Below, piece after piece: positions 1-64,000 of a stretch of DNA of 64,000 nucleotides. The position numbers and the translations under genes were made by a program. Where the stretch lies: positions 306,735-370,734 of the forward strand of contig NZ_FMYY01000001.1 in assembly GCF_900101595.1 (NCBI RefSeq), given 5' to 3'. Each line of letters begins with the position of its first letter. The stretch's first letter is position 1. The notes under the pieces were generated by a model. It ran no database searches and was not told the DNA's origin. It saw nothing but the letters and a program-made list of their open reading frames with translations. Source of the DNA: Paenibacillus sp. cl123 (GTDB taxonomy: Bacteria > Bacillota > Bacilli > Paenibacillales > NBRC-103111).

Positions 1-2
1 AT

Positions 3-806
3 GCGGACAAAGACTTCGTGACCGACAAAAACGGCGAGAAGCAGAAGCAAGCGTGGATCACCGGCAAGCTGGGCATCTACGGAGGCAATGGCGCAGATGT
101 CAACACGTATGCCGCGCTGAAGAAAAATGTGCCGGATGCCGAGGTTATTCCGATCGCTCTCCCGAAAACGGAGTTCGGCCAGTTCAGTCCGACGCTGAGC
201 AACCCGATCCAGATGACGGGGATGGTCAATGCGGCGGCGAAGGACCCGGTGTCAGTCATCAAAATGATCGATTTCATGGCGTCGGAGACATTCACCCATA
301 CGATCGAATACGGTATCGAGGGGCAGCACTGGAAGGTCAGCGCAAACGGCTGCCCGGAGCCGATCGACGCGGAGAAAAACAAGAAGGAACGCGATTACAA
401 CCGCGACATGAACATGCTGTTCCCGCTGCTCGGCAAATGCTACGGGCTGGCCAACAAGCCTAATCCGTCGGCTACCGACAAAGAAATGATCGAAATTATT
501 AATCAGGCCAAGACAGCCTACATGGACCAAAGCCGTCCGATGGTCGGCATTACGCAGAAAGCTTATCTGCCGATTCTCCCGCAGGATCTGGCGCAGATCA
601 ACAACAACTCCAACAAGACGATTCTGGATCTGGCGCTCAAGGCGATCGTCAGCGGCAAATCCTACACCGTCGACCAGTTCCTTCAGGAAGCGAAGGCAGC
701 CTGGGAAAAGGCGGGCGGAGCCAAAGTCGACGAGTTTTATGACAAGTGGTACCAGGAGAACAAGGGAACGGCTATTCTGATGGACGATATTTATAAAATG
801 AAATAA
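3..806 (+). CDS. ABC transporter extracellular solute-binding protein, C-terminal part (cut by the window edge)
   Basis: The reading frame is open from the left edge, so the N-terminus with any lipoprotein signal lies outside the window. The visible 267 residues look like the C-terminal lobe of the large sugar/oligosaccharide binding proteins common in Paenibacillus: a segment on a position-specific deletion-free lobe with KMIDFMASE, then aromatic-rich helices, ending in EFYDKWYQENKG and a short tail. The same kind of protein is complete at 45278-46906. It stands 125 bp upstream of the SLH-anchored beta-helix protein, which suggests that the two belong to one carbohydrate-use locus continuing to the left. 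The ligand cannot be read from sequence. Family assignment is by general likeness, not by a search. Confidence 0.75.
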   Translation, partial: ADKDFVTDKNGEKQKQAWITGKLGIYGGNGADVNTYAALKKNVPDAEVIPIALPKTEFGQFSPTLSNPIQMTGMVNAAAKDPVSVIKMIDFMASETFTHTIEYGIEGQHWKVSANGCPEPIDAEKNKKERDYNRDMNMLFPLLGKCYGLANKPNPSATDKEMIEIINQAKTAYMDQSRPMVGITQKAYLPILPQDLAQINNNSNKTILDLALKAIVSGKSYTVDQFLQEAKAAWEKAGGAKVDEFYDKWYQENKGTAILMDDIYKMK

Positions 807-844
807 GAGCATCCTTCATACCGGCATGCAAGTCGGCATCAGGT

Positions 845-885
845 CTAAGCGGGAGGCGGTCTTCACGGAACGCTTCCCGACTTAG
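845..885 (+). other. Imperfect hairpin in the gap before the beta-helix gene
   Basis: CTAAG, GGGA and GCG in the left arm pair with CGC, TCCC and CTTAG in the right arm around a loop of about 12 nt. There is no run of T after it, so it is not a standard terminator. It may be a processing or stabilising structure between the binding-protein gene and the giant surface-protein gene. Short CTTAG repeats follow it. Confidence 0.35.
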
Positions 886-931
886 CGACTTACAGCTTAG
901 CGGCTTAGGCCAAATCGGAAAAAGGTGGGAT

Positions 932-3900
932 ATGATGATGAAGAACGCCAAGCGGCGTGGAAGCAAAATTGCAACCGTTTTCCTTATAGCAACGCTTATG
1001 CTGGGGCTGGCCGCTCCGGGTGCTGTTCCTGTTCCGGCCGCGTTTGCTGCATCAGCTGTGGCTGCGGATGACAGCGGGGACGTGCTGGCCGAGACATTCG
1101 ACGCGATGACGCTCGGACAGAAGCCTGCAGGTTGGACGGGCAATCCGCCTGCCGCAGCCGTGCCCGATGCTTCCTACATAGCGAAGGCTTCGGTGGAAGA
1201 GCTGGACGGGCATGGGTCCCGACTGCTCAAGCTGGAGAAAAACGCCAAGTCAACGGCCACCTACAATCTTGAGCGCGCCGTCAGCGGGGCGACCTCGCGC
1301 AGCGAGCTGACGTATAAGGTTCGAGCCGAGCAGACAGGGGCAGTCGTTTATTTGCCATCGCCCAAGAACGGCACTTCCTCCATCAAGTTTGCCTTGAACG
1401 GAGGGCAGTTCGCCTATATGAAACAGGGCGCATCAAGCTGGACGAATCTGATGCCTTATGACAGCGGCGTCTGGTACGAGGTTCGTCTTGTCCATGATGC
1501 GGAGGCCGGGCGGTTCGATCTGTTCATTAACGGGCAGCAGCTTCTGTTCCGGGAGCCATTTCAGGCGGGAGGCCAGCTGACGGCCTTTTATCTGGGCATG
1601 TACAAGGACAGCGCAGGGGTCGTCTATTTCGACGACTTTTATGTACGCGCTTACAAGCCGGCCATAGCCATTACGCCGGCGAAGGCGGTTTACCAGCTGA
1701 CGAAGGGCGTCAGCGAGACGATTAATCTCGCCTTTCAGCCCGCCGATGCGACTTTCCGGACGGTGGACTGGAGCTCCAGCGATCCGGCTGTAGCGGAGGT
1801 GTCCCGTACGGGGGTTGTCACCGCCAAGGCGGTCGGTACGGCGCTTATTACGGCGCAGTCCTACGATCCGCTGCCACCGGTGACGGTCACGGTCAAAGTG
1901 ACGGAGGCGGGACAAAGCGGCGGGGATGTGCTGTCGGAGAGCTTCGATACGATGACGCTGGGGCAGCGGCCATCCACATGGACCGGTAATCCGCCGCCTG
2001 CCGCCCCGTCCGCCTCCCTGCCGTATATCGCCAAGGCAAGCGTAGAGGAAATAGCCGCTTACCCTGGCCGCGTGTTTAAGATAGAGAAAAACGGCATGTC
2101 CGCGTCGACTTATACGCTGGACCGGAAGGTGCCGGCGACGACATCCAAGTTTCAGCTGACGTACAAGGTGCGGGCCGAGCAGACGAATGCCGTGATCTAT
2201 TTGCCTTCGCCCAAAATCGGAGCCGCCGCGGTCAAGTTCGCGATGAACGGCGGGCAGTTTGCTTATACGAAGAAGGACGCCGAGGGCTGGACGAATATCG
2301 CTCCTTATGAGAGCGGGGAATGGTACGAGATCAAGCTCGTGCAGGACGGCGATGAAGGCGTGTTCGATTTCTACATCGACAATGCGCTGAAGCTGACCAG
2401 AGAGCCCAGCCTGGAAGGGGCGGGACCCAGTTCCTTCTACTTAGGTATGTACAAGGACAGTGCAGGCATCGTCTATTTCGACGATTTTAACCTTTATTCC
2501 TACACGCCGGCGGCCGGTGCAGCGCTGGAGCAGGCTTCTTATAACCTCGCCAAGGGCGCTCGCTTTCAAATACCGCTTGTCTTCGACCCGGTGAACGCCA
2601 CGATCCAGAGCGCCAGCTGGACCTCCGCTCGGCCGGATATCGCTTCCGTGACGAACAGCGGAGTAGTAAGCGGCCTGCAGACCGGCTCGGCCGTTATCAC
2701 GGTCCAGCCTTATGCGCTGGAGAACCCGCTTGAGGTGACGGTGCATGTATACGAGGTGCCGCTGACCGGCATTTCGCTGGAACCGCTGGCGGCTCCGGTG
2801 CCAACCGGCTCCCGTGTTTTGTTGAAAGGCGCGGCAATCCCGGCGAATACCACATCACCGGAGCTGACCTGGACCACGGAGCATCCGGAGATCGCGACGG
2901 TTGACCGCTATGGAGAGCTGACAGCGGCGGCCCTCGGGACGACCAAGGTGTATGTGAGCGGGGCAGAGGGAACTATCCGCAATGAAATCAGTGTGACGGT
3001 CGTGCCTCGCGGCGTCGCCCAGACATTGTACGTCTCGCCGTCGGGCAGCGACTTGAACCCGGGGACGGAGCAGCTGCCGCTGGGAACGCTGGCGGGAGCG
3101 CAGCGGCTGGTGCGCCAGATGAACGGCAGCATGACGGGAGATATCGTCGTCCGGCTGAGGGGAGGCGTTTATACGCTGTCCGAGCCGCTCCGTTTCGATG
3201 AAAGCGATTCGGGCAGCAACGGCTACTTCGTCCGTTACGAGAGCTACCCGGGCGAGCAGGCTGTCCTCAGCGGAGGCCGTAAGATTACCGGCTGGACGGA
3301 GCATGACAGCGAACGGGGCATCTATAAAGCGCAGGTCGGGTTGAACTTTGCGACCCGGCAGCTGTTCGTAGACGGGGTGCGTGCCACCCGGGCCCGCAGC
3401 GAGGGCGGGTTGACCCGGGCGATCAAAACTACGAACGGCTACACATCGGACGATACGTTTCTGGCCGGCTGGAGCAAGCCGGATGATCTGGAATTTGTGT
3501 TCCACGAGCTGTGGACCAATCCGCGCGCGGGTGTGGAAAGCGTAACCCTGGCGAACGGCAAGGCGGAGATCAAGCTGGAGAATCCGGGCTGGTATGCCGT
3601 CGCCAACAAAGGCATGACCTCGGCCACCGTGCCGGTCTATTATGAGAATGCCTACGAGCTGCTCGACCAGCCGGGCGAATGGTACTACAACAGCACGGAC
3701 GGCTATTTGTATTACAAGCCCCGGGCATGGGAGCGGCTGGAAACAGCTGAAGTGACAGCTCCGGTGCTGGAGCGGCTTATGGAGATCAAGGGAGCATCAC
3801 CCGATCGTCCGGTGCGCAATCTGCAATTCGAAGGGCTGGGCTTCCGGTATACGACCTGGATGCGCCCGAGCACCAGTGTCGGTCATGCAGACGCCCAGAA

Positions 3901-6900
3901 CAATTATTTGCGTTACCCGGGCTCGCCCGACGAGCTGGCGGACGGCGCGATCATGCTGGAGCTGGCGAATACGATCAATTTCAAGCGCAATGATTTCAGC
4001 AAGCTGGGCATTACGGGCATCGTAATGAACAACGGCGTTCAGAATTCGCAGATCGAGGGCAACAAATTTTATGACATCTCGGGCGGTGCGATCAATATCG
4101 GCCAGCCGTTCTCGGGCGTAAGAGACAATTTCAATCCGGCCGACCACCGCAAGACGCTGAAGAATAACAATATCGTCAATAACTATATTCATGATATCGG
4201 CGTGGACTATAAATCGGCGGCTGCAATCTCCGGAGGCTTCCCGCTCGACATGGAGATCAGTCATAATGAAATCTACAATATCCCCTATAGCGGGACACAT
4301 TTCGGCTACGGCTGGGCGAAGGACTTCGACCCGGTCATGAAAAATATCCGGATCAAGCACAACATGATCTATGACTTGATGGGCATGGGATTGCGCGATG
4401 GCGGCGCGATCTACAGTTTGGGTGTGTCCGGAGCGACTGCGGCGGATAAAAATCTCGTTTACGGCAACTATATCCGCAACCAGATGGACGACAGCGCGGC
4501 GCTGTATGCGGACGAAGGCTCGGCCTATTGGCGGTATGAGCGCAATGTCATCGACCTGCGCGAGTCGGGGCCGTGGCACAGCAAGATGCGTTGGGCGCAG
4601 GCATGGGCCGTGACCATTCACGATCAGGATTTTATCGACAATTATACGACGGAGGCTTATTACGTCAACAACGGCTTCGATAATCGGTTCGAAGGCACGA
4701 AGGTAGTGCCTGACGGCAATTGGCCGGAAGAGGCGCGCAACATCATTGCGGCCTCGGGACTGGAGCCTGCCTATGCCGATCTGGCGGCGGGCCAAGTGAG
4801 CCGCTGGTCGGCTGAGCCTGTGCAGCTGAACGTCGGAGGCTCGGCGGCGGTGAAGGTGACGGCGCGCGACGGCAAGGATCGGATCGTCGGCACGGAGGGC
4901 AGCCGGATATATTACGCTTCGAACAATCCGGAGATTGCCGCGGTCGATAGCCAAGGGCAAGTGACCGGGCTGCAGACCGGCCAGACGAAGGTCGTGATCA
5001 GCATCGTCAACGGCACCATGCTGCGGACGCTGGAGGCGGATGTATTTGTCGGCGATACGCTCAGCGACATCCGCCTGGAGCAGACGACAGGCCAGATCGT
5101 CTTTGCCGAGGCGGGCAAGAGGCAGCAGCTGCATGCGTTCGGCAGCACATCGTTCGGCAACAAGATCGAGCTGGACAGCGTCACATTCGATTCGCTGAAT
5201 CCGCAGGTTGCGACGGTATCGCCGGATGGTCTGCTGACTGCTCATCAGGCGGGCTCGGCGGTGCTGAGATTGCGCGGCTCCTTCCTCGGACAGGAGCGGG
5301 ACGGCTACTATCATCTGAAGGTGTGGAGCGGCTCGTCTACCGGCACTCATCCGCTGATCGATGAGGTTGCGGATACCGATTCGTGGTACGTGTACCCGTC
5401 CGCGGTCAATAATGTGCAGACGGGAGCGGACTCGATTACGATTACGACCCCCAACAGCGGTCACGCCGTCTACCAGGGGCGGCAGTATGTGAATGAGCTG
5501 CTGGATTTCAAGCTGACCATCAACGCGACCAGCAGCTGGTACGCCCTGCTCTTCGGCAAGCGGAGCGATACGCTCGGCTACAGCAATGACAGCAACTATC
5601 TGGTTGTCGTCTCGGAGTCGGGTCTTGAGCTGCAGCGCTATAACGACGGCAAGCGAACCGTCATCTACGGCACGATCGCGGGCCATACGAGCCTGGCCGG
5701 TCCGGCGATTCCGAATACGATGCTCCCGTTCAACGCGGAACGCCGCATCCAGCTCGGCACCTATAATGAAGCGGGCGGGGTCCGGATCATTCTGAAGGTG
5801 GACGGCGAGGAGATCATCAATTACCTCGATACGGCGGATGATGCCCTGAGAGGCCCCGGTTACTTCGGTCTGGTGGCCCGCAGCGGCAGCCTGACCTTCG
5901 CCAAGCCGACTCCGGAGCCGATGCCTATTATCGGCCTGGCGGCGGACGGCCCGGAGATGATTGCGCCGGGTGAAAGCGGAGCGACGGTAGTCCGCGCCGT
6001 TTATGACAACGGGAAGCATGCTGTACTTGCGGAAGGAATCAGCTATACAAGCAGCGACCCGTCCGTCGTCTCTGTCGATGCCTTTGGCATCGTGAAGGCC
6101 CACAGGCCGGGCATGGCGTACATTACCGCTTCGTATGAAGGTCATGAGGCTTCCTTCCGGGTAACGGTCGGCGGGACGGCCGGCATCGTCTGGCCGGAGG
6201 ATGCTTTCGCGGTGGCTCAGCCGTTCGGACCGAACAGCATGAGGCTGAGCTGGACCTCGGCGGGCGGAGACGCGGTGAAGGGTTATACCGTTTATATGAA
6301 AACTGTGTCTGACGATGTTTACGCCGAGGTTGTCTCGGCGCCTGCCGGTTCATTTACGGTGACGGAGGGCGTATATCGGTTGTACTCCTACGAGACGGGC
6401 GGCTTGCGCCACGAGACCGTCTACGACTTCAAGATCGAGGCGTTAAACGGGGACGGCGCCGCCAGCACGAACGGTCCGTCGGCCCGAGCGGCAACGCTGC
6501 CGGGCGAAGGGCCATCCGATACGGAGAAGCCGGTATGGCCTCCGGGGGCGGCTCTCTCAGCTCCGCTGACGGGTATCCGAACGGATAGCGTCATGCTGGG
6601 GTGGCCGTCTGCCGCCGATACATCCGGCATTGCCGGGTATGAAGTGTTTCAAGGCCCGGCGCTCATTCGGACGGTAGCCGCCGATGTATACGGCTATCAG
6701 GCGACGGGCCTGACGGCTGACACGGTCTATGCGTTCAAGGTTACGGCGCTCGACGCTGCCGGCAACCGGAGCGAAGCGCTGGAGACGCAGGTGAGAACGG
6801 CGCGCGCCGCTTGGCCGGAGGATCCGGAAGAGCCGGACAACAACTCTGGCGGCGATTCCGGCGAGAATGTGGGTTCGCCGTCCGGATCGGGGCCGGGAAC

Positions 6901-8200
6901 CGCACTGCCTCTTGCGGAGCCGCAGGAGCCGGCGATTACAGAGCAAGGCGTGCTGCTGAACGGCGATGCGCTTCATATTGTTAGCGGAACGAACAGCGAC
7001 GGCAAGCCGATAGAACGCGTGGAGGTGTCGGTCGCAGCGTTGAAGCAAGCATTTGCCGCTCTGGCCGGCCAGCCGGACGCTGCCCGTCAGCTGATCGTAG
7101 CGGCCCCGGCTCCGGGCGGAGGGAAGGGAGTGCAAGTTGAACTGTCCGCCTCCGCTTGGGCCGAAGGCTTGAGCCGGGTTCCGGGAGCGGTTGTCGTGGT
7201 CCGCGCGGGCTCAGCCGCCTATCATCTGCCTGCCGGGCTTGCGGACATCCCGCAGTGGGCCGGCCAGCTCGGAGCGGCTGCCCGGGACCTGCAGCTTGTC
7301 GTTGCTGTAGAGCGGGTGGAGGGCCCGGCAGCCAGCGGGGCAGCCCGTCAGCTGGCCGATCTGGACGCTGCGCCGGTGTCCGATATGGTAGAGTTCAAGC
7401 TGCTGGCGCAAGCGGGCGAGCGTACGATGGAGATTAACGATTTCAACGTGTATGTAGAGCGCAGTCTGAGCTTGACCAAGCGGGTAGATCCGGCGCAGGC
7501 CGCCGGCATGACGGTCGATGCGGACGGAAACCTCAGCTTCGTTCCCACGATCATCCGGGAGGAACAGGGCACACAGGTTGCCTGGCTGAAGCGCCGGGGG
7601 AACAGTATTTATATGGTCGCGGAGCGCAGTCAGTCGTTCGCTGATCTCGGCGGGCATTGGGCAAAAGCGGATGTCGAGCTGCTCGCCTCCAAGCTGATCG
7701 TTCGGGGGCGCTCCGCGGACCGCTTCGCCCCGGACCAGCCTGTTACGCGTGCGGAATTCACCGCATTGCTGGTCCGCTCGCTGGGGCTGCAGGACGCTCC
7801 GGCGGCCTCGACTTACAAGGACGTGACCTCGGAAGCCTGGTATGCGGGCGCAGTCGGGGCCGCAGCGCGGGCGGGTCTGGCGGAGGGCATGGATGACGGG
7901 CGCTTCCGGCCGGATGAGCCGATCACGCGGGAGCAGTTGGCCGTGATGCTGCTCCGGGCCGCCGAAGCGGCAGGAGGCTTGCCGCAGCGGTCTCCATTGT
8001 CCGCTCAGGCTCACGCGACTGTCTTCACGGATGGCGCATCCGTCTCCACATGGGCGGCAGACGGCGTGGAGCAAGCTGTCCGCGCCGGCCTGCTGCAAGG
8101 TGTGGCGAACGGCAGCTTCGCTCCGGCGGAGCAGGCTACGCGCGCACAGTCGGCCGCTGCGCTGAGACGCTTGCTGCAGGCCGTGCAGTTTATCAACTAA
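932..8200 (+). CDS. Giant secreted SLH-anchored protein with parallel beta-helix, Ig-like and fibronectin domains (2422 aa)
   Basis: A signal peptide (basic residues, hydrophobic core, Ala-rich end near residue 40) is followed by two copies of a concanavalin-like/LamG-like module (about 48-245 and 330-525). Each copy is followed by a bacterial Ig-like (Big_2) domain; one more Ig-like domain follows. A right-handed parallel beta-helix starts at TLYVSPSGSDLNPGT (about 698) and runs to about 1255. Next come two Big_2 domains, another beta-sandwich (about 1470-1665), a Big_2, two fibronectin type III domains (about 1755-1960), a Pro/Gly/Ser linker, and a pre-SLH domain. Three SLH domains close the protein (2230-2420) and should bind pyruvylated secondary cell-wall polymer. 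The beta-helix is of the kind found in polysaccharide lyases and glycosidases, so a cell-surface polysaccharide-degrading enzyme is likely; the substrate is unknown. AAGGTGG precedes the ATG at 932. Confidence 0.85.
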   Translation: MMMKNAKRRGSKIATVFLIATLMLGLAAPGAVPVPAAFAASAVAADDSGDVLAETFDAMTLGQKPAGWTGNPPAAAVPDASYIAKASVEELDGHGSRLLKLEKNAKSTATYNLERAVSGATSRSELTYKVRAEQTGAVVYLPSPKNGTSSIKFALNGGQFAYMKQGASSWTNLMPYDSGVWYEVRLVHDAEAGRFDLFINGQQLLFREPFQAGGQLTAFYLGMYKDSAGVVYFDDFYVRAYKPAIAITPAKAVYQLTKGVSETINLAFQPADATFRTVDWSSSDPAVAEVSRTGVVTAKAVGTALITAQSYDPLPPVTVTVKVTEAGQSGGDVLSESFDTMTLGQRPSTWTGNPPPAAPSASLPYIAKASVEEIAAYPGRVFKIEKNGMSASTYTLDRKVPATTSKFQLTYKVRAEQTNAVIYLPSPKIGAAAVKFAMNGGQFAYTKKDAEGWTNIAPYESGEWYEIKLVQDGDEGVFDFYIDNALKLTREPSLEGAGPSSFYLGMYKDSAGIVYFDDFNLYSYTPAAGAALEQASYNLAKGARFQIPLVFDPVNATIQSASWTSARPDIASVTNSGVVSGLQTGSAVITVQPYALENPLEVTVHVYEVPLTGISLEPLAAPVPTGSRVLLKGAAIPANTTSPELTWTTEHPEIATVDRYGELTAAALGTTKVYVSGAEGTIRNEISVTVVPRGVAQTLYVSPSGSDLNPGTEQLPLGTLAGAQRLVRQMNGSMTGDIVVRLRGGVYTLSEPLRFDESDSGSNGYFVRYESYPGEQAVLSGGRKITGWTEHDSERGIYKAQVGLNFATRQLFVDGVRATRARSEGGLTRAIKTTNGYTSDDTFLAGWSKPDDLEFVFHELWTNPRAGVESVTLANGKAEIKLENPGWYAVANKGMTSATVPVYYENAYELLDQPGEWYYNSTDGYLYYKPRAWERLETAEVTAPVLERLMEIKGASPDRPVRNLQFEGLGFRYTTWMRPSTSVGHADAQNNYLRYPGSPDELADGAIMLELANTINFKRNDFSKLGITGIVMNNGVQNSQIEGNKFYDISGGAINIGQPFSGVRDNFNPADHRKTLKNNNIVNNYIHDIGVDYKSAAAISGGFPLDMEISHNEIYNIPYSGTHFGYGWAKDFDPVMKNIRIKHNMIYDLMGMGLRDGGAIYSLGVSGATAADKNLVYGNYIRNQMDDSAALYADEGSAYWRYERNVIDLRESGPWHSKMRWAQAWAVTIHDQDFIDNYTTEAYYVNNGFDNRFEGTKVVPDGNWPEEARNIIAASGLEPAYADLAAGQVSRWSAEPVQLNVGGSAAVKVTARDGKDRIVGTEGSRIYYASNNPEIAAVDSQGQVTGLQTGQTKVVISIVNGTMLRTLEADVFVGDTLSDIRLEQTTGQIVFAEAGKRQQLHAFGSTSFGNKIELDSVTFDSLNPQVATVSPDGLLTAHQAGSAVLRLRGSFLGQERDGYYHLKVWSGSSTGTHPLIDEVADTDSWYVYPSAVNNVQTGADSITITTPNSGHAVYQGRQYVNELLDFKLTINATSSWYALLFGKRSDTLGYSNDSNYLVVVSESGLELQRYNDGKRTVIYGTIAGHTSLAGPAIPNTMLPFNAERRIQLGTYNEAGGVRIILKVDGEEIINYLDTADDALRGPGYFGLVARSGSLTFAKPTPEPMPIIGLAADGPEMIAPGESGATVVRAVYDNGKHAVLAEGISYTSSDPSVVSVDAFGIVKAHRPGMAYITASYEGHEASFRVTVGGTAGIVWPEDAFAVAQPFGPNSMRLSWTSAGGDAVKGYTVYMKTVSDDVYAEVVSAPAGSFTVTEGVYRLYSYETGGLRHETVYDFKIEALNGDGAASTNGPSARAATLPGEGPSDTEKPVWPPGAALSAPLTGIRTDSVMLGWPSAADTSGIAGYEVFQGPALIRTVAADVYGYQATGLTADTVYAFKVTALDAAGNRSEALETQVRTARAAWPEDPEEPDNNSGGDSGENVGSPSGSGPGTALPLAEPQEPAITEQGVLLNGDALHIVSGTNSDGKPIERVEVSVAALKQAFAALAGQPDAARQLIVAAPAPGGGKGVQVELSASAWAEGLSRVPGAVVVVRAGSAAYHLPAGLADIPQWAGQLGAAARDLQLVVAVERVEGPAASGAARQLADLDAAPVSDMVEFKLLAQAGERTMEINDFNVYVERSLSLTKRVDPAQAAGMTVDADGNLSFVPTIIREEQGTQVAWLKRRGNSIYMVAERSQSFADLGGHWAKADVELLASKLIVRGRSADRFAPDQPVTRAEFTALLVRSLGLQDAPAASTYKDVTSEAWYAGAVGAAARAGLAEGMDDGRFRPDEPITREQLAVMLLRAAEAAGGLPQRSPLSAQAHATVFTDGASVSTWAADGVEQAVRAGLLQGVANGSFAPAEQATRAQSAAALRRLLQAVQFIN

Positions 8201-8201
8201 C

Positions 8202-8264
8202 CCCGCCCGGCGGGGAGTAAGCAAAAATCCCGGAGCAGCCTGCTTAGGCCGCTTCGGGATTTTT
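8202..8264 (+). terminator. Terminator after the beta-helix gene, probably bidirectional
   Basis: A GC hairpin (CCCCGCC-c-GGCGGGG, 8202-8216) comes straight after the stop codon. A second hairpin follows at 8223-8264, with AAAAATCCCG pairing with CGGGATTTTT and further GC pairs inside. Its A-run and T-run allow termination in both directions, so it can also end the minus-strand NlpC/P60 gene. Confidence 0.8.
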
Positions 8265-8325
8265 AATGGGGCAAGGACATATGCCGAATCCGGCCGGCTT
8301 TCGATCGCTGCATCGCGGGAGCGGG

Positions 8326-9024
8326 CTAATACACCCGTCTGGCCCCCGTGTATTTCGGTCCCCAATAGCTGCTGTCCAGCTTCTGAACATAAATGCCCGC
8401 GGAACGGGTAGCCGAAATAAACTCCCCGTTGCCGATATAGAAGCCGACATGCGAGACGACGCCGGGATCATTCAGCGCAAAAAAGACGAGATCGCCGGGC
8501 TGAAGCTTGGAACGGCTGATGGGCGTTCCCATCTCAGCCATTGCGGCCGAATTGGTCCGGGACATGGCAACGCCGTATTTATTGAACATGAAATAAACGA
8601 AGCCCGAGCAATCGAAGCCTGCCGGCGTTACGCCTCCCCATACATAGGGGGTACCGATATAGGAGTTGGCGTTTGCGAGCAGCTTCCTCTTCACCAGCGC
8701 CCGGTCGATCGCCGAACGGGTAGCGACGTCGGACTGTCCGGTAGCTGTCAGCCCGTATGCCGATTGAAAGGCTCGCACGGCTTGCGCCGTGATCGTGCCG
8801 AAGTAGCCGGTAGCGGTCTTGTATGTGAAATAGCCAAGCGTCTGCAAATCCTGCTGGAGGAGCGAGACGTCGCTGCCGGACATGCCGATGGATACGGCAG
8901 CGGCCGAGGAAGCGGCGGTTTGCGCACCGGCTGCCTGGGCCGGCTGGACAGCGCTCGGAGCGGCGGCAGAGGCCCCGCTGACAATCAAAGTTGCGATCAT
9001 GAATTGAGCAAACGGTTTCTTCAT
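8326..9024 (-). CDS. Secreted NlpC/P60 peptidoglycan hydrolase with PG-binding domain
   Basis: The 232-residue product has a signal peptide (MKKPFAQFM..., Ala-rich cleavage region near 31-45), a PG_binding_1 domain (about 48-112) and a C-terminal NlpC/P60 domain (about 113-232). The family cuts D-gamma-glutamyl-meso-diaminopimelate bonds in stem peptides of the wall. Visible catalytic residues are Cys139 in GFDCSGF and His192 in SHVGFYIGN. The third polar residue, usually His, Asn or Gln, aligns with Ser204 in FISATRS. The ATG at 9024 is chosen over longer in-frame starts because AAGGAG lies just ahead of it and the signal peptide starts there. It is transcribed divergently from cotJA, 108 bp away, so a role in sporulation or germination is possible but unproven. 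Confidence 0.88.
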   Translation of the reverse strand: MKKPFAQFMIATLIVSGASAAAPSAVQPAQAAGAQTAASSAAAVSIGMSGSDVSLLQQDLQTLGYFTYKTATGYFGTITAQAVRAFQSAYGLTATGQSDVATRSAIDRALVKRKLLANANSYIGTPYVWGGVTPAGFDCSGFVYFMFNKYGVAMSRTNSAAMAEMGTPISRSKLQPGDLVFFALNDPGVVSHVGFYIGNGEFISATRSAGIYVQKLDSSYWGPKYTGARRVY

Positions 9025-9132
9025 GAGCGAGCAGCTCCTTTTCAGCGTGAGTTTAACAAATTTTATACGCATAGGGCCAAGCCGGGCAATGTATAAATAA
9101 TGGTAGCCTATGTAAATGAGGAGGAACGGCTC

Positions 9133-9333
9133 ATGGAGCAAGTCCGAGTATGGCACCCTTATGTCAGTCCGTTTGACCCTTGTCCGCCGATGCGCGTAAA
9201 GACCTACAGCACCCCGCCCCAGCTGTTTATTCCTTTCCAGCCGCCGGGGCTGCCGCAGTTTTCCCCGATGGAGGCGCTGAAGCACGGCACCTTGTGGCCT
9301 GCGCTGTACAGTCCGTACGAACCGAGAAAATAG
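9133..9333 (+). CDS. cotJA: Spore coat protein CotJA
   Basis: A 66-residue Pro-rich protein (MEQVRVWHPYVSPFDPCPP..., then TYSTPPQLFIPFQPPGLPQF) typical of CotJA, the small partner in the CotJ inner-coat complex. GAGGAGG lies 7-8 nt before the ATG at 9133; the upstream in-frame GTG/ATG adds residues not typical of the family. It is the first gene of the operon cotJA-cotJB-cotJC, with gaps of only 28 and 47 bp. In Bacillus this operon is made in the mother cell under sigma-E; I could not fix a sigma-E promoter in the 108-bp divergent gap. Confidence 0.9.
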   Translation: MEQVRVWHPYVSPFDPCPPMRVKTYSTPPQLFIPFQPPGLPQFSPMEALKHGTLWPALYSPYEPRK

Positions 9334-9361
9334 CTTCGCGCAAAAAGGAGGAGAAGGCCGC

Positions 9362-9625
9362 ATGTCCCACACGGTTCCCGAACACTACTACACGAAGCTG
9401 AAGGAGCTGCAGGCGATTGATTTCGTCATCGTAGAGCTGACGCTGTATCTCGATACGCATCCTGATGATACTCAGGCCATCGAGCAGTATAACCGGTTTG
9501 TGCAGCATCGCATGCAGATTGCGCAGGAATTTCAGGCCGAGTTCGGTCCGCTGACCAGCTTCGGCTACAGCTTTTCCAAGGCCCCCTGGCAGTGGAAGGA
9601 AGCTCCGTGGCCTTGGCAGGTATGA
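9362..9625 (+). CDS. cotJB: Spore coat protein CotJB
   Basis: An 87-residue protein with the CotJB pattern: YYTKLKELQAIDFVIVELTLYLDTHPDD, then an acidic/aromatic helix and a C-terminus rich in Trp and Pro (APWQWKEAPWPWQV). It is the middle gene of the cotJ operon and is thought to form a complex with CotJA and CotJC in the spore coat. A strong AAGGAGGAG precedes the ATG at 9362. Length fits the family. Confidence 0.93.
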   Translation: MSHTVPEHYYTKLKELQAIDFVIVELTLYLDTHPDDTQAIEQYNRFVQHRMQIAQEFQAEFGPLTSFGYSFSKAPWQWKEAPWPWQV

Positions 9626-9672
9626 ACGGGCGCCTGGCCGGCGCGTGAGGTGAAGAAGGAGGGAGAATCGGC

Positions 9673-10242
9673 ATGTGGGTGTATGAGAAGAAGCTTCAAT
9701 ACCCGGTCAGAGTCAGCAAATGCGATCCTCAGATGGCCAAATTCCTGACCGAGCAGTACGGAGGCGCTGACGGTGAGCTGTCTGCGGCGCTTCGGTATTT
9801 AAATCAGCGGTACACGATACCGGATAAAGTGGTCGGATTACTTACGGACATCGGAACGGAGGAGTTTGCGCATCTGGAAATGATTGCCACTATGGTGTAT
9901 AAGCTGACTAAAGACGCTACGGTTGAGCAGCTGAAGGCCGTTGGGCTGGGCGATCATTATGCCAATCACGATAAAGCGCTGTATTACGAGAACGCCAGCG
10001 GGGTGCCATGGACAGCTTCCTATATCCAGGCCAAAGGCGATCCGATCGCAGACCTGTACGAGGATATCGCTGCCGAAGAGAAGGCGAGGGCTACTTATCA
10101 ATGGCTGATCGATATGACCGACGATGTCGATCTGCAGGACAGCCTGAAGTTTTTGCGGGAACGGGAGATTGTGCATTCGCTGCGCTTCCGGGAGGCGGTG
10201 GAGATTCTGAAGGCGGAGCAGGGGGCGAAGAAGTTTTATTGA
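9673..10242 (+). CDS. cotJC: Spore coat protein CotJC, manganese-catalase family
   Basis: The 189-residue protein opens with MWVYEKKLQYPVRVSKCDPQ, the standard CotJC start, and has the ferritin-like di-manganese fold: Glu ligands in GGADGELSAALRYL and EEFAHLEMIATMVY, and a second pair in EDIAAEEKARATYQWL and EREIVHSLRF. It is a short form of manganese catalase carried in the spore coat and may break down hydrogen peroxide. It is the last gene of cotJABC. AAGGAGGGAG precedes the ATG at 9673. Confidence 0.94.
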   Translation: MWVYEKKLQYPVRVSKCDPQMAKFLTEQYGGADGELSAALRYLNQRYTIPDKVVGLLTDIGTEEFAHLEMIATMVYKLTKDATVEQLKAVGLGDHYANHDKALYYENASGVPWTASYIQAKGDPIADLYEDIAAEEKARATYQWLIDMTDDVDLQDSLKFLREREIVHSLRFREAVEILKAEQGAKKFY

Positions 10243-10263
10243 AACGATGCGACAATGGCGTAC

Positions 10264-10298
10264 AAGACCACCGCTAGCCGAGACTAGAGGTGGTCTTT
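10264..10298 (+). terminator. Hairpin terminator of the cotJ operon
   Basis: AAGACCACC (10264-10272) pairs perfectly with GGTGGTCTT (10289-10297). The T-run is short (TTT). It lies 22 bp after the cotJC stop. The rest of the gap to 10536 holds an AT-rich stretch (10430-10520) that probably contains the promoter of the next gene, but I see no convincing pair of -35 and -10 boxes. Confidence 0.65.
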
Positions 10299-10536
10299 AC
10301 GCGCGGCGGCGAATGGCTTGGGCCGATAACCGGCCGAGCTTTTTGGACAATTCGGCCAGTTTGCAGGCGTGGAATGGCGAGTAGGCCATATCCCGTTTGA
10401 CGCCGCTTGAAACAACTTTCCGAAAATTTTGTCGTTTTTTAATATTAGCCCGATATTCAACTTCTCTTGGTTTCGTTATTATTAGAGGTATCCTTCTATT
10501 AAACCACTCCATTATTCTACCAAGAGGTGTCAGCGA

Positions 10537-11688
10537 TTGAACCGGCTTTCTTTCTTCAAACGATCGGCTATGTTTGCGCTCGGAGGGCTGCTGGTGACCA
10601 TGTCGTCCCTGGCTCCGGCCGATGATGTATATTACCGGGACCAGGTGGCCGTACTGCTCTACCATCATGTCAGCAAGGCGGATCAAAGCAATGTCACGAT
10701 CACACCCGAACTTTTCGGCAAGCAGCTGGCCTATTTGCAGCACAAAGGCTACCATTTTATCGATATGCCCGCTTTCCAGCGTTATATGAAGGGAGAACAG
10801 GTGCCGAGCAATGCGGTGCTGGTCACCTTCGACGACAGCTATAAAAGCATTGCGGAGGAAGCGCTGCCGGTCCTGGAGAAGATGGACGTGCCGGCTGTCA
10901 ACTTCGTCATTACACAGGACCTGGACGGACCTTTCAGCAGCCAGCTGCCTTCTCTGAATGAAGCCGATGTGGAGCGGATGTCGGCGTCCGGCATCGATAT
11001 CGAATGCCACTCCAACCGGCTTCACCGCAAGCATAATGGAATTGCGCCGTTTCTGACCACCAGACTGTCGGAGGAGGGGTTGAGCGAGTCGGAAGAAGAG
11101 TACCGCGGGCGGGTCGAACGGGATACGATCTTATGTGCCAGGCGGCTTGAGCGGCTGACGGGACGCAAGATCAACGCTTACGCCTATCCTTTCGGAAGCT
11201 ATAATCAGACGGCTATCGAAGAACTCAAGAAGGCAGGGATCGAATACGGCTTCACGATCGTCCCCGAGATGGCGACCCGCGGAGACAACGAGATGCTCAT
11301 CCCCCGTATTAACGCCGGAAGTCCGGGCATCACCCCCCAAACGCTGCACAATACGATCGTGCGCCAGGCCGTGGAGCCGGACAAACGTGAGGATTATGTG
11401 CCGCTGCGGGATACATTTGCCCAGTTGGGCGGCGTCGTCATCCGGGACGAGAGCGGACAGGTCAATTTGTATTATGGGGAAGAACGCTGGATCGTCCAAG
11501 TCGACAAGGGGATCGTTTCCAAGAATGGAGTGGAGACACGGCTCGCGCATCCCTTGATCAAGAGGAATAAAAAGCTGTGGATTCATCAAAGCGATCTGGA
11601 AACGGTAACCGGATTTGATATTATGTATCAGCCGAACAGCGGAAAATACGGCATTCGTCAGACTCCGGCAATTATAAAGAAAATTTAA
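10537..11688 (+). CDS. Secreted or anchored polysaccharide deacetylase, PgaB/IcaB-like
   Basis: The 383-residue product starts at TTG (10537), preceded by AGAGGTG at a normal distance; no in-frame ATG fits the signal-type segment (KRSAMFALGGLLVTMSSLA). The NodB-type domain has VAVLLYHHVSK, the metal/catalytic aspartates in VTFDDSYKS (Asp99, Asp100), a His-x4-His zinc pattern in ECHSNRLHRKHNG, and AYAYPFGSYNQTAIEE. The His-x4-His spacing is that of the PgaB/IcaB branch acting on poly-N-acetylglucosamine rather than the His-x3-His of peptidoglycan deacetylases. The C-terminal ~90 residues (about 285-380) resemble the copper-amine-oxidase-N-like stalk domain often seen in Paenibacillus wall proteins. 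Substrate is inferred. Confidence 0.85.
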   Translation: MNRLSFFKRSAMFALGGLLVTMSSLAPADDVYYRDQVAVLLYHHVSKADQSNVTITPELFGKQLAYLQHKGYHFIDMPAFQRYMKGEQVPSNAVLVTFDDSYKSIAEEALPVLEKMDVPAVNFVITQDLDGPFSSQLPSLNEADVERMSASGIDIECHSNRLHRKHNGIAPFLTTRLSEEGLSESEEEYRGRVERDTILCARRLERLTGRKINAYAYPFGSYNQTAIEELKKAGIEYGFTIVPEMATRGDNEMLIPRINAGSPGITPQTLHNTIVRQAVEPDKREDYVPLRDTFAQLGGVVIRDESGQVNLYYGEERWIVQVDKGIVSKNGVETRLAHPLIKRNKKLWIHQSDLETVTGFDIMYQPNSGKYGIRQTPAIIKKI

Positions 11689-11723
11689 TATAAGAAATGT
11701 AAAAAAACGGTTTTTTCGGAGCA

Positions 11724-11771
11724 TCCTATGATAGAGGTTCTCATACCTTGCTTGATCATCCCGTCATAGGA
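11724..11771 (+). repeat. 8-bp inverted repeat before the CBO0543-type gene
   Basis: TCCTATGA (11724-11731) and TCATAGGA (11764-11771) are perfect inverted arms around a 32-nt loop. The right arm abuts the AAAGAGGAG ribosome binding site of the next gene, so a folded leader could affect its translation. Confidence 0.45.
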
Positions 11772-11785
11772 AAGAGGAGAGCGTC

Positions 11786-12319
11786 ATACATCTCATTCTG
11801 ACAGGCGTTACGCTTATATGTTTCTTTCGGTCAAGGGATTGGAAATCGGGGGAGCATCACGCGACAGCGCTATACATGATACTTGGCAGTCTTCTGTATC
11901 TTGTATTGACCGCCGGATATTTATTGTGGTCGTTCGTGCCGGATGTCCCGATGCTGCGATTGTACTGTGAGCTTATATATTCTTTAATCGTCTTTCCGCT
12001 TGCCGTGCTTATGTTCTTGAATAATTATCCAGAAAACAGCAAAAAAAGCAAGGTACTGCTTCATCATCTGAGATGGATCGGTTACTTCTCCGGAACAGAG
12101 TTGCTGCTGGTTTGGACGAATCGGATCGAGTACGGGAACGGCTGGAGCTGGTATTGCTCCGTCCTGTTTGATACGATGATGTTTCCTATGCTTCGGCTGC
12201 ACAGCCGCAGGCCTCTAACCGCTTACGTCTGCTCGGTGTTCATCATCATCGGACTGCTGCTCGTCTTTCGCGTACCGCTGCCGCAGGTATCCGAGGCTAT
12301 ACTTCCTACAAGGCCCTGA
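11786..12319 (+). CDS. CBO0543-type integral membrane protein, apparently started at AUA
   Basis: The first ATG in frame is at 11876, but family-like sequence continues upstream: HLILTGVTLICFFRSRDWKS, which is how proteins of the CBO0543 family usually begin. The frame is open back to a TGA at 11753, with no ATG, GTG or TTG between 11756 and 11875. AAAGAGGAG (11771-11779) stands 6 nt before an ATA codon at 11786, which would give M-HLILTG. A CTG at 11798 is too far from the RBS. With the ATA start the protein has 177 residues and about five membrane helices, with the conserved MMFPMLRLHSRRPLTAY near the end. Function is unknown. It could also be a gene that lost its ATG by a single G-to-A change. 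Confidence 0.72.
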   Translation: MHLILTGVTLICFFRSRDWKSGEHHATALYMILGSLLYLVLTAGYLLWSFVPDVPMLRLYCELIYSLIVFPLAVLMFLNNYPENSKKSKVLLHHLRWIGYFSGTELLLVWTNRIEYGNGWSWYCSVLFDTMMFPMLRLHSRRPLTAYVCSVFIIIGLLLVFRVPLPQVSEAILPTRP

Positions 12320-12324
12320 TCCAA

Positions 12325-12356
12325 TTGACATTACGGACAAAACGTGATTGTATTAA
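12325..12356 (+). promoter_or_regulatory. Candidate sigma-A promoter of the HAD phosphatase gene
   Basis: A perfect TTGACA (12325-12330) is followed after 17 nt by TTGTAT (12348-12353) or after 20 nt by TATTAA. The -35 box is excellent and the -10 box weak. It lies about 50 bp upstream of the GGAGGGGGAG ribosome binding site of the gene at 12403. Confidence 0.45.
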
Positions 12357-12402
12357 TTTAGCATAGGGGTCCGTAAAGGTTTATGTAGGAGGGGGAGCAT
12401 TC

Positions 12403-13101
12403 ATGGGAACAAAGTCGCTGCCTGAAGCGATGATATTTGACGTAGACGGTACTTTATTTCGGACAGAGACTCTGCTGCTGCCGGCTTACCATACTACGTT
12501 CGACCGGCTTCGCTCGGAAGGTTTGTTCCGGGGTGAAACGCCGCCTGAACACTATATTATCAATGGTCTCGGCATGCTGCTGGAGCACATATGGGAGCGG
12601 GTGCTTCCGGATTACGGGCGTGATGTCCGCAGACGAGCGGATGAACTGCTGCTTAAGCTTCAGCTGGACGGTTTGAAGCGCGGGGAAGGCGAGCTGTATG
12701 AAGGGGTACAGGAAACGCTGCAGGGACTCAGAGAGCGAGGCGTGCGCTTGTTCACTGCCAGCAACGGCCTGGAGGCTTATGTCAAGGGCGTGATCCGTCA
12801 CCAAGGGCTGGAGCCGTTGTTCGAGCCGGACGGGCTGTACAGCGCCGGTGAGTTCCGCACCCGCTCCAAAGTGGATTTGGTCAAGCTGCTGCTGGAAAAA
12901 CACAATATTCGCAGCGCATGGATGGTCGGCGACCGTTCCTCCGACGTGGAGGCGGGACGGGAGAATGGCCTCTATGTGGTCGGCTGTGATTATGCGGGCT
13001 TCCGCAAGCCCCGTGAGCTGGAAGGGGCGGATGTGCGCATCGCGTCTTTTAGCGAGCTTCTGTCGCTGGCGGATGAATCGATGAAGCAATCGCCCGCCTG
13101 A
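12403..13101 (+). CDS. HAD-superfamily hydrolase (phosphatase)
   Basis: The 232-residue product carries HAD motif I in IFDVDGTLF (nucleophile Asp13, acid/base Asp15), motif II in LFTASNG, a motif III lysine in RSKVDLVKLL and motif IV in MVGDRSSDVEAGRENG. An inserted helical cap between motifs I and II (about residues 20-100) places it in subfamily I, as in phosphoglycolate phosphatase and beta-phosphoglucomutase relatives. The substrate cannot be read. The GGAGGGGG ribosome binding site and ATG at 12403 are clear. It is a single-gene unit with its own promoter and terminator. Confidence 0.88.
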   Translation: MGTKSLPEAMIFDVDGTLFRTETLLLPAYHTTFDRLRSEGLFRGETPPEHYIINGLGMLLEHIWERVLPDYGRDVRRRADELLLKLQLDGLKRGEGELYEGVQETLQGLRERGVRLFTASNGLEAYVKGVIRHQGLEPLFEPDGLYSAGEFRTRSKVDLVKLLLEKHNIRSAWMVGDRSSDVEAGRENGLYVVGCDYAGFRKPRELEGADVRIASFSELLSLADESMKQSPA

Positions 13102-13126
13102 CTGCCGGATCAAGCTGCAACGATAG

Positions 13127-13168
13127 AACGCTCTTGGCATGCTGCGCGCATGACGGAGCGTTTTTTTT
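13127..13168 (+). terminator. Terminator of the HAD gene
   Basis: AACGCTC pairs with GAGCGTT, with an inner CATGC/GCGCATG stem, followed by eight T. It ends the plus-strand transcript. Confidence 0.85.
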
Positions 13169-13218
13169 GGAAAACGTTACTCCCGGACCTCACTCGAAAG
13201 GGACGGCCAGGCCGTAAA

Positions 13219-13390
13219 CGAAAAATCGTATAAATGGGCTCGGCTGGCGGGCAAAAGTAGGGGAAATGGGCGGAAAATCGTATAAACTTGCCCGACTGGC
13301 GGACAAACGTAGAGGAATTGTACGATAATTCGTATGAATAGTCGAAAATGTATCGCGAAGTGATCATAGTTGTACGAAAAATCGTACAAA
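13219..13390. repeat. 52-bp tandem repeat, about 3.3 degenerate copies
   Basis: Units start at 13219, 13271, 13323 and 13375, an exact 52-bp period. Each unit opens with CG(A/G)(A/T)AA(A/T)TCGTA(T/C) and the first two also share GGCTGGCGGGCAAAAGTAG / GACTGGCGGACAAACGTAG. The third copy is the most diverged and the fourth breaks off into the 18-bp repeats. No gene is evident here. The start of a worn earlier copy may be present at 13167. Confidence 0.8.
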
Positions 13391-13462
13391 GTCGGCGTCA
13401 GAGACGAGGTCGGCGCCAAAGACGAGGTCGGCGTCGGAGACGAGGTTGGAGCCGGAGAAGAA
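13391..13462. repeat. 18-bp tandem repeat (minisatellite), four copies
   Basis: GTCGGCGTCAGAGACGAG, GTCGGCGCCAAAGACGAG and GTCGGCGTCGGAGACGAG follow each other at 13391, 13409 and 13427. A worn fourth copy starts at 13445. The block directly continues the 52-bp array. The remaining non-coding stretch to 13610 is GC-rich and shows nothing I can name. Confidence 0.85.
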
Positions 13463-13610
13463 CTCCGAACCGAACCCGAGATCAGAATCGAAGTCGAGAC
13501 AGAACCCGCGGGTGACGGTGCCCGTCCGCTCAATTTGCGCCGTCGCTCGCCAAACGCTATGGGCCGCGGCCAACGCGTGCCGGCGAAAGCGCCGCTGCGC
13601 CCGCATGACC

Positions 13611-13640
13611 AAGAACCGTCCGGCTGCCCGGACGGTTCTT
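13611..13640 (-). terminator. Hairpin ending the ATP-grasp cluster
   Basis: AAGAACCGTCCGG (13611-13623) pairs with CCGGACGGTTCTT (13628-13640), a 13-bp perfect stem with a 4-nt loop, placed just after the stop of the last ATP-grasp gene. No real T-run follows on the minus strand, so it may be a 3'-end stabiliser as much as a terminator. Confidence 0.6.
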
Positions 13641-13643
13641 GCT

Positions 13644-14747
13644 TTAGCTCGATTCCGACTGCTTCTGGCGAATGAGCCACAGGCCGTATTCCAGCGGCCG
13701 GCTGATCGCTCGCCGGTACGTTTCCTTCTCCCCGATCCGGCTGAACACCTCGCGGGAAGGCTTGGGGTTGACCTCCAGCAGCCAGACATGCCCCCTGGGA
13801 TCGACGGCAAGGTCGAGGCCGGCTTCGCAGAACGGGCCGAACTTGGCTTCCAGATGGTGAGCGATGCGGATGCCAAGGTCATAAGCCTCCTTGCGGATGT
13901 CGCTCACCTTTTTCCCGCTGCCGAAGCGGCTTCTCAGCAAGGACTCCATGGATATCGCCGACCCGCCGCCATGCAGATTGGAGGTGACGGACTGCCTGGG
14001 GCCGATCCGGCCGGCGCAGCCGGTTACCCGCCATTGTCCTTGACCGTCCTTCTGCACGAGCATTCGGAAGTCATGCACCCTGCCATCCTTCAGCTCCAGC
14101 GGAATTCCCTGCTGCACGATGTAGCGCTCGCCAAGCTTCCAGCCTGCCAGCCGGGCGGGGATTTGCTCGACCGTTACTTTGCGGGCCGAGATGATGCGCC
14201 GATCGGAATCACGCCCCTGCATCAGGCAGGCATTCGCCCCCGGGAGCCGCTGCAGCCGGATAATGCCCCTGCCGCCGGTGCCGCTTTTGGGCTTCATGAA
14301 CACGATCGCATGCTTTTTCAGAAATTCGCCCAGCTCCTTGGTGTTCTTATAGCGCAAGGTCGCAGGCAGATGAGGGGCGATGCCCGGATGCTCGGAGAGC
14401 AGCTGATGCATCGTCCACTTGTTGGCCAGCGGCTTGCTCAAGTAGCGGAGCTTCGTATATTTCTTGCGGAATTGCGATATTTTGCGAAAGTTGTCTATCC
14501 CGTGATAGCGGCATCTGTCATAGATGACCTGCGGAAAACCGCTCCACTTTCGCACCCATCTGCGTTCGGACGCCTTGTAAGTCAGCGTGTGTATCCGGGT
14601 CCCATTCTCATGGACGTCATCAGGAGTGAACACAAGAACTTCCACGCCCAGCTTCTCCCCCGACACGCACAGCTTGCGGAAGAACGACAGCTCTTCGAGC
14701 CGCCGTCCGTTCATGTACATGGCCAGCACGCCTATCTGTTTGCTCAT
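13644..14747 (-). CDS. YheC/YheD-family spore coat-associated ATP-grasp protein (paralogue 5, short form)
   Basis: 367 residues, the length of Bacillus YheC. A short N-terminal part (IGVLAMYMNGRRLEE, VLVFTPDDV) leads into an ATP-grasp fold: FMKPKSGTGGRGIIRL as the nucleotide loop, YIVQQGIPLELKDGRVHDFR, TSNLHGGG, and the metal-binding end DLAVDPRGHVWLLEVNPKP with Glu and Asn kept. ATP-grasp enzymes join a carboxylate to an amine or thiol through an acyl phosphate; no substrate is known for YheC/YheD, which are reported as spore-associated. It is the last gene of the five, 15 bp after the one at 14763. AGGTGA precedes the ATG. Confidence 0.9.
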   Translation of the reverse strand: MSKQIGVLAMYMNGRRLEELSFFRKLCVSGEKLGVEVLVFTPDDVHENGTRIHTLTYKASERRWVRKWSGFPQVIYDRCRYHGIDNFRKISQFRKKYTKLRYLSKPLANKWTMHQLLSEHPGIAPHLPATLRYKNTKELGEFLKKHAIVFMKPKSGTGGRGIIRLQRLPGANACLMQGRDSDRRIISARKVTVEQIPARLAGWKLGERYIVQQGIPLELKDGRVHDFRMLVQKDGQGQWRVTGCAGRIGPRQSVTSNLHGGGSAISMESLLRSRFGSGKKVSDIRKEAYDLGIRIAHHLEAKFGPFCEAGLDLAVDPRGHVWLLEVNPKPSREVFSRIGEKETYRRAISRPLEYGLWLIRQKQSESS

Positions 14748-14762
14748 CTGACATTCACCTGC

Positions 14763-15893
14763 CTACCCTTGGCTGCCGTTTTTTCGGGACAAAAAAATGG
14801 AGTAGCGAATCAAGTTCTCCAGCGATTTTTGCCGGATCGGCGGCTCATCGAATTTCATCGGCTTGGAATTGGCCTCGAAAAACCAGATGTGCCCGTCGTT
14901 GTCCACACCCAGGTCCATCGACATCTCTCCCAAAGTTTGCCCGCTTGACGCTTCGACCTGCTTGGCGATCAGAAGCGCCGCCTGCTTGGCGGTGCGAATA
15001 ATTTTTTTTCCTTCCGTCTGACCGAACGCATGGGCAAGCAGCTTGCCGGGATCGTCGATCGAGCCGCCTCTGGGCACATGGGTCGTGATGCTGGATCTCC
15101 CGGCAAGACGGGCGCCGACCCCCGCCACGGTCCAGTGGCCCTTATAATTTTTTTGGACCAGCACGCGCAGATCGAACGGACGGCGCTTGTAGCTGGAGAG
15201 GGCGATGCCCTGTTGAATGATATAATCCTTGGAGCCCACAAGCTCCCGGACCTGCGACCAGAGCTGGGAAACGGTAGGATACCGTGAAATTTGACTTCGC
15301 GTTTTATCCTGGATGCTTAGCTCGAACTGCCCGGCCCTTGCCCGGCCCTCCGTCCGGCTGACCTTCATGATGCCTTTGCCTGCTTTGCCGCGAATCGGTT
15401 TGAGATACAGGAACGGGTACGATTGCAGCAGCTTGTCGATATCCTCGCCGGAGGACAGCTTTTTCGTTTCCGGAATATAAGGTTTTGTCAGCTTGGATTT
15501 GTTCAGCCACTCGAACATCGTCCACTTGTTGAAGAACGATGGGTTGAAAAACCGGACCCGGCTATGGCGCAAGCAGGTCTGGATGACCTGCTGCACCTCC
15601 GGCAGCACTTCAAACTTCCGATAGGGAATCCGGTTGTAGATGACATGGGGCATCGGGAGCAGCTCCCGCTTCCAGGACTTGGTGGCCGCCCGGTAGCGGT
15701 AGCCGACGGCCTGCTTGCCGCTGAGCTTGAAGTCGGCGGTGGTCATCACATAGACCAGCACGCCGCGCTCCTCTCCGGCCCGGATCAGATCGATAAAATT
15801 TTCCTGATTCCCCCGAAAAACTCTTTTTTCATCCGCATACGTGAGAATGGCAAGGGTCGGACGCTGACGGGTGTTCTGGATTCGGCCCTCCAC
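14763..15893 (-). CDS. YheC/YheD-family ATP-grasp protein (paralogue 4, short form)
   Basis: 376 residues, YheC-like in length. Visible elements are TLAILTYADEKRVFRGNQEN at the start, NKWTMFEWL, the nucleotide loop YLKPIRGKAGKGIMKV, DYIIQQGIAL, DLRVLVQKN, TTHVPRGGSID and the closing DLGVDNDGHIWFFEANSKP with the metal-binding Glu and Asn. It starts at GTG (15893), and the stop TGA of the gene before it (15896-15894) touches this GTG directly; AAGGAGGG lies inside the end of that gene. Translational coupling is therefore likely. Substrate unknown. Confidence 0.9.
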   Translation of the reverse strand: MEGRIQNTRQRPTLAILTYADEKRVFRGNQENFIDLIRAGEERGVLVYVMTTADFKLSGKQAVGYRYRAATKSWKRELLPMPHVIYNRIPYRKFEVLPEVQQVIQTCLRHSRVRFFNPSFFNKWTMFEWLNKSKLTKPYIPETKKLSSGEDIDKLLQSYPFLYLKPIRGKAGKGIMKVSRTEGRARAGQFELSIQDKTRSQISRYPTVSQLWSQVRELVGSKDYIIQQGIALSSYKRRPFDLRVLVQKNYKGHWTVAGVGARLAGRSSITTHVPRGGSIDDPGKLLAHAFGQTEGKKIIRTAKQAALLIAKQVEASSGQTLGEMSMDLGVDNDGHIWFFEANSKPMKFDEPPIRQKSLENLIRYSIFLSRKNGSQG

Positions 15894-17261
15894 TCAAGAA
15901 TCCCTCCTTGCGCGAAATCGGCTTAAATACAGGCAGTAGTCATATATATACTGAAGAGACGCCCTGCCTTGTTCCTTCAGCGCCGGATGCTTGAAGATCG
16001 AGCGGCCGGGCTTGGAGTTGGCTTCGAACATCCAGATCCGCTCATTTTTGTCGATGCCGATATCGAAGCCGAGCTCGCCCAGCGTATGCCTGTAGTTGCG
16101 CTCGATGTCTTGCGCCAGCTTGATGGCCGCTTCCTTGGCATGCGACAGCACCGAATCGGCACGACTGCCGAATACCTGGCGCAGCACCTGCTCGGGCGTC
16201 ATCAGCATGCCTCCGGTGCGCACATGCGTCGTTACGCTGCCTTTGCCGGCCTTCTTGGCTCCGATGGCGGCGACGACCCATTGGTTCGAGCTATTTTTGG
16301 TCATGTGGAAGCGGAAGTCGATCGGACAGCTGTCCAGCTCGATCAGGCGAATGCCCTGCTGGGCGACATAGCCGTTTAATCCGCCGCTTTGGCGGTTCAG
16401 CATCGTCATCAGCGAGTCGAACTTGCTGAAGCGGAGCAGCACATTGCGTCCGGCCCGGCGGAAGCGGGCGTAATAGCCGCGCTGCGGATTATAGGTCAGC
16501 CGGTAAATCCCGATGCCGAGGCTGCCTCCGGTCGGCTTGAAGTAGATGAACTTATGCTTGTCGAGCATCTCCTTGATCTGCGAGGCGCTCGGATTGATGT
16601 GGGATTCGGGCACATGGCGGAACGCTTCGGTTCCGGCGAGCAGGTTATATACATCCCACTTGTCGAAGAAGCTCCAGTTGAACAGCGGAATTCCCCGCCT
16701 TACAAAGCGCTGCTTGAAGGCGTTGTTGGAGGCCAGCTTCTCGGCCTTGCGGCTAGGAAGCCTGTTGTAGACGACGTCGGGCAGCGGAACCACCTTGCGC
16801 ACCCAGCCTCCTTCGCTTCTCGGGACGGTGGCGGTGATCGTGCCTTGGGTCCAGTTGACGTCGCCGGGAGAGAACCCGAAGTAAAAGGCCCGATCCGCTC
16901 CGACCCTCATGAACTGGCGAATGAACTCGGTCCGCGAACCGAAGGGAGCCGAGCTGCCACGGACGACGCTGGTCAAAATGCCGATCATCGGTCCAAGCCG
17001 CAGCTCCCTGCCGTTCGAGCTGGTCACCAGCGTCGTGCCCGCTCTGGGCAGCCTCAGCTGGGAGTAGACGGACGGTGTAAGGTACAGATGATTTCCGCTT
17101 TTCTTCAGCAGCTTGAGCCCCAAGGAGATGCTTTTGCTGCCGAGCTTTAAAGTTATGCTGCGGGATTTGGCCAGCTTCAGCGCTTTGGCCAAATCGCCGC
17201 TGACATATACGACGCGTTCCTGCCGGCTAGCGACATGAATCGTGCAGGTTGTCAAGCTCAT
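15894..17261 (-). CDS. YheC/YheD-family ATP-grasp protein (paralogue 3, long form)
   Basis: 455 residues, the length of Bacillus YheD. The N-terminal ~95 residues form an extra beta-rich domain (VYVSGDLAKALKLAKSRSI, LKLGSKSISLGLKLLKKSG) that the short paralogues lack. The ATP-grasp part follows: FKPTGGSLGIGIYRL, GYVAQQGIRLIELDS, DFRFHMTKN, TTHVRTGGM and DIGIDKNERIWMFEANSKPG. AGGAGGTT precedes the ATG. A 138-bp gap separates it from the gene upstream (17400-18626), so a second promoter or a processing site may lie there; I could not identify one. Confidence 0.9.
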   Translation of the reverse strand: MSLTTCTIHVASRQERVVYVSGDLAKALKLAKSRSITLKLGSKSISLGLKLLKKSGNHLYLTPSVYSQLRLPRAGTTLVTSSNGRELRLGPMIGILTSVVRGSSAPFGSRTEFIRQFMRVGADRAFYFGFSPGDVNWTQGTITATVPRSEGGWVRKVVPLPDVVYNRLPSRKAEKLASNNAFKQRFVRRGIPLFNWSFFDKWDVYNLLAGTEAFRHVPESHINPSASQIKEMLDKHKFIYFKPTGGSLGIGIYRLTYNPQRGYYARFRRAGRNVLLRFSKFDSLMTMLNRQSGGLNGYVAQQGIRLIELDSCPIDFRFHMTKNSSNQWVVAAIGAKKAGKGSVTTHVRTGGMLMTPEQVLRQVFGSRADSVLSHAKEAAIKLAQDIERNYRHTLGELGFDIGIDKNERIWMFEANSKPGRSIFKHPALKEQGRASLQYIYDYCLYLSRFRARRDS

Positions 17262-17399
17262 GTTGAACCTCCTAAAGGACGATGCCGCTTAGGCATTGAT
17301 TTGAGGTACAGGATGCCGGGAGCCCGGGAAAACGGATGGGCATATCGGCATATGCTGTACCCGGTGTACCCGGACTGGCTGTTTCTTGCTCGCGCGAAT

Positions 17400-18626
17400 C
17401 TATTTCTGCTCACGAAGCTCTGCCTGGCCTTCCGTCCGGTCAGCCGTGCGATATGCCTTCACAGTCATTGCCGCGCCCGGAGCGAGACCGCTGCCCCCGG
17501 CATGACGGAGCAAGTAATCGGCGTACCGGAGCGGAGAGGAAGCAGCAGCCAGTTGCGCTCGTTCATCGTGTAAATGAGTAAAGATAGAGCGGCCGGGTTT
17601 GGAATTGGCTTCCAGCAGCCAAATATGTCCGCCGCGGTCGATCCCGAAGTCGAGACCCAGCTCGGCGAGCCGCCCATGACCGGCTTCCAGCGCTTCTGGC
17701 ACGATCTCGCAGAGCCGGCTCAGCTCTTCCAGAAGAGCGTCAGCGCGTTCCCGTCCGAATTCCCGGGCGAGCCATGGCTCGGCTGCCGCCACGCGGCCGC
17801 CTCCGTGCAGATTGGAGGTCAGGCTGCCGTTCTGCCCGAGACGGACGCCGAACCCGGTGAGCCGCCAGCTGCCGCCAGCGGCCTTCTGCACCAGAGCGCG
17901 CACATCGAAGGCGTCGCCGTCTCCGGTATGCAGCTGCAAATAGCGCTGCACCAGGTAACGGCGGCGGCCGATGAGCCGGCGCAGCCAGCCAAACAGCTCG
18001 CCGGCGTTCGGGAAGCTGCGCGAGATGACGTTGTTGCAGGCGTCGCGGCCGCGCACGGTGAAGCGCGGGAAGCTGCCTTGCGCTTCGCGCCGCACATGCA
18101 GCACGCCGCGGCCCTGCGAGCCGCCGGCCGGCTTCAGCACGGCTTCGCCGTACTGCTTCAGCCACTCTGCCGCCGTGCGCATGCTGCGCAGCGGCTCGGT
18201 TTCGGGCAAGTACCGGGCGATCCGGCTGTCGGCTGCGAGCAGACGGTGCACCTCCCACTTCCCCTTCAAGCCGCAGCCGAGGAGGCGGATGCCGGGGCGG
18301 CGGTGAAGCTCAGCTATCGCAAGGCGGTAGTCGGCATATTGGCGGCGTGTCGTGCAGAAGCAGCGGTCATAGACGAGCGGCGGCAGGGCGAAGCTGCCGC
18401 TTACCCAGCTATGCGTCCCGGCGTCGTAATAGAAACCCGCGATGCGGGATTGCTTCCAGTCCGCACCCTCCGGCGTGAACACGAACACCCGCAGGCCGAG
18501 CTTGCGGCCGAGCAGGCATAAGCGGCGGTAGAAGCCGCGATTTTCGAACGGAGGAAATTGCTCCGCGGACGTAGTCAAAATACCCAGCGAGCGGGTGCTG
18601 CCCGGAGGCATTCCGGTTGTCGGCAT
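17400..18626 (-). CDS. YheC/YheD-family ATP-grasp protein (paralogue 2, short form, GC-rich)
   Basis: 408 residues. It lacks the extra N-terminal domain and starts with a Thr/Pro/Gly tail before SLGILTTSAEQFPPFENRGF. The fold is complete: LKPAGGSQGRGVLHV, YLVQRYLQL, DVRALVQKA, TSNLHGGGRV and DFGIDRGGHIWLLEANSKPG. About 30 extra C-terminal residues rich in Thr, Arg and Glu follow. The coding sequence is clearly richer in GC, Ala and Arg than its neighbours (above all 17740-18260), which suggests a different history or a strong third-position bias. It shares TSNLHGGG with paralogue 5, so these two may be closest. Start ATG at 18626 behind GAGGTG. Confidence 0.88.
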   Translation of the reverse strand: MPTTGMPPGSTRSLGILTTSAEQFPPFENRGFYRRLCLLGRKLGLRVFVFTPEGADWKQSRIAGFYYDAGTHSWVSGSFALPPLVYDRCFCTTRRQYADYRLAIAELHRRPGIRLLGCGLKGKWEVHRLLAADSRIARYLPETEPLRSMRTAAEWLKQYGEAVLKPAGGSQGRGVLHVRREAQGSFPRFTVRGRDACNNVISRSFPNAGELFGWLRRLIGRRRYLVQRYLQLHTGDGDAFDVRALVQKAAGGSWRLTGFGVRLGQNGSLTSNLHGGGRVAAAEPWLAREFGRERADALLEELSRLCEIVPEALEAGHGRLAELGLDFGIDRGGHIWLLEANSKPGRSIFTHLHDERAQLAAASSPLRYADYLLRHAGGSGLAPGAAMTVKAYRTADRTEGQAELREQK

Positions 18627-18650
18627 AAGCTTTGCACCTCGCTATCCGTC

Positions 18651-20018
18651 CTAAAATTTCGCGGCAAACCGCGAATACTGCACCAGCTGTCTGACCGAAG
18701 GACGAATTTTGTTCTCGGCGGACAGCGGGGTGTTATCTTCCTTGGAAGGCTTCGAGTTCACCTCGATCAGCCAGACGCGTCCGTTCGCATCCAGCGCCAG
18801 ATCCACGCCAAGCTCCGCAAAATGGCCCTGCACCTGGGCTTCGATTCCTTTGGCAATCTGCAGAGAGGCGCGCCGCAGCTTGGCGAGCCCTCCGGCAGCG
18901 GATGCCGAGCCGGAACGGGCCAGCGCGTCCTTGACCGTGCTGAGCGTGCCTCCTCTGGCGATGTTCGAGACGAAGTGATGATTGCCGGCGATCCGGGCCA
19001 CGATGGAGGTTACGCTCCATTGCCCGGTCTCCCCGCGCTGCACGACCGCCCTGAAGTCGACGGGCCGTCCGCCGACCGTCAGCAGGTTAAGGCCCTGCTG
19101 GATTTGGTAGCGCTGTGTTTTGATCTTGCCGGCCAGCGCCGAATACAGCGCAGTCACCGACGGATACGAAAGCTTCCTGGACCCGTTCAGACTGGCGAAA
19201 TGACAGGCGTAGCCTCCGCCCTCCTGCCTGCGGATGCGGATGATCCCTTTGCCGAGACTGCCGGTCACCGGCTTCAGGAACACAGTCGGGTACTTGGCGC
19301 ACATCGACTTGAGCTGCTGAAGCGACTTAAGCAGGTGGGACTCCGGCAAATACACCTGCAGGCCGGCTTCATGACGGAGCGCGTCGAACACCTCCGACTT
19401 GTTCAAGTATTTCTCATTGAACAGCAGCGTGTTCTGCTTCGCTCTCGCATGGGCGATAAACTGCTGCACGCTTGAGCGGTTTTCCAGCTTACGGCTGGTC
19501 AGCCGGTTATACAGCACATGCGGGAGCGGGAATGCCGCCTTTTTCCAGCCGCCGGCATAATGCCAGCCGCGTACCGTATCTCCTTGGGCGACGAGATCGT
19601 CGGGAGTGCTGAAGAATACGGCCGCCCCGTAGAGCCGGCATGCCTCGGTCAGTTCCCGGCAGAAAGCGGTATTGGCGCCGAACGGCTTGTCGGGAGTTCC
19701 GGCATAGACGCGGCTGACCATAACGCCGATCAGCGGGCCGAGCGTCAGCGCTTTGGCGGCCGATTTGTACTGCAGGCAGAGCCGGTGGCCGGTCGTCAAT
19801 CCCATGCGCGCTGCCAGCGCGCCGTTCAGACGCAGCACGCCCGGGGTGCCGGAAGGGATAACCCTTACGTCCTGACGGAAAGAACCGAACCGGAGCTGGA
19901 GCGGCTGGTGAGGCGGGATTTTCCATTTGCGCAGAAGCGAATCGCTGACCGCCACGATGGAGCCGTCTGTGGACGCGCCGGGAGCCTGTATCTGGATCTT
20001 TACCTTTGTTCTTTTCAT
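18651..20018 (-). CDS. YheC/YheD-family ATP-grasp protein (paralogue 1, long form)
   Basis: 455 residues with the YheD-like N-terminal domain (about 1-100: DSLLRKWKIPPHQPLQLRFG, LALTTGHRL-type turns) followed by the ATP-grasp domain: LKPVTGSLGKGIIRI, YQIQQGLNLL, DFRAVVQRG, VSNIARGGTLS and DLALDANGRVWLIEVNSKPS. It is the first gene of the minus-strand cluster; the next starts 24 bp downstream. AAGGAG precedes the ATG at 20018. The promoter should lie in 20019-20243, where the strand reads CATATGATGA near 20095; that is loosely like a mother-cell sigma -10 box but I would not claim it. Confidence 0.9.
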   Translation of the reverse strand: MKRTKVKIQIQAPGASTDGSIVAVSDSLLRKWKIPPHQPLQLRFGSFRQDVRVIPSGTPGVLRLNGALAARMGLTTGHRLCLQYKSAAKALTLGPLIGVMVSRVYAGTPDKPFGANTAFCRELTEACRLYGAAVFFSTPDDLVAQGDTVRGWHYAGGWKKAAFPLPHVLYNRLTSRKLENRSSVQQFIAHARAKQNTLLFNEKYLNKSEVFDALRHEAGLQVYLPESHLLKSLQQLKSMCAKYPTVFLKPVTGSLGKGIIRIRRQEGGGYACHFASLNGSRKLSYPSVTALYSALAGKIKTQRYQIQQGLNLLTVGGRPVDFRAVVQRGETGQWSVTSIVARIAGNHHFVSNIARGGTLSTVKDALARSGSASAAGGLAKLRRASLQIAKGIEAQVQGHFAELGVDLALDANGRVWLIEVNSKPSKEDNTPLSAENKIRPSVRQLVQYSRFAAKF

Positions 20019-20243
20019 ACGGTACTCCTTCCCAGCAAGAAGCGTCCTCCCAAGGTCCGATCATGCTTGGAACATTAAGAAACGAACTACTTCATCATAT
20101 GAGGGCATTTATCCCTTGGTGAGAGAAAACGAACGATTCTTGCAGGGCTCTTGTCCGCGCCGCCGCTTTGCGCAGGCTGAAACGGAGGCCCGTCTCCGGC
20201 AGGAGAAGACCGCCGCAGGCCGGCATGACGGGGCATGCCAAAG

Positions 20244-20284
20244 AGCCCCCTTCGCCGTTCCATACAGGAAAGGCGAAGGGGGCT
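20244..20284 (-). terminator. Terminator-like hairpin after the Gln-rich gene
   Basis: AGCCCCCTTCGCC (20244-20256) pairs perfectly with GGCGAAGGGGGCT (20272-20284), with a further TTCC/GGAA stem inside. It follows the stop of the gene at 20302 by 17 bp. Only CTCTTT follows on the minus strand. Confidence 0.7.
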
Positions 20285-20301
20285 GGGCAGCATGCCTAGG
20301 A

Positions 20302-20628
20302 TTACATCAAATTGGAGCTTCCCGCAGAGCTGTACGGCTGCGACTGGGAGCTTTGGATGATCGAGTCCATCTGCTGGATGCACTGCTGCAGGCGGCCTTG
20401 AATGTCTTGAATACGGCGCTGCTGAGCCTGCATCTGAATCTCGACCTGAGACTGGGCTTGCTGAAGATCCGTCTGAACCTGGACAAATTGCTGCTGCAGC
20501 TGGCGGAGCTTCTGGGAGCTGTTGCTGAGTCCGGACTGGGCGAGCGCCATCTGAGCCTCCTGAGCCTGCTGCATCCGCTGCTGCTGCTGCTGTTCCAGAA
20601 ACTGCTGATAAGATACGTTGTTCTGCAT
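20302..20628 (-). CDS. Small glutamine-rich coiled-coil protein
   Basis: 108 residues, nearly a third Gln, with long heptad-like stretches (LEQQQQQRMQQAQEAQ, LRQLQQQFVQVQTDLQQAQ) and a Ser-rich C-terminus (SSQSQPYSSAGSSNLM). It has one Cys and no signal peptide or membrane segment. AAGGAGGATG precedes the ATG at 20628. It lies 283 bp upstream of the ATP-grasp cluster on the same strand, with its own hairpin in between. I do not recognise a family. Gln-rich small proteins occur in spore coats as transglutaminase targets, so a coat protein is a reasonable but untested guess. Confidence 0.75.
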   Translation of the reverse strand: MQNNVSYQQFLEQQQQQRMQQAQEAQMALAQSGLSNSSQKLRQLQQQFVQVQTDLQQAQSQVEIQMQAQQRRIQDIQGRLQQCIQQMDSIIQSSQSQPYSSAGSSNLM

Positions 20629-20845
20629 CAGGGAACATCCTCCTTGGAAATGGATTCACCGATCCTTAGTATGAGCCGAACGGCTGGATTTATTCACCAG
20701 ACAGCCGGCTGCCCGCCATTTTTCCCGGAGATGTCGCAATTAAACGCCGCCCGGCCATTCCCTCAGCTGCTTAAACAGGATATACTTGGGGTATTTGCAT
20801 CAGACTATCTATAACTAATTATGATTGAGAGAAGGTTGAAACGGT

Positions 20846-21943
20846 TTGTCAGAGATCACCAAGCCTCGCCCCAAGCTCCTGGAGCTTGATATCGTTCGGG
20901 CCGTAGCCATACTTGCCGTACTCGCGATCCATAACTCCTCCGACGCTCTGGTTGAGCTTCAGCCAGGCGGCTCGCAGACGATGTATGTGCTTATCAACAA
21001 ACTTAGCAATTTTGCGGTGCCGGTATTTCTGCTTCTCAGCGGGATCGTCCTGTTCTACAGGTATCAGTCGGATTTCGACGGCAAGCAGGCTTTGATGTTT
21101 TATGTCAAACGGGTCAGGCAGGTGCTGATTCCCTATGTCGTCTGGTCTCTGTTTTATTATCTGTATTACCAATGGATGTTCGAGAAACCCGGGCTGCACT
21201 TCAATGCGGCGGCGTTCTGGGAGCTGCTCCCGTGGGCCGACGCCTGGTACCATCTTTATTTTATGGTTATTATTATCCAGTTTTATTTGCTGTTCCCGGC
21301 GCTTATGTGGCTGTGCCGCTGGGGCTGGTTCCGCCGGTGGCTCGGATGGATTGGCCTGGCCGTGCAGGCGGGCTTTTATTCGTATCATTACTGGATCGAG
21401 CCGTTCGAGCATGTCGCTTCGTTATGCTTTACCTATTTCAGCATGTTCACGCTGGGGGGCTGGATCGGACTTCATTACGCCTCCTTCACCGCCTGGCTGC
21501 GGCGCAGCTTCCTTCCCGTGCTTGCGGCCACGGTAATTGCGGGCGCGGCCTTCGCCGGCATTTTTCTCGCTGAGGGACGGATTGCGCTGCAGGTGCATCC
21601 CTATGCTTATCAGGCGTTGTTTTTCAGCTATGCCGCGCTCGCTGCGCTTACGCTCATCCGGATCGGTCAGCTTATCGTGGAGAAGACCAGGGCGCTGGCC
21701 CGCCTGCTGTTCAGCCTCGGCTCCGTCTCGTTCGGGGTATATCTGATGCATCCGGCGCTGCTGACCTATTACCGGGTTCATTATCATTATGACGGCGGCT
21801 CGGTGCTGCTGTACCATGCCTACACGCTGGCCGGCTTCGCGCTTTCCCTGGGGATTCCGTGGCTGCTTGTCCATATGTACCAGCGTACCGCGAGGAAGCT
21901 GGTTCGCCGTAAAGCGCCGCGGGCCAATCCCCAGTCCGGTTAA
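20846..21943 (+). CDS. Acyltransferase 3 family membrane protein
   Basis: 365 residues with about ten membrane helices. The N-terminus has the family pattern ELDIVRAVAILAVLAIHNSS, with the His needed for acyl transfer, and GIVLFYRYQ, VRQVLIPYVVWSLFYY and FGVYLMHPALLTYY follow. These proteins put O-acetyl or related groups on wall or surface sugars. The start is TTG at 20846 with AGAAGG about 11 nt upstream; no ATG is available in frame. It is a single gene without obvious partners. Substrate unknown. Confidence 0.88.
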   Translation: MSEITKPRPKLLELDIVRAVAILAVLAIHNSSDALVELQPGGSQTMYVLINKLSNFAVPVFLLLSGIVLFYRYQSDFDGKQALMFYVKRVRQVLIPYVVWSLFYYLYYQWMFEKPGLHFNAAAFWELLPWADAWYHLYFMVIIIQFYLLFPALMWLCRWGWFRRWLGWIGLAVQAGFYSYHYWIEPFEHVASLCFTYFSMFTLGGWIGLHYASFTAWLRRSFLPVLAATVIAGAAFAGIFLAEGRIALQVHPYAYQALFFSYAALAALTLIRIGQLIVEKTRALARLLFSLGSVSFGVYLMHPALLTYYRVHYHYDGGSVLLYHAYTLAGFALSLGIPWLLVHMYQRTARKLVRRKAPRANPQSG

Positions 21944-22011
21944 CCGGAGTGCTATTCCCGCCAGTCCGCACATACATATATAAGGTACAAGCTGCGGAGG
22001 AGGATAAACGC

Positions 22012-22293
22012 ATGGGAAAAGGGTGGAAAAACATCCTGTATATGGGATTGTCGCTTGGGATGATCGCGTTCGCGGTGCCCCGGATCGACCTGGGAGATTG
22101 GGCGAATCCAAGTACGATTTTCGGCGTCGTCTGGATTGCGTTTGCGCTGCTTATCGTGGCCGCTCATCTGCATGAGCTGCTGGGCGTAGAGGAAGAGAAA
22201 AAACGGCAGCTGCTGCGAATCAAGCGGATGAAGCGCTGGCAGCTGCAGCAGGCGGTTACCGGCAAGCGCAGAGTGCTGCAGGTAAGGCGTTAG
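22012..22293 (+). CDS. Small membrane protein, unknown function
   Basis: 93 residues: MGKGWKNILYMG, two membrane helices (about 8-25 and 35-52), then a charged tail rich in Lys, Arg and Gln (EEEKKRQLLRIKRMKRW). GGAGGAGG lies 8 nt before the ATG at 22012, so this start is preferred to the in-frame ATG at 21949. Not recognised. A terminator follows at 22360. Confidence 0.7.
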   Translation: MGKGWKNILYMGLSLGMIAFAVPRIDLGDWANPSTIFGVVWIAFALLIVAAHLHELLGVEEEKKRQLLRIKRMKRWQLQQAVTGKRRVLQVRR

Positions 22294-22359
22294 ACGGCGT
22301 TGCGGCTGGCCCGGCTGTCGGGCGGCCCCGGCCGGCTATGCCAGCCACAATGCCATGAG

Positions 22360-22410
22360 AAACAACCGCGGCTAGACTCCGGGAAGGGAGGCTGGTCGCG
22401 GTTGTTTTTT
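22360..22410 (+). terminator. Terminator after the small membrane protein
   Basis: AAACAACCGCG (22360-22370) pairs with CGCGGTTGTTT, followed by a T-run to 22410. It lies between convergent genes and may act for both. Confidence 0.85.
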
Positions 22411-22443
22411 GCATGAATCGCCGCGGCGGGACGGATCGGAGAA

Positions 22444-22770
22444 TCAGGCAACCAAAGCGATCGCAAGCAGATTAAACAGAGCGAGAGGCAGTACGACATT
22501 GTTGTAATAGGGATTGAACGGCGGAAACGGGCCAGGGAAAAAAGCGCGCGTATGGCTGGCCGGCATCTGCAGATACACAAAGGTGTGATCGACATGCACG
22601 ATGATTCCTTCGTGCGTGCTGCCGTCGACCGTCTGTACGCGTACCGGCTTATGCAGATGCTGCGTGCAGATCGAGTGAATTTTTTGCTTGCATTTGTGCA
22701 GAACTTCCATGTCATTCGCATCCAGCTCATAGATGGACTGCGGCTGCCCGGTATACGGCATATTAGGCAT
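22444..22770 (-). CDS. Conserved small protein with an LSm-like strand pattern, unknown function
   Basis: 108 residues. After an acidic helix (YELDANDMEVLHKCKQKIHS) comes KPVRVQTVDGSTHEGIIVHV followed by DHTFVYLQM, which resembles the bent strands of an LSm/Sm or SH3-like fold (G-x-I-x-x-V-D-x-x-x-V-Y-L). The C-terminal part has a Pro/Phe/Asn stretch (FFPGPFPPFNPYYNN) and a short hydrophobic end. GGGAGGTG precedes the ATG at 22770. The LSm idea rests on the pattern only; a spore-surface role is another possibility because such Pro/Asn-rich tails occur there. Confidence 0.7.
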   Translation of the reverse strand: MPNMPYTGQPQSIYELDANDMEVLHKCKQKIHSICTQHLHKPVRVQTVDGSTHEGIIVHVDHTFVYLQMPASHTRAFFPGPFPPFNPYYNNVVLPLALFNLLAIALVA

Positions 22771-22973
22771 GAGTCAACGCACCTCCCGTGAAGTTTGAGC
22801 TATTATCATGTCTATGCGCGATTGTCCGGGGTTATGGGTGGAAAATAAATTGGCGCCCCGTATCAGCGGGAACATGGCTCGCCGGCTGACTGAACCAGAT
22901 GCAATAGGCCGCCTGGACATGGTATGATCATGAATACAGAACTATCACAGCGTACATGAGGATGGTAGAACAG

Positions 22974-24323
22974 ATGGATCAGCAATCAGGACCGGTATTG
23001 CCGGATGCGGCGACCAAGCATGAGCAGATTATCAAATATATTGAAGGACTCAAGATCGGCAGCAAAATTTCTGTCCGCAAAATCGCCGAGAAGCTCGGCG
23101 TAAGCGAAGGGACGGCTTACCGGGCCATCAAGGAAGCGGATGCTATCGGACTTGTGGCGACCAAGGAACGGGTCGGGACGGTTCGGGTGGAGAAAAAGCT
23201 GCGCGATGAGCTGGACAAGCTTACCTTCGCCGAGGTCGTCAATATGGTGGACGGCGATGTGCTGGGGGGCAGAAGCGGACTGGAGAAGACGCTGCACAAG
23301 TTCGTCATCGGCGCGATGCAGCAGGATGCGATGATGCGCTACATCGACCCGGGCAGCCTGCTGATCGTCGGGAACCGGGCGAAGGCGCATATATGCGCGC
23401 TGGAGCAGGGAGCGGGCGTGCTGATTACGGGCGGCTTCGGCACGAGCGAAGAGGTGGTGCAGCTCGCCGATCAGCTCAAGCTGCCGATCATCTCGAGCAG
23501 CTACGATACGTTTACGGTAGCTTCCATGATCAACCGGGCGATCTACGACCGGCTGATTAAGAAAAAAATATTGCTGATCGACGACATCATCGTCCAGCCG
23601 ATGCAGGTGTACACGCTGCGCAGCCACCAGGGGACGGAGGACTGGAAGCGTCTGCACGAGGAAACCGGACACAGCCGTTTCCCTGTCGTGGACGAATGGA
23701 ATCGGGTGATCGGCATGATTACCCCGCGCGATCTGATCGGCGCCTCCGGCAGCCAGACGATCGACAAGCTGATGACGCGCAACCCGGTAACGGCCCTCGC
23801 CAATACGTCGGTGGCCTCGGCCGCCCACCTGATGGTATGGGAGGGCATCGAGCTGCTGCCGATCGTCGATGCCGGCCGCAAAATCGTCGGCGTCATCAGC
23901 CGGCAGGACGTACTGAAGGCGATGCAGCATGTGCAGCGGCAGCCTCAGCACGGCGAGACGTTCGAGGATCTGATCTGGTCGGGCTTTACCCAGGACAAGG
24001 ACGCCTCCGGCCAGCTGCTGTTCCGGGGGGCGATCACGCCCCAGATGACCGGCAGGCTCGGCACGGTGTCGGAGGGGGTGCTGACGGTGCTGTTGACGCA
24101 GGCGGCTTATCATTCCATCCAGGATATGAAGAAAGTCGATCTGGTAGTCGACAATATGTCGTCCTACTTCGTGAAGCCGCTGCAGATCGACAGCATCGTG
24201 GAGATCCGGCCGAAGATCATCGAGATCAGCCGCAAATTCGGCAAGCTGGACGTGGAGATGTACTTGAACGGAGCGCTGGTCGCGAAGGCGATGCTGACGG
24301 CGCAGGTCATCGAGCCGGCTTAG
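22974..24323 (+). CDS. ytoI: YtoI-like regulator: HTH, DRTGG, two CBS domains, hotdog domain
   Basis: The N-terminus (MDQQ..., ATKHEQIIKYIEGL, ISVRKIAEKLGVSEGTAYRA) is a winged HTH. A DRTGG domain follows (about 85-190, with GVLITGGFGTSEEVVQ), then two CBS domains (about 200-315, MTRNPVTALANTSVASAAHL) and a C-terminal hotdog-fold domain (about 335-445). This is the domain order of YtoI; CBS pairs usually sense adenine nucleotides, and the hotdog part may bind an acyl-CoA. The ATG at 22974 (AGGATGG 8 nt upstream) is preferred to 22956. It stands next to ytpI as in Bacillus. Target genes are unknown. Confidence 0.88.
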   Translation: MDQQSGPVLPDAATKHEQIIKYIEGLKIGSKISVRKIAEKLGVSEGTAYRAIKEADAIGLVATKERVGTVRVEKKLRDELDKLTFAEVVNMVDGDVLGGRSGLEKTLHKFVIGAMQQDAMMRYIDPGSLLIVGNRAKAHICALEQGAGVLITGGFGTSEEVVQLADQLKLPIISSSYDTFTVASMINRAIYDRLIKKKILLIDDIIVQPMQVYTLRSHQGTEDWKRLHEETGHSRFPVVDEWNRVIGMITPRDLIGASGSQTIDKLMTRNPVTALANTSVASAAHLMVWEGIELLPIVDAGRKIVGVISRQDVLKAMQHVQRQPQHGETFEDLIWSGFTQDKDASGQLLFRGAITPQMTGRLGTVSEGVLTVLLTQAAYHSIQDMKKVDLVVDNMSSYFVKPLQIDSIVEIRPKIIEISRKFGKLDVEMYLNGALVAKAMLTAQVIEPA

Positions 24324-24356
24324 TGGGCGGGGAGGGTGAAGGAACTGGGAGGAACG

Positions 24357-24390
24357 GCAAAAGCCTGACAGGAAGCTGTCAGGCTTTTGC
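24357..24390. terminator. Bidirectional terminator between ytoI and ytpI
   Basis: GCAAAAGCCTGACAG (24357-24371) and CTGTCAGGCTTTTGC (24376-24390) form a perfect 15-bp stem with a GAAG loop. A-run and T-run at the ends serve both convergent genes. Confidence 0.9.
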
Positions 24391-24406
24391 CGCAGGCGCC
24401 GTCCGG

Positions 24407-24703
24407 CTAAGCCTTGCGGCTGTAATGCATGTGGTTGCGCAGGCCCGCGAACAGATTCCAGACGCCGAGCAGCAGGCAGACGGTTCCGAATATGCGGCGG
24501 GTTACCGAATCTGTGAAGAAAAACAACTGGGTCAAAGCAATGAGGATCAGCATCACGCCCATCGCTATGTTCATCCGGGCGGACAAGATCCCCCGCTTGG
24601 TCTGGTCGGCCTGCCGGCGGTACCGGAAGCTGTAATAGACGGAGAAGGCGACGGCGATAACGATAAGCGTGCTGAGGGTGAGCTGGATCGTTTGCAGCGT
24701 CAT
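24407..24703 (-). CDS. ytpI: YtpI-like membrane protein
   Basis: 98 residues with three membrane helices and the conserved FSVYYSFRYRRQADQTKRG loop, NIAMGVMLILIALTQLFFF and the end LFAGLRNHMHY. This matches YtpI, a small protein of unknown function coded beside ytoI in Bacillus. Here it runs convergent to ytoI. Start ATG at 24703; the upstream sequence AAGGATGTGCTCTC gives a moderate ribosome binding site. Confidence 0.85.
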   Translation of the reverse strand: MTLQTIQLTLSTLIVIAVAFSVYYSFRYRRQADQTKRGILSARMNIAMGVMLILIALTQLFFFTDSVTRRIFGTVCLLLGVWNLFAGLRNHMHYSRKA

Positions 24704-24771
24704 GAGAGCACATCCTTAAACTGGGTTGTTCATATGTATGTATACACTTTAGCCCATAAGCGGCAGGGAAA

Positions 24772-25293
24772 TCAACCTCCTGCCATGGAAACCGGAATTC
24801 GCTTCCATTCCTTGACGGTTACCCATACTTTCAGCTCCGACTGGGTCAGCACGATCCATCTGACGGACAGAACCAGGTAGTCTTTGTCCAGCACGCCGAG
24901 CAGCGGCTTTTCCTTCAGAATTTGCTCGTAAACGTCAGGCATCGCCGCGAACTCGGATATTTTCCGTCCGACCACGACCGGCTTGAGCTGAGCATGCACG
25001 CGGCGCTGGAGCTCGCTCTCCGTCACCTTGTCGATTTCCGTATGCTCGTCCGGGTCGATATACACATTGAGCAGATTGATCGTCGTCTGCTGATTTTTTG
25101 TTTTCCGCAGGTTGGCGACATCGCCTTCCAGCCGGCTGTTTTCCGTCAGCAGCTCCCGGTTCTGCTCGATCATCATATTAAGCCGCGCATTATAGATGCT
25201 GAGGAACAGCGCCGCACCGATCACCATCCCGGCGATGACCAGGCCGATGGCCTGCAGATGCTTGAAGCCGAGTCCTTCCGGAGGCACTCTCAC
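24772..25293 (-). CDS. ytrI: Sporulation membrane protein YtrI
   Basis: 173 residues. MRVPPEG at the start, one membrane helix (about 16-36), a coiled-coil stretch (MMIEQNRELLTENSRLEGDV) and a C-terminal domain outside the membrane fit YtrI, a mother-cell protein needed for efficient sporulation. The start is the GTG at 25293, because its GTGA overlaps the TGA stop of ytrH (25292-25290) by 4 bp and the family begins with MRVPP. The in-frame ATG at 25320 would add a tail inside ytrH. Translation is probably coupled to ytrH. Confidence 0.88.
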   Translation of the reverse strand: MRVPPEGLGFKHLQAIGLVIAGMVIGAALFLSIYNARLNMMIEQNRELLTENSRLEGDVANLRKTKNQQTTINLLNVYIDPDEHTEIDKVTESELQRRVHAQLKPVVVGRKISEFAAMPDVYEQILKEKPLLGVLDKDYLVLSVRWIVLTQSELKVWVTVKEWKRIPVSMAGG

Positions 25294-25622
25294 CCGGCGC
25301 TCCCCCCCCGGCATATCCACTGGATCAGCGTCGTTCCCATATGGGCGCCGGTGAAGGCGCAGACAATATACAGAATTTGCTGAATGGCAGGCGAGATATG
25401 ACCATCCTGAAAATGCGTCTCAATGGCGCGAATCGGGTCAATCGTGCCGCCGATCGCCGCAACCATCGCCCATATCTTGATCTGCTCGGCCACCGTCAGC
25501 ATCCTGTGAACCGGCGGGTCGAGCGTGATGACGGAGGAGATGCCCGCCAGCATAGTTCCTCCCAAGACGACCCCGAACGCAATGAAGAAATCCAGCAAGC
25601 ATTTGGACAGAAAAACAGCCAC
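25290..25622 (-). CDS. ytrH: Sporulation membrane protein YtrH
   Basis: 110 residues starting at GTG (25622): V/M-AVFLSKCLLDFFIAFGVVLG, the family start, behind AAAGGGTG. Three membrane helices follow, with IWAMVAAIGGTIDPIRAIE and the end GAHMGTTLIQWI. YtrH, like YtrI, is made in the mother cell and is needed for normal spore formation in Bacillus. The longer reading from ATG 25718 adds residues unlike the family. It forms a two-gene operon with ytrI and is divergent from dnaE. Confidence 0.9.
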   Translation of the reverse strand: MAVFLSKCLLDFFIAFGVVLGGTMLAGISSVITLDPPVHRMLTVAEQIKIWAMVAAIGGTIDPIRAIETHFQDGHISPAIQQILYIVCAFTGAHMGTTLIQWICRGGSAG

Positions 25623-25790
25623 GTACGAACACCCTTTCTTGGCATTGACCTTTCCGCTTTCTTCGGACGGCGTCTGAAGAGCCAAGCAGGAGCTTGGCCG
25701 CCGGGCGGTTACTATCATCTATATGGCACACTTGTTCGTATTATGCTAAAATATATGAATGAAGACAGAGAACGGGGAGGCGTCGGGCGC

Positions 25791-28700
25791 GTGAGCGATT
25801 TTGTCCATTTGCATGTACATAGTGAATACAGTCTTCTTGATGGCGCCGCGCGCATCGACGAACTGGTCGGACAGGCGGCTTCCATGGGCATGAAGGCGCT
25901 GGCGCTTACGGATCATGGCGTGATGTACGGGGCGATTCCGTTCTACAAAGCGTGCAAGGCCAAGGGAATCAAGCCGATCATCGGCTGCGAGGTTTATTTC
26001 ACGACGGGATCGCTTCGGCAGAAGGGCAGCAGACAGGAGCAGCCGATCTATCATCTGATCCTGCTGGCGAAAAATTTGGCCGGCTACCGGAACCTGATGA
26101 GACTTGTATCGGTCGCCCATCTGGAAGGCTTTCACTACAAGCCCCGGATCGATCTGGAGCATCTGGAGCGCTACTCGGAAGGGCTGATCTGCACCAGCGC
26201 CTGCCTGGGGAGTGAGGTGTCCCAGCATCTGCTGCACGGCCGCTACGAGGAGGCGAAGGCGGCTGCGCACAGGTACCGGCATATTTTCGGAGATGACTTC
26301 TATCTGGAGGTCCAGGACCACGGGATGACCGAGCAGAAGAAGGTGCTTCAGGAGACGCTTCGCCTCAGCGCGGAGACGGGCATCCGGATGGTTGCGACCA
26401 ATGACGTGCATTACGTGCGGGAGCCTGACCATGAAGTGCAGGATGTGCTGATCTGTATCGGAACCGGCAAGACGGTGGAGGATGAGGACCGTCTGAAGAT
26501 CGGCACCTCGCAGCTGTATTTGAAGAGCCAGCAGCAGATGGCCGAGCTGTTCGCCCAAGTGCCGGAGGCCATCCGGAATGCGGCGGCGATTGCCGATGCT
26601 TGTCAGGTGGAGCTTGAATTCGGCCGCTCGATCCTGCCGCAATTCGACCCGATTCCCTCGGGGATGACGGCGGGCGACTATTTGGCCGAGCTGTGCCGGC
26701 AAGGGCTGGAGGCCCGGTATGCGGGCAGCTTGGAGTGGCAGGATACGCAGTGGCGCGCGGAAGTGGAAGAGCGGCTGTCCTACGAGCTTGGCGTCATCGA
26801 GCGGATGGGCTACTCGGATTACTTCCTGATCGTATGGGACTTTATCCGCTTCGCCCATGAGCAGGGCATCGTGACCGGACCTGGCCGCGGCTCGTCCGCA
26901 GGCAGTCTGGTCGCGTACACGCTGAGCATTACGGATGTCGATCCGATCAAGTACCGGCTGCTGTTCGAGCGCTTCCTGAATCCGGAGCGGGTGACGATGC
27001 CCGATATCGATATCGACTTCAGCGATCTGCGGCGCGATGAGGTCATCGACTACGTAGTCCGCAAGTACGGCCGGGATCGGGTGGCGCAGATCATCACGTT
27101 CGGCACGATGGCGGCGAAGGCCGCCGTCCGCGATGTGGGCCGGGCGCTGAACGTCCCGTTCCAGGAGGTGGACCGGGCGGCCAAGATGATTCCCCATCAG
27201 CTCGGCATGACGCTGGAGGAAGCGCTGCGGGTCAGTCCCGAGCTGCAGGCGCTTTCCGCCAAGCAGCCAAAAACCGCCGAGCTGCTTCGCTTCGCGATGA
27301 AAGTCGAGGGCATGCCGCGCCATGCTTCCACCCATGCGGCGGGCGTCATCATCTCCCGCGAGCCGCTGACGGAGTATGTGCCGCTGCAGGAGGGCAGCGA
27401 GCAGACGGCGCTTACGCAATACACGATGGAGCATCTGGAATCGATCGGTCTGCTGAAGATGGACTTTCTTGGTTTGCGGACGTTGTCCATCATCGAGCGG
27501 ACGCTCGGCTGGATTAGCGAGCAGACGGGCACGGAGATCGATTGGACTAAGATTTCTACCGATGATCCTCTGACCTACGAGCTGCTCGGCAAAGGCGATA
27601 CGACCGGCGTATTCCAGCTGGAGTCCGCCGGGATGCGAAGGGTGCTCAAGGAGCTGCGGCCGTCTCACTTCGAAGATGTGATTTCGGTTCTGGCACTGTA
27701 CCGGCCGGGTCCGATGGATTTCATACCCAAGTATATCAGCTCCAAGCATGGGGAGACCGAGGTCGAGTATCCGCATCCGGACCTCGAGCCGATTCTCCGG
27801 GACACGTACGGCATCATCGTTTACCAGGAGCAAATCATGCAGATCGCCTCCCGGATGGCGGGCTTTAATCTCGGTGAAGCGGATCTGCTGCGACGGGCCG
27901 TCAGCAAGAAGAAGCGCGAGGTGCTTGACGAGCAGCGCGAGCATTTTGTGCAGGGCAGCTTAAGGCAGGGCTACGGGGAGCAGGATGCCCACCGGGTGTA
28001 CGACATGATCGTACGCTTCGCCGACTACGGCTTCCCCCGGGCCCACGCGGCAGCCTACGGCGTTCTCGCCTTCCAGACGGCTTATCTGAAGGCGCATTAC
28101 CCGGTTCAATTTATGGCGTCCATGCTGACAGCCGTGATGGGCAGCCACCACAAGGTGGCGGAGTATGTGGACGAATGCCGGAGGATGGGAATCGCGGTGC
28201 TGCCGCCTGATGTGAACGAAAGCGGCTTTCTGTTCACGCCGACGTTGTCCGGCGGCAGTCCGGCTATCCGCTTCGGCTTGGCGGCGATCAAGAACGTCGG
28301 CACCCACGCGATCGAGTCGGTCATCGAGGGGCGCCGGGAAGGGCCATATGGAAGCCTGAGCGACCTGTGCCGCCGCGTGGACCTGCGCGTGTGCAACAAG
28401 CGGGTGCTGGAATCGCTGGTCCAGGGAGGCGCGCTGGGCACGCTGCCGGGCCACCGGGCCCAGCAGCTGGCTATGCTCGAGGAGGCCGTCGATGCGGCGG
28501 TCAAGTGGCGCAAGGACCGCGAGGCGCTGCAGCTGGTGCTCGACGGCTTCGATGAAGAGGTGACCTGGGAGCTGGAGTATCCCGACATCTCCCCCTATAC
28601 GCTGATGCAGCAGCTGGAGCTGGAGCGTGAGCTGCTCGGTTTGTATATTTCGGGCAGTCCGCTGGACGACTACGAGGAGCTGCTGCGGAAGCTGGAGCCG

Positions 28701-29627
28701 GACACGATGGCGCTGCTGTCCGAATATGCGGAAGGCAGCGAGGTGCTGGTGGCGGGGCTTGTCGTGTCGAACAAGACGATCGTGACGAAGAAGGGCCAGC
28801 CGATGGCTTTCATGGAGCTGGAGGACCGGGTGGGCAAAGCCGAGGTGGTGTTGTTCCCCGAGGTGTGGAAGACGTATGCTCCGCTCGTGCAGAAAGGCAA
28901 CCCGGTGCTGGTCGTCGCGAAGCTGCAGCATGGCGACGAGCAGTTCAAGCTGCTGGCCGACCGGCTGATAGCGCTGAGCGATCCGGAGGCTGAGCTGAAG
29001 GCAGCGAAGCACGGCGCGCAGAGCGCGGCGGTCCCGGCGGGACGCGCGGCCGGAGGCAGCGGCTACGCGCGGGGCATGCGGCAGGCTAGGCCGCCGGCCG
29101 AAGCCGCTGCGGCAGCCGGCAGCCGGGCACAGCCTGCGGCGGTGGGCGGTGCCGCGCCAGCGGGCCCGCCGGTGCCGGGAGCCGGCGATGCCCGCGCCCG
29201 GCCGCCGCAGCGTGGCGCAGGCGCAGGCTCCGGCCCGCAGGGCGGCGCAGCCGCCGCCCCGAGCCGCGGCGCGCAGCCGCCGAAGGCATCGCCGCAGCAG
29301 GCCGCCGCCAGGCCGGCCCGGCGGCAGCCCGGCGGCCCGGCGGCTGCGCCGCAGGCTCGCGGCGCGGCCGCAGACGCGGCCCGGCCCGCGTCTGCGGCGG
29401 GCCAGCGCGTCTACGTGCGCATCGCCGCAGACCGGGAGCAGCCGGCGGTGCTGGCCGCGCTCAAGGAGCTGATCGCCGGGCACAGCGGCCCGCTGCAGGT
29501 CGTCCTCTATTACGAGAGGACGCAGAAGACGCTTGCGCTCAGCGGCGAATTTAACGTGAAGCCGTCTCCTCAGCTGTTCGCGCGGATCGAGGAGCTGCTG
29601 GGCAAGCAGAGCGTAAAGGTGAAATAA
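25791..29627 (+). CDS. dnaE: DNA polymerase III alpha subunit DnaE, with a long Ala/Pro/Gly-rich insert
   Basis: 1278 residues from GTG 25791, where MSDFVHLHVHSEYSLLDG matches the family start; GGGGAGG lies 10 nt upstream. The PHP domain (1-280) is followed by the polymerase core with catalytic aspartates in PDIDIDFSD (405-409) and Asp558 in LKMDFLGL, helix-hairpin-helix region, and an OB fold (about 985-1060: VLVAGLVVSNKTIVTKKGQP). Residues about 1073-1203 are a low-complexity run of Ala, Pro, Gly, Arg and Gln. A normal C-terminal domain (RVYVRIAADREQP to the end) follows. Bacillus DnaE has about 1115 residues, so the insert explains the excess. DnaE extends RNA primers in low-GC Gram-positive replication. 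A longer start at ATG 25743 is possible. Confidence 0.95.
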   Translation: MSDFVHLHVHSEYSLLDGAARIDELVGQAASMGMKALALTDHGVMYGAIPFYKACKAKGIKPIIGCEVYFTTGSLRQKGSRQEQPIYHLILLAKNLAGYRNLMRLVSVAHLEGFHYKPRIDLEHLERYSEGLICTSACLGSEVSQHLLHGRYEEAKAAAHRYRHIFGDDFYLEVQDHGMTEQKKVLQETLRLSAETGIRMVATNDVHYVREPDHEVQDVLICIGTGKTVEDEDRLKIGTSQLYLKSQQQMAELFAQVPEAIRNAAAIADACQVELEFGRSILPQFDPIPSGMTAGDYLAELCRQGLEARYAGSLEWQDTQWRAEVEERLSYELGVIERMGYSDYFLIVWDFIRFAHEQGIVTGPGRGSSAGSLVAYTLSITDVDPIKYRLLFERFLNPERVTMPDIDIDFSDLRRDEVIDYVVRKYGRDRVAQIITFGTMAAKAAVRDVGRALNVPFQEVDRAAKMIPHQLGMTLEEALRVSPELQALSAKQPKTAELLRFAMKVEGMPRHASTHAAGVIISREPLTEYVPLQEGSEQTALTQYTMEHLESIGLLKMDFLGLRTLSIIERTLGWISEQTGTEIDWTKISTDDPLTYELLGKGDTTGVFQLESAGMRRVLKELRPSHFEDVISVLALYRPGPMDFIPKYISSKHGETEVEYPHPDLEPILRDTYGIIVYQEQIMQIASRMAGFNLGEADLLRRAVSKKKREVLDEQREHFVQGSLRQGYGEQDAHRVYDMIVRFADYGFPRAHAAAYGVLAFQTAYLKAHYPVQFMASMLTAVMGSHHKVAEYVDECRRMGIAVLPPDVNESGFLFTPTLSGGSPAIRFGLAAIKNVGTHAIESVIEGRREGPYGSLSDLCRRVDLRVCNKRVLESLVQGGALGTLPGHRAQQLAMLEEAVDAAVKWRKDREALQLVLDGFDEEVTWELEYPDISPYTLMQQLELERELLGLYISGSPLDDYEELLRKLEPDTMALLSEYAEGSEVLVAGLVVSNKTIVTKKGQPMAFMELEDRVGKAEVVLFPEVWKTYAPLVQKGNPVLVVAKLQHGDEQFKLLADRLIALSDPEAELKAAKHGAQSAAVPAGRAAGGSGYARGMRQARPPAEAAAAAGSRAQPAAVGGAAPAGPPVPGAGDARARPPQRGAGAGSGPQGGAAAAPSRGAQPPKASPQQAAARPARRQPGGPAAAPQARGAAADAARPASAAGQRVYVRIAADREQPAVLAALKELIAGHSGPLQVVLYYERTQKTLALSGEFNVKPSPQLFARIEELLGKQSVKVK

Positions 29628-29632
29628 TACAA

Positions 29633-29735
29633 GCCTCCTTCGCATACATTTAGTAACCCGAGCTATCGTCGGCCCGCCGCATGCCAAGCGGCCGGAGAAC
29701 AGCGTGACGCGTGTTACGAATGAATCGAAGGAGGC
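29633..29735 (+). promoter_or_regulatory. Structured leader that pairs with the pgpA ribosome binding site
   Basis: GCCTCCTTCG (29633-29642) is the exact complement of CGAAGGAGGC (29726-29735), which contains the ribosome binding site of the next gene. Inside it, GTAAC (29653-29657) pairs with GTTAC (29713-29717), and GCCGC/GCGGC form an inner hairpin near 29676. The leader can thus fold into one long stem that hides the GAAGGAGG. Confidence 0.6.
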
Positions 29736-29744
29736 GTTGTTGTT

Positions 29745-30230
29745 ATGTCGCATCAACCTATCGTGGCTTATCTGGAGAAGCGCGGAGTAACGGTGGAGCG
29801 GATCGCGGATATCGTCTATGAGCTGCAGGCTCCCTACAATCCGGCTCTGTCCAAAGAGGCGTGCCAAGAGAGTGTGCTGACCGTGCTGCAGAAGCGGGAG
29901 GTGCAGTATGTGCTCTACACAGGGATTGCGCTCGACGAGCTCGCGGAGCAGAAGCTTCTGCCCCAGCCGCTGCAACAGTTGATGGAGACGGACGCTTCGC
30001 TGTATGGCGTGGATGAGACGCTTGCCCTCGGCATCGTACATGTGTACGGAATGATCGGACTTACCAGCTTCGGCTATTTGGATAAAAATAAAATCGGCAT
30101 AATTCGCGATTTGAACGATCATGCGGATGCGATCCATGTGTTCCTCGACGATCTGGTTGCAGGCTTGGCGGCCGCGGCTTCCGCGCGCATCGCCCATAGG
30201 CAGCAGGATGAGGCGGACCGGCAAACCTGA
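29745..30230 (+). CDS. Phosphatidylglycerophosphatase A-family protein (YutG-like)
   Basis: 161 residues: an N-terminal helical part (LEKRGVTVERIADIVYELQAPYNP), then VLYTGIALDELAEQKLLPQP, LYGVDETLALGIVHVYGMIG, LTSFGYLDKNKIGIIRDLN and a helical Ala-rich end with DDLVAGLAAAASARI. This is the YutG/PgpA soluble form found in Bacillota, which may act on phosphatidylglycerol phosphate in phospholipid synthesis. The ATG at 29745 follows GAAGGAGG by 9 nt. That ribosome binding site can be covered by the upstream stem. Confidence 0.88.
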   Translation: MSHQPIVAYLEKRGVTVERIADIVYELQAPYNPALSKEACQESVLTVLQKREVQYVLYTGIALDELAEQKLLPQPLQQLMETDASLYGVDETLALGIVHVYGMIGLTSFGYLDKNKIGIIRDLNDHADAIHVFLDDLVAGLAAAASARIAHRQQDEADRQT

Positions 30231-30367
30231 GGAGCTGGCGCTGCGATTTCGAGTGAATCCGCGTTGTTTCGCCGAATTTCTGGTACACGGAGTCCTCCTG
30301 AGCTCGGTTGCGGGAAAAAGTGGAGTTATGATATCATTATTCCATTATGTTCGGGAGGTCTTTTTTC

Positions 30368-30559
30368 ATGTGGACCGTGATCTATATCGCACCTACGGCG
30401 AAAATAGCCGATAGAATCAAGCTGAAGTTGACCGAAGAAGGCTTTCTGGTACAGGTTCGGGCTATTAACATGACCAAAAATCAGTTTGAAATCCTTGTTC
30501 CCGAAGGCGAAGTGGAAGAAGTTCAAGAGGTGCTGAATACCATTTTGCATAGATCCTGA
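30368..30559 (+). CDS. Conserved 63-residue protein ahead of accD, unknown function
   Basis: MWTVIYIAPTAKIADRIKLK, then LTEEGFLVQVRAINMTKNQF and a C-terminal amphipathic helix (EVEEVQEVLNTILH) suggest a small beta-alpha-beta-beta-alpha fold like DUF2007 proteins. Such a gene is often found in front of accD in Paenibacillus-type genomes and has been labelled in many ways without support. GGGAGG lies 10 nt before the ATG at 30368, preferred to the in-frame start at 30347. It probably shares a transcript with accD-accA-pyk. Confidence 0.8.
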   Translation: MWTVIYIAPTAKIADRIKLKLTEEGFLVQVRAINMTKNQFEILVPEGEVEEVQEVLNTILHRS

Positions 30560-30625
30560 ATGCTCGGATGACGAAAAGCTGCGGTATGCACGGACAAGTC
30601 CAACAAAGTAAGGCGAGGTGTGATC

Positions 30626-31552
30626 GTGCAATTTAAAGACTTGTTTCAGAAGAAAAGAAAGTACGCGACCGTCCCCAATACGGAAAGGCCTGTCGCCGGC
30701 CAGCCGCTGGACGGCGGCATCGACGTGCCCGAGGAAAGGCCAAGGCGCGAAATTCCCGAGGGATTGATGAACAAATGCCCGAAGTGCGGGACGATTCAGT
30801 ACAATAAAGAGCTGGACAAGAACCTGAAGGTATGCTCCTCCTGCGATTATCATTATCGGCTGAGCGCAGTGGAGCGCATCCAGATGACGATGGACGAGGG
30901 AGAGTTCACGGAGCTGGACAGCGAGATGATCTCGGAGGACCCGCTCGGCTTTCCGGACTATGCCGGCAAGTACGCGAAGGCGATGGAATCGACGGGCATG
31001 CAGGATGCGGTCATCACCGGCGAAGGGCGCATTGGCGGTCATCCTGTCGTAATGGCCGTGATGAGCTTTGATTTTATGGGCGGCTCGCTTGGCTCCGTAG
31101 TCGGGGAGAAAGTCACCCGGGCTATCGAGTATGCGATCGAGACAGGCCATCCGATGATTATCTTCTCGACCTCGGGCGGCGCGCGCATGCAGGAAAGCAT
31201 TCTCAGCCTGATGCAGATGGCGAAAACCAGCGCGGCCTTGGCCAAGCTGAACGACCGCGGGGGATTATACGTCTCGGTCATCACCGATCCGACCTTCGGA
31301 GGCGTGTCGGCAAGCTTCGCGATGCTGGGCGATTATATTATCGCGGAGCCGGGGGCCGCTTTCGGCTTCACGGGCCGCCGCGTCATCGAGCAGACGATCA
31401 GGCAGAAGCTGCCGGACAACTTCCAGACTTCGGAGTTCAATCTGAAGCATGGCCAAGTGGATATGGTTGCCCATCGCAAGGATCTGCGGGGGATGCTGGC
31501 CAAGCTGCTCGGCATGCATACGGTAAAGGAGGAAGTCGTCCATGGCCAATGA
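30626..31552 (+). CDS. accD: Acetyl-CoA carboxylase carboxyltransferase beta subunit
   Basis: The N-terminal zinc ribbon is complete: Cys51, Cys54, Cys70 and Cys73 (CPKCGT and CSSCDY). The crotonase-like core follows with [38 protein letters not shown] and [12 protein letters not shown]. With AccA it moves the carboxyl group from biotin to acetyl-CoA to make malonyl-CoA for fatty acid synthesis. GTG at 30626 ([13 protein letters not shown]) is chosen over GTG at 30620 because of the distance to the AGGCGAGG site. The end overlaps the accA start by 11 bp. Confidence 0.95.
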
Positions 31553-32516
31553 AATGCCCTTTGAGCTGCCGTTAGCGGAGCTTCGCGCCAAGATTGAGGA
31601 GCTGCGCAAGTTCAGCCGGGACAAGCAGATCGACTTCTCCGAAGAGATTGCACGTCTGGAGCAGCGGCTGGCCCAGCTGGAGGGGGAGCTCTACGAGAGC
31701 ATGTCCACCCAGCAGAAAATGCAGGTCGCGCGCCATCCGCAGCGGCCGACGACGCTGGATTATATCCAGCATTTGTTTACGGATTTCATGGAGCTTCACG
31801 GTGACCGTCTATATGGCGACGACCTCGCGATTGTAGGCGGCATTGCCCGTTTCAACGGTATTCCCGTTACGGTGATCGGCCATCAGAAGGGCAGAGACAC
31901 CAAGGAAAATATCGCCCGTTTCTTCGGCTCCCCCCATCCCGACGGCTTCCGCAAGGCGCTGCGGCTGATGAAGCAGGCCGACAAGTTCAATCGTCCGATC
32001 CTGACCTTCATCGATACGAAAGGAGCTTATCCGGGCAATGCGGCGGAGGAACGCGGACAAGGCGAAGCCATTGCGCGCAATTTGCTGGAGATGGCGGCGA
32101 TGCGGGTGCCGATATTGTGCGTCGTGATCGGCGAGGGCGGCAGCGGCGGCGCGTTGGCGCTCGGCGTCGGCAATCGCGTGTTCATGCTTGAGAATTCGAT
32201 CTATTCGGTTATCAGTCCGGAAGGCGCGGCTTCGATTCTTTATAAAGATGCTTCCAAGTCGATGGAAGCGGCGGAAGCGATGAAGATCACCGCCGATGAG
32301 ATTTTGAAGCAAGGCGTGATCGATGCCATCATCCCCGAACCGAAGGGCGGCGCCCATCGGGATATTGCGATGCAGGCAGAAGCGATCAAGACGACGCTGT
32401 GGCAGCATCTGCAGGAGCTGATGGCGATGTCCGGGGAGCAGCTCATCGAAGACCGTTACCGCAAGTTTAGACAAATAGGCAGATTTACAACCATCCAGGA
32501 GGGTAACCATGCGTAG
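31542..32516 (+). CDS. accA: Acetyl-CoA carboxylase carboxyltransferase alpha subunit
   Basis: 324 residues with the family start [19 protein letters not shown], then [56 protein letters not shown] and [20 protein letters not shown]. It forms the alpha2beta2 carboxyltransferase with AccD. The ATG at 31542 overlaps the accD end, with AAAGGAGGAAG in the accD coding sequence; the accA end in turn overlaps pyk by 8 bp. The three genes are thus translationally coupled. Confidence 0.96.
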
Positions 32517-34269
32517 AACCAAAATTGTATGTACTATCGGTCCAGTGAGCGAATCGCTGGAAATGTTCAAGAAACTGATCGGAGCAGGCATGAACGTCGC
32601 CCGCCTCAATTTCTCTCACGGCGATTTCGAGGAGCATGGCAACCGGATTAAAAACGTCCGCGAGGCGTGCAGGGAGCTGGGCCGCAGCGATGTGGCGATT
32701 TTGCTCGATACCAAGGGTCCGGAGATTCGTACCGGCAAGCTGAAAGACGACCAGAAGGTCGAGCTGATCCAGGATCAGCTGATTACGCTGACAACGGAAG
32801 AGATCGTCGGAGATGCCGAGCGCGTCCATATTACGTATCGGGATTTGTACAAGGATGTGCGGATCGGCTCGACGATTCTGATCGACGACGGTCTGATCGG
32901 TCTGACGGTTGAAGACATCCGGGGCACGGATATCGTCTGCCGCATCAAGAACGGCGGGCTCCTCGGCGGCAAGAAAGGCGTGAACGTGCCTGGCGTGAAG
33001 ATCAACCTGCCGGGCATCACCGAGAAGGATGCCAACGATATTATTTTCGGCATTCAACAGGGCGTTGATTTCATCGCCGCTTCGTTCGTCCGCAAAGCGA
33101 GCGACGTTATCGAAATCCGGGAAATTCTGGAGCGTCACAACGCGAATCATATCCAGATCATCTCCAAGATCGAAAACCAGGAAGGCGTCGACAACCTCGA
33201 CGAAATTCTGGAAGTATCCGACGGCCTGATGGTTGCGCGCGGAGACCTTGGCGTGGAGATTCCGGCCGAGGATGTGCCGATCGTCCAGAAGGCGATGATC
33301 AAGAAATGTAACCAGGCCGGCAAGCCGGTTATTACCGCGACTATGATGCTCGACTCCATGCAGCGCAACCCGCGTCCGACCCGTGCGGAAGCGAGCGACG
33401 TGGCCAATGCCATCTTCGACGGCACGGATGCCGTCATGCTGTCCGGCGAGACGGCTGCCGGGAAATATCCGGTCGAGTCCGTCCAGACGATGGCCCGCAT
33501 CGCCGAGCGTGCGGAGAGCGCGCTGGAGCACCGCGAGATTTTCATTCGCCAGAGCAACGCCCAGCAGACGACGGTGACCGAGGCGATCAGCCAAGCGGTT
33601 GCGAACTCGGCTCTGGACCTGCATGCACGCGCGATCCTGACCGCTACCGAAAGCGGATATACGGCACGGATGGTGTCCAAATATCGTCCGAAGGCGCCGA
33701 TTATCGCCGTTACGCCGGATGACAGCGTGCTCCGCCGCCTGTCCCTCGTCTGGGGCGTTGTGGCGCTCAAAGGCGAGTCGTGTACGTCGACGGACCAGTT
33801 GTTTGAGATGGCTGTCGATGCCAGCGTGAAGACCGGGCTGGTCAGCCTCGGCGATATCGTCGTCATCACGGCGGGCGTGCCGGTAGGCCGCTCCGGAACG
33901 ACGAACCTGATCAAGGTGCATCAGGTCGGCGAGATGATCGCCAAAGGACAAGGCATCGGCACGCAGAACGCGACGGGCAAGGTCATCGTCGCCCGCAGCG
34001 CCGAAGAAGCGAATGCCAAAGCGACCGAAGGCTGCATTCTCATCACGCCAACCACCGACAAGGAATATATGCCGGCCTTCGAAAGAGCGGCAGCGGTCAT
34101 TACCGAGACCGGCGGCATTACCTCCCATGCGGCTGTCGTCGGCATCAGCCTCGGCAAGCCGGTTATCGTCGGCGTAGAAAATGCGCTGTCCATCCTGAAG
34201 GACGGAGCGGAAGTATCCATTTATCCTGAGGTCGGCGTGATTTATTCGGGCCGCGCACGGGTATTGTAA
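32509..34269 (+). CDS. pyk: Pyruvate kinase with C-terminal PEP-utilising-type domain
   Basis: 586 residues: [43 protein letters not shown], the B domain, [34 protein letters not shown] and TATMMLDSM show a full pyruvate kinase (phosphoenolpyruvate + ADP to pyruvate + ATP). The last ~110 residues ([36 protein letters not shown]) are the extra phosphohistidine-like domain known from Bacillus and Geobacillus pyruvate kinases, with Thr/Ser-His. In Bacillus the order is accD-accA-pfkA-pyk; here pfkA is not between them. AGGAGGG precedes the ATG at 32509. Confidence 0.96.
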
Positions 34270-34297
34270 GAGGGTAAGGGTTGAATAGGAAAGAAGG

Positions 34298-34330
34298 GAG
34301 CGAAATCGAATACCGGTTTCGCTCTTTTGT
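34298..34330 (+). terminator. Terminator of the accD-accA-pyk unit
   Basis: GAGCGAAA (34298-34305) pairs with TTTCGCTC (34316-34323), loop about 10 nt, followed by TTTTGTTT. It lies 28 bp after the pyk stop. Confidence 0.85.
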
Positions 34331-34351
34331 TTGCCGACAAGAGGTAAGGAG

Positions 34352-34774
34352 ATGACTCGGGCGATGTGGCATAACTATGAAATTCGGGTACGCTATCAGG
34401 AGACGGATCAGATGGGGGTCGTATATCATGCCAATTATTTGACCTGGCTGGAGATCGGCCGGACGGAAATGATCCGCGAGCTGGGCATCCCCTACGAACG
34501 GCTGGAAGCCCAGGGCTTGCTGCTGCCGGTCCTGGAGGCCGATCTCAAGTTCAGGCAGCCGGCCCGCTACGATGACCGGGTCACGGTATATACGCGGCTG
34601 GAGTCCTTGACCCCGATGCGACTGCATTTTGCCTATGAAGTGAAGCGGGATGACGACCTGCTCGTCGCGGGCGCCACGCGGCATGTATGGGTGAACCGGA
34701 GCTGGAAGCCGGTGCGTCTCGACCGGGAAGCGCCCGCCGTATACGCGCTGCTGACGGAAGCAGGCTCCCGTTAA
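34352..34774 (+). CDS. Acyl-CoA thioesterase, YbgC/4-hydroxybenzoyl-CoA thioesterase family
   Basis: 140 residues with the hotdog-fold catalytic pattern YQETDQMGVVYHANYLTWLE (Asp and the following loop), EIGRTEMIRELG, and DDRVTVYTRLESLTPMRLHF. The family splits short acyl-CoA or acyl-ACP thioesters; YbgC-type proteins are often linked to membrane lipid supply. The ATG at 34352 fits AAGAGG 7 nt upstream; a second ATG at 34364 sits behind AAGGAG at 12 nt and may be used instead. It follows pyk's terminator and has no clear partner. Confidence 0.88.
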   Translation: MTRAMWHNYEIRVRYQETDQMGVVYHANYLTWLEIGRTEMIRELGIPYERLEAQGLLLPVLEADLKFRQPARYDDRVTVYTRLESLTPMRLHFAYEVKRDDDLLVAGATRHVWVNRSWKPVRLDREAPAVYALLTEAGSR

Positions 34775-34823
34775 ACCGGAACTGAGAGCTTAGACTCAGA
34801 AAGTCGGGATATGCCGCCTGGTA

Positions 34824-34862
34824 TTTACATAAAGTTTACAAAAGATGCATTGTCTCTTAACA
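34824..34862 (+). promoter_or_regulatory. PhoP-box-like array upstream of ppk
   Basis: TTTACA (34824), TTTACA (34835), TGCATT (34846, worn) and TTAACA (34857) lie in an exact 11-bp period. PhoP of Bacillus binds TT(A/C/T)ACA direct repeats separated by about 5 nt, i.e. 11 bp apart. The array ends 80 bp before the ppk start. Confidence 0.7.
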
Positions 34863-34942
34863 TTGTCGAATTACGATGGAGGAAACAGAAGCCCGCAGAC
34901 GGAATTAGACAATGATGCGGATGCCATGGGGGTATAGTACCG

Positions 34943-37051
34943 ATGAAGGAAAGGGCTTCTCGAGAGATGCATGTCAAGGAAACGGCCAACCATTACCTGA
35001 ACCGGGATTTGAGCTGGGTGGAATTTAACCGGCGGGTGCTGGAAGAGGCGCAGGACCCGACCACACCGCTGCTGGAGAGAGTAAAGTTTCTGTCCATCGT
35101 CTCCTCGAATCTGGATGAGTTCATGAGCGTCCGGGTAGCGGGTATCGTGGATCAGATCAAGGCCGGCTATACGAAGAAAGATTTTACGGGGTATACGCCT
35201 GCCGGTCTGTTCAAGAGGATCATGAAGCGGGCCGCGAAGATGGTGGCGGAGCAGTACAAGACGTACCGGGAGATTTCCAGGTCGCTGGGCAAGGAAGGCA
35301 TTCATTTTACGAAATACGATGATTTGAATGTCACCCAGCGGAAGGCGATGGACGAATACTTCCATCACTTCATGTTTCCCGTGCTGACGCCGATGGCCGT
35401 CGATCAAGCCAGACCCTTCCCGCTTGTCCATACGCAGGGCGTTTACCTGGCGGTCGTATTGAAGAAGGAAGGCGAAGAGGAGCCGGAGGAGGAGCCGTAC
35501 TTCGCTATATTGGAGGTTCCCTCCAACCTGAATCGGCTGATCGAGGTTCCGGTACGGGCCAACAGCAAGAAAAGGGAATATATTTTGATGGAAGAGCTGA
35601 TCGAGCGGCATATTCAAACCTTGTTCAACGGCTATCGGGCCGTATCCGTCCATGCTTTCCGCTTGACACGCAATGCGGACTTGACCCTCAACGAAGAGGG
35701 AGCCGAGGATTTGCTGGAGGAGATCGAGCTGCAGCTTCGCCGGCGGCGATGGGGAGCTCCGGTGCGGCTTGAGGTGCAGAAGGGCATTCATCCCTATGCG
35801 CTGGCTCAGCTGGAGTATGAATTCGAGATCGCGGACAATATATTCGAGATCGACGGTCCGCTTGATCTGACCTTCCTGATGAAGCTGGCTGGCTCGCTCA
35901 AGGGTTATGATCAGCTGCGTTACGCACCGGTGCAGCAGGCGTATCCGGCCGAATTCGACGATGTCTCCGATATATTCGGACGGCTGCGTCAGCGCGATGT
36001 GCTGGTCTATCATCCTTACGAGTCCTTCGATGCGGTGACGGATTTCGTCTGCCAGGCGGCTTACGATCCCCAGGTGCTCGCCATCAAGATGACGCTGTAT
36101 CGCGTCAGCGGCAATTCTCCGCTAATCCAGGCGCTGGCCAGAGCGGCCGAATCCGGCATGCAGGTCACCGTCGTCGTCGAGCTGAAGGCCCGTTTCGACG
36201 AGGAGCGCAACATCGCGTGGGCGCGGAAGCTGGAGCAGAGCGGCTGCCACGTCGTCTATGGCCTGGTGGGACTGAAGACACATGCGAAGATTACGCTCGT
36301 CGTCCGCCAGGAGCAGGACGGTCTCCGCCGTTATGTTCATGTCGGCACAGGCAATTACAACGATAACACAGCCAAGCTTTACACGGATATCGGACTGTTC
36401 ACGACCCATACGGATATCGGCGAGGACGCCTCGGCGCTGTTCAACGAGGTAACCGGGTATTCGGCGCCGCATAACTGGAAGGCTTTTGGCGTGGCGCCTA
36501 CCGATATGATGGATAAATTGATCGGGAAGTTCCGGCGTGAAGCGGAGTTCGCTTCCCAGGGCAAGCCTGCCCGCATCATTGCGAAGTTTAATTCGCTGTC
36601 CAATCAGCAGCTGGTCGATGAGCTGTATTTGGCCTCTCAGGCCGGGGTCCGGATTGATCTGATCGTTCGCGGCGTATGCTGTTTGAGACCGGGCGTGGAA
36701 GGGTTAAGCGAAAATATTACGGTGCGCAGCATCGTGGACCGGTTTCTCGAGCATTCCCGCATCTTTTACTTTGAAAATGGCGGCGAGCCGGAGATTTATA
36801 TCGCCAGCGCGGACTGGATGACGCGCAATCTGCTGCGCCGTGTCGAGCTGATGTGTCCGGTATACGATGCGGATATTAAGCAGACGATGATCAACATCCT
36901 GCAGCTCAGCTTGAAGGATAATGTAAAAGCCCGCCGGCTTCAGCCAAACGGGCTTTACGAAAGAATACAGCCGGGCACGGATGCGCCGCAGCGAAGTCAA
37001 TTCGAAGCGATGCGCATCAGCTCATGGAAAACAACGGCTCCCGAGGCTTGA
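34943..37051 (+). CDS. ppk: Polyphosphate kinase (PPK1)
   Basis: 702 residues, the usual length. The four-domain layout is visible: N domain (NRDLSWVEFNRRVLEEAQD, SNLDEFMSVRV), head domain, and two phospholipase-D-like catalytic domains with the phosphorylated His447 in LKTHAKITLVVR and HVGTGNYNDNTAKLYTD, ending with ASADWMTRNLLRRVELMCP. It makes polyphosphate from ATP. The ATG at 34943 has a weak GGGGG site about 9 nt upstream; the inner ATG at 34967 is an alternative. The PhoP-box-like array upstream and the phoR/phoP-like pair at 59833-62451 suggest induction by phosphate starvation. Its 3' end overlaps the 3' end of ppx by 35 bp. Confidence 0.95.
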   Translation: MKERASREMHVKETANHYLNRDLSWVEFNRRVLEEAQDPTTPLLERVKFLSIVSSNLDEFMSVRVAGIVDQIKAGYTKKDFTGYTPAGLFKRIMKRAAKMVAEQYKTYREISRSLGKEGIHFTKYDDLNVTQRKAMDEYFHHFMFPVLTPMAVDQARPFPLVHTQGVYLAVVLKKEGEEEPEEEPYFAILEVPSNLNRLIEVPVRANSKKREYILMEELIERHIQTLFNGYRAVSVHAFRLTRNADLTLNEEGAEDLLEEIELQLRRRRWGAPVRLEVQKGIHPYALAQLEYEFEIADNIFEIDGPLDLTFLMKLAGSLKGYDQLRYAPVQQAYPAEFDDVSDIFGRLRQRDVLVYHPYESFDAVTDFVCQAAYDPQVLAIKMTLYRVSGNSPLIQALARAAESGMQVTVVVELKARFDEERNIAWARKLEQSGCHVVYGLVGLKTHAKITLVVRQEQDGLRRYVHVGTGNYNDNTAKLYTDIGLFTTHTDIGEDASALFNEVTGYSAPHNWKAFGVAPTDMMDKLIGKFRREAEFASQGKPARIIAKFNSLSNQQLVDELYLASQAGVRIDLIVRGVCCLRPGVEGLSENITVRSIVDRFLEHSRIFYFENGGEPEIYIASADWMTRNLLRRVELMCPVYDADIKQTMINILQLSLKDNVKARRLQPNGLYERIQPGTDAPQRSQFEAMRISSWKTTAPEA
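36925..36957 (-). terminator. Terminator for ppx lying inside the ppk coding sequence
   Basis: Read on the minus strand, AAAGCCCG pairs with CGGGCTTT around a 15-nt loop and is followed by T and AT-rich sequence. It lies 60-90 bp past the ppx stop, within the last 45 codons of ppk. Confidence 0.55.
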
Positions 37052-38558
37052 GCTGCAGTCCCCACAGCTTTTTGAAATCTTTCTGCAGCGCCGCGACCTC
37101 TCTGTATTCCGCAGAGGGGTCGTGAATTGCCCGCAGACCCAGCTGCAGCGACTCGGCGTCGGCCGACGCCTCCACCAGCTCCAGCGCTTGCGTCTCGCTA
37201 ATGTCTAAGGCGACAGCCAGGTGAAGCAGTTCGCCGAGTTTGGCGACAAGCTCCAGATCCTCGCCCGGCAGGATATCCTTGTAATCGGACATGACCTGCT
37301 GCGTGCGGTTCTTCGCCTTGTAGGAGGCGATGAAGGCGCAGAGCAGCATCTCCCGATGCGTCAGACCGTCGATGCGGGTCTGGGAGATCAGGTGGAAGGA
37401 ATGCTTGGGATACTGGTAATATTGCAGCGAAGCGCCGATCCGGTACAGCATGGCGGCGATGCCGAAGCAGAGACGCATACGCTCCGGATACTGGTGACAG
37501 CCCGCATCCTCCAGTGCGTCGTACAGCTTCAGAGCGGCCCCGCGAACCTGCTCGATATGCTGCGCCGGCGCCGTGGAGTGGAGCGCCAGCAGATTGGCCG
37601 CGCTGAATTCCGCCACCTGCCCGGCGGCAGGCTGACGGGGAGCGAACGATTCGAAAAACAAGCCGTCCCGCAGACCCGCTCCGCTGACGATGTACTGCGT
37701 AGCTCCCGCCAGACGGAACAACGTCTGGAGGATGATGACGCCCGGAATGATGATGTCGTAGCGATCCTTGGACAAACCGTCCACCTTCTTGCGCTTTTCA
37801 GCCGGGAGAGAGGGCAGCCAGGCGGCAATGCCGTCCATCTCCTCAGCCGGGACGGTGTAATGATGAGTCTGAGGGAAGGAGTATTTCCGCCGGCGCTGGC
37901 TGATTTTGCATAGCGTGCGGACGCCGCCTCCGAGGCCGATCAACGGCAGCCCGGGACATTCCCTGATCCACGGCTCCGCGTCCACGGACTCTTCGACCAT
38001 ACGCCGGATATCGTTTAGCTGGGCTTCGCCGAACTCGCCGTCCTGCGAAAATTTCCGTGTCGTATTGACCGCGCCGAAAGGAAAGGATACGCTGCGCAAG
38101 AGCTTCCGCTCCCGAAACAGGCTGACTTCCGTGCTTCCTCCTCCGATATCGACGAGAATGCCGTCCTTCACGTCCATCGTCCGGATCATCCCGAGGAAGC
38201 CGATGCGGGCTTCGTCTTCGCCGGAAAGAATTTCGACAGGAAGCCCCGTCTCACGGCGGAGCACTTCCCGGATATGGTCCGAATTGGAGGCGTTGCGGAC
38301 AGCAGCCGTAGCCGCTACCCGGTATTCGCCGGCTTTATAAGTATCGCCGATCCGCTTGAAGCGGGCCAGGATGTTGACAAGCCGCTGAATCTCTTCTTCG
38401 GGAAGGGAGCCGTCAGGGACGATCCGGCTGCTGAGACGGGCCGATTCCTTGAATTCTCCTACGACCCGGTAGCCTCCCGTCGCGGTTAATTCATAGATAG
38501 CCAACCGGATAGAGTTGGAGCCGATATCGATAATGCCGATGATGCGACTGCTAGTCAT
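37017..38558 (-). CDS. ppx: Exopolyphosphatase, Ppx/GppA family with C-terminal HD-type domain
   Basis: 513 residues: IIGIIDIGSNSIRLAIYEL (phosphate-1 loop), EYRVAATAAVRNASN, GILVDIGGGSTEVSLF, LIGLGGGVRTLCKI and IIPGVIILQTLF show the actin-like ASKHA core of Ppx/GppA; the last ~190 residues form the helical HD-like domain (HMLLC..SYKAKNR type). It removes terminal phosphate from polyphosphate or acts on pppGpp. The ATG at 38558 follows AAGGAGGG. It runs against ppk, so one enzyme that builds and one that breaks polyphosphate share a 35-bp overlap. A possible terminator lies inside ppk. Confidence 0.93.
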   Translation of the reverse strand: MTSSRIIGIIDIGSNSIRLAIYELTATGGYRVVGEFKESARLSSRIVPDGSLPEEEIQRLVNILARFKRIGDTYKAGEYRVAATAAVRNASNSDHIREVLRRETGLPVEILSGEDEARIGFLGMIRTMDVKDGILVDIGGGSTEVSLFRERKLLRSVSFPFGAVNTTRKFSQDGEFGEAQLNDIRRMVEESVDAEPWIRECPGLPLIGLGGGVRTLCKISQRRRKYSFPQTHHYTVPAEEMDGIAAWLPSLPAEKRKKVDGLSKDRYDIIIPGVIILQTLFRLAGATQYIVSGAGLRDGLFFESFAPRQPAAGQVAEFSAANLLALHSTAPAQHIEQVRGAALKLYDALEDAGCHQYPERMRLCFGIAAMLYRIGASLQYYQYPKHSFHLISQTRIDGLTHREMLLCAFIASYKAKNRTQQVMSDYKDILPGEDLELVAKLGELLHLAVALDISETQALELVEASADAESLQLGLRAIHDPSAEYREVAALQKDFKKLWGLQLKPREPLFSMS

Positions 38559-38736
38559 GGGTGGGACCCTCCTTCCTTGTGCAGCGGAATGGCTGGATAT
38601 AGAGTGATTTTTATTTTACCCTGTTCCAGCGGGTGAAGTCCACTTTCGGAGTCTGGAAGCGGAGGGATTTTGCAGCCGGATCGCGATGAAATTTCTTGAG
38701 CAAGCATGAATTGTCAGTCTTAGGGGAATGATTGAT

Positions 38737-38765
38737 TTGTCAGTAAACATAAGGGATAGTATATG
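38737..38765 (+). promoter_or_regulatory. Candidate upstream promoter of citZ (P1)
   Basis: TTGTCA (38737-38742), 17 nt, TATATG (38760-38765). The same TTGTCAGT octamer also occurs at 38711. The surrounding 38640-38868 gap is AT-rich, unlike the genome around it, and is the main regulatory zone for citZ. Confidence 0.5.
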
Positions 38766-38777
38766 TTTATGATGCTG

Positions 38778-38792
38778 ATAATGAACTTTTAT
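38778..38792 (+). promoter_or_regulatory. CcpC-type dyad upstream of citZ
   Basis: ATAA-N7-TTAT (38778-38792), exactly the dyad described for CcpC, the citrate-responsive LysR-type repressor of citZ and citB in Bacillus. It is centred about 84 bp before the citZ start codon, between the two candidate promoters. Confidence 0.6.
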
Positions 38793-38803
38793 GTCTAAAT
38801 TTG

Positions 38804-38832
38804 TTCACTTTGATTGCCAAATCAATTATAGT
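38804..38832 (+). promoter_or_regulatory. Candidate downstream promoter of citZ (P2) with an inverted repeat in its spacer
   Basis: TTCACT (38804-38809), 17 nt, TATAGT (38827-38832). The spacer holds TTGATT-GCCA-AATCAA (38810-38825), a perfect 6-bp inverted repeat, which may be an operator. Confidence 0.45.
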
Positions 38833-38868
38833 AGACATATGTGAATTGACGCAAAAGGAGAGATTATC

Positions 38869-39981
38869 TTGACTGCTACCAAAGGATTGGAAGGAATCGT
38901 AGCCACCACGTCTTCCATAAGCTCCATTATCGACGGCGTGCTTACGTACCGCGGCATCAATATTGACGACCTCGCGGAGAAAGCCACCTTCGAAGAGGTT
39001 GTCTATTTGTTATGGTACGGCAAGCTGCCTAATCGCTCCGAGCTCGCCGGATTGGTCAAGGACCTCAGCGATAACGCTTCCGTCCCGGCGGAAGTTTTGA
39101 GCCAAATTAAATTATATCCGCAGAATGTCAATACGATGGCAGCTCTGCGTACCGCGGTTTCCAGTCTTGCCTTGTACGATGCGGAAGCCAACGATATGAC
39201 TCCCGAATCGAACCTGCGCAAGGCGATTAAATTGCAAGCCAAGCTGCCTACGATCGTGGCCGCTTTCGATCGCATCCGCAAAGGCCAGGAGCCGATCGCT
39301 CCCAAGCAAGGCGCCAGCATTGCCGAGAACTTCCTGTACATGCTGACCGGCAAAGATCCGGAGAAAATCGCGATCGAAGCGCTGGACAAGGCGCTTGTTC
39401 TCCATGCTGACCATGAGCTGAACGCATCGACGTTCGCCGCTCGCGTGACTGTCGCCACGCTGTCGGATATTTACTCCGGCGTCACATCGGCTATCGGCGC
39501 GCTCAAGGGCCCGCTGCACGGCGGAGCGAACGAAGCGGTTATGGCTATGCTGGAAGAGATCGGCACAGCCGATAACGTATCCAGCTACATCAATGAGAAG
39601 CTTGAGAATAAAGTGAAGATCATGGGCTTCGGCCACCGCGTCTACAAAAACGGGGATCCTCGCGCGAAGCATCTGCAGAAGATGTCCCAGGAGCTCGGCA
39701 AGCTGACCGGCAACATGAACTGGTACGACATGTCGATCCAGATCGAAGAGATTGTAACCGGGCAAAAAGGTCTGAAGCCAAATGTAGACTTCTACTCGGC
39801 TTCCGTATACACTTCTTTGGAAATCCCGCGCGATCTGTTCACTCCGATCTTTGCGATCAGCCGCACATCCGGATGGACCGCTCACATTCTCGAGCAATAT
39901 GAGAACAACCGTCTGATTCGTCCTCGCGCCGAATACACGGGCCCTTCTCACCAGGCATACGTTCCGATCGACAACCGTTAA
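38869..39981 (+). CDS. citZ: Citrate synthase
   Basis: 370 residues from TTG 38869 (TATKGLEGIVATTSSISSII), with AAAAGGAGAG 9 nt upstream; no ATG fits. Catalytic parts are visible: YRGINIDDLA, LHADHELNASTFAARV (His), GPLHGGANEAVMAML (His), IMGFGHRVYKNGDPRA (His/Arg) and PNVDFYSASVY (Asp). It joins acetyl-CoA and oxaloacetate to citrate, opening the TCA cycle. It heads citZ-icd-mdh, the same order as in Bacillus. Two candidate promoters and a CcpC-type dyad precede it, pointing to repression relieved by citrate. Confidence 0.96.
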   Translation: MTATKGLEGIVATTSSISSIIDGVLTYRGINIDDLAEKATFEEVVYLLWYGKLPNRSELAGLVKDLSDNASVPAEVLSQIKLYPQNVNTMAALRTAVSSLALYDAEANDMTPESNLRKAIKLQAKLPTIVAAFDRIRKGQEPIAPKQGASIAENFLYMLTGKDPEKIAIEALDKALVLHADHELNASTFAARVTVATLSDIYSGVTSAIGALKGPLHGGANEAVMAMLEEIGTADNVSSYINEKLENKVKIMGFGHRVYKNGDPRAKHLQKMSQELGKLTGNMNWYDMSIQIEEIVTGQKGLKPNVDFYSASVYTSLEIPRDLFTPIFAISRTSGWTAHILEQYENNRLIRPRAEYTGPSHQAYVPIDNR

Positions 39982-40158
39982 TCGCAGCGACTATGGCCGT
40001 CATCATTTTGTTTACCCGCATGGGCTGTCTGCGGCAGTCAGCCTGATCCCCCCGGGGCGAAGGCAGACTGCGGCGGCTCCCGTTTGTCTTTTTTAGATGG
40101 TAATTTTATTCATGGGTCAGCCCTGCTGACTCTACTTTTACGAGGAGGATTACATATC

Positions 40159-41454
40159 ATGGCACAATTCGAGCAATATGCACTGCCTACTGAGGGCGAG
40201 CGCATCACGATCACTAACGGCAAATTAAACGTTCCTAACCAGCCGATCATCCCTTTCATCGAGGGCGACGGTACAGGCCCGGACATCTGGGCGGCTTCCA
40301 AGCGCGTGCTGGACGCAGCTGTTGAGAAAGCCTACAACGGCGAGAAGAAAATTGCCTGGTACGAAGTGTTTGCCGGCGAGAAAGCTTTCAATAAATATAA
40401 CAACTGGCTGCCAGCCGACACGCTGACAGCGATCCGCGAGTACATCGTAGCGATCAAAGGCCCGCTGACGACTCCGATCGGCGGCGGTATCCGTTCCCTG
40501 AACGTTGCGCTTCGTCAGGAGCTGGATCTGTACGTTTGCTCCCGTCCCGTGCGCTACTTCAACGGCGTTCCTTCCCCGGTTAAGCGCCCTGAGCTGGTTG
40601 ACATGGTTATTTTCCGTGAAAATACAGAAGATATCTATGCTGGCATCGAGTGGGCCGAAGGCTCCGCCGAAGTGAAGAAAGTGCTGGAGTTCCTGCAAAA
40701 CGAGATGGGCGTTAAGAAAATCCGCTTCCCTGAAACTTCCGGTATCGGCGTAAAGCCGGTGTCCAGAGAAGGCTCCCAGCGTCTGGTTCGCGCGGCTATC
40801 GAATATGCAATCCAGCATAACCGCAAGAGCGTCACGCTCGTTCACAAGGGCAACATCATGAAGTTCACGGAAGGCGCGTTCAAGAACTGGGGCTACGAGC
40901 TGGCCGAGCAGGAGTTCGGCGACAAAACCTTCACTTGGGCGCAATACGACAAGATCAAGGAAGAGCAAGGCACGGATGCGGCTAACAAGGCGCAGAAGGA
41001 AGCAGAAGCTGCCGGCAAAATCATCGTTAAGGATGCGATTGCCGATATCGCGCTGCAGCAAGTTCTGACTCGTCCGACCGACTTCGACGTTATCGCTACG
41101 CTGAACCTGAACGGCGACTATCTCTCCGACGCTCTGGCTGCACAAGTCGGCGGCATCGGTATAGCACCGGGCGCCAACATCAACTATGTAACCGGCCACG
41201 CGATCTTCGAAGCTACGCATGGTACGGCTCCTAAGTATGCAGGTCTTGACGTTGTTAACCCGGGTTCCGTTATCCTCTCCGGCGTTATGCTGCTTGAGCA
41301 CCTTGGCTGGCAGGAAGCGGCTGACCTGATCTACAAAGGTCTGGAGACGGCTATCAACAACAAGACAGTAACTTATGATTTTGCACGTCTGATGGAAGGC
41401 GCTACGGAAGTAAAATGCTCCGAGTTCGCTAACCAGGTTATCGCTAATTTCTAA
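40159..41454 (+). CDS. icd: Isocitrate dehydrogenase (NADP)
   Basis: 431 residues: [54 protein letters not shown] (with the Ser that is phosphorylated in enteric enzymes), [57 protein letters not shown] and [14 protein letters not shown]. It oxidises isocitrate to 2-oxoglutarate. The ATG at 40159 with GAGGAGG upstream is preferred to the in-frame ATG at 40084. The 177-bp gap after citZ is GC-rich and shows no clear terminator or promoter. Confidence 0.96.
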
Positions 41455-41468
41455 TTTCACTGCGTAAT

Positions 41469-41527
41469 GCGCCCTGATTGCCAGGCAACTGAACCATATG
41501 GCTGAGTCCAGCCCGGCAAGAGGGCGC
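41469..41527 (+). other. Long-loop hairpin between icd and mdh
   Basis: GCGCCCT (41469-41475) and AGGGCGC (41521-41527) are perfect inverted arms, with GCC/GGC as an inner pair, around a loop of about 35 nt. No T-run follows directly. It may set the mRNA ratio or stability of icd and mdh. Confidence 0.45.
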
Positions 41528-41576
41528 CTTGCTGCGTTTTCACCCAAAAAACGTATGAATTAGGAGGAATTCCCTT

Positions 41577-42518
41577 ATGGCTATCCAACGTAAAAAAATT
41601 ACGGTTGTCGGCGCAGGCTTTACAGGAGCGACGACCGCGTTGATGCTGGCGCAAAAAGAACTGGGCGACATCGTACTGCTCGATATCCCGCAGCTGGAAA
41701 ACCCGACTAAAGGCAAGGCGCTCGATATGCTGGAGGCTTCTCCGGTTCAGGGCTTTGACGCTCAAATTACCGGTACGTCCAATTATGATGATTCCGCTAA
41801 TTCCGATATCGTCATCATCACCGCCGGTATCGCCCGCAAGCCCGGCATGAGCCGCGACGACCTCGTCAATACGAACGCCGGCATCGTGAAATCCGTTTGT
41901 GAAAACATCAAGCGGACGAGCCCGCAGTCGATCGTGATCATCCTCTCCAATCCGGTGGACGCGATGACTTACGTCGCCTTTGAAACGCTGGGCTTCCCGA
42001 AAAACCGCGTGATCGGCCAGTCCGGCGTGCTGGATACTGCCCGTTACTGCACATTTATCGCGCAGGAGCTGAACGTATCGGTCGAAGATGTCCGCGGCTT
42101 CGTGCTGGGCGGCCACGGCGATGATATGGTTCCGCTTGTCCGTTACTCCAATGTGGGCGGTATTCCGATCGAGAAGCTGATACCGGCTGAACGGATCGAG
42201 GCTATCGTGAAGCGTACGCGTACAGGCGGCGGCGAGATCGTCAATTTGCTTGGCAACGGATCAGCTTATTATGCCCCGGCCGCGTCGCTTGTTCAGATGA
42301 CGGAAGCGATCCTGAAGGACAAGAAACGGATCATCCCTTCGATCGCTTTGCTGCAGGGCGAATACGGCTACGACAATCTGTTCATGGGCGTGCCTACCTT
42401 GCTGGGAGGAGACGGCATCGAGAAAATTTTCGAGCTGGAGCTGCTTCCGGAAGAGAAGGCGGCGCTGGATAAGTCCGCCGAATCCGTACGCAATGTCATC
42501 AAAGTTGTAACGGGTTAA
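41577..42518 (+). CDS. mdh: Malate dehydrogenase (lactate-dehydrogenase-like type)
   Basis: 313 residues: [21 protein letters not shown] (NAD-binding loop), [53 protein letters not shown] and [19 protein letters not shown] with the catalytic His and the substrate-binding Args. It turns malate into oxaloacetate with NAD. AGGAGGAATT precedes the ATG at 41577. It closes the citZ-icd-mdh group and is followed by a strong terminator. Confidence 0.96.
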
Positions 42519-42541
42519 GACTATTACAATATGGCACATCC

Positions 42542-42575
42542 ACAGCTATCGGTTTACGCCGGTAGCTGTTTTTTT
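42542..42575 (+). terminator. Terminator after mdh
   Basis: ACAGCTATCGG (42542-42552) pairs with CCGGTAGCTGT (42559-42569), with one GT pair, followed by seven T. It ends the TCA-cycle unit. From here to 42767 lies an AT-rich promoter zone for the next locus, including TTGTCA at 42600. Confidence 0.9.
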
Positions 42576-42767
42576 GTTCCAAAAATAAGAAGATTCGGGT
42601 TGTCAATTTTTAAGATTTGTTAACATTTGATTCGATGTCGCTCAGAAAGCCGGAATAGCCCGCGTTTCCGGATGGAAACGGTCCAAGGATGTTTTATAAT
42701 GGAGGCCAAGACGCGATCGAGAAACATACGACAAGCCGCTATGAGGCGGCGGCCGGGGGGCAATGCG

Positions 42768-45110
42768 ATGATACGGATATCCATAAAAAACAGCAGTGTA
42801 TTTCTTTCGTTGCTCATTTCCTTCGTCATCGTCATGCTTGTGCCGATCGGCATTGGGAGCTTCCTGTACGCCCGGATGTCGGCGGAGTTGACGGACAACG
42901 CCAATCGGGCCCATATCAGAACACTGGAGCAGATCAGGCTTAGTGTGGACAATCGAATGGTGGAGGTAGATCAGTTGACCAGCCAGCTTGCGCTGTATCC
43001 CAAGCTGCAGTGGCTGCTGTCCCATCCGCATATTGACGAACTTCAGCGGCAGTTTACGTCGATGGACATGATGAAGCAGATGCAGAACTACCGCCAGGTA
43101 AACAATTCATTCGTTACGGATTTTTATCTCTATGTCGCACAAACGCATGAAGTGCTGACCTCTTATGTGAAATCGGACGCACGGCTGTTCTTTGATAGAC
43201 TGGGCTACGACGACAGCGGCTACGAGTCATTTGTCCGCAGCGTTTGGCAGAGCTACCACAACGGAACATATATGCCGGCCGTCGTATCCAGACTGGGAAC
43301 CGTCCCCAGGCAGGTTATTCCATATGTACAGTCGCTGCCGTTAGGCGAGACTCAGGACATAGAGGGAACTTTGGTCATCCTTATCGACCAAGAGAAGCTG
43401 GTGCAGATGCTCGATCACGCCCGGGAGTCGAGCCGGGGAGCCGTCTTTATCCTGAATAGTCAGCGGGATATTTTGGCGCAAAGCGGCGGTGAGGGGATAA
43501 ACCTGCAGCTGCAGGAGGTCTTGCCGTCCATGCAAGGCGATCATGGGGCCGTCTCCGCTGTATGGGATGGCGAGGAGATGCTGCTGACCTTTGCAGCCTC
43601 GCGGCAAAACGGCTGGATCTATATCTCGGCAGTGCCCAGAAGCGAGGTGATGGCAAAGGCAATGGAGGCGGAGCGATGGGCGCTTGCCTTGCTGCTCGTC
43701 TGTCTGATTGCCGGTATAGCCGTATCCTATATGCTTGCATACCGCAGCTACCGCCCTCTGAAGCAGATGGTCGGGACGATTCTTTCCCTGCAGGGAAAAG
43801 GAAGCAAGGAGCCGCAGAACGAATTCGACTTCATCCGTATGACCTTAATCGATACGCTGGAGGAGGAGCGGCATTTGCGACACACCCTCGACCGGCAGAT
43901 GCCGGTCATCCAGGCCAACTATTTATCGCGCGTTATTCGCGGTCATGCGGATCCGGAAAGCGTCTCCGAGGGGGCGCTGGACTTTATGGGTTTGAGCTTT
44001 GAGTCGGAACGGTTCGCTGTCATGGTGTTCGACATCGGGAATATTTCATTATTCGCAGCCGGCGATACCGAGAAAGAGTGGGCGCTTGTTCGTTTTATCG
44101 TTTCAAACGTAACCCAGGAGCTGCTCGAAGGGCGTGGATACGTCTCGGAGATGGATCGCAGCCGTATCACGGTGCTTGTCAATTTCCGGGAGTCGGACGA
44201 GCCGCGCCAATTGCTGCGCGACCTGTCAGAACGGTTCCAGGTTATGATCCGCGAGCGGTTCCGGATGAAGGTTGCAATCGGGATAGGAGGCGTACACGAG
44301 ACATTGGGGCTGATCGCGGATTCGTACCGGGAAGCGCTGTACGCGCTGGATTATACGATCGTTCGCGGCGAAAATGCGATTATTTTCTATGAGGAGGTTG
44401 CAGGGAGTGTGCCGACCGCCCTCTATTACCCGGTGGACCTGGAAGTGAGACTGATGAATGTGACGAGGCAGGGAGACAGCGACAAGGTGGAGGAGCTGCT
44501 GGAGCATATCCGAACGATGAATCTGCACGAAAAGGAGGCGTCGCCGGAGAAAGCGCGTTACCTGTGCTGGGAGCTGAGCGCGACGCTGCTCAAGCTGCGG
44601 CAGGCCGTCGGGCTGCCTGTTCAAGAGACAGGGCATCCTTCTGATCCGCTCAAGTCAGCGATGGAGGCGGGAACGGTGGAAGAAATGCTGGATCGGCTGA
44701 AGGAGCAGTACCGGAGTCTGTGCGAGCATGTGAAGCAGACGCGGCCAGACGCGGCCGAGCAGATGTACCGGCGGATGGAGCAGTATGTACACGAACATTG
44801 CACGGATGCGTCATTCAGCGCCGCGGCCATGGCGGAGCATTTCCGCCTCACTTCCCCGTATTTGTCCTCCTTCTTCAAGAAGCAGGGCGGCAGCAGCATA
44901 ACGGACTATGTCGCCAGGGTGCGTGTCGAGCGGGCCAAGGAGCTGCTGCGGCAATCAACGCTGACGCTGACGGAAATAGCGGATCAGGTTGGATTTCTCA
45001 ACAATGTAGGATTTATTCGTGTTTTCAAAAAGCTGGAGGGCATCACGCCCGGGAAATATCGCGAAGCGGCTGGCCAGGACTCAAACGAGCTCGGAGGCAG
45101 TTCAAAGTAA
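42768..45110 (+). CDS. Membrane-bound AraC/YesN-type regulator with extracellular sensor
   Basis: 780 residues: membrane helix near 12-34 (VFLSLLISFVIVMLVPIGIG), an extracellular sensor region (about 40-295), a second helix (about 300-322, ALALLLVCLIAGIAVSYML), a cytoplasmic part and a C-terminal pair of AraC HTH motifs (about 670-770: FRLTSPYLSSFFKKQG, LTLTEIADQVGFLNNVGFIR). Such one-piece membrane regulators in Paenibacillus sit beside carbohydrate ABC importers and switch them on. The ATG at 42768 behind GGGGGG is preferred; ATGs at 42702 and 42741 are alternatives. It lies directly ahead of the binding-protein and permease genes. Confidence 0.88.
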   Translation: MIRISIKNSSVFLSLLISFVIVMLVPIGIGSFLYARMSAELTDNANRAHIRTLEQIRLSVDNRMVEVDQLTSQLALYPKLQWLLSHPHIDELQRQFTSMDMMKQMQNYRQVNNSFVTDFYLYVAQTHEVLTSYVKSDARLFFDRLGYDDSGYESFVRSVWQSYHNGTYMPAVVSRLGTVPRQVIPYVQSLPLGETQDIEGTLVILIDQEKLVQMLDHARESSRGAVFILNSQRDILAQSGGEGINLQLQEVLPSMQGDHGAVSAVWDGEEMLLTFAASRQNGWIYISAVPRSEVMAKAMEAERWALALLLVCLIAGIAVSYMLAYRSYRPLKQMVGTILSLQGKGSKEPQNEFDFIRMTLIDTLEEERHLRHTLDRQMPVIQANYLSRVIRGHADPESVSEGALDFMGLSFESERFAVMVFDIGNISLFAAGDTEKEWALVRFIVSNVTQELLEGRGYVSEMDRSRITVLVNFRESDEPRQLLRDLSERFQVMIRERFRMKVAIGIGGVHETLGLIADSYREALYALDYTIVRGENAIIFYEEVAGSVPTALYYPVDLEVRLMNVTRQGDSDKVEELLEHIRTMNLHEKEASPEKARYLCWELSATLLKLRQAVGLPVQETGHPSDPLKSAMEAGTVEEMLDRLKEQYRSLCEHVKQTRPDAAEQMYRRMEQYVHEHCTDASFSAAAMAEHFRLTSPYLSSFFKKQGGSSITDYVARVRVERAKELLRQSTLTLTEIADQVGFLNNVGFIRVFKKLEGITPGKYREAAGQDSNELGGSSK

Positions 45111-45114
45111 CATT

Positions 45115-45154
45115 GGATAATGCCTGATCTTATTGGAGGATAACAGATCTTATC
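45115..45154 (+). promoter_or_regulatory. Candidate AraC-type operator before the importer operon
   Basis: A two-part direct repeat: GGATAA at 45115 and 45138, and GATCTTAT at 45126 and 45146, so two similar half-sites follow each other about two helix turns apart. AraC-type regulators commonly bind such direct repeats. It lies between the regulator's stop and the binding-protein gene. Confidence 0.4.
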
Positions 45155-45277
45155 ATTTGTCTATAGCCGCAGAGAGCTTCCGGCTCCTATGATGGGTTCA
45201 GGTCCAAGGCCGAACGAGAGGCTGTGATGCCGCTCAACGGTCGGCCGTTCAGAGACTATATCCGGGGAGGTTCAAGT

Positions 45278-46906
45278 ATGAGTACGAAACGAAAAGCGGC
45301 CATATCCATTACGATGTCCATCACGCTTGCAGGAGGAATGCTCGTCGGCTGCGCCGGCGGAGGCAATGAGGAGCCGAAGGAAGCGCCGCCCGCGGGCAAA
45401 GACTCCGGGCAAGCGGCGCAGGCGGCGTATCCGGCGTCTGTAACGTATTGGGCGGCGCTTAACGCCAATGCGGCTGCAACCATGAAAAGTTTCGGAGAAA
45501 TCGCCGCCTATCAAGAGCTGGAGAAGCGGACAGGGACGAAGGTCGAATTCCAGCATCCGCCTGTCGGGATGGAGAAGGATCAGTTCAATCTTATGATCGC
45601 CACGTCCTCAAAGCTGCCCGACGTGATCGAATACAACTGGAATACGGTGTCCAAAGGTCCGGACAACGCGATTAAGGAAAAGAAGATCATCCGGCTCAAC
45701 GAGTTGATCGACCAGCATGCGCCGAATCTGAAGAAGTATTTATCCGAGAATCCGATGATCAAGAAGGCAGTGACGACAGATGAAGGGAACATTTATGTTT
45801 TTCCTTTCATCCGCGGCGACGATTATCTGCTGACCTTTCACGGACCGTCGATCCGCCAGGACTGGCTTGACAAGCTGAAGCTTCCGATGCCCAAGACGGT
45901 CGCGGAGTGGGAGGAAACGCTGCGCGCCTTCCGAGACAAGGACCCGAACGGCAACGGCAAGCCGGACGAAATTCCGTTCCTGCTGTCGATGGGCGATATC
46001 GAGATGAATCACGCGTTTGTCGGGGCATGGGGCATTACCGCAGGCTTCTACCAGAAGGACGGCAAGGTTCAATACGGGCCTATTCAGCCTGAATACAAAG
46101 AATTTCTGATGACGATGAACCGCTGGTACAAGGAAGGGTTGATCGACAAGGATTATGCCACCGTGGATGCGAAGCTGCGCGATGCCAAGGTGACAGGCGA
46201 TCAGCTTGGTGCTCTTATGACGTATTCGGGTAGCGGAATCGGCAGATATGAGGACTTGGCCAAGAGCAAGATTCCCAGCTTCAAGCTGGTAGGCACGCCT
46301 TATCCGACGCTGAAAGCAGGCGATAAGCCTATTTTAGGACAAAAGGATCAGCCGTTCACCGGCATTGGCTCCGCCGTTACATCGGCTGCCAAAAACCCGG
46401 AGCAGATCGTCAAGTGGCTCGATTATAAGTATGGGACCGAAGGACATATGCTGTTTAATTTCGGTGTAGAAGGGACCAGCTATACTCAAGTAAACGGTTA
46501 CCCGACCTACACGGACGCGGTGCTGAAGAACCCCGACAAGCTGCCGGTAGCGCAGGCGATCGCGAAGTACGCGCTTGCCAGCTTCAGTGGCCCGTTTATT
46601 CAGGACAAGCGCTATATGGAGCAGTTTGCCGCCAAGCAGGAACAGAAAAACGCTATCTCTGTCTGGATGCAGCCAAGCAACGAAAGGCTCATGCCTACCG
46701 TGACGATGACGTCGGAGGAAGGGACCAAGTTCGCTTCCATCATGAACGATGTCAAGACGTACAACGATGAAATGGTTGCCAAATTTATCATGGGCAGCCA
46801 GCCTCTCGATAACTTCGAGACGTATACGAAGACGCTCCGCTCCATGGGAATCGAGGAAGCCATTCGCATTCAGCAGAGCGCACTGGAACGCTATACCAAA
46901 CGGTAA
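45278..46906 (+). CDS. ABC transporter solute-binding lipoprotein (LplA-like)
   Basis: 542 residues. The signal ends in the lipobox LVGC with Cys25, followed by an acidic Gly/Ala/Pro linker. The body has the family pattern YWAALNANAAATMKSFGEIA, GTKVEFQHPPVGMEKDQFNL, LPDVIEYNW, FPFIRGDDYLLTFHGPSIRQ and DKDPNGNGKPDEIPFLLSMG (a calcium-like DxNxNGxxD loop). It should catch oligosaccharides released by the lyase at 48967 and hand them to the two permeases. GGGGAGG precedes the ATG at 45278. The last codons are duplicated just after the stop. Confidence 0.92.
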   Translation: MSTKRKAAISITMSITLAGGMLVGCAGGGNEEPKEAPPAGKDSGQAAQAAYPASVTYWAALNANAAATMKSFGEIAAYQELEKRTGTKVEFQHPPVGMEKDQFNLMIATSSKLPDVIEYNWNTVSKGPDNAIKEKKIIRLNELIDQHAPNLKKYLSENPMIKKAVTTDEGNIYVFPFIRGDDYLLTFHGPSIRQDWLDKLKLPMPKTVAEWEETLRAFRDKDPNGNGKPDEIPFLLSMGDIEMNHAFVGAWGITAGFYQKDGKVQYGPIQPEYKEFLMTMNRWYKEGLIDKDYATVDAKLRDAKVTGDQLGALMTYSGSGIGRYEDLAKSKIPSFKLVGTPYPTLKAGDKPILGQKDQPFTGIGSAVTSAAKNPEQIVKWLDYKYGTEGHMLFNFGVEGTSYTQVNGYPTYTDAVLKNPDKLPVAQAIAKYALASFSGPFIQDKRYMEQFAAKQEQKNAISVWMQPSNERLMPTVTMTSEEGTKFASIMNDVKTYNDEMVAKFIMGSQPLDNFETYTKTLRSMGIEEAIRIQQSALERYTKR

Positions 46907-46957
46907 TACACCAAACGGTAAGCGTCGAAGCTCCTTGAGCATGACGGCCACGTAAGG

Positions 46958-46982
46958 CTGACCGGCTGCAGAAGCCGGCCAG
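46958..46982 (+). other. Intercistronic hairpin after the binding-protein gene
   Basis: CTG-A-CCGGCT (46958-46967) pairs with AGCCGG-C-CAG, loop GCAGA, without a T-run. A stem at this place commonly protects the binding-protein part of the mRNA so that more of it is made than of the permeases. Confidence 0.5.
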
Positions 46983-47059
46983 TCCTCGGCGGGGTCAGCT
47001 TCGTCATGCATAAAAAGCAGGAAAATATAGAGGAAAAGCGGGAAAAGGAGGAGAGGACC

Positions 47060-48016
47060 ATGTCTCTCATCGCAAAGGCCGGCAAGTCTTCTGCAGCGGA
47101 TCGGGAAACGTTTGGCCGGCGCGTGCGCAATGATTTCCGGATGAACCGGACGATCTATGCCATGCTGTTGCCGGTGGTGCTGTATTTTGCCTTATTTTAT
47201 TATGGTCCGCTCTATGGTCTGCAGATCGCCTTCAAGGATTACTCGCCTGTGGCCGGCATATGGGGGAGCGAGTGGGTTGGTTTTCAGCATTTTCAGGATT
47301 TTTTTAATAGCTTTTATTTCTTGCGCTTGCTTAAAAATACACTGCTTCTCAGTTTCTATGAGCTGATAATTGCGTTTCCGGCCGGTATCTTGCTGGCGCT
47401 GCTGCTCAACGAGATTCGGATGGAGCGGTTCAAGAAGACCGTGCAGACGATTACTTATCTGCCGCACTTCATTTCCGTCGTCGTCGTTGTTGGTTTTATG
47501 GTCGATTTCCTGGCACGCGACGGACTCATCAATCAGCTTCTGGCCGGTTTCGGGATTGAGCCGATTGCCTTCCTCAGGGAGCCGGGCTGGTTCCGGACGC
47601 TGTTTATCGGCTCGGGCGTGTGGCAGAACGTAGGCTGGAGCTCGATCGTCTTCCTGGCGGCCATCTCCAATATCGACCCGTCGCTCTATGAGGCGGCTAA
47701 GGTGGACGGAGCAGGCAGACTGAGGCAGATGCTTAGCATCACCATCCCGGGCATGGCGCCGACAGTCATCATCATGTTTATTCTGCAGATCGGGACGCTA
47801 ATGGCGGTCGGCTCGGAGAAGATTTTGCTGATGTACAATCCGGTCACCTACGAGACGGCGGACGTTATCGGCACCTACGTCTACCGCAAAGGGATTCTTG
47901 AAGCCAGTTTCAGCTATAGCTCGGCGGTAGGGTTGTTTAATGCGGTTATCAATTTTACTTTGCTCGTATTCGCCAACAGCCTTAGCAAGCGGGTTAGCGA
48001 AACTAAGTTGTGGTAG
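47060..48016 (+). CDS. ABC transporter permease, LplB-like
   Basis: 318 residues with six membrane helices. YAMLLPVVLYFALFYYGPLYG and GLQIAFKDYSPVAGI mark the N-terminal part of LplB-type sugar permeases; the EAA loop is EAAKVDGAGRLRQMLSITIPGM. The C-terminal half with NPVTYETADVIGTYVYRKG is typical of the same group. The ATG at 47060 sits behind AAGGAGGAGAGG; the in-frame ATG at 47006 is less likely. No ATPase gene is near, so a shared ATPase (MsmX type) probably drives the importer. Confidence 0.93.
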   Translation: MSLIAKAGKSSAADRETFGRRVRNDFRMNRTIYAMLLPVVLYFALFYYGPLYGLQIAFKDYSPVAGIWGSEWVGFQHFQDFFNSFYFLRLLKNTLLLSFYELIIAFPAGILLALLLNEIRMERFKKTVQTITYLPHFISVVVVVGFMVDFLARDGLINQLLAGFGIEPIAFLREPGWFRTLFIGSGVWQNVGWSSIVFLAAISNIDPSLYEAAKVDGAGRLRQMLSITIPGMAPTVIIMFILQIGTLMAVGSEKILLMYNPVTYETADVIGTYVYRKGILEASFSYSSAVGLFNAVINFTLLVFANSLSKRVSETKLW

Positions 48017-48032
48017 AAAGGGAGGATGCCTT

Positions 48033-48911
48033 ATGAAAGGAAGCACATGGGGCGAGCGGTCGTTTGACGTAGCGAATATCGTGTTGATGACTGCCTTGTC
48101 CTTCGTTTCGCTGTACCCGTTTTTGTATGTGTTGTTCGCTTCGCTCAGCGATCCGGCTTTTATCACGCAGCAGAGGGGCATGCTGCTTTACCCGGTCAAT
48201 ATGACGCTAGAGGCCTACAGGCTTGTCTTTCAGAATCCGATGATCGGCATCGGCTATCTGAACACCATTCTCTATGTCGTCCTAGGCACAACGCTGAACA
48301 TCGTGATGACGTCGTTAGGCGCTTACGGCTTGTCCCGCAAGCAGGTGATGTGGAAAAATCCGATTATGTTCATGATTGTATTTACGATGTTTTTTCAGGG
48401 CGGTCTGATTCCTTCATATATACTGATCGACAATCTGGGTATGCTGGATACCCGCTGGGCGCTTATCATTCCAACGGCGATCAGCGCCTATAATCTGATT
48501 ATTATGAGGACCGCTTTTCAGGGCGTGCCTGTCAGTCTTGAGGAATCGGCGCGCATCGACGGAGCCGGCGACATGACGATTTTGCTGCGAGTCGTTGTGC
48601 CGCTGTCCATGCCGGTTATTGCTGTCATGGTGCTGTTCTACGGCGTTGCCCACTGGAATTCCTGGTTTAACGCCATGGTCTATTTGCGCACCCGGGAGTT
48701 GTTCCCGCTACAGCTCATTCTGCGCGAGATATTGATTACGAACAGTACGGACTCTATGCTGACGGGCATTGGAGGGGGAGATCGGATGCCGATCGGGGAA
48801 ACGATCAAGTATGCGACGATCATCGTAGCAACGATCCCCATTTTGTTTTTATACCCGTTTTTGCAGAAATATTTTGTCAAGGGCGTTATGATCGGCGCTA
48901 TCAAGGAATAA
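48033..48911 (+). CDS. ABC transporter permease, YtcP/LplC-like
   Basis: 292 residues, six membrane helices: LSFVSLYPFLYVLFASLSDP near the start, EESARIDGAGDMTILLRVVV as the EAA loop, VPLSMPVIAVMVLFYGVAHW, and the end ILFLYPFLQKYFVKGVMIGA. It pairs with the permease 16 bp upstream. GGGAGG precedes the ATG at 48033. Confidence 0.93.
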   Translation: MKGSTWGERSFDVANIVLMTALSFVSLYPFLYVLFASLSDPAFITQQRGMLLYPVNMTLEAYRLVFQNPMIGIGYLNTILYVVLGTTLNIVMTSLGAYGLSRKQVMWKNPIMFMIVFTMFFQGGLIPSYILIDNLGMLDTRWALIIPTAISAYNLIIMRTAFQGVPVSLEESARIDGAGDMTILLRVVVPLSMPVIAVMVLFYGVAHWNSWFNAMVYLRTRELFPLQLILREILITNSTDSMLTGIGGGDRMPIGETIKYATIIVATIPILFLYPFLQKYFVKGVMIGAIKE

Positions 48912-48966
48912 GGGCGGATACGGTAACAAACGTTCAGGAGCATAACAGCAGAGAAAGGGGAGGCTT

Positions 48967-51900
48967 ATGACACGTATTGTTCGACAACGCAGTTTGATCA
49001 TCATGCTTATTTGTACCGTTTGGCTTGCCTCGCTGCCAGCGCTGACCCCGCTGTCCGCAGCGGCCGTCGCTCCGGGGGGAGCGGGGGGCGATGAGTTCGA
49101 CTTTCTCCGGGAGCGATGGCTTCGTGTGCTTACGGGCGGGGAAGGTCTGCCGAAGGACGACCCCGATCTCGCAGCCCGGCAGGCTGCGGAGGACGACCGT
49201 GTGAAGAACGGAACGGCCGGCGTTTGGGATTTGCTGCAGACCGGAGCTTCGCGCGATGCATGCGGCTGTCTTTGGACAGACCTTGCAGACTCGGACAAAT
49301 CCGGCAGACTGGTCGTGGCGTACGAGCGACTGCGCTTGATGGCATTGGCTTACCGCACGGAGGGGAGCCGGTTTTACGGAAGCGAGGAGTTGAAGCAGAC
49401 GGTCGCAGAGGCGCTCGACTGGATGTACGAGAACTGGTATAACGAGCGGACGGTTCGCTACGACAACTGGTATCACTGGGAAATGTCGGGACCGCAGCAT
49501 CTAATGGATACGGTCATTCTGCTGTACGACGAGCTCCCGGCGGAGCGGATTGCGGCTTACATGAAGGCAGTGGCGGCATTCTCGCCCGATCCGAATCTGA
49601 CCAACGGCAGCCCGGCTACCGGAGCTAACCGTGTGGAGAAGGCCTGGGTCTTTATGCTCCGTGCGATCATTGTCAAGAATGGTTCGGAGCTGGCGTTAGG
49701 GCGCGATGCGCTTAGCGACCGGACGGGTACTCCGACCTCGAACAACGGCCTCTACAGTGTGTTCGCTTACACGAAGATGCCTGAAACCGACGGCATGCAT
49801 ACGGATGGCTCCTTCCTCCAGCATGGCCCTCATCCGTATATCGGCAATTACGGAACGACGTTCTTTCAGCTTGTTGCCAATGCGATGTACTTGCTGAGCG
49901 GATCGTCATGGGACATTCGCGATCCGGAGGCTGTTCATCTGTACCGATGGATTTACGATTCCTTCGCTCCGACGCTGTACAAGGGCGGACAGATGGATAT
50001 GTTCCGGGGGCGCCTCATCTCCAACCCTTCGGTACAGAGCCATGTTGCCGGGCACAGAGTCATTCAGGCGGTGCTGCTGACTGCGGAATTTGCCCCCGAG
50101 CAGGATGCAGAGGCGTTTCGCCGGCTGGCCAAGGCGTGGCTGCAGGACGATACCTACCGTCCCTTCTCGAGAAATGCGCCGGCGTTCTATGCGCTGCTTG
50201 CCAAGAGGCTTCTCGCCGACCAGACCATCGTTCCCCGACGGGACGATACGGTGAACAAGCTGTATACGCAGTCGGATCGCTTCGTGCACCGTCGTCCTTC
50301 ATTTGCCGTCGGACTGGCGATGTCATCGTCGCGCGTTTACCGCTACGAATCGATTAATGGTAACAATCTGCAAGGCTGGCGAACCGGGGACGGCGTGACC
50401 TATCTGTACAACGGAGACCTGGCTCAATACGACGAGGACTATTGGGCAACGGTCGATAAATACCGGCTTCCGGGCATTACCGCCGATGCTCGCAAGCTGA
50501 ACCCGGCCGCGGGCCAGAGCACCAAGACCCCGCACAATTGGGTGGGAGGCGTATCGGACGGGGAATTCGGAATGGCCGGGATGCAGGTTACGCCTTATGG
50601 CACAACATTGACGGCCAAGAAGTCGTGGTTTTTCGGCGACGATGAATTCATAGCGCTTGGCGCAGGCATTACTTCGTCTTCCGCAGAGCGGGCGGAAACG
50701 ATTGTCGACGCGAGGAAGCTGAGCAATCCATCCCGCCAGCCGCTGACCGTGCAGGGAGCGCAGCAGCCCACGGAGCCTGCAGCCGGAGAGCGATCGCTGC
50801 TGGGAACGGGCTGGGCACACCTGAGCGGAGAGGAGACGAATGCCGACATCGGGTATTACTTCCCTGAGCCGGTCGAGCTGGGCACCCTGCGGGAGGAACG
50901 TACCGCAACGTGGGGAGACAGCCAGACGGGGGCGGCGACGGAGCCGATTACAAGAGCTTACCAAACGCTGGCGCTGAACCACGGAGTGAAGCCAGCCGGC
51001 GCGACCTATCTCTACGCTGTGCTGCCGGGGAAGACGGCCGCCGGGACGGAGCAATATGCCATGAATCCGGATTTCACGGTGCTGGCCAATACGCCTGAGG
51101 TGCAGGCAGTGCAGGAAAGGAAGCTGCAGCGGATCGGGGCCAACTTCTGGAACGACCGCGAGGCTACGGTGGAGGCAGACGGACAGCCCTGGCTGACTAG
51201 CCGCTCCCAAGCCTCGGTCCTGACCTTCATGAATAACAACGGAGTGGATATCTATGCAGCCGATCCGACCCAGCGGCGGACGACGCCGCTGGAACTGGAG
51301 CTGCATCGTCCGGCGTTGGGCATCGCCGCACTGGACCCGGGAGTGACAGTGACTCAGTTGCAGCCGACTGTCCGCCTGTCTATAGATGTCAACGGAGCGA
51401 AGGGAGCTTCAAAGCATATCAGGCTGCTGTTCACGGGGGGCGACGACTCGAAGCCGCCGGAGCAGCCTCAGGGACTTCTGGCAATGGCGGCCTCGCGAAG
51501 CGAGATAAGGCTGCAGTGGGAGCATGCTGTTGACGATCAGGGCGTCGCAGGATACGAAGTATTCCGTGGAGGCGTCCATGTAGCGACGGTTCATTCCCCG
51601 GGTTGGACGGACAGCCGTCTAGCTGCCGATACGGCTTATACGTACACGGTTCGGGCAATCGACACGGCGGGAAGACGTTCGTCCTTCAGTGAGCCGGCGA
51701 CCGCCCGAACGCTCCAGACAAGCTTTTATCTGATACGGGATTCGTTCGATGGCGCCCTGCCGGGGCAGCCGCCTGCCGGCTATGAGCTGGACACTGCCGG
51801 CGGTTCCGTTACGACCGAGGAGGTGCAAGGGCGCGGAAGCGCTGTCCGGCTGGAAGACAACCGGACGGACAAAGCCGTTGTGCTTTCCAAGTCGCTCGGC

Positions 51901-54900
51901 GTGCAGAGTCGCCCTATCTATATCGGCTTTGACCTCATGCTGCCGACGCGCAGCGATTACCATTCCTGGATACTGAAAGGAGACGGAGGGGCCAACGCAG
52001 TGACGCTGGCGACGGCCGGAGGTCAACTTGTATACAAGAATTCGGCTGGCGGCGATGTCGCACTTATGCCTTACGAAGCAAACCGGTGGTACGCCATCGC
52101 GATGCTGGCAGATCCGGTTACTGATCGCCTGTCTGTGTATGTGGACGGTGTGCTGCGCGCCAGTGGCGTGCCGTTTCGGACCAATGTGACGACGTTGACC
52201 CAGTGGACGGCGGCGACCGGCGTAGCGGGCACGGGCGCCCACTATGTGGATGAGGTGACCGCGTATGCGTGGGCTCCGTTCATCGAGGATGCCTTTGACG
52301 CGGAATCTGAAAGAGCCGCCCCGGCGGGATACAAGCTGAAGGGCGGGGACTGGCTGCAGGTTCGGAAAGTGCCGGGACATGACGGGCTCGCCGCTTGGGC
52401 TGATGCGGAGGGAGCGGAGGAGCGGGTCACGGCGGTCAAGTCATTTCCCCCGCAGCGGCATATGGTCGGACTGCAGGCCGAGCTGTACTTGACGGAAAAA
52501 AGTGAAGGAGCGGCATGGGGGCTAATCGGCGCTTCCGAGCAGGAGGCAGTCACGCTGTCCGTATACGGGGGACGCTTCCAGGTGCATGGAGGGGCGGAGC
52601 ATCCCGTCGATGCGGGGCCGATCCGCGGCAATGGCTGGCAGACGATTCGCCTTCTGGCCGACATACAGCGGCAAAGCTACGACCTGTTTGTGAACGGGGC
52701 GCTTCGCGCGGAAAACATCCCGTTCGTGAACAGCGCCGATGTGCTGGAGGGAGTGCGGTTCACTGCCGGCGGCAAGGAAGGCGGGACGTACGGATTGGAC
52801 GAGGTGAAGGTATACCCGCTTGTCTATTTGATCGATGATCGGTACGACGAGTTGCCTGCCAGCGCTGCTCCTCCTGCATATACGCTGGATCTGGGAGGGA
52901 ATACAATCCGGGTGGAGGACACGGATGGAGGCCAGCGCCGCAGCTTGAAATTCACCGATACGACGAACAAGGCGGCCGTCGCTACCAAAACCTTTGCCAC
53001 CCGAACCGACCCGGTTGTCACCGAATTCGAGATCATGCTGCCCAGTCAAGTGGCGTATCACTCCTGGAATGTAAAGGATGAGGCGGGAACGAATGCCGTC
53101 ACGGTCATGACGTCGGTTCTTAACGGACGGCATGTGCTGATCTACAAAAATGCCGAGGGCGGCGATACATTCCTGGCGGATTATGAGGTTGGGCGATGGC
53201 ACCGGTTGAAGCTGATCGCCGATCCGCAGCGTGGAAGGTTTACCGCTTATGTGGACGGCGAACCGAAGGCTGTGGACGTGCCTTTCCGGTATCCTGCATC
53301 GACCGTTGGCCGTTTTGCCGCGTCTACGGCCACAGGCGGGTCGGGCGTATTCTACATGGATAATTTGCGCGCCTATCCGCTCGGGGAACGGGAGTCGGAG
53401 CTGCCGCTCGTCGAACTTCTCGGCGAGCCGCTGATCGACATGTCGCTGGAGGATTCTTATGCGGAGCCGGGCTACCGGGCGACCAGCGTGTATTACGGTG
53501 ATGTAACCGACCGCGTTCAGGTAACCGGTAAGGTCGATGCCGGGCGGGAGGGAGGTTATGAGCTGCAGTACACGGCGAGCGATCCCTCCGGCCGAACAGG
53601 GCCGCCCTCCTTCCGATTCGTACAGGTGAGACAGCGGATGGGTATTGCCGAGGCGACTGCAAGTTCGTCGTTCGTCAACAACGACGGTATACTGGAGATA
53701 AAAGCTCGCGTCTGGCATAAGGAAGGAGCCAAGCTGATCGTGCGGGCAGCGGTCGGAGGCGTGGAGAAGAGCGTTGTTCTGGACCCGCCGCCTACCTCCC
53801 CTGCGGGAGAAGCCGTTATCCTGCGCTGGGCGGGCACGGAGCTGCCCGAAGGACGATGGACGGCCGAGGTGACTGCGAGTACGGAGGATGAAAAGGTCGT
53901 GACGGCCTCACTCTCTGAGGCGATTATCGTAGACCGGACGGCGCCGAGTGTGGCCCTGACGATGACCCTCCCGGACGGAAGCCGTTACGAGCCTGGAGAG
54001 GTCAGCTTGAGCAGCGTTACGGTGACTGCCGATGCCTATGATGCGCACAGCGGCATAGGGGAGATTCAATACCGGTTAAACGAAGCGGACTGGTTCGTTT
54101 ATGAGCTTCCGGTGCTGATCGAGGAGTCTGGAAGGCATCGGCTGGAATGGCAGGCCGTCGACCGGGCAGGAAACCGAAGTATGCCGGTAGTGGCGGACGT
54201 GTATATCAGCAGGCAGGAGCCGGTGATTGTGCTGCTCGGAGACAATCCGCTGACGGTGCCATGGCAGGGCGTGTATGAAGAGCCGGGCTATCGGGCAAGC
54301 AGTTTGTATTATGGCGATTTGACCTCGCAAGTTACGGTGACCGGTGATGTATACACGAACCGTCCGGGCGTCTATCGGCTCCTGTATGCAGTGACAGACC
54401 CTGGAGGAACGCCGAGCGCCGTCAAGGAGCGGCTGGTGATCGTGAAGAAGAGCGATTATGAAGAGCCGGATGAATCGCATGAACCCGAAGAGACGGGCAA
54501 CTCGAACCAAGGCGGCAGCGGATCTCAGCATCCGTCCACCGGCATGCCGGATGTTCCGGCAGCAGATGCGCCGGTCCTGCGCGTTCATGGACGGAGCGAA
54601 CCGTTTCAGGATATGCGCTTGGTCGGCGGAGAGCTGGTCGCTGCAATCCCTGCCTCCGGCGGCGGCTACGAGCTTGAGCTGCCCGAGGCCGTGATTCGCT
54701 CTTGGGCGAAGCAGGCAGATACGGTTCGGCTGGAGACAACGTGGAGCAGCATATTGCTGCCTGCGGCCGGGCTGCTTCGGCTGTTAGGCCATGAAAACGG
54801 CAAGCTCCTCCTTCAGGTGGAGCAATCGGAGATGCGAAACGAACTGCTCGCCCAGCTCCCGGGTGAGGCGATCGGGAAGCCCCTTGCTGTCAAACTGAGC

Positions 54901-55746
54901 TGGGTGCCTGAGCGAGGACCGGCCAGGGAACTGTCAGGTCCCGGCTTCCTTGATCTCATTACCATGTCACTGCGGCAGCCTTCTCTGACGGATGCAGCCA
55001 TTGCCGGACGGAGCGTTGGCGTTGTCCGGTTCGACCCTGCGACGGGCGATATCCGCCCGGTGCCTGCTAATCTGAGACTGAGGGTTGGAGGCGAGGCGGA
55101 GATGCTTTTCCGTTCCAACAGCGGGGGCATATATGTGGCTGCAACGAGCTCCGGCGCGAAAGAGTGGAGAGACCTCGCCGGTCATTGGGCAGAGAAGACC
55201 GTGCTGGATCTCGGCGGCCAACTGCTGCTGCAGGGTACGAAGGCTGACGCATTCGAGCCCGAACGCCCTGTGAACCGCGCAGAATTTGCGGCGATGCTGG
55301 TGAGAGGACTGGGACTGCTAGAGACTGGCGGCAAGAACGAAGCGCTCTGGCCGGATGTGTCTCCGACTTCCTGGTATGCGCATGCAGCTGCGGCAGCGGC
55401 AGAGCATAGGCTCATCGAGGGTTATCCAGACGGCACGTTCCGGCCGGATGGAGAGGTGACCCGGCAAGAGGCTGCCGTGATGCTGGAGCGTGCGATGCGC
55501 AGCTTGATGCGGCTCCATGAAGAGGCGAACGGCGAATCGAACAAGCTGGGCGAAGACACAGCGGCAAGTAAATATTTCGGAGACGCCGAGGAGATAGCGG
55601 AGTTTGCTCGTGAAGCAGTCGCGCGCTTGGCCGAAGCAGGCTGGCTGCAGGGCGACGAGAGCAACCGGTTCAATCCGGCAGATGCTCTATCGCGAGCGGA
55701 GGCGGCGACCTTGCTGAAGCGTCTCATCCTTGCCTCATTTCCTTGA
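48967..55746 (+). CDS. Giant SLH-anchored family 8 polysaccharide lyase (2259 aa)
   Basis: A signal peptide (about 1-33) is followed by a PL8 lyase (about 36-815): Asn167 in DNWYHWEMSGPQ, His286 and Tyr295 in DGSFLQHGPHPYIGNYGTTF, and Arg347/Arg349 in MDMFRGRLIS match the catalytic Asn, His, Tyr and Arg of the family, which cuts hyaluronate, chondroitin, xanthan or alginate-like uronic-acid polymers by beta-elimination. Next are a fibronectin type III domain (829-918), three LamG-like modules (921-1101, 1102-1288, 1289-1474), two DUF5011-type Ig-like domains (1478-1554, 1753-1828) around further Ig-like parts, a linker, a pre-SLH domain and three SLH domains (about 2067-2258). It is the enzyme of the locus with the regulator and importer upstream. 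GGGGAGG precedes the ATG. The exact polymer is not readable. Confidence 0.9.
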   Translation: MTRIVRQRSLIIMLICTVWLASLPALTPLSAAAVAPGGAGGDEFDFLRERWLRVLTGGEGLPKDDPDLAARQAAEDDRVKNGTAGVWDLLQTGASRDACGCLWTDLADSDKSGRLVVAYERLRLMALAYRTEGSRFYGSEELKQTVAEALDWMYENWYNERTVRYDNWYHWEMSGPQHLMDTVILLYDELPAERIAAYMKAVAAFSPDPNLTNGSPATGANRVEKAWVFMLRAIIVKNGSELALGRDALSDRTGTPTSNNGLYSVFAYTKMPETDGMHTDGSFLQHGPHPYIGNYGTTFFQLVANAMYLLSGSSWDIRDPEAVHLYRWIYDSFAPTLYKGGQMDMFRGRLISNPSVQSHVAGHRVIQAVLLTAEFAPEQDAEAFRRLAKAWLQDDTYRPFSRNAPAFYALLAKRLLADQTIVPRRDDTVNKLYTQSDRFVHRRPSFAVGLAMSSSRVYRYESINGNNLQGWRTGDGVTYLYNGDLAQYDEDYWATVDKYRLPGITADARKLNPAAGQSTKTPHNWVGGVSDGEFGMAGMQVTPYGTTLTAKKSWFFGDDEFIALGAGITSSSAERAETIVDARKLSNPSRQPLTVQGAQQPTEPAAGERSLLGTGWAHLSGEETNADIGYYFPEPVELGTLREERTATWGDSQTGAATEPITRAYQTLALNHGVKPAGATYLYAVLPGKTAAGTEQYAMNPDFTVLANTPEVQAVQERKLQRIGANFWNDREATVEADGQPWLTSRSQASVLTFMNNNGVDIYAADPTQRRTTPLELELHRPALGIAALDPGVTVTQLQPTVRLSIDVNGAKGASKHIRLLFTGGDDSKPPEQPQGLLAMAASRSEIRLQWEHAVDDQGVAGYEVFRGGVHVATVHSPGWTDSRLAADTAYTYTVRAIDTAGRRSSFSEPATARTLQTSFYLIRDSFDGALPGQPPAGYELDTAGGSVTTEEVQGRGSAVRLEDNRTDKAVVLSKSLGVQSRPIYIGFDLMLPTRSDYHSWILKGDGGANAVTLATAGGQLVYKNSAGGDVALMPYEANRWYAIAMLADPVTDRLSVYVDGVLRASGVPFRTNVTTLTQWTAATGVAGTGAHYVDEVTAYAWAPFIEDAFDAESERAAPAGYKLKGGDWLQVRKVPGHDGLAAWADAEGAEERVTAVKSFPPQRHMVGLQAELYLTEKSEGAAWGLIGASEQEAVTLSVYGGRFQVHGGAEHPVDAGPIRGNGWQTIRLLADIQRQSYDLFVNGALRAENIPFVNSADVLEGVRFTAGGKEGGTYGLDEVKVYPLVYLIDDRYDELPASAAPPAYTLDLGGNTIRVEDTDGGQRRSLKFTDTTNKAAVATKTFATRTDPVVTEFEIMLPSQVAYHSWNVKDEAGTNAVTVMTSVLNGRHVLIYKNAEGGDTFLADYEVGRWHRLKLIADPQRGRFTAYVDGEPKAVDVPFRYPASTVGRFAASTATGGSGVFYMDNLRAYPLGERESELPLVELLGEPLIDMSLEDSYAEPGYRATSVYYGDVTDRVQVTGKVDAGREGGYELQYTASDPSGRTGPPSFRFVQVRQRMGIAEATASSSFVNNDGILEIKARVWHKEGAKLIVRAAVGGVEKSVVLDPPPTSPAGEAVILRWAGTELPEGRWTAEVTASTEDEKVVTASLSEAIIVDRTAPSVALTMTLPDGSRYEPGEVSLSSVTVTADAYDAHSGIGEIQYRLNEADWFVYELPVLIEESGRHRLEWQAVDRAGNRSMPVVADVYISRQEPVIVLLGDNPLTVPWQGVYEEPGYRASSLYYGDLTSQVTVTGDVYTNRPGVYRLLYAVTDPGGTPSAVKERLVIVKKSDYEEPDESHEPEETGNSNQGGSGSQHPSTGMPDVPAADAPVLRVHGRSEPFQDMRLVGGELVAAIPASGGGYELELPEAVIRSWAKQADTVRLETTWSSILLPAAGLLRLLGHENGKLLLQVEQSEMRNELLAQLPGEAIGKPLAVKLSWVPERGPARELSGPGFLDLITMSLRQPSLTDAAIAGRSVGVVRFDPATGDIRPVPANLRLRVGGEAEMLFRSNSGGIYVAATSSGAKEWRDLAGHWAEKTVLDLGGQLLLQGTKADAFEPERPVNRAEFAAMLVRGLGLLETGGKNEALWPDVSPTSWYAHAAAAAAEHRLIEGYPDGTFRPDGEVTRQEAAVMLERAMRSLMRLHEEANGESNKLGEDTAASKYFGDAEEIAEFAREAVARLAEAGWLQGDESNRFNPADALSRAEAATLLKRLILASFP

Positions 55747-55830
55747 ATGAATGGATGGGGAGGGAGGCATCGTCCTTCATTTGAAGGAAACGGTCCTGCT
55801 TGGTCGTAGAAAACGCGATGCCGTGTGCAT

Positions 55831-55860
55831 TTGCTCACAGGCCGTGCTTTCGATTATACT
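55831..55860 (+). promoter_or_regulatory. Candidate sigma-A promoter of the DUF-type membrane protein
   Basis: TTGCTC (55831-55836), 18 nt, TATACT (55855-55860), about 40 bp before the start codon of the gene at 55900. Confidence 0.5.
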
Positions 55861-55899
55861 AGAGTCAAACCTTACATACCTTAGGGAGGCTCTGGCATT

Positions 55900-56325
55900 A
55901 TGCTTCAGGTCTTGTTGTATCTTCACGTATTAAGCGCGATTCTGATGGGAATTTATTTGGTGCTGCCTTTTTTAGTGGGCCGCGTGGACAAGCTTCAATC
56001 TGGCGCGGCCAAGGTCGGCTTTCTGAACGTTTTGTTTGCGACCAATCGCGTCGGCCAATTTTCCTTGATCCTTGCCTTTCTTACCGGAGGCTACATGGTG
56101 AGTAAGGGGGATTATTCGGTCCTCTGGATGGTGTTAGCGGTTGTGCTGTTCCTGGCTCTGGCCGCACTGACGGGCATCATGGGCAAGCGGATGCGTCTGG
56201 CCGTCGGCGAGGCGTCGGGCACTTCGGTGGCCGCTCAGCTTGGCTCGATCAAGACGCTGTCGTTGATCAACGGCGTCGTGTTTTTTCTGATCGTGACGAT
56301 GATGAAGTTTCCGAATCTGTTTTAA
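55900..56325 (+). CDS. Conserved four-helix membrane protein, unknown function
   Basis: 141 residues with four membrane helices: LLYLHVLSAILMGIYLVLPF, FSLILAFLTGGYMVSKGD, SVLWMVLAVVLFLALAALTG and LINGVVFFLIVTMMKFP. The N-terminal LHVLSA pattern recalls DUF2269-like membrane proteins, but I do not assign a function. GGGAGGCTC precedes the ATG at 55900. It is a single-gene unit between its own promoter and a shared terminator. Confidence 0.8.
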   Translation: MLQVLLYLHVLSAILMGIYLVLPFLVGRVDKLQSGAAKVGFLNVLFATNRVGQFSLILAFLTGGYMVSKGDYSVLWMVLAVVLFLALAALTGIMGKRMRLAVGEASGTSVAAQLGSIKTLSLINGVVFFLIVTMMKFPNLF

Positions 56326-56333
56326 CCAAGAAG

Positions 56334-56372
56334 AAAAGCCTGCCGGATTTTTTATACCGGCAGGCTTTTTTT
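56334..56372. terminator. Bidirectional terminator
   Basis: AAAAGCCTGCCGG (56334-56346) pairs with CCGGCAGGCTTTT (56357-56369), followed by more T. It serves the membrane-protein gene and the convergent YfbR-like gene. Confidence 0.9.
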
Positions 56373-56393
56373 CATTCGCCGCGAGGCGCTGTG

Positions 56394-56978
56394 CTACAGC
56401 TCGTCGACCGTCTTCTCGAAGCTGGGAGCCATATGCTCCAGGAAGTAATTGAGCTCGGGCAAAGCCAGCTCGGCCATGGACTCCTCGATCTGCTTTTTGG
56501 CCGTGGCAAATTCACGATTGCCCGCCGACAGCTCGGTTACGCATTTCAGATAAGCATCGAGCAGGTCGGCCGCCTTGAGGTATACCTTGAACGCGGCATC
56601 CTGGTCATTTTTCTTCGCATCGATCAACGGATCATAGACCTGCCGCAGAGGCTCGGGGATCATATCCAGCAGCCGTTCTGCGGCAAGCTGCTCGATTTCG
56701 CGGAAGTTGGACAAAATTTTCGGGTTATGGTGCTTGACCGGCGTCGGGATGTCCCCGGTGAACACTTCCGTAGCGTCATGGAAAAGCGCCATGCTGACGA
56801 TCCGGTCGGTCGGCACGCTGCGCTCGAATACCGTATTGGCGATTGTACAAAGCGCATGAGTAAGCATGGCTACATGAAAGGAATGCTCGGCCACGTTCTC
56901 CTTCATCACATTGCGCATCAGGCTCCAGCGCTCGATATATCGCAGTCTGTACATATAAGCGAAGAAATGGCTGTTCAT
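56394..56978 (-). CDS. HD-domain 5'-nucleotidase, YfbR-like
   Basis: 194 residues with MNSHFFAYMYRLRYIERW, NVAEHSFHVAMLTHAL (first metal His), ALFHDATEVFTGDIPTPVK (His-Asp) and KAADLLDAYLKC (last Asp). This is the YfbR pattern: a metal-dependent phosphatase of deoxynucleoside 5'-monophosphates that feeds pyrimidine recycling. The ATG at 56978 with AAGGATGATG upstream is preferred to the in-frame ATG at 57038 because E. coli YfbR has 199 residues and starts with the same region. Confidence 0.9.
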   Translation of the reverse strand: MNSHFFAYMYRLRYIERWSLMRNVMKENVAEHSFHVAMLTHALCTIANTVFERSVPTDRIVSMALFHDATEVFTGDIPTPVKHHNPKILSNFREIEQLAAERLLDMIPEPLRQVYDPLIDAKKNDQDAAFKVYLKAADLLDAYLKCVTELSAGNREFATAKKQIEESMAELALPELNYFLEHMAPSFEKTVDEL

Positions 56979-57214
56979 GAAGTCATCATCCTTACGTGAG
57001 GGTACTTGGCGAAACATGCCGCAGAACGAATTATACACGATTCGGACGTCTCGTGCGTCTGTTTACTTGTAAAACCTCCGTGACAATTTTTGGACCATTT
57101 TGTGGACCATGGAATGAAACGCGGTTTCTATCTATGAAAAGGAAGTGCCGGAGCGAGGAGCTCTATGGTATGATAGAATCATATGCCAACCACCGAAAGG
57201 AGTCTTTATTCATC

Positions 57215-58756
57215 ATGAAGCAATTTCAAGAAAGTATGTATAAATTGATTGTGGAGACCTCCACCAACCTGCCGGCCGACGTCCGGGAGGCGATCCAGGA
57301 AGCAAGGGCCAAGGAGGATGCGGGCACGCGCTCAGCGCTGTCGCTGTCCACCATTGCCGACAATATCCGGATGGCGGAGTGCAACGTTTCTCCGATCTGT
57401 CAGGACACAGGCATGCCGACTTTTATCGTTCATACGCCGGTCGGGGCAAACCAGATCGAGATGAAAAAGGCGATTATCGCAGCGGTGGCTCAGGCGACGA
57501 AGGACAGCAAGCTGCGGACCAATTCCGTCGACAGCCTGACGGGAGCGAACAGCGGAGACAATATCGGACCGGGAACGCCAGTTATTCATTTTGAGCAGTG
57601 GGAACGCGACGAGATCGAAGCGAGCCTGATCTTGAAGGGCGGCGGCTGCGAGAATAAAAACATCCAATATAGCCTTCCTACGGAGCTGGAAGGCCTCGGC
57701 AAGGCCGGCCGCGATCTGGACGGCATTCGCAAGTGCATCCTTCACGCCGTCTACCAGGCGCAGGGCCAGGGCTGTAGCGCGGGTTTCATCGGAGTCGGCA
57801 TCGGAGGAGACCGAACCACGGGCTACGAGCTGGCCAAGCATCAGCTGTTCCGTACCGTAGACGATGTAAACCCGAATGAAGAGCTTCGCAAGCTCGAGGA
57901 CTATGTGATGGAGAACGCCAACAAGCTCGGCATCGGCACGATGGGCTTCGGCGGTCAAGTTTCGCTGCTCGGCTGCAAGATTGGCGTGATGAATCGGCTG
58001 CCGGCCAGCTTCTTCGTGTCCGTAGCCTATAACTGTTGGGCGTTCCGCCGTCAAGGGGTTCGGATCGACGCCGGTACGGGCGAGATTACGGAATGGGTAT
58101 ACCGCAGAGGCAGCGAGCTGCCGATGCAGAAGGACGAGCCGTCTGTGGCTGCAGCGGCAAATGGCGGAGAGCGCCGTGAGATCGTGCTGCAAACGCCGAT
58201 TTCCGAAGAACAGATCCGATCGCTGCGCGTAGGCGATGTGGTCATCATCAACGGACCGATGTACACGGGCCGCGATGCGCTGCACAAATATTTGATGGAC
58301 CACGATTCCCCGGTGGATCTGAATGGCGCCGCCATCTACCACTGCGGTCCTGTCATGGCCAAGGACAGCGAAGGCGGCTGGGTCGTGAAGGCAGCCGGAC
58401 CGACGACGAGCATACGCGAGGAGCCTTATCAGGGCGACATTATCAAGAAGTTCGGCATCCGCGCCGTGATCGGCAAAGGCGGCATGGGAGCCAAGACGCT
58501 TAAGGCGCTGCAGGAGCATGGCGGCGTTTATTTGAACGCGATCGGCGGCGCAGCCCAATATTATGCGGAGTGCTTCAAGAAGGTGGAAGGCGTCGATTTC
58601 CTGGAATTCGGTATTCCGGAAGCGATGTGGCATCTGCAAACGGAAGGATTCGCGGCGATCGTCACGATGGACTCGCATGGCAACAGCCTGCATGCCGATG
58701 TCGAGCAGGACTCGCGTGCGAAGCTGGAGCAGTTCAAGTCTCCGGTTTTCGTCTAA
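57215..58756 (+). CDS. Fumarate hydratase, class I (4Fe-4S)
   Basis: 513 residues, a single chain with both the alpha-type N-terminal part (CNVSPICQDTGMPTFIVHTP, ILKGGGCENKNIQYSLP, GMGFGGQVSLLGCKIG with the three cluster cysteines) and the beta-type C-terminal part (INGPMYTGRDALHKYLM, GPTTSIREEPYQGDIIKKFG, IGKGGMGAKTLKALQEHGGV). It interconverts fumarate and malate and is oxygen-sensitive because of its cluster. It fits with citZ, icd and mdh in the window. The ATG at 57215 follows GAAAGGAG at about 12 nt; the long in-frame extension upstream is not family-like. Confidence 0.93.
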   Translation: MKQFQESMYKLIVETSTNLPADVREAIQEARAKEDAGTRSALSLSTIADNIRMAECNVSPICQDTGMPTFIVHTPVGANQIEMKKAIIAAVAQATKDSKLRTNSVDSLTGANSGDNIGPGTPVIHFEQWERDEIEASLILKGGGCENKNIQYSLPTELEGLGKAGRDLDGIRKCILHAVYQAQGQGCSAGFIGVGIGGDRTTGYELAKHQLFRTVDDVNPNEELRKLEDYVMENANKLGIGTMGFGGQVSLLGCKIGVMNRLPASFFVSVAYNCWAFRRQGVRIDAGTGEITEWVYRRGSELPMQKDEPSVAAAANGGERREIVLQTPISEEQIRSLRVGDVVIINGPMYTGRDALHKYLMDHDSPVDLNGAAIYHCGPVMAKDSEGGWVVKAAGPTTSIREEPYQGDIIKKFGIRAVIGKGGMGAKTLKALQEHGGVYLNAIGGAAQYYAECFKKVEGVDFLEFGIPEAMWHLQTEGFAAIVTMDSHGNSLHADVEQDSRAKLEQFKSPVFV

Positions 58757-58775
58757 GCGCGGTCAGCGGCCCGAT

Positions 58776-59771
58776 ATGAGAGAGAATGGGAACCGATTGA
58801 ACAGGCTGCTTGAACAATATTTATTTCTGTTGACCCCGGTATCGCTGATACTCGGGTTTCTTTTATCTGGTCAGATGCACACCTGGGTGGATGCGATTCC
58901 GTGGCTGTTTGCTTATCTGACCTTCGTGATGGCCTCCGGCTGCAGTCTGAAGCAAATACGAGATGCGCTGAGAATGCCCGGGGCGATGCTGCTGACATTC
59001 GGCCTCACCCATGTGCTCGCTCCGGTTATCGCTTACGGAATCGGCAGCTGGATATTCGGAGCCGAGTCGCCGTACGTCATAGGCTTCGTCTTGTTCGCCG
59101 TCATTCCGCTCGGCGTGTCGTCCGTAATCTGGGTATCCTTGTCGCAGGGACATGTGCCGTTCACCCTCGCGATGATCGTCATCGACACGGCTCTCAGTCC
59201 GTTCGTGATTCCGCTGGCGCTTGAAACGTTGTTCGGTGCCTCCGTCGAGCTCGACCATGCGGGCATGCTGGCCGACCTGCTGAAGATCGTGGTCGCCCCG
59301 ACGCTGATCGGGGTGGCTGTGAACGAGCTGTCCCGCGGCCGGTTCAAAGCTTGGTCGGCTCCGGTATGCGGTCCGACCTCCAAAGTTGCCCTGTGTACAG
59401 TCATTATGATCAATGCGGCCGCTATCGCCCCTTACGTCGTGGAGCTGAAGCGGGATATGGTCGTCGTTGTGCCGCTTGTCGTGCTGCTTGTTATCCTCTG
59501 TTACCTGATCGGCTTCGCAGGATCGGTATGGCTGCGCAGGCCGGAGTTGATGATCGCGATCACGTTCAGCTCAGGCATGCGCAATATTTCGCTCGGGCTT
59601 GTGCTGGCGCTCACCTATTTCAATCCGCTGACGGCCGTGCCCGTTGTGCTGGCGATCCTGATTCAGCAGCCTTTCGCTACGCTGAACCATACGTTTATGA
59701 AGGCGTTTATGCGTACGAATCTTTACAAAAAAATAACTGGTATTCCTCCAGGCGAACAGGTACGATATTGA
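58776..59771 (+). CDS. Bile acid:sodium symporter family transporter
   Basis: 331 residues with eight to ten membrane helices. VMASGCSLKQIRDALRMPG, VLFAVIPLGVSSVIWVSLSQ, the double-Pro/Asp type helix break AMIVIDTALSPFVIPLALE, and FSSGMRNISLGLVLALTYFN fit the BASS family, which moves organic anions with sodium. The start at ATG 58776 has no strong ribosome binding site and follows the fumarase stop by only 19 bp, so coupling to that gene is likely. A C4-dicarboxylate-like substrate would suit its neighbour, but that is a guess. Confidence 0.85.
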   Translation: MRENGNRLNRLLEQYLFLLTPVSLILGFLLSGQMHTWVDAIPWLFAYLTFVMASGCSLKQIRDALRMPGAMLLTFGLTHVLAPVIAYGIGSWIFGAESPYVIGFVLFAVIPLGVSSVIWVSLSQGHVPFTLAMIVIDTALSPFVIPLALETLFGASVELDHAGMLADLLKIVVAPTLIGVAVNELSRGRFKAWSAPVCGPTSKVALCTVIMINAAAIAPYVVELKRDMVVVVPLVVLLVILCYLIGFAGSVWLRRPELMIAITFSSGMRNISLGLVLALTYFNPLTAVPVVLAILIQQPFATLNHTFMKAFMRTNLYKKITGIPPGEQVRY

Positions 59772-59832
59772 GTAAAATTCGTTTCTTGCTGAACCGCTAA
59801 GCAGGTTAACCGGCTGGAGGGACCTTTACACG

Positions 59833-61629
59833 ATGAACATGTTTCGTGCGCGGCTTACGCTTACCTTTATGGCCTTGATCGGGGCTTCGGTGCTGGCCGT
59901 CGGTATTTTTATGGGCAGCATGCTGAGGAACTCCTATATGGATTCGCTGAAGCTGAACATGGAACGAGAGCTTCGGATTATTATGACGACGGTCAATATG
60001 CAGCAGACCGGCACGGAAGAGGAGAAGCAGCGGTATTATACGGAGCAGGCTCAGCTGCTGGAGAAGTCGGCGGATGCGAGGGTGACGTTCCTGCAGGCCG
60101 ACGGCAAGGTGCTTGGGGACTCCGACCGCCGCGCTTCCGAGCTTGGGTCCCATGCCGACCGGGAAGAGATTGTCGAAGCGGCGGCGGGCGGAATTGGCTA
60201 TGCGACCCGTTACAGCGATTCCGTAGGCCGGAATCTGCTGTATGTGGCGCTGCTTGTTACGCCTGTCGGGGGGACGGTCGGATTTTTGCGGCTGTCCATG
60301 AGCCTCACCGAGATCGAAAATGCCATCCGCAACGTATGGCTGGTTCTGCTTGGCGGGCTGGCCGCCGTCTTCGCTCTCGCGGCGCTGATCAGCTACAGGG
60401 TAGCCTTTAATGTCACCCGGCCGATCGAGCTGATCACAAGCGTGGCGCAGCAAATCACGGATATGAATTATAAATACCGGGTAACGGTCGGCAAAAAAGA
60501 TGAAATCGGCCAGCTTGGCAATGCCATTAACCGGATGGCCGACAGTCTGCAGCTCCAGATGGAACGTATTCTGGAGGACGAGAGCCGGCTGAAAAGCGTG
60601 CTGGAAAATATGATCAGCGGCGTCGTCATGGTAGATCGTGAAGGCAGAATTGTGCTGCTGAACCGGTCGGCCGAGGAAATTCTCGGCTTCTCATCCCAGG
60701 AGCTGCTCGGCAAGCGGTTCGACCAGGCCAAGCAGCAATACGAATTTACCCAGCTGATCCAGGAATGCATCGAGTCCAGAGAGCACATCCGGGACGAGGT
60801 TGTCTTTTACTTTCCATCCGAGCGCATTCTGGAGATCAATTTGAATCCTATCTCGCAGCAGGGACAGGACTGGTCGGGGCTGCTTATCGTGCTGCACGAC
60901 ATTACGGCTGTCAGAAGGCTGGAGCGGATGAGAAGCGAGTTCGTGGCCAATGTGTCGCATGAGCTGAAGACGCCGATCGCCGCGGTCAAAGGCTTCGCCG
61001 AAACCTTGCTGGCCGGGGCGTTGAACGATAAGGAGACGGCCAGGTCGTTCCTGCAAATTATTTTCGATGAAAGCGAGCGGTTGAACAGGCTGATCGGAGA
61101 TATTCTGGAGCTTTCCAAAATCGAGTCGAAGCGGATTCCGCTGCAGTTCTCGCCGATCCACCTCGAATCCTTCGTAAGTAACTGTCTGAGCGTGCTGCAC
61201 GCACAGGCGTCATCCAAGTCCATCACGATGAGCATGGAGGTGCCGTCCGATCTTTATATGGAGGCGGATGAGGACCGGCTGAGGCAGATTCTCATCAATC
61301 TGTTGTCCAATGGGATCGGCTACACGCCTGAGGGCGGCCAGGTCAGCGTCACAGTGCAGCATGTTCCGAGCGCGACGGGGCTTGCTGAAGCGGATCAAGT
61401 CAGATTTATAATCAGCGATACCGGGATCGGCATTCCGAAGAAAGACATTCCGCGTATTTTCGAACGCTTTTATCGGGTGGACAAAGCCCGTTCCCGCGTT
61501 TCCGGAGGCACCGGCCTGGGGCTTTCCATCGTCAAGCATCTGATCGATCTGCACAAGGGGTCTATCCAGGTAGAAAGCGAGATAGGAGTCGGCACGACAT
61601 TTAAGATCGATATGCCGCTGATTCATTAG
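59833..61629 (+). CDS. phoR: PhoR-like sensor histidine kinase
   Basis: 598 residues: membrane helix 1 (about 8-30), extracellular sensor (30-165, VLGDSDRRASELGSHADREE), membrane helix 2 (about 168-188), HAMP (190-242), PAS (about 250-350, GVVMVDREGRIVLLNRSAEE), HisKA with His376 in VANVSHELKTPIAAVKGFAE, and a HATPase_c domain (NLLSNGIGYTPEGG, SDTGIGIPKKDIPRIFERFY, GGTGLGLSIVKHLIDLHKG). The layout is that of PhoR, the phosphate-starvation sensor. It precedes its regulator, opposite to Bacillus phoP-phoR. GGAGGG precedes the ATG. Naming as phoR is by likeness; WalK-like kinases share this layout. Confidence 0.85.
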   Translation: MNMFRARLTLTFMALIGASVLAVGIFMGSMLRNSYMDSLKLNMERELRIIMTTVNMQQTGTEEEKQRYYTEQAQLLEKSADARVTFLQADGKVLGDSDRRASELGSHADREEIVEAAAGGIGYATRYSDSVGRNLLYVALLVTPVGGTVGFLRLSMSLTEIENAIRNVWLVLLGGLAAVFALAALISYRVAFNVTRPIELITSVAQQITDMNYKYRVTVGKKDEIGQLGNAINRMADSLQLQMERILEDESRLKSVLENMISGVVMVDREGRIVLLNRSAEEILGFSSQELLGKRFDQAKQQYEFTQLIQECIESREHIRDEVVFYFPSERILEINLNPISQQGQDWSGLLIVLHDITAVRRLERMRSEFVANVSHELKTPIAAVKGFAETLLAGALNDKETARSFLQIIFDESERLNRLIGDILELSKIESKRIPLQFSPIHLESFVSNCLSVLHAQASSKSITMSMEVPSDLYMEADEDRLRQILINLLSNGIGYTPEGGQVSVTVQHVPSATGLAEADQVRFIISDTGIGIPKKDIPRIFERFYRVDKARSRVSGGTGLGLSIVKHLIDLHKGSIQVESEIGVGTTFKIDMPLIH

Positions 61630-61731
61630 ACGCCTCAGGAGACGGCAGCATGCGGATTAATCGTTTGTCAATCATCACATGCTATGATAAGCTTGAACTA
61701 TAGAATTTGGATTCGGGGTCGGGGGATACGC

Positions 61732-62451
61732 ATGCCGCAGAAGATATTAGTGATTGAGGACGAACCTACGTTAGCGCGCCTATTAACTTATAACCTGTCG
61801 CAGGAAGGCTATGAGATTAAGGTTGCCGATCACGGCGGGGACGGCTTGCAGGCAGCGCTGCAACAACCGTTCGATCTGATTGTACTGGATATCATGCTTC
61901 CAGGCATGAACGGATTTGAGATATTGTCCAAGCTGAGACAGAAAGGCAATAAGACGCCGGTCATCATTTTGACCGCCCGCAATGCGGAGGAGGAAGTGGT
62001 CCAGGGGCTGAAGTACGGGGCCGATGATTATATCACCAAGCCCTTCGGCGTAGCCGAGCTGCTGGCCCGCGTATCGGCGGTGCTGCGGCGCACGATGTCA
62101 GGGGATGGACTCCAGGAGAAGGCTGCGAACGGCGAGAAAGTCATTACAGCCGGAGACCTGCATATTTATCCGGAGAAATACGAGGTTGTGCTCGGCGGAG
62201 AGTCGATCCCGCTGCGGCCGAAGGAATTTGAAGTGCTGCTTTACCTCGTTCAGCGGCCGGGAGTCGTTATTACGCGGGATGATCTGATGAACATTGTGTG
62301 GGGATTTGATTATATCGGCGGTCAACGGACCGTAGATGTGCACGTCAGTTCTCTGCGCAAGAAGCTGGAGATGAACCAGCAGTCGGTGCAGATCGAATCG
62401 ATTCGCGGCGTTGGCTACAAGCTGGTCACCTCACCGGTGAAAAAAGCTTAG
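61732..62451 (+). CDS. phoP: PhoP-like response regulator, OmpR family
   Basis: 239 residues: receiver domain with Asp53 as the phosphate acceptor in DLIVLDIMLPGMNGFEIL, the Lys in DDYITKPFGVAELLARV, and a winged-helix DNA-binding domain (about 135-235: IPLRPKEFEVLLYLVQRPGVV, GFDYIGGQRTVDVHVSSLRK). It is the partner of the kinase 102 bp upstream. The ATG at 61732 (GGGGG upstream) is preferred to the in-frame ATG at 61684. A likely target is ppk in this window, which has an 11-bp-period PhoP-box-like array. Confidence 0.87.
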   Translation: MPQKILVIEDEPTLARLLTYNLSQEGYEIKVADHGGDGLQAALQQPFDLIVLDIMLPGMNGFEILSKLRQKGNKTPVIILTARNAEEEVVQGLKYGADDYITKPFGVAELLARVSAVLRRTMSGDGLQEKAANGEKVITAGDLHIYPEKYEVVLGGESIPLRPKEFEVLLYLVQRPGVVITRDDLMNIVWGFDYIGGQRTVDVHVSSLRKKLEMNQQSVQIESIRGVGYKLVTSPVKKA

Positions 62452-62486
62452 GCGTTTCATGCAAAAGGTAACACAGGCATATGACG

Positions 62487-62526
62487 AAGGGCTCCCTTGG
62501 CTGCCGAGGGGCCCTTACTTTTTTTT
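62487..62526 (+). terminator. Terminator after phoP
   Basis: AAGGGCTCCC (62487-62496) pairs with GGGGCCCTT (62508-62516) with one bulge, followed by AC and eight T. Confidence 0.8.
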
Positions 62527-62659
62527 GCAGAAGACACAATCGGATGCAAAGAAAGCCAAATCAGGCATATCTTTTCCCTGTGCATTGTCTATACTAAACG
62601 TATTGCGCTGCAACTTGGTGCGGCGGATGATTCGTTTATGTGCAGAGGAGGAGCAAGGA

Positions 62660-63748
62660 ATGTCTAAGGAATTCAGAATCGGAATTATCGGGTGCGGAGG
62701 AATTGCGTTCGGCAAACATATGCCGGCCTTGAACAATCAACCGAATGCCCGGATGGTCGCGTTTTGCGATATTGTAGAAGAACGCGCCCGGGATGCGGCA
62801 GAGAAGTTTGGAGCCGAAGGCGCCCAAGTATACACGGATTACAGAGAACTGCTCAAAGACTCAAGTCTGGATGTCGTACATATATGCACGCCCAACGACT
62901 CCCATGCGGAGATCACGATCGCATCCCTGGAGTCGGACAAGCATGTGATGTGCGAGAAGCCGATGGCGAAGACGGCGGCTGACGCCAGAAAAATGGTGGA
63001 TGCGGCCAAGCGGACCGGCAAAAAGCTGACGATCGGCTATCAGAACCGGTTTCGGCCGGACAGCCAGTATTTGAAGCAAATATGCCAGGATGGCGAGCTG
63101 GGCGAAGTTTATTATGCGAAGGCTCATGCGATCCGGCGCCGCGCAGTTCCGACATGGGGCGTATTTCTGGACGAGGAGAAGCAGGGCGGAGGACCGCTGA
63201 TCGATATCGGGACCCATGCGCTCGACCTGACGCTGTGGATGATGGACAATTACAAGCCGAAGGCCGTACTGGGTACTGCTTTTCACAAGCTGTCCCAGCG
63301 GGAGAATGCAGCCAACGCCTGGGGACCATGGGACCCTAAGCAGTTCACCGTAGAGGACTCGGCGTTCGGTATGATCACAATGGAGAACGGCGCGACGATC
63401 GTACTGGAGTCCAGCTGGGCGCTTAACCTGCTGCAGACCGGCGAAGCGAAGACGACGCTGTGCGGCACGGAAGGAGGCGCAGATATGTGGGACGGACTGC
63501 GCATCAACGGCGAGAAGCACAGCCGGCTGTTTGCGAACGAAATTCAGCTCAGCGCCAAAGGCGTTGACTTCTACGACGGCTCGAAGGAAAGCCCTGCGGA
63601 CCTGGAGGCCAAACTGTGGCTGAAAGCGATCGAAGACGACACCGACCCCGTCGTGACGCCTGAACAAGCCTGCGTGGTGTCTGAAATTTTGGAGGCGATC
63701 TACGAATCGTCACGGACCGGCAAAGCCGTTTATTTCAACGAAAATTAA
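62660..63748 (+). CDS. Gfo/Idh/MocA-family oxidoreductase
   Basis: 362 residues: a Rossmann fold with IGIIGCGGIAFGKHMPAL, the EKP motif in CEKPMAKTAADARKMVDA, YQNRFRPDSQYLKQI, and the C-terminal substrate domain with GGGPLIDIGTHALDLTLWMM (the conserved Asp and His). The family oxidises or reduces sugars and inositols with NAD(P). Substrate unknown. GAGGAGG lies 7-8 nt before the ATG at 62660, chosen over a much longer reading that runs through the phoP terminator. A TATACT box near 62586 could be its -10. Confidence 0.92.
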   Translation: MSKEFRIGIIGCGGIAFGKHMPALNNQPNARMVAFCDIVEERARDAAEKFGAEGAQVYTDYRELLKDSSLDVVHICTPNDSHAEITIASLESDKHVMCEKPMAKTAADARKMVDAAKRTGKKLTIGYQNRFRPDSQYLKQICQDGELGEVYYAKAHAIRRRAVPTWGVFLDEEKQGGGPLIDIGTHALDLTLWMMDNYKPKAVLGTAFHKLSQRENAANAWGPWDPKQFTVEDSAFGMITMENGATIVLESSWALNLLQTGEAKTTLCGTEGGADMWDGLRINGEKHSRLFANEIQLSAKGVDFYDGSKESPADLEAKLWLKAIEDDTDPVVTPEQACVVSEILEAIYESSRTGKAVYFNEN

Positions 63749-63763
63749 GCACAACAGCCAAGC

Positions 63764-63812
63764 AAGTACCAGCAGCTCCGGACCTCCGCGGCGGCTGGTA
63801 CTTTGTTTTTTC
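63764..63812 (+). terminator. Terminator after the oxidoreductase gene
   Basis: AAGTACCAGC (63764-63773) pairs with GCTGGTACTT (63794-63803), followed by TGTTTTTT. Confidence 0.85.
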
Positions 63813-63840
63813 AAGCACCGGACACAAAGACACAGAGGTT

Positions 63841-64000
63841 TTACACGGGAAGCAGTTTCTTGTCTTGCGCTTCCTCCTGTTCTTGCTTGACTGGCTCATC
63901 CTGTCCTTGCTGGGTTGCATCCTCCTGAGACGGTTTCCCGCTCTCGGACTCACCTGTTGTTGGCCCCACGTTATCACGTTCCTCTATGCTTGGTTCATCT
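63841..64000 (-). CDS. C-terminal tail of a minus-strand protein cut by the right edge
   Basis: On the minus strand one frame is open from the right edge to a TAA at 63843-63841. It reads DEPSIEERDNVGPTTGES, then a run rich in Gln, Glu and Asp, ending EAQDKKLLPV. The rest of the gene lies outside. Such hydrophilic acidic tails end many membrane or wall proteins (for example some penicillin-binding proteins), but nothing here names the family. A competing 80-residue reading in another frame at 63735-63977 runs through the terminator and is not credible. Confidence 0.5.
   Translation of the reverse strand, partial: DEPSIEERDNVGPTTGESESGKPSQEDATQQGQDEPVKQEQEEAQDKKLLPV

Follow-up and report, generated by a model that had tools for sequence, protein, structure and literature searches.

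RimK, LysX/ArgX and TTL ligases activate a carboxylate as an acyl-phosphate, which is then joined to an amine to form an amide. D-Ala-D-Ala ligases and glutathione synthetase act on small molecules, while graspetide ligases of the PsnB type are ATP-grasp enzymes acting on a precursor peptide. A survey of amidoligases from 2009 (Iyer and colleagues) may cover the YheC/D proteins. In Bacillus subtilis, yheC and yheD are sigma-E genes whose expression is raised by SpoIIID, according to the passages concerned in PMC517825. The sections on YheD in PMC7911427 and PMC7769602 describe a SpoIVA-dependent localization, first in two rings and then as a shell. In PMC7911427, YheD is a spore-surface protein with its function given as unknown in 2021, and the relevant passages report strong self-association, whereas two-hybrid assays revealed no interaction with SpoIVA or further morphogenetic proteins. 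Anoxybacillus flavithermus was reported to be without yheD in the corresponding passage of PMC3533761. A YheC/D-like gene of Paenibacillus, orf14, is placed between gyrA and gyrB in a passage of PMC5627462 (citing Iiyama 2014); it belongs to the same family as the genes described here, but is a single gene next to the gyr genes. In the papers covered by our literature search, we came across no description of a five-gene YheC/D operon.

The window, a stretch of 64,000 nt from Paenibacillus sp. cl123, contains an array of five intact open reading frames at positions 13644-20018 on the minus strand. They are listed in the order of transcription with labels coined in this analysis:

18651..20018, minus strand: D2, 455 aa, YheC/D ATP-grasp ligase with predicted N-terminal barrel domain, first gene (PF14398, E 1.1e-78)
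17400..18626, minus strand: C3, 408 aa, short YheC/D ATP-grasp ligase, yheC position (PF14398, E 3.7e-75)
15894..17261, minus strand: D1, 455 aa, ATP-grasp ligase with predicted N-terminal barrel domain, yheD position (PF14398, E 1e-81)
16998..17261, minus strand: N-terminal domain of D1 (residues 1-88), a double-psi beta-barrel in the model, by fold match
14763..15893, minus strand: C2, 376 aa, short YheC/D ATP-grasp ligase directly after D1 (PF14398, E 8.7e-82)
13644..14747, minus strand: C1, 367 aa, short YheC/D ATP-grasp ligase, last gene (PF14398, E 5.5e-80)

All five proteins match the YheC/YheD family PF14398 over nearly the whole 255-position profile (E 3.7e-75 to 8.7e-82), with 252.9 to 274.6 bits against a curated cut-off of 26.8 bits. 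This is in line with the original prediction of five complete ATP-grasp genes in a row on one strand. The strict alternation of long and short forms, which was also proposed, is broken at the end, since the order of transcription is long, short, long, short, short. The five proteins share only 26-33% pairwise identity, so the genes are not recent copies, and the near-identical duplicates that would have spoken against the prediction do not apply. Recent duplication is ruled out by this divergence together with the tree of the five with YheC/YheD homologues, in which each position forms a separate clade. The description of the ligases as intact and diverged was thus confirmed, their active-site residues being kept as well (see below). 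With dN/dS values of 0.04-0.33, of which the highest belong to the fastest evolving gene C3 (0.30-0.33), the comparison points to purifying selection on the array genes. The whole genome has nine PF14398 matches, five of them within the array.

A Gln-rich protein (Q) had been placed just upstream of the ligases, with a possible role as their substrate or scaffold. Q is indeed upstream of D2, but 283 bases away, and a hairpin and a promoter-like element lie in between. These features and a second hairpin at the other end of the array are:

20302..20628, minus strand: Q, 108 aa, Gln-rich coiled-coil-like protein, judged outside the system
20232..20296, no strand assigned: long hairpin between Q and D2, with 30-base arms that are 80% complementary; no hit in the terminator scan
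20094..20121, minus strand: CACC-N16-CATATGAT, a promoter-like element ahead of D2 that resembles sigma-K sites under the assumed consensus
13610..13641, no strand assigned: perfect 14-base hairpin just past C1; not flagged by the terminator scan

The long hairpin is possibly the end of the Q transcript, and the perfect one possibly a transcript end past C1. We found a Q homologue near the array in the fetched stretches of four of 104 genomes of the family, namely the window's own and three more from its genus. Among 25 genomes of this genus, homologues are strong (E below 1e-20) in seven and weak in three, with 15 giving none, and in three of the seven the strong homologue is located away from the array; outside the genus, the search for Q covered array loci. 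Q yielded nothing above cut-off in Pfam and NCBIfam. Its own conservation (dN/dS 0.05 versus the genome G011) and its position in the four genomes would fit a single unit of array and Q. However, no copy turned up close to the array in the remaining 100 family genomes, its homologues occur elsewhere in three genomes, and it is parted from the array by the hairpin and the promoter-like element. The rare co-occurrence and the displaced homologues lead us to discard Q as part of the array, and a role as substrate or scaffold is highly improbable.

The array itself is well conserved. The order D2-C3-D1-C2-C1 is present in 85 of the 104 family genomes and D1 in all of them, while D2 was not found in five family loci and C1 was not at the locus in nine. 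The median distance between D1 and C2 is -1 over 196 loci. For a wider comparison we used named Bacillales loci, taking the best 80 out of 559 relatives retrieved with a query led by a B. nakamurai D1. All 80 have a D1-type gene; 54 show D2-C3-D1-C2, and 21 loci from Bacillus (the groups of B. subtilis, B. licheniformis and B. pumilus) contain C3-D1 alone. Loci were also taken from the 19 of 40 genomes of the order outside the family that had matches, from the class (20 picked among the best-scoring class matches) and from the phylum (20 picked by eye); one entry of 100 bases (L150) was filler and was left out.

In the trees, in which B. spizizenii stands in for B. subtilis, D1 groups with the gene at the YheD position and C3 with the one at the yheC position. 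This B. spizizenii pair sits in what we take to be the gene context of yheA-yheI. A branch with SH-aLRT 92 has the C3 sequences of Bacilli together on one side, the midpoint root being drawn inside them. D2 is a clade of its own in both trees, the C1 clade takes in 13 dispersed genes (L172-L184), and four small paralogues of 237-262 aa (L006-L009) form a separate clade. The comparison shows that the five genes did not arise by expansion but represent an old gene set in the form it takes in Paenibacillales, and that yheC-yheD, as present in the B. subtilis group, corresponds to its C3-D1 part. Unlike the array, the 21 loci of the subtilis, licheniformis and pumilus groups show no D2, C2 or C1, and the acyltransferase gene described below was not seen in them either; in the genome with the B. 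nakamurai sequence (G207), two PF14398 matches at E 1e-30 were found genome-wide. The statement that Bacillus has one yheC and one yheD fits these 21 loci, while 54 of the 80 named Bacillales loci have D2-C3-D1-C2. The latter make the array look like the older state and the two-gene pair like a remnant.

In a number of other Bacilli, C2 is followed by a gene for a GNAT acyltransferase, which is absent from the window. It adjoins C2 in all 25 loci in which both were classified. A profile search matched GNAT in 46 of 151 genomes of the class, some by construction since the profile was built from loci mostly in this sample, and all 46 also match PF14398 and SpoIVA. It was found in none of the 25 genomes of the window's genus, in one of 101 family loci and in one of 57 named loci. 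Since GNAT adjoins C2 and is present in 46 of the 151 genomes, the ancestral set may have had six genes, GNAT included.

D1 was the sole protein of the five that we modelled (pLDDT 95.1). Its catalytic domain is predicted to have a RimK/LysX/TTL-like ATP-grasp fold. The model aligned with 5zct at Z 22.6 (rmsd 2.9, 276 aligned), and the Z-scores were 22.6 for RimK, 21.2 for ArgX-LysW, 20.8 for glutathione synthetase, 18.7 for TTLL6 and 17.9 for PsnB. By Z-score, the closest predicted folds thus belong to ligases which add amino acids to proteins or peptides. However, D-Ala-D-Ala ligases are on top of the Foldseek ranking (E 2.4e-11), and Z-scores of 17.7-17.8 are reached by inositol-phosphate kinases and by synapsin, so that the fold alone shows no reaction. 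At the sequence level, a phmmer search with D1 found nothing among PDB sequences. Three of the five proteins scored 16.6 to 21.9 bits with the RimK family TIGR00768, far under its cut-off of 143.4 bits, and the other two were not among the matches listed; we therefore do not assign them to this family. Against glutathione synthase models, the array proteins reached at most 20.4 bits, with cut-offs of 272 and more.

Two further differences from RimK-type ligases are the extra barrel domain and the occurrence of five paralogues in one spore-linked array. Residues 1-96 of D1, when modelled alone (pLDDT 82.6), best matched a designed double-psi beta-barrel (moderate Z of 9.8, 81 residues, rmsd 2.3), followed here by the Cdc48 N-domain with Z 9.4; a Pfam search of the N-terminal domain returned insignificant matches only. 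A profile of this domain matches 189 of 200 D2 proteins, which suggests that D2 carries the same barrel.

As predicted originally, the active-site motifs Lys-x-Pro, Asp-x-Arg and Glu-x-Asn are kept in all five proteins. Equivalents of D1 Lys242, Asp315, Arg317, Glu413 and Asn415 are present in each, which rules out active-site loss in the window. In 972 sequences, which are related and not independent, Lys, Asp, Arg and Asn are kept to 97-100% at each array position and the catalytic Glu to 96-100%, save at C3 (69% Glu, 28% Asp). Each position has in addition its own near-invariant residues, and this fits different substrates or successive steps. In the pumilus group, YheC has lost the catalytic residues in seven of seven loci, so that catalysis at C3 is dispensable there. 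This could mean that the array proteins are mainly structural coat proteins with little or no catalysis, polymerising in a nucleotide-driven manner as with SpoIVA. The self-association of B. subtilis YheD without morphogenetic contacts and its ring-then-shell localization, as given in the passages cited above, fit a structural shell as well. On the other hand, these seven proteins are the only ones among the 972 with substitutions of Lys242 or Asp315 (the remaining misses are gaps in broken frames), and in many Bacilli the GNAT gene is in the same operon. A mainly structural role is therefore unlikely.

The proposed link of the ligases to sporulation was strengthened by their co-occurrence with SpoIVA. 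Among 151 class genomes, 105 match both PF14398 and SpoIVA, 33 neither, and four and nine are discordant, the nine being SpoIVA-positive genomes without a PF14398 match at E 1e-30 (Fisher p 1e-20, a value that ignores kinship among the genomes). The element upstream of D2 is the sole exact match in the 7.27-Mb genome; a looser scan of the genome gave 16 sites versus five in a reversed control and thus mostly noise. In related loci, the sequence AC-N16/17-CATA-N3-T precedes D2 in 183 of 195 cases (reverse strand 7), the 195 including a single dispersed gene scored as D2 (L185). It is found before C3 in 8 of 213, before D1 in none of 223, before C2 in 2 of 199 and before C1 in 3 of 129 loci. A stricter sigma-K pattern with a final TA precedes D2 in 48 of 191 loci (reverse 2), and a strict sigma-E pattern in one of 191. 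A sigma-70 scan detected two sites (shuffle mean 1.7), and the terminator scan nine (7.4). Reading the element as a sigma-K promoter is weak, because the consensus is the one we assume, the sequences are related, the strict pattern is present in 48 of 191 loci, and the papers cited above give sigma-E and SpoIIID.

The 25 largest neighbour clusters of 110 Paenibacillales loci include genes of the HAD-like (78 loci), YlbF/YheA (38), CotJC-like (33) and CotJB-like (28) types, along with a cation-efflux gene and ORFs resembling antisense artefacts. In these clusters we found no conserved small co-directional gene resembling an acceptor or precursor, a difference from the PsnB-type ligases. Conceivably, every ligase has a coat protein of its own to which it attaches an amino acid or amine, and members could then be lost one by one. 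The patchy absence of D2, C1, C2 and GNAT, the location of C1 elsewhere in the genome in some Bacilli and the protein-tagging RimK and ArgX-LysW as closest folds by Z-score argue for this; since it does not need a rigid gene order over deep time and no acceptor gene stood out, we entertain it only tentatively. Rather doubtful is a succession of ligases building a short peptide or acylated tag, which GNAT caps and which is then fixed to the coat. It would explain the fixed order with short gaps, the position-specific residues and the acyltransferase gene adjoining C2 in many Bacilli, but a strict chain should break on the loss of a member, and the B. subtilis group retains C3-D1 alone, some family loci show no D2 or C1, and GNAT is often missing.

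Based on these comparisons, the array genes most likely encode amide ligases that are non-redundant and act on the coat late in sporulation, and the enzymes probably attach small molecules to peptides or proteins. Action in sequence and on a coat component, as put forward in the original prediction, is inferred. According to our proposal, an ancestor with D2-C3-D1-C2, C1 and GNAT would have given rise to an operon that sigma-K transcribes at a late stage in the mother cell. Each product would activate a carboxylate with ATP to an acyl-phosphate to be joined to an amine, D1 and D2 holding the acceptor via the barrel domain and C3, C2 and C1 making further distinct amide bonds. GNAT, where present, would acylate an amine. 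The outcome would be either a coat protein carrying a modification or a short non-ribosomal peptide deposited in the spore coat. As a whole, an old gene set forming a late mother-cell operon for distinct amide ligases with a coat product is our best explanation, with about equal chances of being right or wrong.

It is tempting to speculate further, although we would not expect it to hold, that the spore formers among the Bacilli inherited a six-gene late mother-cell pathway of five amide ligases (two of which bind the acceptor through a double-psi barrel) plus an acyltransferase, and that this pathway yields a non-ribosomal peptide or peptide tag in the coat that has not been observed so far. 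If so, the group of the model organism would have lost most of the pathway, and its product would never have been found for this reason. The YheD work we found concerns B. subtilis, whose group keeps two of the array genes. Should the complete set comprise an acyltransferase besides the five ligases, the pair would be poorly suited for finding the reaction, which would better be sought in Paenibacillus or in other Bacilli whose operon is fuller.

The genes are listed here in transcription order, with D for the long (455 aa) and C for the short forms (367-408 aa). The array of five PF14398 (YheC/YheD) ATP-grasp genes on one strand with a Gln-rich protein gene upstream, as given in the original prediction, was found again at 13644-20018 on the minus strand:

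18651-20018, minus strand: D2, PF14398, first transcribed
17400-18626, minus strand: C3, PF14398, second transcribed
15894-17261, minus strand: D1, PF14398, third transcribed
14763-15893, minus strand: C2, PF14398, fourth transcribed
13644-14747, minus strand: C1, PF14398, last transcribed
20094-20121: promoter-like element before D2, CACC-N16-CATATGAT, single occurrence in the whole genome
20302-20628, upstream of the array: Q, Gln-rich ORF (108 aa)

All five genes are under purifying selection, which is weakest in C3. The genome contains nine PF14398 matches, and the four outside the array, located on other contigs, encode proteins of 237-262 aa which form a separate clade in the tree. Past the array end, the regions 13386-13475 and 13219-13322 together hold tandem repeats with 18-base units, as well as a direct repeat of 52 bases accompanied by inverted repeats rich in ACGA/TCGT.

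All 104 family genomes (22 genera) contain a D1 relative with an E-value no higher than 1e-110, in G017 as two pieces. The locus was then compared between the window and 103 other family genomes. The order D2-C3-D1-C2-C1 was present in 84 of the 103 other loci and in the window (85/104); the 85 include G060, in which D2 is broken (357 aa) and followed by a further D2-like ORF. All five genes were also present in four further loci: a contig end divides the array in G004 and G005, the assembly of G017 is frameshifted, and C3 is broken in G026. Of the other 15 loci, five yielded no D2, nine yielded no C1 at the locus, and one is located at a contig end. In G017, a single-contig genome, frameshifts affect several array genes at once; the breakage is more like an assembly error than gene decay. 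In four genomes of one genus (L124, L125, L127, L129) no C1 was seen at the locus, and C2 is followed by additional genes of D2-like or C1-like type, most of them in reverse orientation, perhaps as a local second expansion. At the order level, 15 of 19 loci contain all five genes in the same order, and 18 of 20 class-level loci, picked from best hits, have D2-C3-D1-C2, three of them with C1.

The five genes are diverged, as predicted: each array position forms its own group across Bacilli in both FastTree (214 rows) and quick IQ-TREE (96 rows) analyses. The IQ-TREE support was 99 for C1, 97 for D2 and 96 for C2; for D1 it was 99 within Bacilli and 90 once outer-class rows were included, and C3 of Bacilli was set apart with a support of 92. 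The five genes do not represent an expansion. Most of the set seems to predate the class, because L202-L205, from two families of another class, carry relatives of D2, D1 and C2 and one gene basal to C3 plus C1. No one-to-one assignment to the five positions holds for the other outer-class arrays. Four-gene arrays with the pattern long-long-long-short were seen in other-class genomes (L192, L194, L196, L199), and the three that were included in the tree (L192, L194, L196) lack such a correspondence as well.

Named genomes were scanned with a D1 alignment, and the best 80 of 559 relatives were kept and classified by five position HMMs. Among these 80, D2-C3-D1-C2 was found in 54, C3-D1 only in 21 and other partial forms in five. 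The earlier statement that Bacillus has one yheC and one yheD holds for the 21 loci, which by name or high identity we take to be Bacillus of the subtilis, licheniformis and pumilus groups, and not for the 54. In B. spizizenii, C3 and D1 are preceded by a YlbF-family and then a DUF445 gene, and followed by an alpha/beta SASP gene and two long ORFs, presumably the ABC genes yheH-yheI. Since this fits the yheA-to-yheI order of B. subtilis, C3 corresponds to yheC and D1 to yheD. The presence of a YlbF/YheA neighbour in 77 of the 80 named loci and in 38/110 Paenibacillales loci suggests one ancestral site. By its gene content, the array of the B. subtilis group appears to be a reduced one.

The genes are closely spaced, with median gaps of 9 (D2-C3), 4 (C3-D1), -1 (D1-C2) and 6 bases (C2-C1), the C3-D1 gap being 60 bases or less in only 144/208 loci and 138 bases in the window. 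The pattern AC-N16/17-CATA-N3-T occurs within 250 bases before D2 in 183/195 loci (family 92/97, order 17/17, class 22/24, named 52/57), compared to 7 on the reverse strand. Before the other positions it was found in 8/213 (C3), 0/223 (D1), 2/199 (C2) and 3/129 loci (C1). A single promoter for the array is quite probable. The pattern matches the sigma-K consensus partially; the base following CATA-N3-T is mostly G, and a pattern including the final TA is present in 48/191. The element itself was absent before C3 in all 21 C3-D1-only loci, and thus this pair is driven by other means. In PMC517825, yheC/yheD are assigned to sigma-E, with SpoIIID assisting.

In the class set of 151 genomes, 105 matched both PF14398 (E 1e-30) and the spore protein SpoIVA, 4 matched only the former, 9 only the latter and 33 neither. 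G122, a genome that belongs to the order, gave no SpoIVA match, a best D1 match of only E 2e-21 and four PF14398 matches, which suggests that the array is tied to sporulation, while the small PF14398 paralogues need not be. The support for array anatomy, orthology and spore link is good, and our confidence in them is high. According to PMC7911427 and PMC7769602, B. subtilis YheD first forms two rings and later a shell that surrounds the spore; it requires SpoIVA and self-associates, though two-hybrid assays gave no YheD-SpoIVA contact, and its function is given as unknown. PMC3533761 reports that Anoxybacillus flavithermus has no yheD. Other genes were seen nearby. The plus strand approximately 3.4 kb beyond the array carries CotJB (9362-9625) and, at 9673-10242, a CotJC-like gene of the Mn-catalase family; near the array in 110 Paenibacillales loci, CotJC-like ORFs were seen in 33 and CotJB-like ones in 28. 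At 24772-25718, close to a DRTGG/CBS gene (22956-24323), there are genes for sporulation membrane proteins of YtrI-like and YtrH-like type, which both score below NCBIfam cut-offs.

A GNAT acyltransferase gene (152-206 aa; Pfam family match for four) follows C2 in 29 of the compared loci (family 1/101, order 7/19, class set 16/22, phylum set 4/20, named 1/57). It is on the strand of C2 in 25/25 loci with C2 classified, its spacing ranges from overlap to 306 bases after C2, and in the 11 loci with C1 in the array it abuts or overlaps C1 as read. At the whole-genome level, it was found in 46/151 class genomes (45 single-copy), all 46 with PF14398 and SpoIVA matches, and in 0/25 genomes of the window's genus (E 1e-8, the class search serving as positive control). 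We infer an ancestral state of six genes including GNAT; there must have been many losses of the latter.

The original prediction described the active-site motifs of the five genes as kept, and the catalytic residues are largely so in a set of 972 sequences: the ATP-grasp Lys, Asp, Arg and Asn reach 97-100% conservation at every array position, and the Glu 96-100%, except in C3, where Asp replaces it in 28%. Near-invariant marks of single positions are His319 in D1 (mostly Leu in the others), residue 346 (His in D1 and C2, Asn in D2, C3 and C1) and Pro at position 416 in C1. Asp-for-Glu aside, true losses of catalytic residues are restricted to YheC in seven loci of the pumilus group, and the remaining misses are gaps in broken frames. 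In the pumilus-group loci (7/7) the frame is intact and the changes are Lys to Gln, Asp to Glu, Glu to Asn, and Asn to Ser, Arg or Lys; this YheC is likely a pseudo-enzyme.

The D1 model (pLDDT 95.1) was closest by Z to RimK (22.6), followed by ArgX-LysW, glutathione synthetase, LysX, TTLL6 and PsnB, with PPIP5K kinases and synapsin at 17.7-17.8, whereas D-Ala-D-Ala ligases came first by Foldseek E-value. Thus, an ATP-grasp ligase fold is clearly predicted, while a protein or peptide as substrate is only suggested. Residues 1-96 of D1, modelled alone, resemble double-psi barrels with moderate Z (designed 9.8, Cdc48 N-domain 9.4, PEX1 N-domain 9.2). By profile this domain is present in 225/227 D1, 189/200 D2 and 1/200 C2, and in 0/130 C1 and 0/215 C3. 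Because the Cdc48 and PEX1 counterparts bind adaptors, our guess is that the barrel of D1 and D2 may hold the acceptor.

The proposal that Q is a substrate or scaffold is not supported: among the 104 family loci, Q adjoins the array in the window and in just three others, all from the same genus, at 0.3 to 2.7 kb from D2, and of 25 genus genomes seven have a strong homologue, three a weak one and 15 none. Q is therefore treated as a neighbour only. In our estimate, there is an even chance that the five products are functional amide ligases of the coat without redundancy among them, whether acting in series or in parallel. The kind of protein, YheC/D ATP-grasp, is already known; within the literature searched, the ancestral operon with yheC-yheD as its remnant, the barrel domain and the GNAT partner appear to be new.
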